Shown here: in pieces, positions 1 to 33,945 of the stretch | Position numbering within the stretch: the stretch's first letter is position 1 | Layout: the number at the start of each line of letters is the position of its first letter | Source of the DNA: Candidatus Eubacterium faecigallinarum | Lineage (GTDB): Bacteria > Bacillota > Clostridia > Oscillospirales > Acutalibacteraceae | Reading direction: 5' to 3' | Length of the DNA stretch: 33,945 nt | Assembly (NCBI GenBank): GCA_019115455.1 | Contig: DXDN01000022.1 | Coordinates: forward strand, 1 to 33,945 | The notes under the pieces: generated by a model | Seen by the model: the letters and a program-made list of their open reading frames with translations, nothing else | What the model was told of the DNA's origin: nothing | Database searches by the model: none | Made by a program: the position numbers and the translations under genes

Positions 1-434
1 ACAGCTTCGTCATACAAATCCTCCTCATAATCGGTGTAAGATTTCAGCACACGCAGGCTGCGCTTGAGACGGCGGTACTCGTCCATCTCCATGCGCAGAT
101 GGTGGTAAAAAGCCTCGTACCAGCTTTCGTCGACCTCTGTCTCCATCTTCCGGGCCAGCCCCAGCATCCGGCGTTTGGCCTCTGGGTCAACGGTCAGGGC
201 CGTCAGCCATTTCAGCCGTGTCACCGTGTTGTGGTGGCTGGGACAGGCGAAAGCGTAGAGAATCTTCTTTTCCTTCATGCTCAGTGTCACAATGATTTCC
301 TCCATTTCTTTGCTGCGGAGCCATGCGCCCCGCATGATAAACTTGTTTTTTGTCCGCCGGTCTGCCTGCAAGCCGCTCCTGCCCGGAATTTCTCCCGGCG
401 TATCGGCCTCTTTGGTGCGCTCGATTTCTGTCAT
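1..434 (-). CDS. Unknown protein, C-terminus cut by window edge
   Basis: An open frame of 144 codons runs leftward off the window without a stop. The peptide starts MTEIERTKEADTPGEIP and is charged and helical, rich in Arg, Lys, Glu and Met. It has a central segment (about residues 46-80) reading ILYAFACPSHHNTVTRLKW and a Tyr/Glu-rich tail near residues 105-140. I do not recognise the family. The ATG at 434 has a weak GGGGAAG site upstream. An in-frame ATG at 476 would add 14 residues but has no visible ribosome site, and a stop lies just before it. Plus-strand open frames over the same bases look like shadows. The gene diverges from the XRE regulator, which suggests an element maintenance or transfer role, but nothing in the sequence proves this. 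Confidence 0.6.
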   Translation of the reverse strand, partial: MTEIERTKEADTPGEIPGRSGLQADRRTKNKFIMRGAWLRSKEMEEIIVTLSMKEKKILYAFACPSHHNTVTRLKWLTALTVDPEAKRRMLGLARKMETEVDESWYEAFYHHLRMEMDEYRRLKRSLRVLKSYTDYEEDLYDEA

Positions 435-580
435 GGCGTCACTTCCCCGGAGGTCATACCCCTTGCAGCCGGTCATTCGATTTTCAAGGTTCAGTGCCTA
501 TCTGCAAGAACTATTCTATCGAAAAAAGGGGGCCGCTCCCGTATATCCAAGACGTTGGAAAAACGCTCGAAATCCGCATA

Positions 581-621
581 TTTCCACGCTTATGGAATCG
601 TGATATAATGGGTGTAATCAC
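581..621 (+). promoter_or_regulatory. Promoter and dyad operator of the XRE regulator
   Basis: TTTCCA (581-586), a 17-nt spacer and TATAAT (604-609) form a promoter for the plus-strand regulator. An inverted repeat GTGAT (600-604) and ATCAC (617-621) with 12 nt between arms covers the -10 box. This is where an autorepressor would bind. The promoter is seen in the sequence; operator function is inferred. Confidence 0.5.
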
Positions 622-654
622 TGAAAAAAACGATAACGAGAGAGGGGGCATTGG

Positions 655-1503
655 ATGTACACAAAGCTGTCAATCCCGGAGCGGCTCAAAGACCTACGGG
701 TGGTGGACAAGCACCTGACGCTGGAACAGCTGGCAGCGCAGACCGGCCTGTCCAGATCGGCGCTGGGAAAATATGAAAGCGGTGATTATAAGGACATCAG
801 CCCGTTTGCGATTGCAACGCTGGCGGAATTTTACGACGTGTCCACCGACTATCTGATGGGGCTGTCCGAAAATAAAAATCACCCAAACGCAGAGCTTCAG
901 TCTCTGCGACTGAGTGACGATATGGTAGAACTTTTAAGCAGCGGTAGGATCAACAACCGGCTTCTCTGCGAACTGGCCATGCATCCGAACTTCCAGCGGC
1001 TAATGACCGATATGGAAATCTTCATTGACCGGATTGCCGATATGCGAGTGGAGCAGATGAACCTAATCCTTGAAGCCACCCGGCAGGCTGTCATCAGCAG
1101 CCATGCTCCGGGAGAGAATGACCTTTATATGAGGACGCTGGAACTGGGGCAGATACAGGAAAGCGACTTTTTCAGCCATGTCCTGCATGACGACCTGGAT
1201 AGCATTGTCCGGGATATACGGGAGGCGCATCTAAAGGACAAGACCACCGCCGACCCGCAGCCTACGCTGGAGGACGTCAAGAAAAAATTTGAACAGGCCG
1301 TCCAGCAAGGCAGCGATATAGAAATGATGATCCACGAATTCTGCGATAAGTTGCAGATACCCTTTGAGAAAATTTCCTCAGAGGATTTCTCAGCGTTCAT
1401 GCGGATACTGAGCCTATCCAAGATGCTCAAAAAACCCAACAATATGAGGGGGAGAGCTCGGCCGCAGATTCACCGTGAGATGAAAAAAAAGAAGAAGCGA
1501 TAA
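655..1503 (+). CDS. XRE-family helix-turn-helix regulator with long C-terminal domain
   Basis: The 282-residue protein opens with a Cro/CI-type DNA-binding domain (about residues 7-70). It contains LEQLAAQTGLSRSALGKYES as the helix-turn-helix and a typical end, FYDVSTDYLMGLSE. The remaining 200 residues are helical and unassigned, with a very basic tail (KKKKKR) coded by an A-rich run. The start follows GAGAGGGGG. It lies divergent from the partial gene at the left edge and convergent to the defence operon, from which a strong hairpin separates it. Small XRE regulators of this form are common on gut Firmicutes mobile elements and often control excision or transfer genes. What it controls here is not shown, but a dyad over its own promoter suggests autoregulation. 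Confidence 0.85.
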   Translation: MYTKLSIPERLKDLRVVDKHLTLEQLAAQTGLSRSALGKYESGDYKDISPFAIATLAEFYDVSTDYLMGLSENKNHPNAELQSLRLSDDMVELLSSGRINNRLLCELAMHPNFQRLMTDMEIFIDRIADMRVEQMNLILEATRQAVISSHAPGENDLYMRTLELGQIQESDFFSHVLHDDLDSIVRDIREAHLKDKTTADPQPTLEDVKKKFEQAVQQGSDIEMMIHEFCDKLQIPFEKISSEDFSAFMRILSLSKMLKKPNNMRGRARPQIHREMKKKKKR

Positions 1504-1543
1504 TAGAACGGCCATCCGTTATTTACAACGGATGGCCGTTCTA
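1504..1543. terminator. Bidirectional terminator between convergent genes
   Basis: A perfect 17-bp stem (1504-1520 with 1527-1543) and a 6-nt loop lie immediately after the XRE stop codon and 8 nt beyond the end of the convergent Abi-alpha-type gene. The T-tract is weak on both sides, so the stem carries most of the signal. Confidence 0.8.
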
Positions 1544-1551
1544 TAAAAGTG

Positions 1552-2352
1552 TTATTCTCCAATATTATCAGGCACACAACTTCTCACAAAATCTTTTCCC
1601 AACAATGTTAGCTCTATTCGATAGGAATGGATTCTTAATGTAGAACCCTCTTCTAGCGTCTTTTCTATAGCGCGATAAAACCAATGATTTTTAAAGCTAT
1701 CATAATCGTAATTCAACTGAATAATTCTGTCATTTTTTATTAGCAACCCGAACCTAAGCAACATATCAACTGTTTTACTTAGTTCAAGATGTTCGGGATA
1801 TGTAAAGTCATTGGGTACTGTCATAAAGTCAAATAATAGATGGGGATATGGAGTTAATTTTCCGTTTGCATCCTGCCCCGTCAATTCAGCAATCGGAAAA
1901 GTGGTCTGCTTTTTAAATAGTAGTAAAAAACGGCCATCCAAAGGAGATAATTGCTTAATAATCTCAGGGAAAGATGGATGAACCGCACCTGATATTGAAC
2001 TATTACAAGAAGATGCAATTAATTCAGCAAACATTTCACGACAAGTAGTTTCTTCAATAAAAAACTTACTGGCTTCAATTGCTGGACCAACGATACGAAT
2101 AGGCGGTTCAATAAGATTTTGTTCTGGTATTTTTGTTATTTTTTGGACGATTTGCTTCTTATACTCTTCCAAATACACTGCTCGTTTTATTTGTTGCTTT
2201 TGGCCCCAATAGCCTAACCACCCCATAACACCATCGACAAGTAAGCCCATATTCTCACCAATACTTTTGGACGTCGGACGAACCAAGTCTTCTGTAACAT
2301 CCGTTGCTACCGTTCCGGCAGCTTTTGCTAATTCTTTTTTTATTTCATCCAT
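1552..2352 (-). CDS. DUF4393 / Abi-alpha family protein
   Basis: The 266-residue protein resembles the DUF4393 family (also named abortive infection alpha). It has an N-terminal helical segment (TVATDVTEDLVRPTSKSIGE, residues 14-33), a hydrophobic MGLLVDGVMGWLGYWG stretch, then the typical LIEPPIRIVGPAIEAS and MFAELIASSCN region. The C-terminal third (residues 165-260) looks like a winged-helix-type fold. It is the last gene of the hsd operon, 19 nt after hsdR, with AGGAG 8 nt before its ATG. Family members are reported in phage defence by abortive infection, but the biochemical activity is unknown to me. Its place at the end of a restriction operon suggests a back-up response. The gene is AT-rich compared with hsdR and hsdM. 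Confidence 0.75.
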   Translation of the reverse strand: MDEIKKELAKAAGTVATDVTEDLVRPTSKSIGENMGLLVDGVMGWLGYWGQKQQIKRAVYLEEYKKQIVQKITKIPEQNLIEPPIRIVGPAIEASKFFIEETTCREMFAELIASSCNSSISGAVHPSFPEIIKQLSPLDGRFLLLFKKQTTFPIAELTGQDANGKLTPYPHLLFDFMTVPNDFTYPEHLELSKTVDMLLRFGLLIKNDRIIQLNYDYDSFKNHWFYRAIEKTLEEGSTLRIHSYRIELTLLGKDFVRSCVPDNIGE

Positions 2353-2371
2353 ATATCATGCTCCTAAATAT

Positions 2372-5300
2372 TTATCCCGCATACTTCTTGAAGTTTTCAG
2401 CCTGCTCCAGAACCTCTTTATATACATCATCAATCGTGACTGGAGGATAATCGAACTCATCCAACAGAAGAATTAAATCTACCTGAAGGGTGGCTTTGAT
2501 GTCCTCTCTTGTAGACCAGTCAGTGTATTTTGCCTTGTCATCCACAATTAGCTTGATACGCTTGGACAGCTCGATCATCTTATCGTCTGGATACTCAAAC
2601 TCATACTTCTTGGCTACAGCTTTAAGAATGTCATAGAAGGCTTTTTCCTCGTAGTCGATCCCCATCGCTTTGAAGGAGTCTTTTTCCAGTTTCAATTCTT
2701 CCAGCAATTTGGCAAGCTGTTCCGCCACATCATCAAGGACTTCGTTGGCGAAGGCCTCGTCCCGGCGACGGTTGTTGTATTCGTCTACCACCCGTTTCAG
2801 GCGCTCGGAAAACTCCATTCCCATAATGCGGTTGACCTTTTTGTACTCGTCGATAGCCTGGGACAGAAGCCGCTGCAATACCTTGATTTTGGTATTGGGT
2901 AATTGGATTGCATTGATTTTTTCAATATATTCATCGCTGAATATGTCCACCGAAATATGTTTACCGGTTTCAAACAGCTCCTCAATGCCGTCTGATTGAA
3001 TAGCTCCTTCCAGCAGTTCCCGCACACGGGCATTCATTTGAGAGATATCCGGGGCGTCGCCTTTGGTGAGTTTGAACAGGATAGACCGCACTGCACAGTA
3101 AAAGTGAATATAGTCTTTCTCCGTATCGGAGATGGCATCGCTGGAACCACACAAATTAAAGGCTTGCTTCATCCGTTTAACAGCAGCCATAAAGCGTCGT
3201 TCCAGTTCTTCGGTCAGTTGGACATATTCCACCGCACGATTTAGACAAGCCAGCTGTTCCTTAGGCGTACCATGAAAAAAATCGCTGCTGTTGAAATTAT
3301 GAAACATCTGTCCTAGCACTTCCAGCTGGTCTTTGACAATGGTAACAGATTGTTCCACGCCCTCAAACTCTTCGCTCTCAAAATTAGTGTACTTTTTCAA
3401 GGCGAGATTCATATTTTTCTTGATGCCGATGTAGTCAACGATTAGGCCCTTTTCCTTACCGGTGTACACACGATTGACACGGGAGATTGTCTGGATAAGG
3501 GTGTGCTGCTGAATAGGCTTGTCGATGTAAATGGTATCCAGCGCCGGTACATCAAATCCTGTCAGCCACATATCCACCACAATGGCAATTTTAAAGTTGG
3601 ATTTCACATTCTTAAATTGCCGGTCATATTCCTTGCGGTCATCCTTGGTCCCCAGCATTTCATAAAGAGCTGGCTCATCATCCTTGTTTCTGGTCATGAT
3701 GAGCTTAATTTTTTCGATAGGCTTCAGCTCTTTTTTCTCTTTGTCACTCAGTTCCACACCGTCCGGGCAGATTTTTTTCTCCGCCCATTCCGGCCGTAGC
3801 CCAACCACGATCTGGTAAAAATCATAGGCAATTTTGCGGTTGGAGCAGACAAACATAGCTTTCCCGGCAACAGTAGCTCCCTCGGAAACACGGGTCTCAT
3901 AGTGGCGGATGAAATCTTCGGCTACTGCGCGGAGCCTGTCCGGGTCACCGATGATAGCATCGATATGAGCCACCGCTTTCTGGCTTTCCTCAATCTGGTG
4001 CTCGTTTGCGCCTTCTACCGCACACTGGGCATAGTAATCCTCGATTTCCTTTACCTTGGCTTGGTCTAAAGTAACCTTGGCCGCCCGTCCGTCGTACACC
4101 AGATTGACAGTAATCCCGTCCTTGACGGATTCGGTCATGGTATAGGAATCTACCACAGGGCCGAATACCTCGATGGTACCGTCCACCGGCGTGCCAGTGA
4201 AACCAACATAAGTAGCATTGGGCAGGGAATCGTGGAGATATCTGGCAAAGCCGTATTTGCGTTCTACGCCATCCTCCGTCACTTTTACCTTCTGGTCAAG
4301 GTTGATCTGGCTGCGGTGGGCTTCGTCGGAAATGCAGATCACATTCGTTCGGTCAGTCAGCAGTTTCAGATCCTCGGTGAATTTCTGGATGGTGGTCAGG
4401 TACACACCGCCGCTGGTTCTGCCTTGCAACTCTTGCCGAAGAGCCTCACGGGAATCAATGCTTACCACCGTTTCATCACCAATGTACTTTTTGGAGGCGA
4501 TAAATTGTTTGGATAGCTGGTCGTCCAAATCGGTGCGGTCAGTGATGAGCAAGATGGTGGGACTGTGAAAATAGGGGCTTTTCATCAGCATCCGAGAAAG
4601 GAACAGCATGGTATAGCTTTTGCCGCAGCCAGTAGCACCAAAGTAAGTGCCGCCTTTTCCATCGCCCTCCGGCTTCAAGTGCTTCTTGATGTTTGCAAAT
4701 AGCTTGGTTGCCGCAAAATATTGCGGATACCGGCACACAATTTTTGTGTCCCTGTCGGAGCTGTCCGGAAAATAGATAAAATCCTTGATGACAGCCAGCA
4801 GCCGCTCTTTGCGGAAAAGGCCGCTCACCATAGTTACAAGAGAGCTGATGCCATCCAGCTCCTTGTCATCGGCCTCGATTTTGCGCCAGGCATAAAAGAA
4901 GTCGTAAGGAGCAAAGAAGGAGCCATATTTATTGTTTGCACCGTCGCTGATGACCAGGAATGCATTGTACTTGAACAGTTCGGGAATGTCCCGACGATAG
5001 CGCACGGTGAGTTGGGTGTAGGCGTCCATGATAGTAGTGTTTTCCTTGACAGCACTCTTGAACTCCAGCACCACCACCGGAATTCCGTTGAGAAAGACAA
5101 TACCGTCCGGGATACGAAGCTGACCGCCCACACCCTCAATCTCAAACTGGTTGACGATTTTGAAAACATTGTTTTCCGGATGGTCGTAATCCACCAGCTG
5201 GATGTACAAATCCTTTTGGGTACGGTCTTCCCGGTTAAGTATAAAGCCGTCGCAGAGCAACTTGCAGAATGCCTTGTTAGCTTCGTAGATAGTACCGGAA

Positions 5301-5521
5301 ATGGATTTTAACCGCAACAGGATACCGTCTACTTCTGTGGTGGTCAACCCGTCTTTGGCATAACGATTCAAAAGGTACTGCCGCAGATCGCCCGTGAGCA
5401 GAACTTCCGAACGCTCCCGGTGAAGCTGCTCGCCGTTCAAATAATGGTATCCTTCATCCTGAAACAATTCCATAATGGACATTTCCAGAGAATGTTCATT
5501 AAAGTTTGTCACTACTATCAC
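2372..5521 (-). CDS. hsdR: Type I restriction enzyme R subunit (HsdR)
   Basis: The 1,049-residue protein is the DNA-translocating and cutting subunit of a type I restriction complex (HsdR2M2S). The N-terminal nuclease has Asp139 and the pair Glu153/Lys155 in VVLEFKSA, the PD-(D/E)XK pattern. The SF2 motor follows, with Walker A GATGCGKS (295-302) and DEAH (399-402), then FTGTP and a second RecA lobe containing WLTGFDVPALDT and ISRVNR. The C-terminal helical region (about 800-1049) should contact HsdM. The start is a GTG at 5521 with AAGGA 6 nt upstream; a GTG at 5512 with GAAGG is nearly as good. It lies 22 nt after the DUF3800-like gene. Length and motifs are complete, so it looks functional. 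Confidence 0.97.
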   Translation of the reverse strand: MIVVTNFNEHSLEMSIMELFQDEGYHYLNGEQLHRERSEVLLTGDLRQYLLNRYAKDGLTTTEVDGILLRLKSISGTIYEANKAFCKLLCDGFILNREDRTQKDLYIQLVDYDHPENNVFKIVNQFEIEGVGGQLRIPDGIVFLNGIPVVVLEFKSAVKENTTIMDAYTQLTVRYRRDIPELFKYNAFLVISDGANNKYGSFFAPYDFFYAWRKIEADDKELDGISSLVTMVSGLFRKERLLAVIKDFIYFPDSSDRDTKIVCRYPQYFAATKLFANIKKHLKPEGDGKGGTYFGATGCGKSYTMLFLSRMLMKSPYFHSPTILLITDRTDLDDQLSKQFIASKKYIGDETVVSIDSREALRQELQGRTSGGVYLTTIQKFTEDLKLLTDRTNVICISDEAHRSQINLDQKVKVTEDGVERKYGFARYLHDSLPNATYVGFTGTPVDGTIEVFGPVVDSYTMTESVKDGITVNLVYDGRAAKVTLDQAKVKEIEDYYAQCAVEGANEHQIEESQKAVAHIDAIIGDPDRLRAVAEDFIRHYETRVSEGATVAGKAMFVCSNRKIAYDFYQIVVGLRPEWAEKKICPDGVELSDKEKKELKPIEKIKLIMTRNKDDEPALYEMLGTKDDRKEYDRQFKNVKSNFKIAIVVDMWLTGFDVPALDTIYIDKPIQQHTLIQTISRVNRVYTGKEKGLIVDYIGIKKNMNLALKKYTNFESEEFEGVEQSVTIVKDQLEVLGQMFHNFNSSDFFHGTPKEQLACLNRAVEYVQLTEELERRFMAAVKRMKQAFNLCGSSDAISDTEKDYIHFYCAVRSILFKLTKGDAPDISQMNARVRELLEGAIQSDGIEELFETGKHISVDIFSDEYIEKINAIQLPNTKIKVLQRLLSQAIDEYKKVNRIMGMEFSERLKRVVDEYNNRRRDEAFANEVLDDVAEQLAKLLEELKLEKDSFKAMGIDYEEKAFYDILKAVAKKYEFEYPDDKMIELSKRIKLIVDDKAKYTDWSTREDIKATLQVDLILLLDEFDYPPVTIDDVYKEVLEQAENFKKYAG

Positions 5522-5543
5522 CTTCTATCCTTAAAGATCAACC

Positions 5544-7049
5544 TCATAATATATCGGCATAGTATCTGCCATTTATCTTTGAAAAAGTAACTTGTGCAGG
5601 AAACAAGTTTTCTCCCATATTAGCTATTCCAATAACGGTGTATGCCCAATCACTCAATTCTTGAGGTAGTTTATAACATACAGGCTTTTCATCTTTTAAA
5701 ACTGTGATCAAAGGGAGTGCCATGTTGCTTATACCTACGGACAACACCATGGCCGTTTGGCTACCCTCATTTATTGGAAAAATCGGCTGTTTTTCAATAT
5801 CAAAAAATACTTTTGCGCCTCGCTTATTTATAAAAAAATCTTTATTTGTATCCATAATCGGCTCGATTGGCAATTTGTTTCTTCTTCTACCAAAATAGTC
5901 CTCCAATTGTTTGCAGGCAAAGCTATTAAAATATTCTCCTTGCATACTGAGACCTTCATCATGTATCTGCTTTACAGATTCAAAATGGTTCATAAAATTT
6001 AGCAGCGCAATAAATGTCACTAAATCATCCGAATAGATTCCTGCATACGACTTGTACCAAGCGTGATCCCATTCGCAGATTATCTTATACAACTTTTTGT
6101 AAAGTCCCAACTGGGCTTCATTCATTTGAAACCATCTGGCAACTAATACTTTTTTCTGCACACCTTCCTCCGGAGAATGATACCTCAGAGAATCGCACAA
6201 TGATTTTAGCAGCTTTGTCATAATTCCTGCCATCATATCCGCCATACGAACACCGCAACTGCATAAAGAATCTACTTCTGTGGTGTTTTGCAGTCCCATC
6301 AGATGAGCAGCCTGTAATGTTTTGCTGTCCTGTTCTGCATCTCCTTCTTTGTCAAGTGTTAAGAAATAGTCAGCAATTTTTTCTTCTTCCAAATACTTTC
6401 GGAACCCATCAAAAGGCATATCATAAACCCAGTCGAGCTTCGGTACTATAGAGACATTTTCTAAATAACTGAGAATTTCTGAAAAAGCTTGGCTTTCCGC
6501 CCTTTTCAGTTTAATATTTTCCTTGTTGCACTCAATTCGTTCTCGAAAAAAATCCTTCAAAACATCCACAAAAGATTCTGGAGAGTTAAAAAGACAGGTA
6601 ATTACTTTCTCGGGCTGATACACAACAAGCGCTTTGGTAATAGAGTACTTCATAGCATCCACATCGAAGAAAAAGTTGCTTTTATATTCGGCAAAAAGCT
6701 GCAAAACCAGATACTCTATCTTACTCGCAATAGAAAAATAGAAGTTAATTTCTTCATCAAAAATGGAAAGGAAATCATCTACAAATTGAACATTGGGTTT
6801 GGTCATAGAAGCAAAACCAAATTCAAGCTGATTTTTCTTCAGTGTTTTGCTCTTTAATTCTCCATTTTTATCTTTTCGTTCTGCATACTTAGCTTCAAAA
6901 GACTGATATTTTTCAAAAACAGCCCGTTCTTTTTGCTTTGGCCATCCCACAATTACAGATACAAAATTATCGTAGTAATTATCGGATTTTATGGTTTTAT
7001 CATTTATTTTTCTGCTATGCTCGGATTCATCATAATAAAAACGGTGCAT
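5544..7049 (-). CDS. DUF3800-like protein (predicted RNase H fold), embedded in hsd operon
   Basis: The 501-residue protein is not a component of standard type I systems. It begins MHRFYYDESEHS, with the Asp7-Glu8-Ser9 signature typical of the DUF3800 family. It has the matching late motif CGVRMADMMAGIM (residues 265-277, Asp271), equivalent to the family's S-x-G-x-Q-x-A-D-x-x-A-G. DUF3800 proteins are predicted to have an RNase H-like fold with carboxylate active sites, which suggests a nuclease, though activity is poorly documented. Between the motifs lies about 250 residues of helical sequence. After residue 290 comes a 210-residue extension I do not recognise. It sits 60 nt after the cyclase-like gene and 22 nt before hsdR, with a GGGGGA ribosome site. 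The gene is clearly AT-rich. Family assignment is by motif only. Confidence 0.65.
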   Translation of the reverse strand: MHRFYYDESEHSRKINDKTIKSDNYYDNFVSVIVGWPKQKERAVFEKYQSFEAKYAERKDKNGELKSKTLKKNQLEFGFASMTKPNVQFVDDFLSIFDEEINFYFSIASKIEYLVLQLFAEYKSNFFFDVDAMKYSITKALVVYQPEKVITCLFNSPESFVDVLKDFFRERIECNKENIKLKRAESQAFSEILSYLENVSIVPKLDWVYDMPFDGFRKYLEEEKIADYFLTLDKEGDAEQDSKTLQAAHLMGLQNTTEVDSLCSCGVRMADMMAGIMTKLLKSLCDSLRYHSPEEGVQKKVLVARWFQMNEAQLGLYKKLYKIICEWDHAWYKSYAGIYSDDLVTFIALLNFMNHFESVKQIHDEGLSMQGEYFNSFACKQLEDYFGRRRNKLPIEPIMDTNKDFFINKRGAKVFFDIEKQPIFPINEGSQTAMVLSVGISNMALPLITVLKDEKPVCYKLPQELSDWAYTVIGIANMGENLFPAQVTFSKINGRYYADIL

Positions 7050-7109
7050 TTCTTCTTCCCCCTTTTGCCAAGAGACGATCAGCCGATCACAATTAAATGA
7101 TTCTAACCC

Positions 7110-7922
7110 TTAATTATCAATAGGGTTGAATAGATGCTTTCGTATATATTTTAAAAACCGTGTTTGATAGTCATCAAGAACATCATGCTGAAAAGCGTTT
7201 CTGATAAATGTATCTAATGCCCGCCAATTATCAGATGGTTTACCGTCACAGACTAACTGAGATAGGTTTTGAAATACTTGATCAACCTTTTTATCGTTCT
7301 TTTCACGTTTCAATGCAAAATATAGTGCATTATAATAATGCGGAAGCCAGTTTGATTCACTAGCCAATCGCACAAATTGCTTGATGTTCTTCTCATCAAG
7401 AAGATAATCTACAGTAATATATCTCAATATGTAGTGTGTAGTTTTTTCTATTTTTTCATCGAGTATATCGAAGGTTCTATCACAATTTCTCAAATCGTTA
7501 TATACATCTTCAGAAAGGTTAATGCCGATTGTTTTAACAGAACTTTCCAACAGGTAGGCATCAACATAAGCTTGTCCAACAATCAATTTTTTCTGTAAAT
7601 TAGGAAGTTCTTTTGCGGGCATATCATCGAATTCGCCTTTCGCGATAGCACCTCTGATTAAAATACCATTCTGCGAAAACTCACACTTACATATGGTTTC
7701 AACCACATCTACAAGCGCAATAAGAGATGACTGCATAACATCGTTTGTACTTAAAATAATTGAATCACTTACGATGTATCCATTTATTTTTCCTAATTGC
7801 CATTGAAAAATAGAGTATACCGTTGATGAAAAATCTCCAATAAAGTCTTTAGCTTCATTTTGAGGAAGTTGCTTTAATTTGTTTTTAAATCCTAGAATAT
7901 CTAAAAAAGCCACATACTTCAT
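7110..7922 (-). CDS. Class III nucleotidyl cyclase-like protein, embedded in hsd operon
   Basis: The 270-residue protein has the motif order of a class III cyclase homology domain in its first 130 residues. AFLDILGF contains Asp8 (first metal aspartate). VSDSIIL contains Asp53 (the position of the GD hairpin). LIRGAIAKGEF (88-98) corresponds to the strand and Gly turn R-x-G-x-x-x-G. VGQAYVDAYLLE (115-126) corresponds to G-x-x-V-N-x-A-x-x-L-E. Both metal-binding aspartates are kept. The C-terminal 140 residues are helical and unassigned. Pycsar cyclases (PycC), which make cCMP or cUMP during phage infection, share this fold, but no known Pycsar effector is recognised beside it. It lies 24 nt after hsdS with GGGAG before the ATG. 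A cyclase fold is my reading; activity is unproven. Confidence 0.6.
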   Translation of the reverse strand: MKYVAFLDILGFKNKLKQLPQNEAKDFIGDFSSTVYSIFQWQLGKINGYIVSDSIILSTNDVMQSSLIALVDVVETICKCEFSQNGILIRGAIAKGEFDDMPAKELPNLQKKLIVGQAYVDAYLLESSVKTIGINLSEDVYNDLRNCDRTFDILDEKIEKTTHYILRYITVDYLLDEKNIKQFVRLASESNWLPHYYNALYFALKREKNDKKVDQVFQNLSQLVCDGKPSDNWRALDTFIRNAFQHDVLDDYQTRFLKYIRKHLFNPIDN

Positions 7923-7946
7923 ATGTAATCTCCCATAAGTTTTAGT

Positions 7947-9122
7947 TTAAAGGCTTGCTAACTGAGCCAAAACCGTGGATTGCAGTTCTTCAAGCAAAGC
8001 GATTTCCTTTGTATTTAAGATCATTTGCCGAATAATTGCAGCAAGATTCAATTTTTCAATGTATTTAGACGGAGGAACTACAATTTTTATACCGTCAATA
8101 AAGTTTTTGCTGAGATTATCCTGGGCTCCACCATTTGAAAGCCTGCTTATTGCCGTTTGGCTTTGAATTAGTGAGAAGTACAAGTATGCTGATTCTGCTT
8201 TTGTATGACATATCATGCCGCATATTGCTTGATTGGTAGTTGCCTCTATTGCAAGGTATCCAACTTCACCAGCTGTAACGCCGTACATCGCCATCAAAAC
8301 AGTATCCCTTGAAAGAAGCTTTGTAGAACTCTCACTCAAGCCTAATGGCGTGATGTGCTCATCGGTTTGCAAAGTGATATTGTTATGTACTTCTCCTGAT
8401 TTCACCCAAGGAATCGTTCCATTTTCCCAATATTCATTGTTCGTCCGGGATGGTGTCGAGCCAGATTTCGTGTCCTTGCAAAACTCAGACACGGTTTTAA
8501 TAGAAAAACCTTCTGGTAAGATCAATCGTTCCATTTCGGCATCCGTCAGATTTATCAGCACACCTCTGCCGATATTCTTTTGAATAGACGCTATCCCGAT
8601 TGTCACTAAATTCTCATTGATGTTCCGCTTGAGTGCAATCCGGTCGGTAATGGTTTGATATGCCTTAACAATACTGCGCTGCTTTTCGATGGGGGGAACC
8701 GGCAGCTCTACTTTGCACATTTCATCCCAATCCATCACTTCACGAACACTGCCATGAGATTTGAATCTGGCATAGCGGTCAAATTCCGGCCTCTTAAACC
8801 ACATCATGAGATATTCCGGCATAAGCTGGTTTTCATCTATGACTTCAAAAACTGTATAGACATTGCTTACCAAGCCTTCTTCATAGTCTTCCAAAAGTGC
8901 AATTCCGATTTTATCTCCACGGCGTGAAGTATCTGGGATGTATGTAAACTGCCCCTTTTTTACAACCTTATATTTTGAAAAATCCGTTCCAACTGTATTG
9001 GCAATTGAGGGAATAAACTGTTTTTGAACGGATACACCCAGCAAGTTTTCTTCTTTTCCATCTACATTCCGAACATCAACTTGCCGTATATATTGCCCCA
9101 ATTGCTTATAATTTGATCTCAT
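7947..9122 (-). CDS. hsdS: Type I restriction specificity subunit (HsdS)
   Basis: The 391-residue protein sets the DNA target of the complex. It has two target-recognition domains. The first (about residues 1-165) ends in VELPVPPIEKQRSIVKAYQ and a conserved helix. The second (about 205-390) begins with FSIKTVSEFCKD, contains GSTPSRTNNEYW and IPWVKSGEV, and ends in a second helix, ALLEELQSTVLAQLASL. Each should read one half of a split recognition site. The ATG at 9122 overlaps the end of hsdM by 17 nt, which implies translational coupling. No second hsdS copy, truncated half-gene or inverted repeat was seen nearby, so phase-variable shuffling is not indicated. Confidence 0.95.
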   Translation of the reverse strand: MRSNYKQLGQYIRQVDVRNVDGKEENLLGVSVQKQFIPSIANTVGTDFSKYKVVKKGQFTYIPDTSRRGDKIGIALLEDYEEGLVSNVYTVFEVIDENQLMPEYLMMWFKRPEFDRYARFKSHGSVREVMDWDEMCKVELPVPPIEKQRSIVKAYQTITDRIALKRNINENLVTIGIASIQKNIGRGVLINLTDAEMERLILPEGFSIKTVSEFCKDTKSGSTPSRTNNEYWENGTIPWVKSGEVHNNITLQTDEHITPLGLSESSTKLLSRDTVLMAMYGVTAGEVGYLAIEATTNQAICGMICHTKAESAYLYFSLIQSQTAISRLSNGGAQDNLSKNFIDGIKIVVPPSKYIEKLNLAAIIRQMILNTKEIALLEELQSTVLAQLASL

Positions 9123-10680
9123 AACCCAGCTCCTTAAACACTGCCAGCAAATCTGCCTTTGACTTTTCTTCCTCTGCCAGTAGCTCTTTCAGCTCGGCCT
9201 GCAAGGTTTTCATTTTGGTATCAAAGTCGATGGCTTCATCCCGGTTGACAAACTCAATATACCGGCTGGGCACAAGTGTGAATCCCTTTTCCGCCACTTC
9301 CTCAAAACTGGCGCTGTAGCAGAACTCCGGAACATTATGATAGGTTTCTTCATAGCCTTCCTGCTGCCATGCGTGATAGACATCGGTCACCTTTGCCCGG
9401 TCTTCCTCAGTCAGCTCGATATACTTTTTCTCGTAGGGACTGCCCATCTGCCTCAGATCCATGAACAGGATTTCCCGCTCTCGGTTGCGGTAGCGCTTAA
9501 CCTCGCCGTTTTGCTCCACTACACGGGCCTTTTTGTTTTTGTTCAAAATCCAAAGAGTCACGCTGATGTCTGTGGTATAGAACAGGTTGCGGGGTAGAAT
9601 AATAATGGCTTCTACCAGATTATTTTCGATCAACTGCCGACGAATTTTTAACTCGGTGCCGTCATCTGATAAAGCGCCGTTGGCCAGTAGGAAACCGGCC
9701 ACGCCATTCTGGGACAGCTTGGAGACGATATTCAGAATCCAACCGTAGTTTGCATTGCTGGTGGGCGGCACTTCATAGCCATCCCAGCGGGGATCGTCCA
9801 CAAGCTCGTCGGCAGCCCTCCACTCCTTTTGGTTAAAAGGTGGGTTTGCCATGATATAGTCTGCTTTCAGGTCCTTATGCTGGTCGTTGGTGAAGGTGTT
9901 CGCCGCCATTTCGCCCAGGTTGGCGGAAATACCTCGGATAGCCAGATTCATCTTGCACAGCTTGTAGGTGGTATTGGTGTATTCCTGCCCGTAGATGGAC
10001 ACCTTCTTCTTGTTGCCGTGGTGTGCCTCCACAAACTTTATGGACTGCACAAACATACCCCCGGAGCCGCAGCAAGGGTCATACAGGATACCGTCATAAG
10101 GTTCAATCATCTCAGCAATCAGATTAACAATACACTTTGGAGTATAAAATTCGCCCTTACCCTTGCCTTCCGCCAACGCAAATTTGCTCAGAAAATATTC
10201 GTAAATCCGACCGATGATATCATTTTCTGCGTCACTGGTATTGATTTTGTCGATTTCGTCCAGCAACGATGCCAGCTTTGCCATGTCGATGTGGAGTCGT
10301 GAATAGTAGTTATCCGGTAAAGCTCCCTTCAAAGAGGGGTTGGCCTTTTCAATCGTATACAGCGCCGTGTCAATTTTCAGAGCAATATCATCCTGTTTGG
10401 CGTTCTCCATGATGTAGCTCCACCGGCTAATTTCAGGCAGAAAGAACACATTGTCTTTGGTATAGAAAGCGACGTTATTCAGGAACTTTTCGCCGTATTT
10501 TTCCGCAATCAATTTGCGTTGGGCCTCAAATTTGTCGCTTGCAAATTTTAAGAAGAAAAGGCTCAAAACGACGTGTTTATACTCCGCCGGTTCCACAGAA
10601 CCACGCAGTTTGTCTGCCGATTTCCACAACGCTTCCTCCATAGAAACTTCTTTTTTGGGCTTTGCCGTACCTCTGGCCAT
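9106..10680 (-). CDS. hsdM: Type I DNA methyltransferase subunit (HsdM)
   Basis: The 524-residue protein is the N6-adenine methylase of the type I complex. The N-terminal helical domain (residues 12-150) precedes the catalytic domain. That domain has the SAM-binding motif DPCCGSGGMF (201-210), preceded by the family signature GEFYTPKCIVNLIAEM (177-192), and the catalytic NPPF (279-282). A C-terminal helix (about 485-524) would bind HsdS. GGAGG lies 8 nt before the ATG. It is the first restriction gene of the operon, 51 nt after a small XRE regulator, so methylase would be made before HsdR. All key residues are present. Confidence 0.97.
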   Translation of the reverse strand: MARGTAKPKKEVSMEEALWKSADKLRGSVEPAEYKHVVLSLFFLKFASDKFEAQRKLIAEKYGEKFLNNVAFYTKDNVFFLPEISRWSYIMENAKQDDIALKIDTALYTIEKANPSLKGALPDNYYSRLHIDMAKLASLLDEIDKINTSDAENDIIGRIYEYFLSKFALAEGKGKGEFYTPKCIVNLIAEMIEPYDGILYDPCCGSGGMFVQSIKFVEAHHGNKKKVSIYGQEYTNTTYKLCKMNLAIRGISANLGEMAANTFTNDQHKDLKADYIMANPPFNQKEWRAADELVDDPRWDGYEVPPTSNANYGWILNIVSKLSQNGVAGFLLANGALSDDGTELKIRRQLIENNLVEAIIILPRNLFYTTDISVTLWILNKNKKARVVEQNGEVKRYRNREREILFMDLRQMGSPYEKKYIELTEEDRAKVTDVYHAWQQEGYEETYHNVPEFCYSASFEEVAEKGFTLVPSRYIEFVNRDEAIDFDTKMKTLQAELKELLAEEEKSKADLLAVFKELGYEIKL

Positions 10681-10731
10681 TTTATTTTCCTCCGATTTTC
10701 GGTAATTTATATTTTCGTATAAAGCAGCACT

Positions 10732-10944
10732 CTATTTCTGGCTATCATGTACCACTTCGCAAATATCTCCAATATCACAGTCGAGATACTCACAGATTCG
10801 CAACAATACAGAAAGGGCTACTTCATTGCCTTTGTTTAGTTTCGCCATGGTCCCGGTGGCCAGCTTCAGGTCCGCCCGGAACTTCATTTTGCTTATATCA
10901 CGCTCTAATAGCAGCATCCACAATTTTTTATAACTGATCCTCAT
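10732..10944 (-). CDS. Small XRE-type regulator heading the defence operon
   Basis: The 70-residue protein starts MRISYKKLWMLLLERDISKM and is a single helix-turn-helix domain. It contains LKLATGTMAKLNKGNEV as the recognition unit and ends ICEYLDCDIGDICEVV, the usual form of YozG-like small Cro/CI proteins. The longer open frame has 27 extra residues upstream, but AGGAG lies 11 nt before the ATG at 10944 and a promoter lies just upstream, so I prefer this start. It is the first gene of the hsd operon, 51 nt before hsdM. Such regulators often control restriction operons in the way C proteins do. That role is an inference from position. Confidence 0.85.
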   Translation of the reverse strand: MRISYKKLWMLLLERDISKMKFRADLKLATGTMAKLNKGNEVALSVLLRICEYLDCDIGDICEVVHDSQK

Positions 10945-10993
10945 ATTCAAATCTGCTCCTATTTCATAGTGTACATAGCAGGTAGCTATTCTA

Positions 10994-11022
10994 ATTTTAG
11001 TCGAAAAAGCATCTGCTTGCAA
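10994..11022 (-). promoter_or_regulatory. Promoter of the defence operon
   Basis: On the minus strand TTGCAA (11017-11022), a 17-nt spacer and TAAAAT (10994-10999) form a sigma-A-type promoter about 50 nt before the XRE start codon. No other good promoter was noticed between genes further down the operon, which fits one long transcript of seven genes. Confidence 0.55.
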
Positions 11023-11112
11023 CATGAATTTGCAATTTATTACATAATAATTTCAACTTCGTGCATTTTTTCACCGTGAATAAAAATATTTTATGTTATA
11101 AAACAGAAAACC

Positions 11113-11158
11113 AATAAAACAAGCAGGGACTACTCCCAAAAAAGCGATCCCTGCTTGT
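11113..11158 (-). terminator. Terminator of tnpV
   Basis: An 11-bp stem (11119-11129 with 11148-11158) is followed on the minus strand by TTTTATTGGTTTT. It lies 20 nt after the tnpV stop and insulates the defence operon from tnpV transcription. Confidence 0.8.
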
Positions 11159-11178
11159 CGGTTATTCCTAATAACGAT

Positions 11179-11562
11179 TTAGTGATAAATTATCTCGCCT
11201 CGAACAATTTCTTCTGCCCGGTTGCGGATGTTGTTCATGGTGCCCATCCACACCATCGGATCATGGGCTTTCAATTCTTCGGTAATGCTTTCCGCCGCTT
11301 TCATCTGATTGATGAGACAGTTCATCCGCTCTTGTGCTTGCTCATTCAGAACAGCCAGATATATCCAGAGTTTGCCGGACAAAATCAGTTCATTGTACAG
11401 GGCTGGATGATACTGCGCCAAATAGTCTTTGTGCATCCGCCCCAAAATCCCAATAGGGCGGGTTTCTTCCGGTAGCTGCAAGTCGGGAATGTAGTAGTCG
11501 CCAACCAACGTATACCGCAGGCCATTATGTTCATCGTAAATGTGATTTTTGAGTTCTTCCAT
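11179..11562 (-). CDS. tnpV: TnpV transposon-encoded protein
   Basis: The 127-residue protein matches the TnpV family found on Tn4451-like and related Clostridial transposable elements. It has a tyrosine-rich front (GDYYIPDLQLPEETRPIGIL, residues 21-40) followed by GRMHKDYLAQYHP and a helical C-terminal half with LNEQAQERMN. The function of TnpV is not established; it is usually found near element ends. GAGGAG lies 9 nt before the ATG. The gene lies about 130 nt inside the inferred right junction and may be read from the promoter of the interrupted host phosphatase gene, which points the same way. Confidence 0.85.
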   Translation of the reverse strand: MEELKNHIYDEHNGLRYTLVGDYYIPDLQLPEETRPIGILGRMHKDYLAQYHPALYNELILSGKLWIYLAVLNEQAQERMNCLINQMKAAESITEELKAHDPMVWMGTMNNIRNRAEEIVRGEIIYH

Positions 11563-11620
11563 GTTGTTGATCTCCTCATTCTGGTGTGATAGTTAGCAAG
11601 CCTGGCTCTCCAGAAATATT

Positions 11621-11697
11621 GGTAAATCATTGGTAAAACTGAGGTTGAAACACAGGAAGTGCTTGATTTACAAGCGTTTTTTCACGTCAGGTAAATC
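11621..11697. repeat. GGTAAATC repeats at the element end
   Basis: GGTAAATC occurs at 11621-11628 and 11690-11697, a related GGTAAAA at 11632-11638, and the inverted form GATTTAC at 11665-11671. Short repeats in both orientations next to a junction are typical recombinase-binding arms. No recombinase is visible in the window, so the role is inferred. Confidence 0.4.
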
Positions 11698-11729
11698 CTG
11701 CCGTGGCAAACAAACATAATCTTTATCAT
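11682..11729 (-). pseudogene. 5' fragment of low-molecular-weight protein tyrosine phosphatase, interrupted by element
   Basis: An ATG at 11729 with AAGGA 11 nt upstream encodes MIKIMFVCHG, the N-terminus of LMW protein tyrosine phosphatases up to the P-loop (family pattern V-C-x-G-N-I-C-R-S-P). It then departs into RIYLT and a stop. A good promoter stands upstream (11759-11786). The simplest reading is that the mobile element inserted after the Gly codon (about 11,700), leaving this stub, with the rest of the gene at the other end of the element. This 407-nt stretch without a full gene (11563-11969) also holds the element-end repeats, this gene's promoter and the nfeD promoter. Confidence 0.7.
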
Positions 11730-11758
11730 ACGGCAAAACGTCCTTCTTTTTTTATTAA

Positions 11759-11786
11759 ATAATACCACATTAACTCTCATTGTCAA
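11759..11786 (-). promoter_or_regulatory. Promoter of the interrupted phosphatase gene
   Basis: On the minus strand TTGACA (11781-11786), 16 nt and TATTAT (11759-11764). With its target gene broken, transcripts from here would run into the element and reach tnpV. Confidence 0.65.
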
Positions 11787-11884
11787 CATGCAAAACGCAT
11801 AATATTTTAAGGAAAATGCATTTAAGAATATTTTTCCGCATTTATGAATTACGTGTAAAATTTGTCAAATACGCTCACAAACTG

Positions 11885-11913
11885 TTGAAAACAGGCAAGT
11901 AATATGATAATAT
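11885..11913 (+). promoter_or_regulatory. Promoter of nfeD-SPFH operon
   Basis: TTGAAA (11885-11890), a 17-nt spacer and TAATAT (11908-11913) lie about 55 nt before the nfeD start codon. Confidence 0.6.
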
Positions 11914-11969
11914 ACACTTAGAATATCTATGTGTATTCTTATATTAAAAATTAAGGGAGTGGTTCAAAA

Positions 11970-12419
11970 ATGATTGAGAATGTTCAGACTGCGCTTTGTA
12001 TCGTTTGGGCAGTAATGATTGTCGTGTCCGCTGTGGTTGAAGCCGCTACTGCGCAGATGGTTTCCATATGGTTTGTGGTAGGCTCGATAGCAGGTCTTAT
12101 TTCGGCACTGTTTGACGTTAAGCCTGGAATACAAATTGTGATATTTACAGCCGTTTCCATTATCGCTCTCATAATCACACGACCGCTGGTAAAAAAATAT
12201 ATTAAGCCAAAAAAACAGCCCACTAACGCAGACAAGGTTATCGGGCAAATGGGTGTAGTCACCCAGGAAATCAACAATATCCGAGCTACAGGTCAAGTTA
12301 AAATCGGAGGAGAAATCTGGAGCGCAAGATCTGTTGACAACAGTATTATTCCCGACGGAAGCGAAGTCATTATTGACAGAATCGAGGGAGTAAAAGTTAT
12401 GGTTAAAACAAATAATTAA
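11970..12419 (+). CDS. NfeD-like membrane protein
   Basis: The 149-residue protein has three or four hydrophobic segments (about residues 7-27, 32-48 and 53-70). A soluble C-terminal OB-fold domain (about 85-147) follows, with GQMGVVTQEINNIRATGQVK and EVIIDRIEGVKVMV, typical of NfeD short forms. NfeD proteins pair with SPFH membrane-scaffold proteins, and exactly such a gene follows 18 nt downstream. AAGGGAG precedes the ATG. The pair probably acts in membrane microdomain organisation or envelope quality control. The name NfeD is historical and does not define a reaction. Confidence 0.9.
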   Translation: MIENVQTALCIVWAVMIVVSAVVEAATAQMVSIWFVVGSIAGLISALFDVKPGIQIVIFTAVSIIALIITRPLVKKYIKPKKQPTNADKVIGQMGVVTQEINNIRATGQVKIGGEIWSARSVDNSIIPDGSEVIIDRIEGVKVMVKTNN

Positions 12420-12437
12420 TTATAAAGGAGAAATTTT

Positions 12438-13361
12438 ATGGGATTTTTTATTGTTTTAGGACTGATTATCATTGCTCTGATAGCGCTTATTTTGACAAAC
12501 ATCAGAGTTGTTCCGCAATCAAAGGCTTATGTTATTGAAAGACTCGGAACATACTTTGGCACCTGGGATACAGGAATTCATGTAAAAATACCGTTTGTCG
12601 ACAGAATAGCAAAGATAATTTCCCTCAAGGAGCAGGTTGTTGATTTCAAACCGCAGGCGGTTATCACAAAGGATAACGTTACTATGCAGATAGACACTGT
12701 TGTATTCTATCAGATAACTGACCCGAAACTTTACACATACGGCGTTGAGAGCCCCATTTCCGCTATTGAGAACCTTTCGGCTACTACGCTTCGTAACATC
12801 ATCGGTGAGCTTGAGCTTGACTCCACCCTCACCTCCCGTGACACCATCAACACAAAAATCAGGGTTATTCTTGACGAGGCAACCGACGCCTGGGGCATCA
12901 AGGTAAACCGTGTTGAGCTGAAAAACATCATACCACCAAGAGAAATTCAGGACGCCATGGAAAAGCAGATGAAGGCTGAGCGTGAGCGCCGTGAAGCAAT
13001 ACTCAGAGCCGAGGGTGAAAAGCAGTCAAGAATTCTTGTGGCAGAAGGACACAAGGAATCAAAAATTCTTGAAGCTGAGGCTGAGAAGCAGTCCGCTATT
13101 CTCAACGCAGAAGCAGTTAAGGAATCAAAAATCCGCGAGGCTGAAGGTGAAGCTGAGGCAATCCTCAAGGTACAGACTGCCACGGCTGACGCCATTAAGA
13201 TGCTCAATGAAGCTGACGCCAGCGACGCTGTTGTAAAGCTCAGAGCGCTTGAGGCTTTTGCCAAGGCGGCTGACGGCCAGGCTACTAAAATTATTATCCC
13301 GTCCGAGATTCAGGGCCTTGCAGGTCTTGCAGAGGGTATAACACAATCGCTTAATAAATAA
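12438..13361 (+). CDS. SPFH/stomatin-prohibitin family membrane protein (QmcA-like)
   Basis: The 307-residue protein has an N-terminal membrane anchor (residues 2-23). The SPFH domain (about 24-190) starts VVPQSKAYVIERLGTYFGTW and includes DNVTMQIDTVVFYQITD and VNRVELKNIIPPREIQDAM. A long helical repeat of the form (A/R)EGEKQS(R/A)IL follows (about 170-240), typical of oligomerising stomatins, and then a C-terminal segment. AAAGGAG lies before the ATG. It forms an operon with the NfeD-like gene, the normal arrangement. It likely forms ring-like scaffolds in the membrane. Confidence 0.93.
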   Translation: MGFFIVLGLIIIALIALILTNIRVVPQSKAYVIERLGTYFGTWDTGIHVKIPFVDRIAKIISLKEQVVDFKPQAVITKDNVTMQIDTVVFYQITDPKLYTYGVESPISAIENLSATTLRNIIGELELDSTLTSRDTINTKIRVILDEATDAWGIKVNRVELKNIIPPREIQDAMEKQMKAERERREAILRAEGEKQSRILVAEGHKESKILEAEAEKQSAILNAEAVKESKIREAEGEAEAILKVQTATADAIKMLNEADASDAVVKLRALEAFAKAADGQATKIIIPSEIQGLAGLAEGITQSLNK

Positions 13362-13371
13362 TAACATTATA

Positions 13372-13416
13372 AACAACAGGCAGCCCGCGAAAGCGAGCTG
13401 CCTGTTGTTTTATTTG
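13372..13416 (+). terminator. Terminator of nfeD-SPFH operon
   Basis: A 13-bp stem (13372-13384 with 13397-13409) has an inner CGC-GAAA-GCG extension and is followed by a T-rich run. Confidence 0.85.
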
Positions 13417-13466
13417 AAGATAATACACATAGATTGAACATATTTGCATAAATTCTGTTTTTGATA

Positions 13467-13586
13467 TTATTTCTTTTTATCAACCTTTTTGTGTGCTCTT
13501 TCAGCCTTTTGCTGCTGTTCCTCAAGGGCGGTATGTCTTTCAATATTTGTATTCTCTTGTTCAAAGAGTTCTTCAAATACAGACAA
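13467..13586 (-). CDS. Possible small charged protein (39 residues)
   Basis: A minus-strand frame with a TTG start (13584-13586) and AAGG about 10 nt upstream encodes a 39-residue peptide. It is strongly charged, contains FEELFEQENTNIERHTALEE and ends in AHKKVDKKK, compatible with a short amphipathic helix. A stop lies just before the start, so it could also be the tail of a decayed gene. The overlapping longer ATG frame on the same strand (13367-13576) runs through the terminator hairpin and has a less protein-like composition, so I prefer this one. No family is recognised. Confidence 0.35.
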   Translation of the reverse strand: MSVFEELFEQENTNIERHTALEEQQQKAERAHKKVDKKK

Positions 13587-13631
13587 GTTTTTTAAACCTT
13601 ATATGTAATAACATAATATAAATAAAGCAGT

Positions 13632-13660
13632 GGGCACAAGCCGATTAACGGCTTATGCCC
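13632..13660 (-). terminator. Terminator of the symporter gene
   Basis: A 12-bp stem (13632-13643 with 13649-13660) has a 5-nt loop. It is fully paired only as minus-strand RNA, where the odd position becomes a G-U pair, and is followed there by a T-rich run. Confidence 0.75.
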
Positions 13661-13690
13661 CTTGATTTATTTGGGATTTTATTAAATTTA

Positions 13691-15217
13691 TTATTTAGCC
13701 TCGGCAGGCTGAGTCACCTGCTTCTGCTCATCTTCAGCTTCCTGCTCTTCTCTGCGGGCTTTTATCTCTTTCATCATCTGACGGTGACCGTCACCGGTGA
13801 TGTTATAGAAATGCATCGGCACCAGCATAAGCAGATATCCCACTGCCGGCAGAAGTACGGTAAGGAAGAAGAGTGTATTATTCGTCGCCGCTGACTGTAC
13901 CATGGAGCCCTCTGTATGGCTCTTATATCCTACCCAGCCGAGTATAGCAAGACCGATTGAGGAAGAAAGCGTGTTTTCTATCTTTCCTGTAAAGCTCATT
14001 ATTGAAAGCATTATACCCTCAACACGTCTGCCGGTTTTCCATTCAATATAGTCAACCGTCTCTGCTTCCATTTCCTTTTGAATAAGGTTCTTGAACTCCA
14101 GCGGAATTGTGGTAAGACAGGTAAATGCCGAAACCATAATACCTGTAAGGAGTGATACTGACTGGTCTGCTCCCTTTTGGAGAAGTCCCTTAAATGTAAA
14201 CACGGCAAACAGCAAATGCAGGATTATGGCGCTGATACAGCACACCTGATAAAATCTGCGTGAATCTGCTTTTTCTCCCAATTTCTCAACAATTTTCGGA
14301 ACAAGTATTCCGGCGAACAAAAAGCCCGGAAACTTAACCACGTCGATAACAGCGTTATATTTCAGGTTGAACATAAGGTCTGCAACAAAATAGAACGATA
14401 CCTGCTCTGCCACCTTGCAAAGTACAAAGAAAACATTGCACAAAAACAGCATGAGAAGTGGTCTGTTTTTAAACAGAAGCGAAAAGCACTCCTTAACAGA
14501 CGGAGTATCCGAGCTGTGTCTTGCACGCTCAACGGTATTTCTGTATGTCATTCTTGTTAAGAAGAAAATACCGATTGCCGATATTATTGCGGAGGTAAGA
14601 TATGCCTGTGGCGTATGGTCACGGAAATAAGGAAGCCAAGCCGCTCCGGCAACAAATACCTGAGGAAGTGCTCCTACTACCGAACGGACAATTGAGCTGA
14701 CGCCGAAAAGTTTCGTTCGTTCTATTCCGTTGGGCGTAATAGAAAAGGCAAGCGCCCCCATAGGTATATCAAACGCAGTGTATGTAACATCGAGCATTAC
14801 AAAAAGTATCGTTGTATAGATAACATTCAGCACAGGCGGCGCATCGGCACTGCCCACGAAAAACAGTATCATTACTATTGATACAAATATCGGAGCCCAT
14901 TTTATGTACGGGCGCATCTGACCTTCCTTGGTACGGGTTCTGTCCACAAGTACGCCCATTATCGGGTCGTTGATGGCGTCAAATATACCGCAGAAAAGCC
15001 TGATTGTCGATGCCGTACCCATAGGGTCCTTAAGCTTTTTAAATAAAACATTTGTCAGGAAATAGTTAACGTATTTTGAGCTGGTCATGGAGGTGTTCAT
15101 TCCCTGAGCGCCTCTGCCAAGGGCATAGGATATGGTCTCTCTCCATGTAAGATAAGTTTCCTCACCTACGTCTGTTTTAACTATTTTACTGTCTAAAAAG
15201 GTTTTTAACTTTCCCAT
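13691..15217 (-). CDS. GPH-family sugar:cation symporter (MFS)
   Basis: The 508-residue protein has about 12 hydrophobic segments and matches the glycoside-pentoside-hexuronide:cation symporter family (MelB-like). The signature region is FCGIFDAINDPIMGVLVDRT (starting near residue 78), with RPYIKWAPI in the next loop. The C-terminal tail (last 35 residues) is charged and cytoplasmic. The longer frame starts at a TTG at 15238, but GGAAGGGATGG sits before the ATG at 15217, so I use that start. The gene stands alone between two terminators. The substrate cannot be read from sequence; the nearby glycosidases suggest a plant-glycan sugar, as an inference only. Confidence 0.88.
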   Translation of the reverse strand: MGKLKTFLDSKIVKTDVGEETYLTWRETISYALGRGAQGMNTSMTSSKYVNYFLTNVLFKKLKDPMGTASTIRLFCGIFDAINDPIMGVLVDRTRTKEGQMRPYIKWAPIFVSIVMILFFVGSADAPPVLNVIYTTILFVMLDVTYTAFDIPMGALAFSITPNGIERTKLFGVSSIVRSVVGALPQVFVAGAAWLPYFRDHTPQAYLTSAIISAIGIFFLTRMTYRNTVERARHSSDTPSVKECFSLLFKNRPLLMLFLCNVFFVLCKVAEQVSFYFVADLMFNLKYNAVIDVVKFPGFLFAGILVPKIVEKLGEKADSRRFYQVCCISAIILHLLFAVFTFKGLLQKGADQSVSLLTGIMVSAFTCLTTIPLEFKNLIQKEMEAETVDYIEWKTGRRVEGIMLSIMSFTGKIENTLSSSIGLAILGWVGYKSHTEGSMVQSAATNNTLFFLTVLLPAVGYLLMLVPMHFYNITGDGHRQMMKEIKARREEQEAEDEQKQVTQPAEAK

Positions 15218-15313
15218 GTTTCCATCCCTTCCGAACAATTTAACGTTACAATTTTATCAGCGCTTATTTTATTTGTAAAGAGATTTAACATAGATTTAAC
15301 GTTGATTTTAAAA

Positions 15314-15344
15314 AAAACACCGTTTACAAATAAAACGGTGTTTT
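15314..15344 (-). terminator. Terminator of HprK-like gene
   Basis: A perfect 12-bp stem (15314-15325 with 15333-15344) is followed on the minus strand by a run of Ts. It lies 4 nt after the stop codon. Confidence 0.9.
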
Positions 15345-15348
15345 CAAA

Positions 15349-16059
15349 TTATTTTTTCATAGCGTTATAAGATACCATTACGGCGTCATCGCTTATGTTG
15401 CAGCCGAATTCATAAAGCGGTACCTTGGCAAATATCTGCTCCAGCACGTCAAAAAGCCTGTCCATTCTCTCGGCATTAAGCTTGCGTACTGTCTGGGAAA
15501 ATATATTGAACACCGCCTTGCCGGTATCCGCCTTTCTTATCCAGTTCTCCTCGCTTCTCTCAAGGAAGCATATCCCTGCCAGCTCGGCAATCTCCGGCGA
15601 GGAGTAGTCATATTTTCCGCTCCAGGGAGTACCGCAGGCATAAACCTTGTCGCCTATAAGTCTAATAGCCGGCTTGTCGTCATTGAGCATATGAGCCCTG
15701 TCGCCGAAATGCTTAAGCCAAAGCTGAGTATGGGTTGACTTGCCGGTACCGCTGTCGGCAGAAAACGCATACGCGACGCCGTCCAAAACAATGCACGAGG
15801 AGTGAAGCAGTATGCCGTTAAATCTGAGAAGCTCAGTATAAAAATCCGAGCCGGTCAGCATATATTCCCAGTCATCCTGGACAAGTTCCGGGTGCTCCTC
15901 CATTGCCCTGAGCACTCTTTTTTCATCCACATCTATGACAATATCAATGTGCTGATTTTCGTCCTGATTATCGGCAAGATACGGCTGAGCCTGCTTTTTC
16001 GTCCTGCCCTTTGGGTTTATCATATTTACTTTAAGTCCTGCGATATCGTATATAGGCAT
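15349..16059 (-). CDS. HprK-like P-loop protein
   Basis: The 236-residue protein has a P-loop SADSGTGKST (residues 100-109), a paired-acid motif LNDDKPAI (125-132) and GTPWSGKY (143-150). These resemble the catalytic core of HPr kinase/phosphorylase and the PEP-carboxykinase-like fold. It lacks the N-terminal HprK domain; residues 1-80 are unassigned. Such orphan HprK-like proteins are often misannotated as PEP carboxykinase. The substrate is unknown, and no PqqD-like or peptide-modification gene sits next to it. AAGG precedes the ATG. It is a single-gene unit with its own promoter and terminator. Confidence 0.8.
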   Translation of the reverse strand: MPIYDIAGLKVNMINPKGRTKKQAQPYLADNQDENQHIDIVIDVDEKRVLRAMEEHPELVQDDWEYMLTGSDFYTELLRFNGILLHSSCIVLDGVAYAFSADSGTGKSTHTQLWLKHFGDRAHMLNDDKPAIRLIGDKVYACGTPWSGKYDYSSPEIAELAGICFLERSEENWIRKADTGKAVFNIFSQTVRKLNAERMDRLFDVLEQIFAKVPLYEFGCNISDDAVMVSYNAMKK

Positions 16060-16117
16060 AAATTTATCCTTGAAATAAAATATTTAGGCAGTGTGTGATT
16101 TATCTGCTTTAATTTTT

Positions 16118-16146
16118 AGTATAAACCATATAATAGCTTTTAGCAA
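16118..16146 (-). promoter_or_regulatory. Promoter of HprK-like gene
   Basis: On the minus strand TTGCTA (16141-16146), 17 nt and TATACT (16118-16123). Confidence 0.55.
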
Positions 16147-16190
16147 GTGGCATTTGCAGTCTATGTAAAAATTAACCTGTGCCTTGAATA

Positions 16191-16231
16191 TTGACAAAAG
16201 CGAACATTTGGTCTATAATGAACATATGTTC
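16191..16231 (+). promoter_or_regulatory. SOS-controlled promoter of dinB with two LexA boxes
   Basis: TTGACA (16191-16196), a 17-nt spacer and TATAAT (16214-16219) form a consensus sigma-A promoter. A perfect Gram-positive LexA/DinR box, GAACATATGTTC (16220-16231), touches the -10 box. A second, one-mismatch copy, GAACATTTGGTC (16202-16213), fills the spacer. LexA bound here would block RNA polymerase, so dinB should be induced by DNA damage. Confidence 0.85.
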
Positions 16232-16254
16232 GATATGTTGAGGAAGTGATACTA

Positions 16255-17484
16255 ATGGAACGGGAGATACTGCACGTGGACTGCAACAAATTTTACGCCA
16301 GTGTGGAGTGTTATCTGCATCCGCAGCTAAGGGACAAGCCTGTCGCCGTGGGCGGAAGCGAGCAGTCACGCCACGGAATCATCCTGACAAAAAACGAAAT
16401 AGCCTCAAAATACGGTCTGGTAGTGGGCGAGCCTCTTTGGAAGGCAAGGCAAAAATGCCCTGACCTTATTATAGTTCCGCCGAATTTCCCGGTATATATT
16501 GAGTTTTCAGGTAAGGTAAGAAAAATTCTTGAGGATTACACAGACCTCATTGAACCGTTCGGGCTGGACGAATCCTGGATAGACGTAACAGGCGACTGGA
16601 AAAAATCCGGCTATGCCATTGCTCAGGAAATACGTCAAAGAGTAAAAAATGAAGTCGGAATTACTGTAAGCATAGGACTCAGCTTTAACAAAATATTTGC
16701 AAAGCTCGGCTCCGACTACAAAAAGCCCGACGCTGTAACCGTGATAAGCAGGGATAATTACAAGGATATCGTATGGAATCTTCCCTGCAGCGACCTGCTC
16801 ATGATAGGCAGAGCCACCACAAAAAAGCTGAATTATTACGGCATATACACAATAGGCGACGTGGCAATGGCTGACGACAGGTTTATGAAAAATCTTCTGG
16901 GAAAAAACGGACAGATGCTCCAGCGCTTTGCCAGGGGGCAGGACACGTCACCCGTAAGGCATATGTCCCTTTCAAGGGACATAAAAAGCATAGGAAATTC
17001 CACCACAACCCCCAGAGATTTGAAAAACGATGAGGATGTAAAAATTATATTTACCGTTTTAGCAGAGAGCGTGTCACGGCGAATGAGAAAACACGGAGTA
17101 AAGGGCGTTACGCTGACAATTTCCGTGAGGGACTGCAAGCTAAACACTTTTACACGCCAGTGCACAATGCAGGCGCCCACCAACGTAAGCGCTGAACTTA
17201 TAAAAAATGCCCTGGCGCTTTTCTCAGCAAACTACAACTGGGAAAATCCTATCAGGAGCCTGGGACTGAGCGTAACAGATTTTGATTTTGACGGCATACT
17301 GCAATATGACATATCAGGCTCAGTGGAAAAGAGAGAAAAACTTGAACGTCTGGAAACCGCCGTCGACAAACTAAAGGACAGATACGGAAACTATTGTATC
17401 CAGAAAGCCACCGCCCTCTTTGATGAAAAACTTTCTCATTTTAATCCCTTTGAGGAGCACACAATTCATCCCGTCTGTATTTAA
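16255..17484 (+). CDS. dinB: DNA polymerase IV (Y-family)
   Basis: The 409-residue translesion polymerase has the N-terminal catalytic motif HVDCNKFYASVE (metal ligand Asp9, steric-gate Tyr14) and PFGLDESWIDV (Asp105, Glu106). The thumb region includes the helix-hairpin-helix-like LPCSDLLMIGRATTKKL. The little-finger domain occupies about 240-350. The longer frame starts at a GTG at 16246, but AGGAAG lies 8 nt before the ATG at 16255, so I use that. It is a single gene behind two LexA boxes. I do not see a clear clamp-binding peptide at the C-terminus. Confidence 0.95.
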   Translation: MEREILHVDCNKFYASVECYLHPQLRDKPVAVGGSEQSRHGIILTKNEIASKYGLVVGEPLWKARQKCPDLIIVPPNFPVYIEFSGKVRKILEDYTDLIEPFGLDESWIDVTGDWKKSGYAIAQEIRQRVKNEVGITVSIGLSFNKIFAKLGSDYKKPDAVTVISRDNYKDIVWNLPCSDLLMIGRATTKKLNYYGIYTIGDVAMADDRFMKNLLGKNGQMLQRFARGQDTSPVRHMSLSRDIKSIGNSTTTPRDLKNDEDVKIIFTVLAESVSRRMRKHGVKGVTLTISVRDCKLNTFTRQCTMQAPTNVSAELIKNALALFSANYNWENPIRSLGLSVTDFDFDGILQYDISGSVEKREKLERLETAVDKLKDRYGNYCIQKATALFDEKLSHFNPFEEHTIHPVCI

Positions 17485-17539
17485 TCGATTAATCAAATTC
17501 GCATATACAAATCATATCAGGCATATTGAATATACAAAA

Positions 17540-17568
17540 AAGCTGAGCGCACCCAGTACGCTCAGCTT
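17540..17568. terminator. Bidirectional terminator between dinB and tam
   Basis: A 10-bp stem (17540-17549 with 17559-17568). The T-run is good only on the minus strand, so it serves mainly the methyltransferase gene. Confidence 0.75.
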
Positions 17569-17581
17569 CACGTTATCGGCG

Positions 17582-18352
17582 TTATTTTATTGCCGTAAAA
17601 AACAAACGGCTGAAACGAAAAATAACCTCTCCGTTTCCCTGCGTCGGATATTCTTCTTTAATCCGTGCAAGAACATCCTGCTCAAACTCGTTTTTATCGG
17701 CATCGTCAAGTTTCTCAAGATAAGGTCTTAATCCTGTTGCCCTGTACCACTCAATAATACTTTCCTGCGACGGAAGTCTGTGAAAATAAACCGTTTTCCA
17801 AATTGAAAAATCGGAGGAAATATCTGAAAGCAGATTAAAATATTCCTCCTCTGCGAGATTGTAAAAATTTCTTTTATTACAGAATTTATCTTTCCATTTA
17901 TCACTTTTCACAATATTCTCCACGATATGATTAATAGGCATTTCAGCTTGATTGGGCACCTGCACAGCCAAGACTCCGCCGAGATTAAGAACGCCCATCA
18001 TATTTTTCAAAAGAACGTTATGATTCGGTACCCACTGAATACAGGCATTTGAAAACACTATGTCAAATTTTCCTGTCAATTTATCAAAATCTTTTGTTGC
18101 GTCAAAAAGAATAAAATCAATATCCGGATAATCCTTTTTTGCCTTTTCAATCATGTTAGGTGAAAAATCAGCTCCGATAATATTAGCATCAGGGTAACGC
18201 CCTTTTAAAACAGCAGTGCTGTTACCCGGACCGCAGCCTATATCAATAATATTTTTCGGATCGTCAAAAGTAATTCTGTTTAAAAGATCAATTGACGGCT
18301 GAGTACGCTCTTTTTTAAATTTTAAATAATTTTGCGGATTCCAGTCACTCAT
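17582..18352 (-). CDS. tam: Trans-aconitate 2-methyltransferase-like SAM methyltransferase
   Basis: The 256-residue protein closely follows Tam. The N-terminus is MSDWNPQNYLKF, the SAM motif I is IIDIGCGPGNSTAVL (35-49), and then come IQWVPNH, GGVLAVQVPNQ, HRLPSQESIIEWYRATGLRP and the C-terminal EEYPTQGNGEVIFRFSRLF. Tam methylates trans-aconitate, an inhibitory by-product of the TCA cycle, using S-adenosylmethionine. Length matches the family. It lies after leuB, but a terminator separates them, so it may depend on read-through or its own weak promoter. Its link to leucine synthesis, which has an isomerase that works on similar acids, is only suggestive. Confidence 0.85.
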   Translation of the reverse strand: MSDWNPQNYLKFKKERTQPSIDLLNRITFDDPKNIIDIGCGPGNSTAVLKGRYPDANIIGADFSPNMIEKAKKDYPDIDFILFDATKDFDKLTGKFDIVFSNACIQWVPNHNVLLKNMMGVLNLGGVLAVQVPNQAEMPINHIVENIVKSDKWKDKFCNKRNFYNLAEEEYFNLLSDISSDFSIWKTVYFHRLPSQESIIEWYRATGLRPYLEKLDDADKNEFEQDVLARIKEEYPTQGNGEVIFRFSRLFFTAIK

Positions 18353-18373
18353 ACCATTACACTCCTAAAATAA

Positions 18374-18411
18374 AAAGTCAGCCTAAAATCGCAATGATTC
18401 CGGCTGACTTT
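18374..18411 (-). terminator. Terminator of leuAB operon
   Basis: A 10-bp stem (18374-18383 with 18402-18411) has an 18-nt loop and a T-rich run on the minus strand. It lies 9 nt after the leuB stop. Confidence 0.75.
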
Positions 18412-18419
18412 GATTTTTA

Positions 18420-19490
18420 TTATAATAATGATGCAACCATATCGCCCATCTGCGATGTGTTGACAGTCTCAAGACCCTCCTGAGCAATATCAGGCGTTCT
18501 GACCTTGGTCAGCGCCTCGTCCACTGCTTTTTCAATGGCATCAGCCGCCTGAGCTTCGCCGAAAGAATAACGCAGCATCATTGCTCCTGAAAGAATCGTA
18601 GCAAGCGGATTTGCCTTTCCCTGGCCGGCGATATCGGGGGCCGAACCGTGAATAGGCTCATACATGCCGAAAGTTCCCTCTGCCAGCGAAGCAGAAGCCA
18701 GCATGCCGATGGAACCGGAAATCATTGAAGCCTCGTCAGACAAAATATCGCCGAAAATATTTGATGTTACTATTGTGTCAAACTGATTGGGATTGCGCAC
18801 AAGCTGCATTGCGCAGTTGTCAACATACATATATGATATCTCAACCTCAGGATAATCCTTGCCGACCTCTTCCATAACCTTTCTCCAAAGTTTGGAAGAA
18901 TCAAGAACATTCGCCTTGTCAACGCAGGTCAGTTTCTTGCCGCGCTTCATTGCGTACTCAAAGCCAGCCTTGACAATTCGCTTAATCTCGGGATAAGTGT
19001 ATCTCTCCGTATCGTAAGCGCCAACAACGCCGTTTTCCTCATACGTTCCTCTGTCGCCGAAATAGATACCTCCGGTGAGTTCACGTACAATAAGGATATC
19101 CAGATTATCACCGATAATCTCGGACTTCAGCGGCGAAGCGTCCTTAAGCGGGGCAAAAATCTTTGCCGGACGGAGATTAGCAAAAAGTCCCAGAGATTCA
19201 CGAATGGCAAGCAATCCCTTTTCAGGTCTGATTTCGCTTGGAAGAGTATCCCATTTAGGTCCGCCGACAGCGCCCAGAAGAACTGCATCGGAAGCCTTAC
19301 AAGCCTCCTCGGTCTCCTTTGGATAAGGAACTCCGGCAACGTCTATAGCTGCGCCGCCTAAAAGCTGATAATTGTAATCAAAGGAAAATCCAAACTTCTC
19401 CCCTGCCTTATCAAGCACCTTGATACATTCGTCTACGATTTCAGGGCCGATTCCATCGCCCTTTAAAACAGTAATTTTATATGTGTTCAT
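18420..19490 (-). CDS. leuB: 3-isopropylmalate dehydrogenase
   Basis: The 356-residue protein catalyses the NAD-dependent oxidation and decarboxylation of 3-isopropylmalate in leucine synthesis. It has the nucleotide-side motif [14 protein letters not shown] (8-21), the substrate loop [13 protein letters not shown], and the metal-binding signature [20 protein letters not shown] with [10 protein letters not shown] further on. GGAGG lies before the ATG. It follows leuA by 55 nt in the same operon. The leuCD isomerase genes are not in the window, although they often sit between leuA and leuB. Confidence 0.97.
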
Positions 19491-19545
19491 ATCTGTCCTC
19501 CGAAAGCGCCCCTGCGGGTGCCGTAATATGTTTTTTTATATTAAA

Positions 19546-21282
19546 TCAGCAAACGTCAAAGATACCGGGCATGGTGTTGTCACGCATAGTATCTTTCTGG
19601 TCACGGTTAATGGCACATACGATGCCTTTCATTGAAGCATAGCTGATGTTGTGGCTTACTCCGATACCGAAAACGTCTTTGCCCTGCGGGTTTTTTAGGT
19701 GGATATAGCTGATAGCCTTTGAGTCACTGCCGACTGCTATTGCGTGCTCGCTGTAGTCAACAAATTCATAATCCGTAATACCCACTGCCTGTATCGCTGA
19801 GAAGAATGCGCTGATAGGACCTGCGCCCTTTCCCTCGATTTTCACCGCTTCGTTGTCCTTATACTTGATTTCGCCGGTGAAATGAACAGAGGTAAGATAA
19901 TCGCCCTCGTTCTTCTCCTCGCTTATCTTGTAGTTAAGAAGCTTATACGGTCCGCAAACATTCCTGTATTCTTTCTGGAACAGGTCGAATACCTCGGAGG
20001 GATGAAGCTCCTTGCCCTTTTCGTCACAGGCTTTCTGAACAACAGCGCCGAATTCAACATGCATTGCCTTCGGCATATTAATGCCGTAATCATTTGCAAG
20101 GATGTAAGCCGTTCCGCCCTTGCCACTCTGGGAATTAATACGAATAATCGGCTCATACTCACGTCCGACATCGGCTGGGTCGATAGGAAGATACGGAACC
20201 TCCCACATATCCGTGCCGCTTTCTTTCATATATATCTTGCCCTTGTTGATAGCGTCCTGATGTGAACCGGAAAAAGCGGTGAACACAAGCTCTCCGGCAT
20301 ATGGATGACGGGGCTCAACTTTCATCTTTGTAGTTCTTTCGTAAATTTCCTTAATCTTATTAATATCATGGAAGTCAAGTTTCGGGTCAACTCCCTGAGT
20401 CCACATATTCAGAGCAAGCGTTACGATGTCAACATTGCCCGTTCTTTCACCGTTTCCGAAAAGCGTGCCTTCAATTCTGTCAGCGCCTGCAAGCAGAGCA
20501 AGCTCGGCGGCGGCAACTCCCGTGCCTCTGTCGTTATGAGGATGCAGAGAAATTATGGCTGCGTCACGGTTTGGCAAATGGCGGCAGAAATATTCAATCT
20601 GGTCGGCATAGCCGTTTGGCGTTGATCCTTCAACGGTGGACGGAAGATTGAGAATAATCGGGTCTTCCTTGGTGATATGGAGTTCCTCCATTACCTGACG
20701 GCAGATTTCTACAGCGTTATCCATTTCTGTTCCGCTAAAGCTTTCCGGGCTGTATTCAAAGCGTATATGAGTCTCAGGATTTTCTTTCTTCTGCTCCTGA
20801 GTCAGCTCATAAATAAGCTTTGCTCCGTTTACTGCAATATCTATTACGCCCTGCATATCCGTCTTAAACACTACTTTACGCTGAAGTGTAGAAGTTGAGT
20901 TATAGAAATGAACGATTACGTTCTTAGCTCCCTTGATTGCCTCAAAGGTTTTTTTGATAAGGTGAGGTCTTGCCTGAACAAGCACCTGAATGGTAACGTC
21001 GTCAGGAATATATCCGCCGTCAATCAGCGTACGCAAAATCTCATATTCCGTCTCGCTGGCTGACGGGAAGCCCACCTCTATTTCCTTTACACCGATATTG
21101 ACAAGAGTGGTGAAAAGCTCCAGCTTCTCCTGGAGGTTCATCGGGTCAACAAGCGCCTGATTGCCGTCACGCAGGTCAACTGAGCACCAAATCGGCGCCT
21201 TGGTTATAGTTTTGTCAGGCCAGGTGCGGTCCGGAATGTTTATCGGCTTGAAGCCGACATATTTTTCATACCCTTTTTTCAT
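19546..21282 (-). CDS. leuA: 2-isopropylmalate synthase (long, yeast-type)
   Basis: The 578-residue enzyme condenses acetyl-CoA with 2-ketoisovalerate, the first step of leucine synthesis. It begins MKKGYEKYVGF and has the TIM-barrel active-site motif SVDLRDGNQALVDPM and the metal motif LHPHNDRGTGVAAAELA, typical of the long LeuA branch (TIGR00970-like). The C-terminal part (about 450-578) is the LeuA dimer domain that binds leucine for feedback inhibition. A longer frame to 21375 runs into the T-box terminator and is not used; AAGGAG precedes the ATG at 21282. It is controlled by a T-box and feeds leuB. Confidence 0.96.
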   Translation of the reverse strand: MKKGYEKYVGFKPINIPDRTWPDKTITKAPIWCSVDLRDGNQALVDPMNLQEKLELFTTLVNIGVKEIEVGFPSASETEYEILRTLIDGGYIPDDVTIQVLVQARPHLIKKTFEAIKGAKNVIVHFYNSTSTLQRKVVFKTDMQGVIDIAVNGAKLIYELTQEQKKENPETHIRFEYSPESFSGTEMDNAVEICRQVMEELHITKEDPIILNLPSTVEGSTPNGYADQIEYFCRHLPNRDAAIISLHPHNDRGTGVAAAELALLAGADRIEGTLFGNGERTGNVDIVTLALNMWTQGVDPKLDFHDINKIKEIYERTTKMKVEPRHPYAGELVFTAFSGSHQDAINKGKIYMKESGTDMWEVPYLPIDPADVGREYEPIIRINSQSGKGGTAYILANDYGINMPKAMHVEFGAVVQKACDEKGKELHPSEVFDLFQKEYRNVCGPYKLLNYKISEEKNEGDYLTSVHFTGEIKYKDNEAVKIEGKGAGPISAFFSAIQAVGITDYEFVDYSEHAIAVGSDSKAISYIHLKNPQGKDVFGIGVSHNISYASMKGIVCAINRDQKDTMRDNTMPGIFDVC

Positions 21283-21304
21283 AAGAATCAGTCTCCTTTC
21301 AGTT

Positions 21305-21560
21305 TTGCACAGGAGCAAAAAATAAGCCCCTATACAGTAGTATTGTATAGGGACGTAATATCTACGTGGTACCACCCTACTTCAGCAGAAGAATCTGCCC
21401 TTTAGCATCAATCAATGCCTTTGCCTGTAACGCAGCAACACGGCTGTTCCTATTGATTTCTATTCAAAACAGCAACTCCGCAGAGAGCTATACACTTAAT
21501 AACCCGTATTGACTCACACCGACCGTCAACTCTCTTAAACTGAATTATAAAGTCTTTTTC
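21305..21560 (-). promoter_or_regulatory. T-box riboswitch, leucine type, upstream of leuA
   Basis: The minus strand carries the T-box core AGGGTGGTACCACG (21367-21380) and stem I elements AGAGAG and GGTGTGAGT (around 21512-21535). The UGGU within the core would pair with an ACCA tRNA end, as for leucine tRNA. CTC at 21485-21487 lies on the 3' side of stem I and is a plausible leucine specifier. A terminator stem (21328-21336 with 21344-21352) followed by TTATTTTTT ends the leader. Low charged tRNA-Leu should stabilise the antiterminator and allow leuAB transcription. The whole stretch 21283-21672 without a gene is this leader plus its promoter. Confidence 0.9.
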
Positions 21561-21602
21561 TGCTTCATAGTTTTTATTTGGGTACTATTAATTTGTAAGA
21601 AC

Positions 21603-21630
21603 ATTATAACAAATTAAACAAATTTGTCAA
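21603..21630 (-). promoter_or_regulatory. Promoter of leuAB
   Basis: On the minus strand TTGACA (21625-21630), 16 nt and TATAAT (21603-21608), ending about 45 nt before stem I of the T-box. Confidence 0.8.
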
Positions 21631-21672
21631 GAAAAATTACGCCAAACCTTTTTCTCAGGCATAAATGCGCAG

Positions 21673-22317
21673 TTAAAGCAGTGAATAACCGTAGCCGTTA
21701 GCTATTGCGTCCACCTTTTCGCCTGCCTTGCAGTGGGGGCAGTCATGGGGAGCATACGCTTCGTAGCCGGGAACGTCCTCCCTGGTGAAAATTGAATTTA
21801 TTTCAACACCGTCTATGCTGTCAATTGCTGAGAAAATGGCTGTTACTCCGGCAACCGTTCCGCCGTAATAAGCAACGCTTTCCATTGCTCTTTCCACAGT
21901 TTTACCGCTGGTGATACAGGAAATAAGCACAAGAACATTCTTGCCTCTGATTAGCTTTTTCAGATTGTCACGGAAAATAATATTGCCCGCTGCGTCATAT
22001 TCCGGACCGAGGACATAAACATTATTATCCGGGTTCGGATTGAACATACTCGGACGTGACAGCTCGTGAGCAAGATATGCGCCCAGCGCCTGAGTCTCAT
22101 AAAGGCATAGCACTGTGTCCACCGGTATGCTGCGCTCAGTATAATAGCGTGACATAAGCATTGCGGCGTCAACCGAAACATTATGGTTGTGCTTTATGTC
22201 CGATGTACCGATATAATAATTCATATGCGATGACGCGGAAATGAAATGCCCCGGCATTGCGTGGATAAATACTCTTTCATCACTGTGAGAGGTTATTGTA
22301 TAGACAGGTTTATCCAT
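21673..22317 (-). CDS. Phosphoribosyltransferase-like protein, altered PRPP loop
   Basis: The 214-residue protein has a type I phosphoribosyltransferase-like layout resembling orotate phosphoribosyltransferase. It has a predicted strand, VDTVLCLYETQALGAYLA (66-83), and the PRPP-loop position VLVLISCITSGKTVERAMES (128-147). In active enzymes this loop reads with two acidic residues (V-D-D-V-x-T-T-G); here they are Ser and Cys, so catalysis is doubtful. The C-terminus carries CPHC (193-196), perhaps a metal site. AAGGAG precedes the ATG. It stands alone; no pyrimidine genes are nearby. It may be a regulator or an enzyme with a different substrate. Confidence 0.65.
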   Translation of the reverse strand: MDKPVYTITSHSDERVFIHAMPGHFISASSHMNYYIGTSDIKHNHNVSVDAAMLMSRYYTERSIPVDTVLCLYETQALGAYLAHELSRPSMFNPNPDNNVYVLGPEYDAAGNIIFRDNLKKLIRGKNVLVLISCITSGKTVERAMESVAYYGGTVAGVTAIFSAIDSIDGVEINSIFTREDVPGYEAYAPHDCPHCKAGEKVDAIANGYGYSLL

Positions 22318-22347
22318 AAGAGCAGCTCCTTACTATTTATTATATTA

Positions 22348-22376
22348 ATTTTACATTAGATTCTATATTTTTTCAA
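22348..22376 (-). promoter_or_regulatory. Promoter of PRTase-like gene
   Basis: On the minus strand TTGAAA (22371-22376), 17 nt and TAAAAT (22348-22353). Confidence 0.5.
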
Positions 22377-22426
22377 CCGAGGGGGATATAAAAAATATTA
22401 TCAATAATTTGTGAAAAATAAACAAC

Positions 22427-22453
22427 GGCGGACGTTTATATAAAACGTCCGCC
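22427..22453 (-). terminator. Terminator of GH43 gene
   Basis: An 11-bp GC-rich stem (22427-22437 with 22443-22453) is followed on the minus strand by GTTGTTTATTTTT. Confidence 0.85.
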
Positions 22454-22489
22454 TGAGCTGTTATAACTTGTTTATATTATACCTAATTA

Positions 22490-23431
22490 TTATACCTTAT
22501 CCTCGTATCTTTCTGCGGTAATTATTCCGTCATTGACATTAAGCTTGCAGATACGGGCGTTTCTGCGGTCGCCTGTAAGACCGTCATCATCAATATCCCT
22601 GGCATGATATACCGCATACCACTGGTCCTTATATTTTATCATTGAGTGGTGACCTGTGCCCTCTTCAAATTCGTTTGCCTTGAGCACAGGAGCATAGGTG
22701 TTGTCGTCAGGATATTTTTCAAATTTTATCTTAGTAAGGTCAGTTTCATCTGTCTTTGCCCTGGCATAGCCAATATAGTAAGACGGCTGCAAATAGCAGT
22801 TGCCGGAATACATAAGATACTGCCAGTCGCCCTCTTTGAAATAAAACGCGCCCTCGATGGTGTGCCAGTTAACGCCCTTCTTGTATCTGTCTTTCATATA
22901 TACATCCTCGTCAAGAGTAGGAACAATAAGGGTTACGGGCTTACCCTCGGCAGTCCATGGGTCAAGAAGTCTGTCAACGACTATATATGTACCCGGTCTG
23001 TCGCCGTCAAAGCGGTTTGTGGAATAGAAAATGAACAGTCCGTTTTCGTTCTTAACAACATGAGAGTCAATGGAAAAAGGATGAAGAAGCTGCTTTGCGT
23101 TTTCAAATGGACCTAACGGACTTTTGCTGCTGGCAACATGCATAGTCTGTCTGTGTCCGCCCTCGTCGGGAGTATCTCCGTAAAACTCAAAGGAACAGTA
23201 CATATAGTAAGTTCCGTCAATTTCTATAACACACGGTGCCCAGAAATCCTCCACGTCGGGATATGTAAATACTTTTCCGTAAAAATTCCATTCACCGAAG
23301 AGGTCATCGGCATAGTAAGCATAAACGCCGTCTGATCCAGTAGTATAAATATAAAATTTTCCGTTGCTCTCAAAAATATACGGGTCAGCCTGACCGATAT
23401 AATTCTCCTTGTCGATTTTTAAAAGATGCAT
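22490..23431 (-). CDS. Glycoside hydrolase family 43 protein
   Basis: The 313-residue protein is a five-bladed beta-propeller glycosidase, likely acting on arabinose- or xylose-containing chains. The three catalytic acids fit GH43: Asp16 in GQADPYIF (base), Asp122 in SIDSHVV (pKa modulator) and Glu193 in HTIEGAFYF (acid). DFWAPCVIEIDGTYYMY and EEGTGHHSM are further family segments. There is no signal peptide, so it should act in the cytoplasm on imported oligosaccharides. It stands alone between its own promoter and terminator. Specificity (arabinofuranosidase or xylosidase) is not readable from sequence alone. Confidence 0.9.
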   Translation of the reverse strand: MHLLKIDKENYIGQADPYIFESNGKFYIYTTGSDGVYAYYADDLFGEWNFYGKVFTYPDVEDFWAPCVIEIDGTYYMYCSFEFYGDTPDEGGHRQTMHVASSKSPLGPFENAKQLLHPFSIDSHVVKNENGLFIFYSTNRFDGDRPGTYIVVDRLLDPWTAEGKPVTLIVPTLDEDVYMKDRYKKGVNWHTIEGAFYFKEGDWQYLMYSGNCYLQPSYYIGYARAKTDETDLTKIKFEKYPDDNTYAPVLKANEFEEGTGHHSMIKYKDQWYAVYHARDIDDDGLTGDRRNARICKLNVNDGIITAERYEDKV

Positions 23432-23472
23432 AATATTTCACCTGCGCCTGTAATTTGCTTTTCAGCGGCAGT

Positions 23473-23501
23473 ATTATACAATATGTACGTCGCCAATACA
23501 A
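23473..23501 (-). promoter_or_regulatory. Promoter of GH43 gene
   Basis: On the minus strand TTGTAT (23496-23501), 17 nt and TATAAT (23473-23478). Confidence 0.55.
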
Positions 23502-23536
23502 TAGGAAATTTAAAAATAAATAAAATTTTAATATAC

Positions 23537-24073
23537 TTATTTCACAAATCTTTTTAATCTGTTTGTAAGCACTGCGGCAAGGACTACTTTAACAGCGTCA
23601 GGGATAAGAAACGGGAAAACGCACGTAGCAAGCGCAGAAGAAAATGAAACTTTATAGGCAATAACAAACCAAATTGTTCCGAAAACATAGCAAACAATTA
23701 CTCCCAACGCCATAAAAACAATATTTTTCCATATTTTAGCTCCTGCCCTGTCGGCGCCAATCCCTGCAATAAAGGCAGTAAATATAAAGCCTATAATATA
23801 ACCTCCGGTTGGTCCTGAAACTGCTGAAATACCGCTGCCGAATCCCGTAAACACCGGCAGGCCTATAATTCCCAAAAGAACGTAAATTACAGTAGCAAGC
23901 GTTGCCCTCCTGCATCCCAGCAATCCTCCTGCAAGGCAAACCCCTAAAGTCTGTAAAGTTACCGAAACGGTAAGCGGAATAGCAATCCATGCACATACGG
24001 CAATCAATGCCGCAAACAATCCTATATATACAAGATCAATGGTTTTAAATTTTTTCGTACTTTTCTGTGTCAT
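23537..24073 (-). CDS. bioY: Biotin ECF transporter substrate-binding subunit BioY
   Basis: The 178-residue membrane protein has about six hydrophobic segments. It has the BioY marks VSVTLQTLGVCLAGGLLG (35-52), IIGLPVFTGFGSG and ISAVSGPTGGYIIGF, and ends in a basic tail. It captures biotin and works with the shared ECF module (EcfT and two ATPases), which is not encoded here. No biotin synthesis genes are nearby, which suggests uptake matters. Transcription is probably repressed by BirA at the operator just upstream. I saw no strong terminator after it. Confidence 0.93.
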   Translation of the reverse strand: MTQKSTKKFKTIDLVYIGLFAALIAVCAWIAIPLTVSVTLQTLGVCLAGGLLGCRRATLATVIYVLLGIIGLPVFTGFGSGISAVSGPTGGYIIGFIFTAFIAGIGADRAGAKIWKNIVFMALGVIVCYVFGTIWFVIAYKVSFSSALATCVFPFLIPDAVKVVLAAVLTNRLKRFVK

Positions 24074-24098
24074 ATCCGCAATCTCCTTTTTTTGAAAG

Positions 24099-24152
24099 AT
24101 TATGGCATTTCAGTCAAAGATTGTCAACTGTTTCTTGATTTTAGGTTTACAA
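24099..24152 (-). promoter_or_regulatory. BirA operator over the bioY promoter
   Basis: On the minus strand TTGTAAACC (24144-24152), 14 nt and AGTTGACAA (24121-24129) match the Firmicutes BirA site (TTGTAAACC-spacer-GGTTTACAA, 7 of 9 in the second arm). The second arm contains TTGACA (24122-24127), which with CATAAT (24099-24104) and a 17-nt spacer forms the bioY promoter. Biotin-bound BirA would block it. Confidence 0.75.
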
Positions 24153-24192
24153 TGTATATTTATTAATTTTTTGCATTATTTATTAATGATTG

Positions 24193-24221
24193 TTGCACCA
24201 TGATATAAACTAATATATAAT
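24193..24221 (+). promoter_or_regulatory. Promoter of GH30 gene
   Basis: TTGCAC (24193-24198), 17 nt and TATAAT (24216-24221), about 50 nt before the ATG at 24271. Confidence 0.55.
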
Positions 24222-24270
24222 TAGCTTAAGATTAATGTATATTTTGACAGATATGCAAGGGATATTAATT

Positions 24271-26754
24271 ATGAAAAAATGTTTATCACTGCTTTTAAGT
24301 GCTATATTAATGATATCTGTTTTTACAGGATTTGAAATAACCGCCTATGCTGCCACAAGAAGCGGAACCACCGGCGAGCTTAGCTGGTCGCTTGATACCG
24401 GCACCGGAGTTTTTACTCTCAGCGGAAACGGGCGAAGCGACGATTACTCCAACTCAATTACAGACCGCGCCCCGTGGTACGGCTGGTCAGTTCTTGACGC
24501 AAAGAACTACAGGGATATGATAAAATCCGTCGTTATCGGTGACGGTGTAACATATCTGGGTAATTATCTGTTTTATAACTGTAATAATTTGGAGACGGTT
24601 ACTTTTAACGGCAACAGCGTTACAGCTATTGGGGAGTACACCTTTTACGACTGCATGGGCTCAACTTATTGGATAGATATACCCTCATCCGTAACAAGCA
24701 TCGGCAGCAAAGCCTTCGGTCACACAAATTTTGATTACGTCAAATTTTTATCGCCATCAATTACCATAGCCGACGACGCATTCAGCGACACCAACGACAG
24801 CGGCAAGTACTCAAGATTTTTCGGGCTTCATGATTCGGGGGCAAGAGCTTTTATTCAAAATGGTCAGAACAAAGGCTATGACTGGCATTACTACTGCCTA
24901 AACGACGAGCACAGTTTTGTGTCACGGACCGTGGCGCCAACCTGCACTTCACAGGGATATGACGAATATTACTGCGAATACTGCGACACTGATACTATAA
25001 AAAGCAATTATACGGATATATTGGATCATATATACAAATTTTCAGGCGTTGAGAACTCGAATTTAGTTTACACTTGTTCAAGATGCTCAAAAAGCGGTAT
25101 GAAAATTGACCCTTATATGCTGCTCAATGAATTTACAGACGCTATCAGTCTGCCAAACGACGGTGAGCCTTATCACCAGTCAAATTACGACGGAAGATTT
25201 GATGTTTGTACCGACGGATATATCAACGCCAAGGACTACAGCGAAATACTGAAAATAGTCAAAAAAATTGACACCTCGGATAAACAGACGACCATTGACA
25301 AGAGTACCTCTTATCAGACTATTGAGGGCTTCGGTGCATCCGCCGCCTGGTGGGCTCAGGATGTCGGCGGATGGGATAATCTTGACGAAATCATGAACCT
25401 GCTTTACGGAGATGAAGAAGGAATAGGACTGAATATCTACCGCTACAACTTGGGAGCAGGCTCGGAAAACGATGATAATATTCCTGACTGGCACAGAAGA
25501 GCCGAGGATTTCCTTGACGAGAACAGCAATATATTTGACGCCTCCACCTACGACTGGAACGCAGACGCCAACGCATTAAACGCTTTGGCATCCGCTCAGC
25601 GTGCAAACAGTGACCTGAAGGTAACTCTTTTCTCAAATTCCGCCCCGGTATCCCTTACAGATAACGGAAAAGCATATTGCAGTAACGGAGCTTCAAGCAA
25701 CCTCAGCCGCAGCAATTATCAGGCATTTGCTCAGTATGTAGTAAACTGTGCCGAGCATTTTACAGAAGAGGGATACAACGTAACCTGCGTTTCCCCCATT
25801 AACGAACCGGAATGGGCGTGGGCGGCTGACGAAAACGGCAGCAGCAGCCAGGAAGGATGTCACTGGGAATCAGAAGATGCCCTGGATTTTTACAACAACT
25901 ACATGATTCCTGCGCTTAAAAACAGTAGTCTTAACAACAAAACAGAACTTTCTGTATGGGAGTGCGCTCAGCTCAATCATTCAGACTATTGGAACGGATT
26001 TTTAAACGATATGTTCTCATCATCCGAGAGCATTATAGACAACTGGAATTACGGCGAGAAAAATCAGAACATAAGGGATTACGTAAACTCCCTTGACACC
26101 CATTCATACTGGGCAAGCGAAAGCGACAGAAACGCAGTTGCATCACAGCTTCAAAACAGCGATTATTCTGCCATAGAAAAAATCCGCTGCACGGAATACT
26201 GCCAGATGACAAATGATACAAACACTGGTATATATGACATTATCAGCAGTGAAAATTATTACACCCGGGGACTGACTATTGAATACGGAATAGCGCTGGC
26301 GGATATTATCTATCAGGATTTGACTATACTCAATGCAGTTGAATGGGACTGGTGGACAGCATGCAGCGGCGAGGTATATCCGGACGGACTGGTATACATA
26401 AACTATGACGATCATTCAAACGTACAGACATCAAAACGGCTTTGGTGTCTCGGCAATTATTCGAAATTCATTGATGACGGAGCAGTAAGGGTTTCTGTTT
26501 CAACAGACAGTGCAATGGCGTCTGAAATCAAGCAGAGCGCATACGTAAATCCCGACGGCAGTGTGGCAGTAGTTTATATAAACAGCGGTGACACCACCTG
26601 CTACACCTCCTTTGACAATTCCGAGTATTACACGATAGAAACATACGTTACTGACGAAAGCCACGACTTGGAGCTTTATCAGTCGGGAGCAAACGGTGAC
26701 TTTGCCGTATCAATACCCGCCAAGAGCGTAACCACTGTTTTGCTGAACAGGTAA
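24271..26754 (+). CDS. Secreted multidomain GH30 glycoside hydrolase with LRR-like and dockerin-like segments
   Basis: The 827-residue protein has a signal peptide (1-27, ending TAYA). A BspA-type leucine-rich repeat region follows (about 70-190, units like VTSIGSKAFG), then a Cys-pair module (about 215-280, with YYCEYC and YTCSRC). A single dockerin-like calcium loop comes next (FDVCTDGYINAKDYSEILK, about 310-328). The catalytic domain (about 345-827) begins QTIEGFGASAAWW and has acid/base Glu512 in INEPEWAW, QEGCHWE, and the likely nucleophile Glu642 in RCTEYCQM. The C-terminal beta-sandwich is usual for GH30. Family members cut glucuronoxylan or beta-1,6-glycans; the subfamily is not clear. 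AAGG and spacing favour this ATG over the one 12 codons earlier. Confidence 0.82.
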   Translation: MKKCLSLLLSAILMISVFTGFEITAYAATRSGTTGELSWSLDTGTGVFTLSGNGRSDDYSNSITDRAPWYGWSVLDAKNYRDMIKSVVIGDGVTYLGNYLFYNCNNLETVTFNGNSVTAIGEYTFYDCMGSTYWIDIPSSVTSIGSKAFGHTNFDYVKFLSPSITIADDAFSDTNDSGKYSRFFGLHDSGARAFIQNGQNKGYDWHYYCLNDEHSFVSRTVAPTCTSQGYDEYYCEYCDTDTIKSNYTDILDHIYKFSGVENSNLVYTCSRCSKSGMKIDPYMLLNEFTDAISLPNDGEPYHQSNYDGRFDVCTDGYINAKDYSEILKIVKKIDTSDKQTTIDKSTSYQTIEGFGASAAWWAQDVGGWDNLDEIMNLLYGDEEGIGLNIYRYNLGAGSENDDNIPDWHRRAEDFLDENSNIFDASTYDWNADANALNALASAQRANSDLKVTLFSNSAPVSLTDNGKAYCSNGASSNLSRSNYQAFAQYVVNCAEHFTEEGYNVTCVSPINEPEWAWAADENGSSSQEGCHWESEDALDFYNNYMIPALKNSSLNNKTELSVWECAQLNHSDYWNGFLNDMFSSSESIIDNWNYGEKNQNIRDYVNSLDTHSYWASESDRNAVASQLQNSDYSAIEKIRCTEYCQMTNDTNTGIYDIISSENYYTRGLTIEYGIALADIIYQDLTILNAVEWDWWTACSGEVYPDGLVYINYDDHSNVQTSKRLWCLGNYSKFIDDGAVRVSVSTDSAMASEIKQSAYVNPDGSVAVVYINSGDTTCYTSFDNSEYYTIETYVTDESHDLELYQSGANGDFAVSIPAKSVTTVLLNR

Positions 26755-26774
26755 ATTCATATAAAACAAAAAGT

Positions 26775-26804
26775 AAGAGGGAAACGCATATGCGTTTCCC
26801 TCTT
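26775..26804. terminator. Perfectly palindromic terminator after GH30 gene
   Basis: 30 bases form an uninterrupted 15+15 palindrome centred on CATATG, 20 nt after the stop codon. It can end transcription from both sides and also lies after the convergent DUF2383-type gene. Confidence 0.8.
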
Positions 26805-26830
26805 GTCTGTTATTAAAATCAATATCGGGT

Positions 26831-27280
26831 TTATAAAAACTGTCTTATATCACGTGCCAGCCTGTCCTCAATATGCACAAGCCTGCCCGTAATATCCCTT
26901 GACTTACTGTCGGCGCTTTTGTACTGGTTAAGGTATCTGCTCAGGGATTTGACTCCCATATTGCAACCGTCGGTAATAAGGTCGGCAATTGTATTGTCGT
27001 TGCCGTCAAACGCCATTTTCATGTTTGTTTTCACTTTGCTCATGCCCACCGCCATAGGATTCGGGTCCTTGCCGTCGTCATTATGTTCGTCAAGCAGTGA
27101 GTTGATTTCATTTTTCAGCTTTTCATGCTGGCTTTTGCAGTTATGAAGAAGATTTCTGAAATCCACATTCTTCACATCATCTATCACATCGTCAATTGCT
27201 GAAACGCCCATTTTTATCCCCGCGTCGCATTCCTTTAAAAGCTTTACGGTATCGCCGTCAGCGCCTGTTTTGTCCTGCAT
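26831..27280 (-). CDS. DUF2383-like four-helix protein
   Basis: The 149-residue soluble protein is almost all helix. A first pair of helices (about 10-65) includes IKMGVSAIDDVIDDV and FRNLLHNCKSQHEKLKNEIN. A second pair (about 75-145) includes MKMAFDGNDNTIADLITDGC and GVKSLSRYLNQY. This layout matches DUF2383, a ferritin-like family of unknown role. The His/Glu spacing (SQHEKLKNE) could suit a metal site, but no full di-iron pattern can be confirmed by eye. It is convergent to the GH30 gene and divergent from the PHP gene. Confidence 0.6.
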   Translation of the reverse strand: MQDKTGADGDTVKLLKECDAGIKMGVSAIDDVIDDVKNVDFRNLLHNCKSQHEKLKNEINSLLDEHNDDGKDPNPMAVGMSKVKTNMKMAFDGNDNTIADLITDGCNMGVKSLSRYLNQYKSADSKSRDITGRLVHIEDRLARDIRQFL

Positions 27281-27383
27281 AATATCACTCTTTCTTTATT
27301 ATTTACTGTTATAATTGTTTGCCTTTATTATCAAATTATACACAATGAATATGGCAGACTATTTGTCAAACAATATTACTGAC

Positions 27384-27411
27384 TTGATATATCTACACGG
27401 AGTGCTATAAT
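27384..27411 (+). promoter_or_regulatory. Promoter set for a leaderless PHP transcript
   Basis: TTGATA (27384-27389), 16 nt and TATAAT (27406-27411). The ATG of the next gene begins only 6 nt after the -10 box, so the transcript would start at or next to the start codon. Confidence 0.65.
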
Positions 27412-27417
27412 AAAATT

Positions 27418-28197
27418 ATGAAAAATTTTCACACACATACAAGAAGATGCCGTCACGCCTTCGGCAAGGACAGAGAATATATAGAAAAGGCAATAAAAGC
27501 AGGAATAACAGAGCTGGGATTTTCCGACCATGCACCCATGCTGTTTCCTGTGGATGATTACTATTCATCTTACAGAATGTTTCCCCAGGATGTGCCGGAC
27601 TATGTAAACTCTATTACTCTTTTGAAAGAGGAATACAAGAATAAAATAAATATCAGGCTGGGGTACGAAATCGAATACCTGCCCGATATCATTGACAAAA
27701 CCCTTGATTATCTTAAAGAGTACGGCTTTGAGTATCTAATTCTCGGCCAGCATTTTACGGACAACGAGTATGAGCCTTTTGCCCATTACTGCGGAACTCC
27801 CAGCAACAGTACCGAGCACTTTGACAAATATATCCGTCAGGCGCTGGACGGGCTGAAAACCGGCTTGTTCATCTATATTGCTCACCCGGATTTGTTCAAC
27901 TACACAGGCGATGACGAAATTTATATTGAAAAAATGACATATTTCTGCCGTGAAATAAAAAAACTCGGCTACCCTGTCGAATTCAATCTTCTCGGCTATG
28001 CTCAAAACAGAAACTATCCCGACAAACGTTTTTGGAAAATAGTGTCCGAGGTAGGAAACGATGTCGTAATCGGTTTTGACGCTCATTCTCCCGAGGTATT
28101 TCAGAACAAAAAAATCTACCGTGACGCTAAAAAGTACCTTTCAAATCTGGGTATAACGCCCATTGAGGATTTTGAAATAAAACCTATTTCGCTGTAA
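27418..28197 (+). CDS. PHP-domain histidinol phosphatase (HisJ/HisK type)
   Basis: The 259-residue protein has PHP metal-binding motifs: His5 and His7 in NFHTHTRRC, DHAP (37-40), GYEIEYLPD, LGQHF, IAHPDLF and FDAHSPE near the C-terminus. These fit a histidinol-phosphate phosphatase of histidine synthesis, using up to three metals. Other his genes are not in the window, so the substrate is by family only. The gene has no ribosome site at normal distance (CGGAG is about 15 nt away, within the promoter spacer), and the -10 box nearly touches the ATG. Confidence 0.85.
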   Translation: MKNFHTHTRRCRHAFGKDREYIEKAIKAGITELGFSDHAPMLFPVDDYYSSYRMFPQDVPDYVNSITLLKEEYKNKINIRLGYEIEYLPDIIDKTLDYLKEYGFEYLILGQHFTDNEYEPFAHYCGTPSNSTEHFDKYIRQALDGLKTGLFIYIAHPDLFNYTGDDEIYIEKMTYFCREIKKLGYPVEFNLLGYAQNRNYPDKRFWKIVSEVGNDVVIGFDAHSPEVFQNKKIYRDAKKYLSNLGITPIEDFEIKPISL

Positions 28198-28234
28198 ACG
28201 CAGAATAAATCAAAAAAATACTTTCATAAAACAT

Positions 28235-28264
28235 AAAAGAGCGGCTCGTGTAAGCCGCTCTTTT
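28235..28264. terminator. Bidirectional terminator between PHP gene and thrS
   Basis: An 11-bp stem (28236-28246 with 28253-28263) is flanked by As on the left and Ts on the right, so it can serve both convergent genes. Confidence 0.88.
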
Positions 28265-28297
28265 TAGTGTTCAATTTATATATAAGTTTTGATGAGA

Positions 28298-30208
28298 TTA
28301 AAGAGCCTTTGTTTCAATCTCTTCAAGAATTCTGGCAATAAACTCGTCAGTAGTTGTGGCGCCTTCGTCGCCGTTTTTCCTTGAACGAACGGAAATAGTG
28401 CCGTTTTCTATATCCTTATCACCGGCAAGCAGCATATAAGGAATTTTCTCAAGCTGAGCGCTTCTGATCTTAAATCCGATCTTTTCGCTTCTGTCGTCGA
28501 TTTCACAGCGAATACCCTTTGATTCAAGAACTTCCTTAACCTTCTCAAGATATCCGAGGTGTCTGTCGGCAATCGGAAGCAGCTTAACCTGAACGGGAGC
28601 AAGCCAGGTAGGATAAGCGCCTGCAAAATGCTCGGTAAGGATACCGATAAATCTCTCAATACTGCCGAAAACAACACGGTGAATCATAATCGGTCTGTGC
28701 TTTTCGCCGTCCGCTCCCACATATTCAAGCTCAAATCTTTCAGGAAGCTGGAAGTCAAGCTGGATTGTACCGCACTGCCATGTTCTGCCAAGGCAATCCG
28801 TAAGATGGAAATCGAGCTTAGGACCGTAGAATGCGCCGTCGCCCTCATTTACCTCATAGTCGTATCCCAGCTCGGTGATAGCGTTTCTGAGTGCGTCGGT
28901 TGCAATATCCCAGTCCTCCTTAGAACCCATGGAATCTTCCGGCTGAGTGGAAAGTTCAATGTGATATTCAAATCCGAAAGTGCTGTAAACCTGGTCGATA
29001 AGGCTTACAACGCCCTTGATTTCATCCTTTATCTGCTCCCTTGTCATAAAGATATGGGCATCGTCCTGAGTAAAGCAGCGAACTCTCATAAGTCCGTGAA
29101 GAGCACCGGAAAGCTCGTGTCTGTGAACAAGTCCAAGCTCTCCCATTCTGAGAGGCAGATCCTTATAGGAATGCATCTTCGTCTTATAAACAAGAATACC
29201 GCCGGGGCAGTTCATGGGCTTTACGGCAAAATCAGTATCATCTATTACCGTAGTATACATATTTTCTTTATAATGATCCCAGTGACCGCTTCTCTCCCAC
29301 AGCGCACGGTTGAGCATCATAGGAGTTTGAATCTCGTCGTAACCTGCTTTTCTGTGGATATCTCTCCAGTAATCAACAAGAGTATTTTTAAGGATCATAC
29401 CCTTTGGCAGGAAGAACGGGAAGCCCGGTCCCTCCTCCATAATTGTGAACAGTTCAAGCTCCTTGCCTATCTTTCTGTGGTCGCGCTTCTTTGCCTCTTC
29501 GAGCATCTGCAAGTATTCATCAAGCATTGACGCTTTCGGGAACGCAACACCGTAAACACGGCAGAGCATCTTGTTTTTTGCATCGCCGCGCCAGTAGGCG
29601 CCCGTACAGTTAGTAAGCTTGAAAGCCTTTACTACCTTCATATCCATAAGGTGAGGTCCGGCGCAAAGCTCGGTAAACTCACCCTGCTTATAAAAGCTTA
29701 TGGGCTCGCCTTTTTCAGCGTGCTCTTGGATAAGTTCCACCTTATAAGGCTCTCCCTTTTCCTCCATAAGTTTGATAGCTTCGTCCGGGGCAAGCTCAAA
29801 GCGCTCAATTTCAGGAGCTTCTTTAACTATCTTCTTCATTTCCTTTTCAATGCTCTCCAGGTTCTCCGGAGTAAAGGGCTCGTCAACATCGAAATCGTAG
29901 TAAAAACCGTTTTCAATAGCCGGGCCGATAGTCAGCTTAGCGTTGGGATAAAGTCTCTTTACCGCCTGTGCCATTATATGGGAGGCTGTGTGGTTAAAGG
30001 TCTTTTTGCCGTCCTCGTTATCAAACGTAAGAACCTCAAAATCACAGTCGCTGTCTACAACTGTTCTGAGGTCTTTTACCTGTGAATTGATCTTGCAGCT
30101 GCACGCATTCCTGTATAATCCCATTGAAATATCCTTTGTTATATCCGCAGCTGTAATAGGCGTTTCATATTCCATGACAGCGCCGTCTTTTAATTTAATT
30201 TTAATCAT
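28298..30208 (-). CDS. thrS: Threonyl-tRNA synthetase
   Basis: The 636-residue class II synthetase attaches threonine to tRNA-Thr. It has the TGS domain (1-62) and the editing domain with HTASHIMAQ (His73, His77) and CAGPHLMD. The catalytic core has PMNCPGGILVYKT and RHELSGALHGLMRVRCFTQDDAHIF (zinc and threonine site), then GTIQLDFQLPERF and MIHRVVFGSIERFIGILTEH. The C-terminal anticodon-binding domain occupies about 535-636. GGAGGTG lies before the ATG. Length and motifs are complete. It is controlled by the T-box upstream. Confidence 0.98.
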   Translation of the reverse strand: MIKIKLKDGAVMEYETPITAADITKDISMGLYRNACSCKINSQVKDLRTVVDSDCDFEVLTFDNEDGKKTFNHTASHIMAQAVKRLYPNAKLTIGPAIENGFYYDFDVDEPFTPENLESIEKEMKKIVKEAPEIERFELAPDEAIKLMEEKGEPYKVELIQEHAEKGEPISFYKQGEFTELCAGPHLMDMKVVKAFKLTNCTGAYWRGDAKNKMLCRVYGVAFPKASMLDEYLQMLEEAKKRDHRKIGKELELFTIMEEGPGFPFFLPKGMILKNTLVDYWRDIHRKAGYDEIQTPMMLNRALWERSGHWDHYKENMYTTVIDDTDFAVKPMNCPGGILVYKTKMHSYKDLPLRMGELGLVHRHELSGALHGLMRVRCFTQDDAHIFMTREQIKDEIKGVVSLIDQVYSTFGFEYHIELSTQPEDSMGSKEDWDIATDALRNAITELGYDYEVNEGDGAFYGPKLDFHLTDCLGRTWQCGTIQLDFQLPERFELEYVGADGEKHRPIMIHRVVFGSIERFIGILTEHFAGAYPTWLAPVQVKLLPIADRHLGYLEKVKEVLESKGIRCEIDDRSEKIGFKIRSAQLEKIPYMLLAGDKDIENGTISVRSRKNGDEGATTTDEFIARILEEIETKAL

Positions 30209-30224
30209 TACTGATACACCTCCA

Positions 30225-30440
30225 AAAAAATAAAAAATTCACCCTGAAAAATCAGGGTGAATAAAATCCACGGTTCCACCTGAATTATACTGAAAAATCA
30301 GTATCACTCATTGCCTTTTAACGCAGGCAGCGTCCTGTCATTTCCTACAGAATCTCAGGGGTGGTAATTTGATTTTCGGCTGCGTGCTCACACCTGCCGC
30401 ACGCTCTCTGCAAGCTTAAAAAAGCAAATCTTGTCCCCGT
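30225..30440 (-). promoter_or_regulatory. T-box riboswitch, threonine type, upstream of thrS
   Basis: The minus strand carries the core AGGTGGAACCGTGG, stem I elements GCAGAGAGC and AGGTGTGAG, and ACC codons at 30360-30365 in the specifier position, fitting threonine. UGGA in the core pairs with a UCCA tRNA end. The terminator is a 10-bp stem (30238-30247 with 30252-30261) followed by TTTTTTATTTTTTT. The stretch 30209-30702 without a gene holds this leader, two divergent promoters and the rny leader. Confidence 0.92.
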
Positions 30441-30458
30441 CTGCAATTTATTACACTT

Positions 30459-30487
30459 ATATTATCACTGTTTTTTGCTTATGTCAA
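30459..30487 (-). promoter_or_regulatory. Promoter of thrS
   Basis: On the minus strand TTGACA (30482-30487), 17 nt and TAATAT (30459-30464). Confidence 0.65.
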
Positions 30488-30528
30488 CCGTAAAAGCGCA
30501 GTCTTTTTAATAGTTAAATTTAAAAAAC

Positions 30529-30557
30529 TTGACAGATACAAGATATAGGTGTATATT
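30529..30557 (+). promoter_or_regulatory. Promoter of rny
   Basis: TTGACA (30529-30534), 17 nt and TATATT (30552-30557), leaving a leader of about 140 nt before the rny start. Confidence 0.7.
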
Positions 30558-30620
30558 ATTATAGATGTTTTACATATAGTTAGGCAAAAAAGTGTATAAA
30601 TATGTAAAATTTCTCTAAAA

Positions 30621-30640
30621 TTGCATTTAATTGCATTTAA
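30621..30640 (+). repeat. Tandem 10-bp repeat in rny leader
   Basis: TTGCATTTAA occurs twice in direct succession in the untranslated leader of rny. No function is known to me; it could be chance in AT-rich DNA. Confidence 0.5.
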
Positions 30641-30702
30641 ACTGTACCTTTTCTGAATGTTAAATTTCGAGAATTTTATGCAGAAGGAGGTGCTGTTGAC
30701 GT

Positions 30703-32259
30703 ATGAGTAGTCCAATCATCGCGATTGTTGTCGGCATAGTATGTGCCGTTATTTTTGGTATAATCGGCTTTGTTGTGGGCGGTGAACACCGCAGAAGAAC
30801 AAGCGAAAAGGCAATAGGCTCCGCAACGCAGGAGGCAACAAAAATAATTAACAACGCTTTGTCCGAGGCTGAGGCAACCAAGAAAGCCCGCCTTGTAGAA
30901 GCAAAAGATGAAATTCACAAATTGCGCTCTGACGCGGATAAAGATATCCGTGAAAGGCGAAGTGAAGTCCAAAGACAGGAAACCCGATTGAATCAAAGGG
31001 AAGAATATCTTGATAAACGTGCGGATTCAATCGAGCAAAAAACCAATGCTTTGAGTGAAAAGCAAAAGCAGCTTGATGAAAAACTACTCGAGATTGACGG
31101 CATAAAGAAAAGCCAGTTTGATATGCTTGAACGCATATCGGGGCTCACTCAGGAAGAGGCAAAGAATCAGCTTCTTGCCACCCTCAGTGAGGAACTTGAT
31201 ACAGAGAAAAGCAAGAGAATCATCGAATACGAACAAATGATCCGCGACCAAAGCGAGGTTTTGGCAAGAGAGATCATAGGCACCGCTATTCAGCGCTGCG
31301 CCGCAGATCATACCGCTGAAACCACCGTTTCAGTCGTTGCCCTGCCCAATGACGAGATGAAGGGCAGAATAATCGGACGAGAAGGACGCAACATACGCTC
31401 CATCGAAACGATTACAGGCGTTGAGCTCATAATTGACGATACTCCTGAGGCAATTACAATCAGCTCCTTTGATCCTGTCAGAAGAGAAATCGCGCGCCTA
31501 ACACTTGAGAGACTCATTCAGGACGGCAGGATTCATCCGACAAAGATTGAAGAATGCTTTGAAAAGAGCACCAAGGAAGTTAACGCCACCATTAAGCAGG
31601 AAGGAGAGAAAGCCGTTCTCTCCGCAAACTGCGGTCACATTCATCCGGAGCTTGTAAAGCTTTTAGGAAAGCTGAAATACCGTACCTCCTACGGTCAGAG
31701 CGTGCTCAAGCACAGCCTCGAGGTATCGTACATAGCCGGACTTATGGCTGCCGAGCTTGGTGCAGATGAAAAAATGGCAAGACGTGCAGGTCTTCTTCAC
31801 GATATCGGTAAGGCGCTTGATCATGAGCTTGAAGGCTCTCACATCCAGCTCGGTGTTGAATATGCCAGAAAGTATAAGGAAAACGAGGGCGTAGTTCACG
31901 CCATTGCTGCTCACCACGGCGAAATCGAATGCAAGACGGTTGTTGCCTGCCTTGTACAGGCGGCTGACGCAGTATCCGCTGCAAGACCCGGCGCCAGAAG
32001 AGAAAATATCGAAAACTACATTAAGCGTCTTCAGCAGCTTGAGGAAATTTCTACAAGTTTCGACGGAGTTGAACGCGCATACGCTATTCAAGCAGGCCGC
32101 GAGGTCAGAGTTATGGTTAAGCCGAATGTCATTGATGACAGCAGGATGCCGTACATCGCCCATGAAATAGCAAAGAAGATTGAAAACGAAATGGAATATC
32201 CCGGACAGATAAAGGTAAATATCATCAGGGAATCCAGAGTAAGCGACATCGCTAAATAA
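30703..32259 (+). CDS. rny: Ribonuclease Y
   Basis: The 518-residue endoribonuclease starts mRNA decay at the membrane. An N-terminal membrane anchor (5-26) is followed by a long coiled coil (about 30-190), a KH RNA-binding domain with [10 protein letters not shown] (221-230), and an HD domain with metal ligands His366-Asp367 in GLLHDIGK and later AIAAHHGE. The C-terminal domain follows. GGAGG lies 12 nt before the ATG, a little far. It is divergent from thrS and ends in its own terminator. All catalytic residues are present. Confidence 0.97.
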
Positions 32260-32266
32260 AAAATTT

Positions 32267-32292
32267 AAAATGCCGACAAATGTCGGCATTTT
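32267..32292 (+). terminator. Terminator of rny
   Basis: The inverted repeat AAAATGCCGACA / TGTCGGCATTTT (32267-32278 with 32281-32292) gives about 10 paired bases with a short loop and a T-run. Confidence 0.85.
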
Positions 32293-32313
32293 TCGTTACT
32301 GAAAGGTGATACC

Positions 32314-32604
32314 ATGATTAAACATATTGTATGCTTCAAACTTAAGGACAACAGCCCCCAAAGCTGTGAAAAGGCGGCAGAAATTTTCAGGTCAATGGAA
32401 GGTAAAGTTCCAATGCTTAAAAGCATTCAGGTTGGAATTGATTTTCTTCACTCCCCGCGTTCCTATGACATCATTCTGGAAACCACCTTTGAAAGCAAAG
32501 ATGCACTCAACGATTATCAAAACGACCCCTATCACTGTGAGGTAGTAAAAAAATACATTCACAGTGTTCAGGAAACATCAATCGCAGTTGATTATGAGTT
32601 TTAA
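32314..32604 (+). CDS. Dabb (stress-responsive alpha/beta barrel) domain protein
   Basis: The 96-residue protein is a single ferredoxin-like Dabb domain. It begins MIKHIVCFKLKD with the usual central VGIDFLHSPRSYDIILETTF, and ends YHCEVVKKYIHSVQETSIAVDYEF. Dabb proteins dimerise into barrels; their roles vary and are mostly unknown in Firmicutes. AAAGGTG precedes the ATG. It follows rny by 54 nt but has the rny terminator before it and its own terminator after, so it may be read by partial read-through. Confidence 0.9.
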   Translation: MIKHIVCFKLKDNSPQSCEKAAEIFRSMEGKVPMLKSIQVGIDFLHSPRSYDIILETTFESKDALNDYQNDPYHCEVVKKYIHSVQETSIAVDYEF

Positions 32605-32610
32605 AACAGC

Positions 32611-32643
32611 AAGCTGTCACTTAACGGTGACAGCTTATTTTTT
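32611..32643 (+). terminator. Terminator of Dabb gene
   Basis: A 10-bp stem (32611-32620 with 32627-32636) has a 6-nt loop and is followed by ATTTTTT. Confidence 0.88.
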
Positions 32644-32740
32644 ACTTGCCGCTTTCAACTTTGTATTCTGACAGAATAGGTAAAGAATCGTCATAATATA
32701 TAAATTATATATAAATTAAATAATAAATATTATACAATCA

Positions 32741-32769
32741 TTGACATAATATATGCCAAATGTTATAAT
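32741..32769 (+). promoter_or_regulatory. Consensus promoter of exopolysaccharide locus
   Basis: TTGACA (32741-32746), a 17-nt spacer and TATAAT (32764-32769) are an exact sigma-A consensus, about 50 nt before the CpsC-type start codon. Confidence 0.85.
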
Positions 32770-32818
32770 CAATCTATATATTAGTCTTTACAGAAGACTT
32801 TGCATTTCGGAGGAAATT

Positions 32819-33607
32819 ATGGAAGAAAACAGAGAGATAAGCATAGATTTAAGAAAAGTATTTTCTATGTTGAAAAAGAAGGCGGTCTTCATAATAGTGA
32901 TATCACTTATAGGCGCCGTTTTGGCAGGATGTATCACTAATTTTTTCATCGAGCCAAAATATACTGCTAATATAAAAATGCACGTTTACAGCAGCAGCGA
33001 CAACAGATTAGCCTCAAGCAGTTCCATCACTTCAAGCGAAATTGAAGCGTCAAAACAGCTTGTAAATACATATCTTGTAGTTGTTAACAGCGACACCTTT
33101 GCCCAAAAGGTAGCCGCTCAGCTTGACAATAAAGTAACGCCTGAGGAAATACAGGCAATGATGACCAGCTCACAGATAGAGGAAACTCTGGCGTTTCAGG
33201 TAAACGTTACCAGCACGGACAAGCAGTTGGCTACTGACGTTGCCAATGCCATCGCAAACACATGCCCCGACGAGATTGTAAGGATTCTTAAAGTCGGCGG
33301 AGTTGAGGTTATCGACTATGCATCCGTTCCGGATTCACCGTCATCTCCTAACCTTCAGAAAAATATACTTATCGGTCTGCTGTTTAGCTTTGCTGTTTCC
33401 TTCGTGTTCTTCTTTATCAAGGAACTGTTTGACACAAGTATCACAGACGAAAAAGATCTCGAAAGAGAATTTGACATTCCGATTCTCGGAACAATACCGA
33501 GACTTGTGCCGGTTACCGAAAAATCCAGTTCGGAATCCAGGCAAAATATAGAGCCGCCGAAACCACCGGCTGAAAGCTTAAAATCAAAAAAGGAGGGCAC
33601 TAAATAA
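32819..33607 (+). CDS. Wzz/CpsC-type polysaccharide chain-length and kinase-modulator protein
   Basis: The 262-residue membrane protein has a short cytoplasmic start, a first membrane segment (about 22-42), an outer loop with YTANIKMHVYSS, and a proline-containing VPDSPSSPN before the second membrane segment (about 183-205). It ends in a cytoplasmic tail with DEKDLEREFDIPILGTIPR. This is the layout of CpsC/CapA, which controls polymer length and activates a partner tyrosine kinase. The longer frame starts at 32753, but GGAGG lies just before the ATG at 32819. Its stop overlaps the next start by one base (TAATG), so the two are coupled. Confidence 0.92.
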   Translation: MEENREISIDLRKVFSMLKKKAVFIIVISLIGAVLAGCITNFFIEPKYTANIKMHVYSSSDNRLASSSSITSSEIEASKQLVNTYLVVVNSDTFAQKVAAQLDNKVTPEEIQAMMTSSQIEETLAFQVNVTSTDKQLATDVANAIANTCPDEIVRILKVGGVEVIDYASVPDSPSSPNLQKNILIGLLFSFAVSFVFFFIKELFDTSITDEKDLEREFDIPILGTIPRLVPVTEKSSSESRQNIEPPKPPAESLKSKKEGTK

Positions 33608-33945
33608 TGAAATTCGGTAACAAAAAAGCATCTAAGCAAAACAAAAGAGACGCAAAAGCCGCAAGTTTCACAAGGGAAGACCAAAAGAAAATTCTTTGTG
33701 CCGACTCTCCTTTCGTTGTTAAAGAAGCGTACAATTCCATAAGAACAAATCTCCTTTTCACACAGCAGGGCGAAAAATGCCCGGTCTTCGTTATATCCAG
33801 TCCAACAGCTAATAACGGTAAATCCATAAACGCTATCAATATGGCGATATCTTTTTCACAGATGGGAAAAAGAACACTGCTTATCGACGCGGATATGCGT
33901 AACCCCACCGTTCACCGCATGTTCTCAATTCCTGTAAAAAACGGT
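33607..33945 (+). CDS. CpsD/CapB-type bacterial tyrosine kinase, cut by window edge
   Basis: The first 113 residues are present and the frame is open at the right edge. They include FVVKEAYNSIRTNLLF, the usual link to the modulator, the Walker A VISSPTANNGKSINAINMA and the Walker A' LLIDADMRNPTVHRMF. Together with the upstream CpsC-type protein this forms the split BY-kinase that regulates capsule or exopolysaccharide export. The P-loop has ANNGKS where many members have GEGKS/T. AGGAGG lies 9 nt before the ATG. The tyrosine cluster at the C-terminus is outside the window. Confidence 0.92.
   Translation, partial: MKFGNKKASKQNKRDAKAASFTREDQKKILCADSPFVVKEAYNSIRTNLLFTQQGEKCPVFVISSPTANNGKSINAINMAISFSQMGKRTLLIDADMRNPTVHRMFSIPVKNG

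What the first reader, a model, noticed from the sequence alone, without database searches (positions are those of the whole stretch)
5544..7922. Two non-restriction genes embedded between hsdS and hsdR: cyclase-like plus DUF3800-like pair
A normal type I operon is hsdM-hsdS-hsdR in some order. Here a cyclase-fold-like protein and a DUF3800-like protein sit inside it, with gaps of 24, 60 and 22 nt, all on one strand and apparently behind one promoter. Embedded genes in type I operons (PrrC, RloC) are known back-up defences triggered when the restriction complex is disturbed. A nucleotide signal made by one protein and a nuclease controlled by it would fit that logic, but this link is an inference; no such system is known to me.
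Basis: partly seen in the sequence, partly recalled or inferred. Interest (0 to 1): 0.82.

Follow-up and report, generated by a model that had tools for sequence, protein, structure and literature searches.

The report
Two defence-like genes inside restriction operon
A bacterial anti-virus DNA-cutting operon carries two extra, uncharacterised genes in a slot that related operons often fill with other genes, several of them defence genes; the two look like independent passengers, not a matched pair.

Summary
Between hsdS and hsdR lie a 270-aa gene (7110-7922) and a 501-aa gene (5544-7049), all on the minus strand, with gaps of 24, 60 and 22 nt. The first encodes a distant class III nucleotidyl-cyclase-fold protein with both metal-type Asp but without the usual Asn and Arg. 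The second is a DUF3800 protein with a weakly supported RNase H-like fold. The signalling-pair idea is not supported: the genes co-occur only here and in one 96%-identical contig (0 of 59 other cyclase-like loci, 1 of 44 DUF3800 loci). Each recurs alone, in type I operons and elsewhere. The embedded-defence idea fits better. In 15 related operons with both junctions visible, hsdS-hsdR holds extra genes in 13 and hsdM-hsdS in 1. Six of those 13 have a recognised domain there, such as RelA/SpoT, AbiJ, GmrSD, TIR or kinase. The closest operon with the slot in view has a RelA/SpoT gene in it. Best reading: two independently acquired single-gene modules in a known kind of cargo slot. Neither matches PADLOC-DB 2.0.0. 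Function is inferred, not shown.

The parts
10732..11025 (-). Cro/C1-type HTH protein (97 aa ORF, PF13443 HTH_26), likely operon regulator
   Evidence: Pfam 1.7e-15; homologues lie directly upstream of hsdM in L046, L161 and L164
9106..10680 (-). hsdM, type I DNA methyltransferase
   Evidence: PF02384 2.2e-100, PF12161 5.2e-21; PADLOC MTase_I
7947..9122 (-). hsdS, specificity subunit
   Evidence: PF01420 1.6e-25; PADLOC Specificity_I
7110..7922 (-). cyclase-like protein, 270 aa: class III nucleotidyl-cyclase fold, D8 and D53 kept, canonical Asn/Arg absent
   Evidence: PDB profile hits; AlphaFold and Foldseek; 26-row alignment
5544..7049 (-). DUF3800 protein, 501 aa: RNase H-like domain plus C-terminal part rich in beta strands (about 400-501)
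   Evidence: 24 of 27 family members match PF12686; AlphaFold pLDDT 84.8; Foldseek best hits RNase H2/HII, weak, E 0.03
2372..5521 (-). hsdR, type I restriction subunit
   Evidence: TIGR00348 9.2e-143; PF11867, PF04313
1552..2352 (-). Abi_alpha protein (PF14337; PADLOC PDC-S47), 19 nt after hsdR, probably same operon
   Evidence: Pfam 6.3e-42; PADLOC 1.9e-42

Best explanation
This is a type I restriction-modification operon whose hsdS-hsdR junction serves as a cargo slot. It holds two independently acquired single-gene modules, co-transcribed with hsd. The DUF3800 protein is probably an RNase H-fold nuclease that acts as a back-up effector, cutting nucleic acid when restriction is evaded or inhibited. 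The cyclase-like protein is a class III-cyclase-fold, metal-binding protein that either makes an unusual nucleotide product or senses nucleotides, and acts on its own. Shown: anatomy, fold family of the cyclase-like protein, DUF3800 kinship, independent recurrence, occupancy of the slot, different slot content in a relative. Inferred: co-transcription, nuclease activity, any cyclase activity, the anti-phage role and its trigger.
For: DUF3800 gene: 17 of 41 loci have an hsd gene within two genes; in 24 of 41 none is seen there, and some of these lie beside AbiEii or mobile-element genes. RM and other members interleave on the 33-row tree: 8 changes, shuffles 10.9 +/- 1.4, 12 of 300 at 8 or less. 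Cyclase-like gene: also in type I loci L050 (S-CYC-M, then a TIR gene), L072, L073 and viral contig L083, and in a BREX-type locus with a Gabija-like pair, L113. Within 10 kb of hsdM in 3 of 19 non-window genome loci, where 0.6% is expected (P 1.9e-4); within 5 kb in 2 of 19, 0.3% expected (P 1.7e-3). Slot: 13 of 15 S-R junctions hold cargo, 1 of 15 M-S. Cargo domains: RelA_SpoT, AbiJ_NTD4, KAP_NTPase, DUF4062, GmrSD_N, Pkinase, TIR_2/SEFIR; 3 of 10 cargo proteins match PADLOC candidates PDC-S32 or PDC-S33. The closest operon with the slot in view (L146, hsdR 87% identical over residues 4-809) aligns in hsdM, part of hsdS and most of hsdR but not across 5512-8606, and has RelA_SpoT there. Precedents: TgvAB (PMC11411939), DarTG2 between hsdS and hsdR (PMC12255303).
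Against: No activity is shown. The RNase H match is weak (no Foldseek hit at E<=0.001). Neither gene was found in any of the 20 hsdR-selected regions, so neither is common in the slot there. In 7 of 15 cargo proteins tested Pfam found nothing convincing. In many other loci of both families I recognised no defence neighbour. Metal-resistance P-type ATPase genes lie within three genes of the cyclase-like gene in L169, L175 and L052, and a related ATPase in L111, as many loci as hsdM. The 10-kb and 5-kb tests are post hoc, and several loci have short flanks. DUF3800 copies with the two hsdR types separate cleanly on the tree (1 change among 11 rows), which could mean a closer tie to the enzyme.
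Confidence: 0.6

Rival explanations
1. Signalling pair: the cyclase-like protein makes a nucleotide that switches the DUF3800 nuclease on or off, a Pycsar- or Panoptes-like system lodged in the restriction operon.
For: Adjacent, same strand, 60 nt apart; cyclase fold with both metal-type Asp; nuclease-like fold in the neighbour; the pair is kept in L010, 96% identical.
Against: 0 of 59 other cyclase-like loci have the DUF3800 gene; only L010 of 44 DUF3800 loci has the cyclase-like gene. Canonical Asn/Arg absent. No nucleotide-sensor domain recognised by Pfam in the DUF3800 protein.
Confidence: 0.12
2. The DUF3800 protein is an accessory subunit or modulator of the type I enzyme, not a separate defence.
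For: Directly upstream of hsdR in L019, L025, L026, L029, L032, L006 and the window; copies separate by hsdR type on the tree.
Against: In 24 of 41 loci no hsd gene is seen within two genes, though contig ends cut some views; 0 of 20 regions fetched by hsdR similarity contain it.
Confidence: 0.15
3. The genes are passengers or addiction-type genes with no role against phage; the slot simply tolerates insertions.
For: Many loci are on plasmids or among mobile-element genes; some DUF3800 copies are split (L038, L042, L046).
Against: Slot cargo often has known defence domains; acidic residues of active-site type are invariant in both families.
Confidence: 0.13

Closest known systems
TgvAB embedded in the Vibrio cholerae VPI-2 type I operon (PMC11411939, abstract and passages)
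   Same: Two non-restriction genes inside a type I operon; there shown to protect against phages
   Different: TgvA/B are DUF262/DUF1524 GmrSD-type proteins that need each other; here neither domain is present and the two genes recur apart
DarTG2 between hsdS and hsdR with RptR regulator (PMC12255303, abstract and passages)
   Same: Same slot, small regulator at the head of the operon; authors call the site a potential recombination hotspot
   Different: Cargo is a toxin-antitoxin pair; the regulator here matches a Cro/C1-type HTH model
DUF3800 proteins beside Cas12a2 and in V-A2/VI-F loci (PMC10910872, PMC12669027, passages)
   Same: DUF3800 domain described as RNase H fold, in a defence context
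   Different: Those are tied to CRISPR effectors, some with TPR; here a 501-aa version with a C-terminal beta-rich part, often in type I operons
Pycsar pyrimidine cyclases PycC (PMC11224242, passages)
   Same: Class III-type cyclase, two metal Asp, defence context
   Different: No PycTM/PycTIR partner here; the Asn/Arg positions of class III enzymes are not conserved
PADLOC candidates PDC-S32, PDC-S33, PDC-S47
   Same: PDC-S32 and PDC-S33 sit in the same slot of related operons; PDC-S47 is the Abi_alpha gene after hsdR here
   Different: Neither the cyclase-like nor the DUF3800 protein matches any PADLOC-DB 2.0.0 model

Membership tests
Type I restriction-modification operon | hsdM, hsdS, hsdR together on one strand | tested here: met
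Class III nucleotidyl cyclase | cyclase fold | tested here: met
   profile and predicted fold; residues 1-150 have block pLDDT 74-90 except one block of 52, the rest is poor
Class III nucleotidyl cyclase | two metal-binding Asp | tested here: met
   D8 and D53 in 26 of 26 rows, aligned to the cyclase motifs; their metal role is recalled and, for PycC, in PMC11224242
Class III nucleotidyl cyclase | transition-state Asn and Arg (recalled feature) | tested here: not met
   aligned positions hold V/I/T/L/Q (0 of 26 Asn) and mixed residues (2 of 26 Arg, not in the window copy)
Class III nucleotidyl cyclase | nucleotide cyclase activity | not testable with these tools
   needs enzyme assay
Pycsar | neighbouring receptor-effector, PycTM or PycTIR | tested here: not met
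   neighbour is a DUF3800 protein; no such domain by Pfam
Panoptes (mCpol) | 2TM-beta effector partner | tested here: not met
   no such neighbour recognised
DUF3800 (PF12686) | match to the Pfam model | tested here: met
   through relatives: 24 of 27 family members match at E<=1, best 2.7e-7; the window copy itself does not
RNase H fold nuclease | RNase H-like fold | tested here: inconclusive
   top 12 Foldseek hits are RNase H2/H3/HII but best E is 0.03
RNase H fold nuclease | nuclease activity | not testable with these tools
   invariant acidic D7, E8, E64, E112, D233, D271 could form a metal site; not assayed
PrrC/RloC anticodon nuclease | ABC-ATPase domain with nuclease | tested here: not met
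   no ATPase match in either protein
GmrSD (TgvAB, RloF) | DUF262/DUF1524 domains | tested here: not met
   no match in either protein

The most novel reading that the evidence does not exclude
The cyclase-like gene belongs to an unannotated, widespread, stand-alone family of class III-fold enzymes that uses two metal Asp, with other residues in place of Asn/Arg, to make a nucleotide signal. It has been plugged into at least three distinct type I enzyme lineages and a BREX-type locus. In four of these it lies near a different effector-like gene (DUF3800, TIR, HEPN-like, DUF559), so the restriction operon would host an interchangeable alarm.
Probability: 0.15. Interest if true: 0.8.

Novelty: new variant of a known kind. 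Interest (0 to 1): 0.5.

Why it matters
The hsdS-hsdR slot gives a simple way to look for single-gene defences: compare what occupies the same place in sister operons. It points to two untested families; for the cyclase-like one, none of 14 members scanned matches Pfam better than E 0.038. It also corrects a tempting error: adjacency inside an operon is not evidence of a functional pair.

Tried and rejected
Signalling pair: rejected as the leading reading because the genes do not co-occur elsewhere. DUF3800-associated RNA motifs: Rfam at gathering threshold on the window plus 6 loci, and at permissive threshold on window 1400-11300, gave none. Fixed effector partner of the cyclase-like gene: of 44 loci, 43 gave a hit, and their neighbours within three genes showed no recurrent recognised effector. 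The clusters seen in most loci were hsdM (4), P-type ATPases (4, opposite strand), then hsdS, recombinases, integrases, OLD-like/AAA ATPases and DUF305 (3 each). Solved relatives by sequence: none for either protein alone or for the 4-row cyclase profile; one chance-like hit for the DUF3800 profile. Phage records: no match for either protein. Viral contigs: none for the DUF3800 protein or the 4-row cyclase profile; the 14-row profile gave 26, of which 14 carry practically one protein. Promoter and terminator scans were uninformative. A first estimate that set 3 of 19 against the 5-kb baseline was wrong, because L072 lies 6.1 kb from hsdM; one search replaces it. Abi_alpha was not pursued beyond naming.

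Full report
Observation. The minus strand of the window carries a Cro/C1-type HTH gene, hsdM, hsdS, a 270-aa gene, a 501-aa gene, hsdR and an Abi_alpha gene in that order. The host assembly is 1.71 Mb in 27 contigs and its name was not shown.

What the 270-aa protein is. Alone it reaches no Pfam cut-off and matches nothing in NCBIfam, PADLOC or the PDB, only two PHROGs of unknown function. As a single query it was found in 3 of 291 genomes of the class and 2 of 398 of the phylum, own genome included. Profiles found it in 12 of 295 of the order and 6 of 299 of the phylum, own genome included. The 14-row profile matched only cyclases in the PDB (15 of 15 sequences at E<=10; guanylyl cyclase C 4.3e-4, adenylate cyclase 1yk9 1.5e-3). 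AlphaFold2 gave a fair N-terminal domain (residues 1-150, block pLDDT 74-90 except one block of 52) and a poor remainder (mean 68.6). All 50 listed Foldseek hits, of 103 at E<=0.001, are adenylate or guanylate cyclases. In 26 aligned members, L010 included, D8, G11, S52, D53, R90 and G91 are invariant. The position aligned to the class III Asn is never Asn, and that of the Arg is Arg in 2 of 26. The role of Asn and Arg is recalled, not from a call.

What the 501-aa protein is. It has no family match itself, but 24 of 27 family members match DUF3800 at E<=1. AlphaFold2 was good (pLDDT 84.8). Foldseek ranked RNase H2/H3/HII first but weakly (best E 0.03, none <=0.001). This agrees with passages in PMC10910872 and PMC12669027 that describe DUF3800 as an RNase H fold. 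Residues 404-501 also match a stand-alone hypothetical protein on two Bacillus plasmids (one viewed).

Do they form a pair? The DUF3800 model hits 0 of 59 cyclase-like loci; 14 of these (L084-L097) carry practically one protein. The cyclase model hits 1 of 44 DUF3800 loci, L010, which is 96.4% identical to window 5495-9357. The 44 contain repeats (L004/L056, L006/L007, L009/L027, L033/L034). Absence refers to the fetched flanks only, which are short in some loci. L010 lies in a contig binned as Opitutales, perhaps a binning error. So the pair looks like one allele.

Where the DUF3800 gene lives. I counted 41 loci: the window, all 37, and 3 of the 12 plasmid records (L005, L006, L008). L007, L009 and L004/L056 were left out as near-copies or distant; the other 8 plasmid records were not fetched for this count. 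In 17 of 41 an hsd gene lies within two genes: window, L010, L014, L019, L025, L026, L029, L031-L036, L044, L046, L005, L006. Several are not independent (window/L010, L033/L034, L014/L036/L044). In 24 of 41 none is seen there; contig ends cut some views, and L012 has hsdS- and hsdR-like genes about 6 kb upstream. Two Lactococcus plasmids viewed carry hsdS-DUF3800-hsdR with inverted hsdS fragments and an Xer gene. L017 has an AbiEii gene upstream (L043 has the same gene clusters); others sit near ParB (L013), TraG/VirB4-like (L018), UmuC-like (L020) or resolvase (L021) genes. On a 33-row tree the RM label changes 8 times (shuffles 10.9 +/- 1.4; 12 of 300 at 8 or less), so embedding is partly clustered yet repeated; the two hsdR types need 1 change among 11 rows. 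L017, L034, L038 and L042-L046 were not in the tree.

Where the cyclase-like gene lives. Type I loci: L050 (S-CYC-M, then a TIR_2 gene), L072 (M-S-DUF2971-R-HEPN-like-CYC; HEPN is below its cut-off), L073 (M-S-CYC-DUF559-R) and viral contig L083 (S-CYC-partial M). L113 has an Eco57I-type methylase, BrxL, the cyclase-like gene, then OLD-like ATPase and UvrD genes. The large R genes of L050, L072 and L073 were named by similarity, not Pfam; identities among R proteins indicate at least three lineages. Of 19 genome loci other than the window, 3 lie within 10 kb of hsdM (L050, L073, L072 at 6.1 kb) and 2 within 5 kb. Fifty-nine HsdM_N matches in 98 genomes (212 Mb; sum) make 0.6% and 0.3% expected; binomial P 1.9e-4 and 1.7e-3. 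The test is post hoc, the baseline is from the order only while the 19 loci span order, class and phylum, and several flanks are short. Of 22 plasmid records I viewed 12, and 2 more. By my reading the gene mostly stands alone. One adjoins dsr1 (L171), one lies near AbiEii and an AAA/UvrD pair (L174). L169 and L052 (alike) and L175 sit beside metal-resistance genes. In the neighbour clustering, P-type ATPases occur near it in as many loci (4) as hsdM.

The slot. A search with the window hsdR gave 25 of 197 genomes, own included. I fetched 20 regions covering 22 of its 30 listed places; one of the rest is the window and 7 were not fetched. Fifteen regions show both junctions: hsdS-hsdR holds one or more extra genes in 13 (not L153, L155); hsdM-hsdS holds one in 1 (L153). 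Of the other five, L152 and L154 have a gene before hsdR, L160 has none visible (hsdS on the opposite strand), and L147 and L151 show hsdR only (junctions read by eye from the ORF table, hsdS fragments and Xer genes not counted as cargo). Neither of the two genes studied here occurs in the 20. Pfam on 15 cargo proteins from these regions found RelA_SpoT, AbiJ_NTD4 (2; one just under its cut-off), KAP_NTPase, DUF4062, GmrSD_N, Pkinase and TIR_2/SEFIR, and nothing convincing in 7. Four further cargo genes (in L156, L158, L162, L164) were not tested. Six of the 13 occupied junctions hold a recognised domain. PADLOC matched 3 of 10 cargo proteins tested (PDC-S32 twice, PDC-S33). L014 has a DUF6602 gene between the DUF3800 gene and hsdR. 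L146 shows different content in the same place: DNA identity of about 77-82% in hsdM, part of hsdS and most of hsdR, none found across 5512-8606, which includes the 3' half of hsdS.

Mechanism. Best supported: the operon supplies expression, and the slot is refilled by recombination between hsdS and hsdR. In TgvAB the embedded genes protect without HsdR's restriction activity, though alone they protect less than the full cluster (PMC11411939, abstract and passages). In PMC12255303 DarTG2 occupies the same slot and the authors suggest a hotspot (abstract and passages). PrrC-type silencing by the restriction enzyme (PMC2610378, start of abstract in a search listing) is a possible trigger logic, but nothing here tests it.

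Literature and novelty. Searches for DUF3800 with type I restriction, and for nucleotide cyclase with restriction-modification, Pycsar and embedded, returned 0 papers in the held library. A 2024 preprint on embedded defences by Payne and colleagues was seen only in citations and reference lists and may list these families. PMC11224242, PMC12657230 and PMC11701678 were seen as passages. I rate this a new variant of a known kind: embedding is known, and I found no characterisation of these occupants in those searches.

Noticed in passing
window 1552-2352: Abi_alpha gene (PADLOC PDC-S47) directly downstream of hsdR, a third likely defence cargo of the operon.
   Followed up: partly
window 10732-11025: Small Cro/C1-type HTH gene ahead of hsdM; homologues directly precede hsdM in L046, L161 and L164, so it may be a recurrent type I operon regulator.
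   Followed up: partly
window 21346-21577 and 30250-30452 (minus): Two T-box leaders (Rfam RF00230), unrelated to the finding.
   Followed up: no
L050 6656-11276: hsdS-CYC-hsdM with 4- and 11-nt overlaps, followed by a TIR_2 protein with an N-terminal part without Pfam match: a better place than the window to look for a cyclase-effector pair.
   Followed up: partly
L113 358-14039: Eco57I-type methylase, BrxL, the cyclase-like gene, then OLD-like ATPase and UvrD helicase (Gabija-like, named from recall).
   Followed up: partly
L169, L175, L052: Cyclase-like gene beside heavy-metal P-type ATPase genes on plasmids of Acinetobacter and Hymenobacter; unexplained.
   Followed up: no
L006, L019, L033, L046, L153, L159: hsdS fragments on both strands with an Xer-type recombinase: probably invertible specificity in operons of the same kind.
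   Followed up: no
L010: Near-copy of the window operon in a contig binned as Opitutales; binning error or transfer.
   Followed up: no
L178 4995-5321: Stand-alone Bacillus plasmid protein matching only the C-terminal part (404-501) of the DUF3800 protein: that part may be a separate domain.
   Followed up: no
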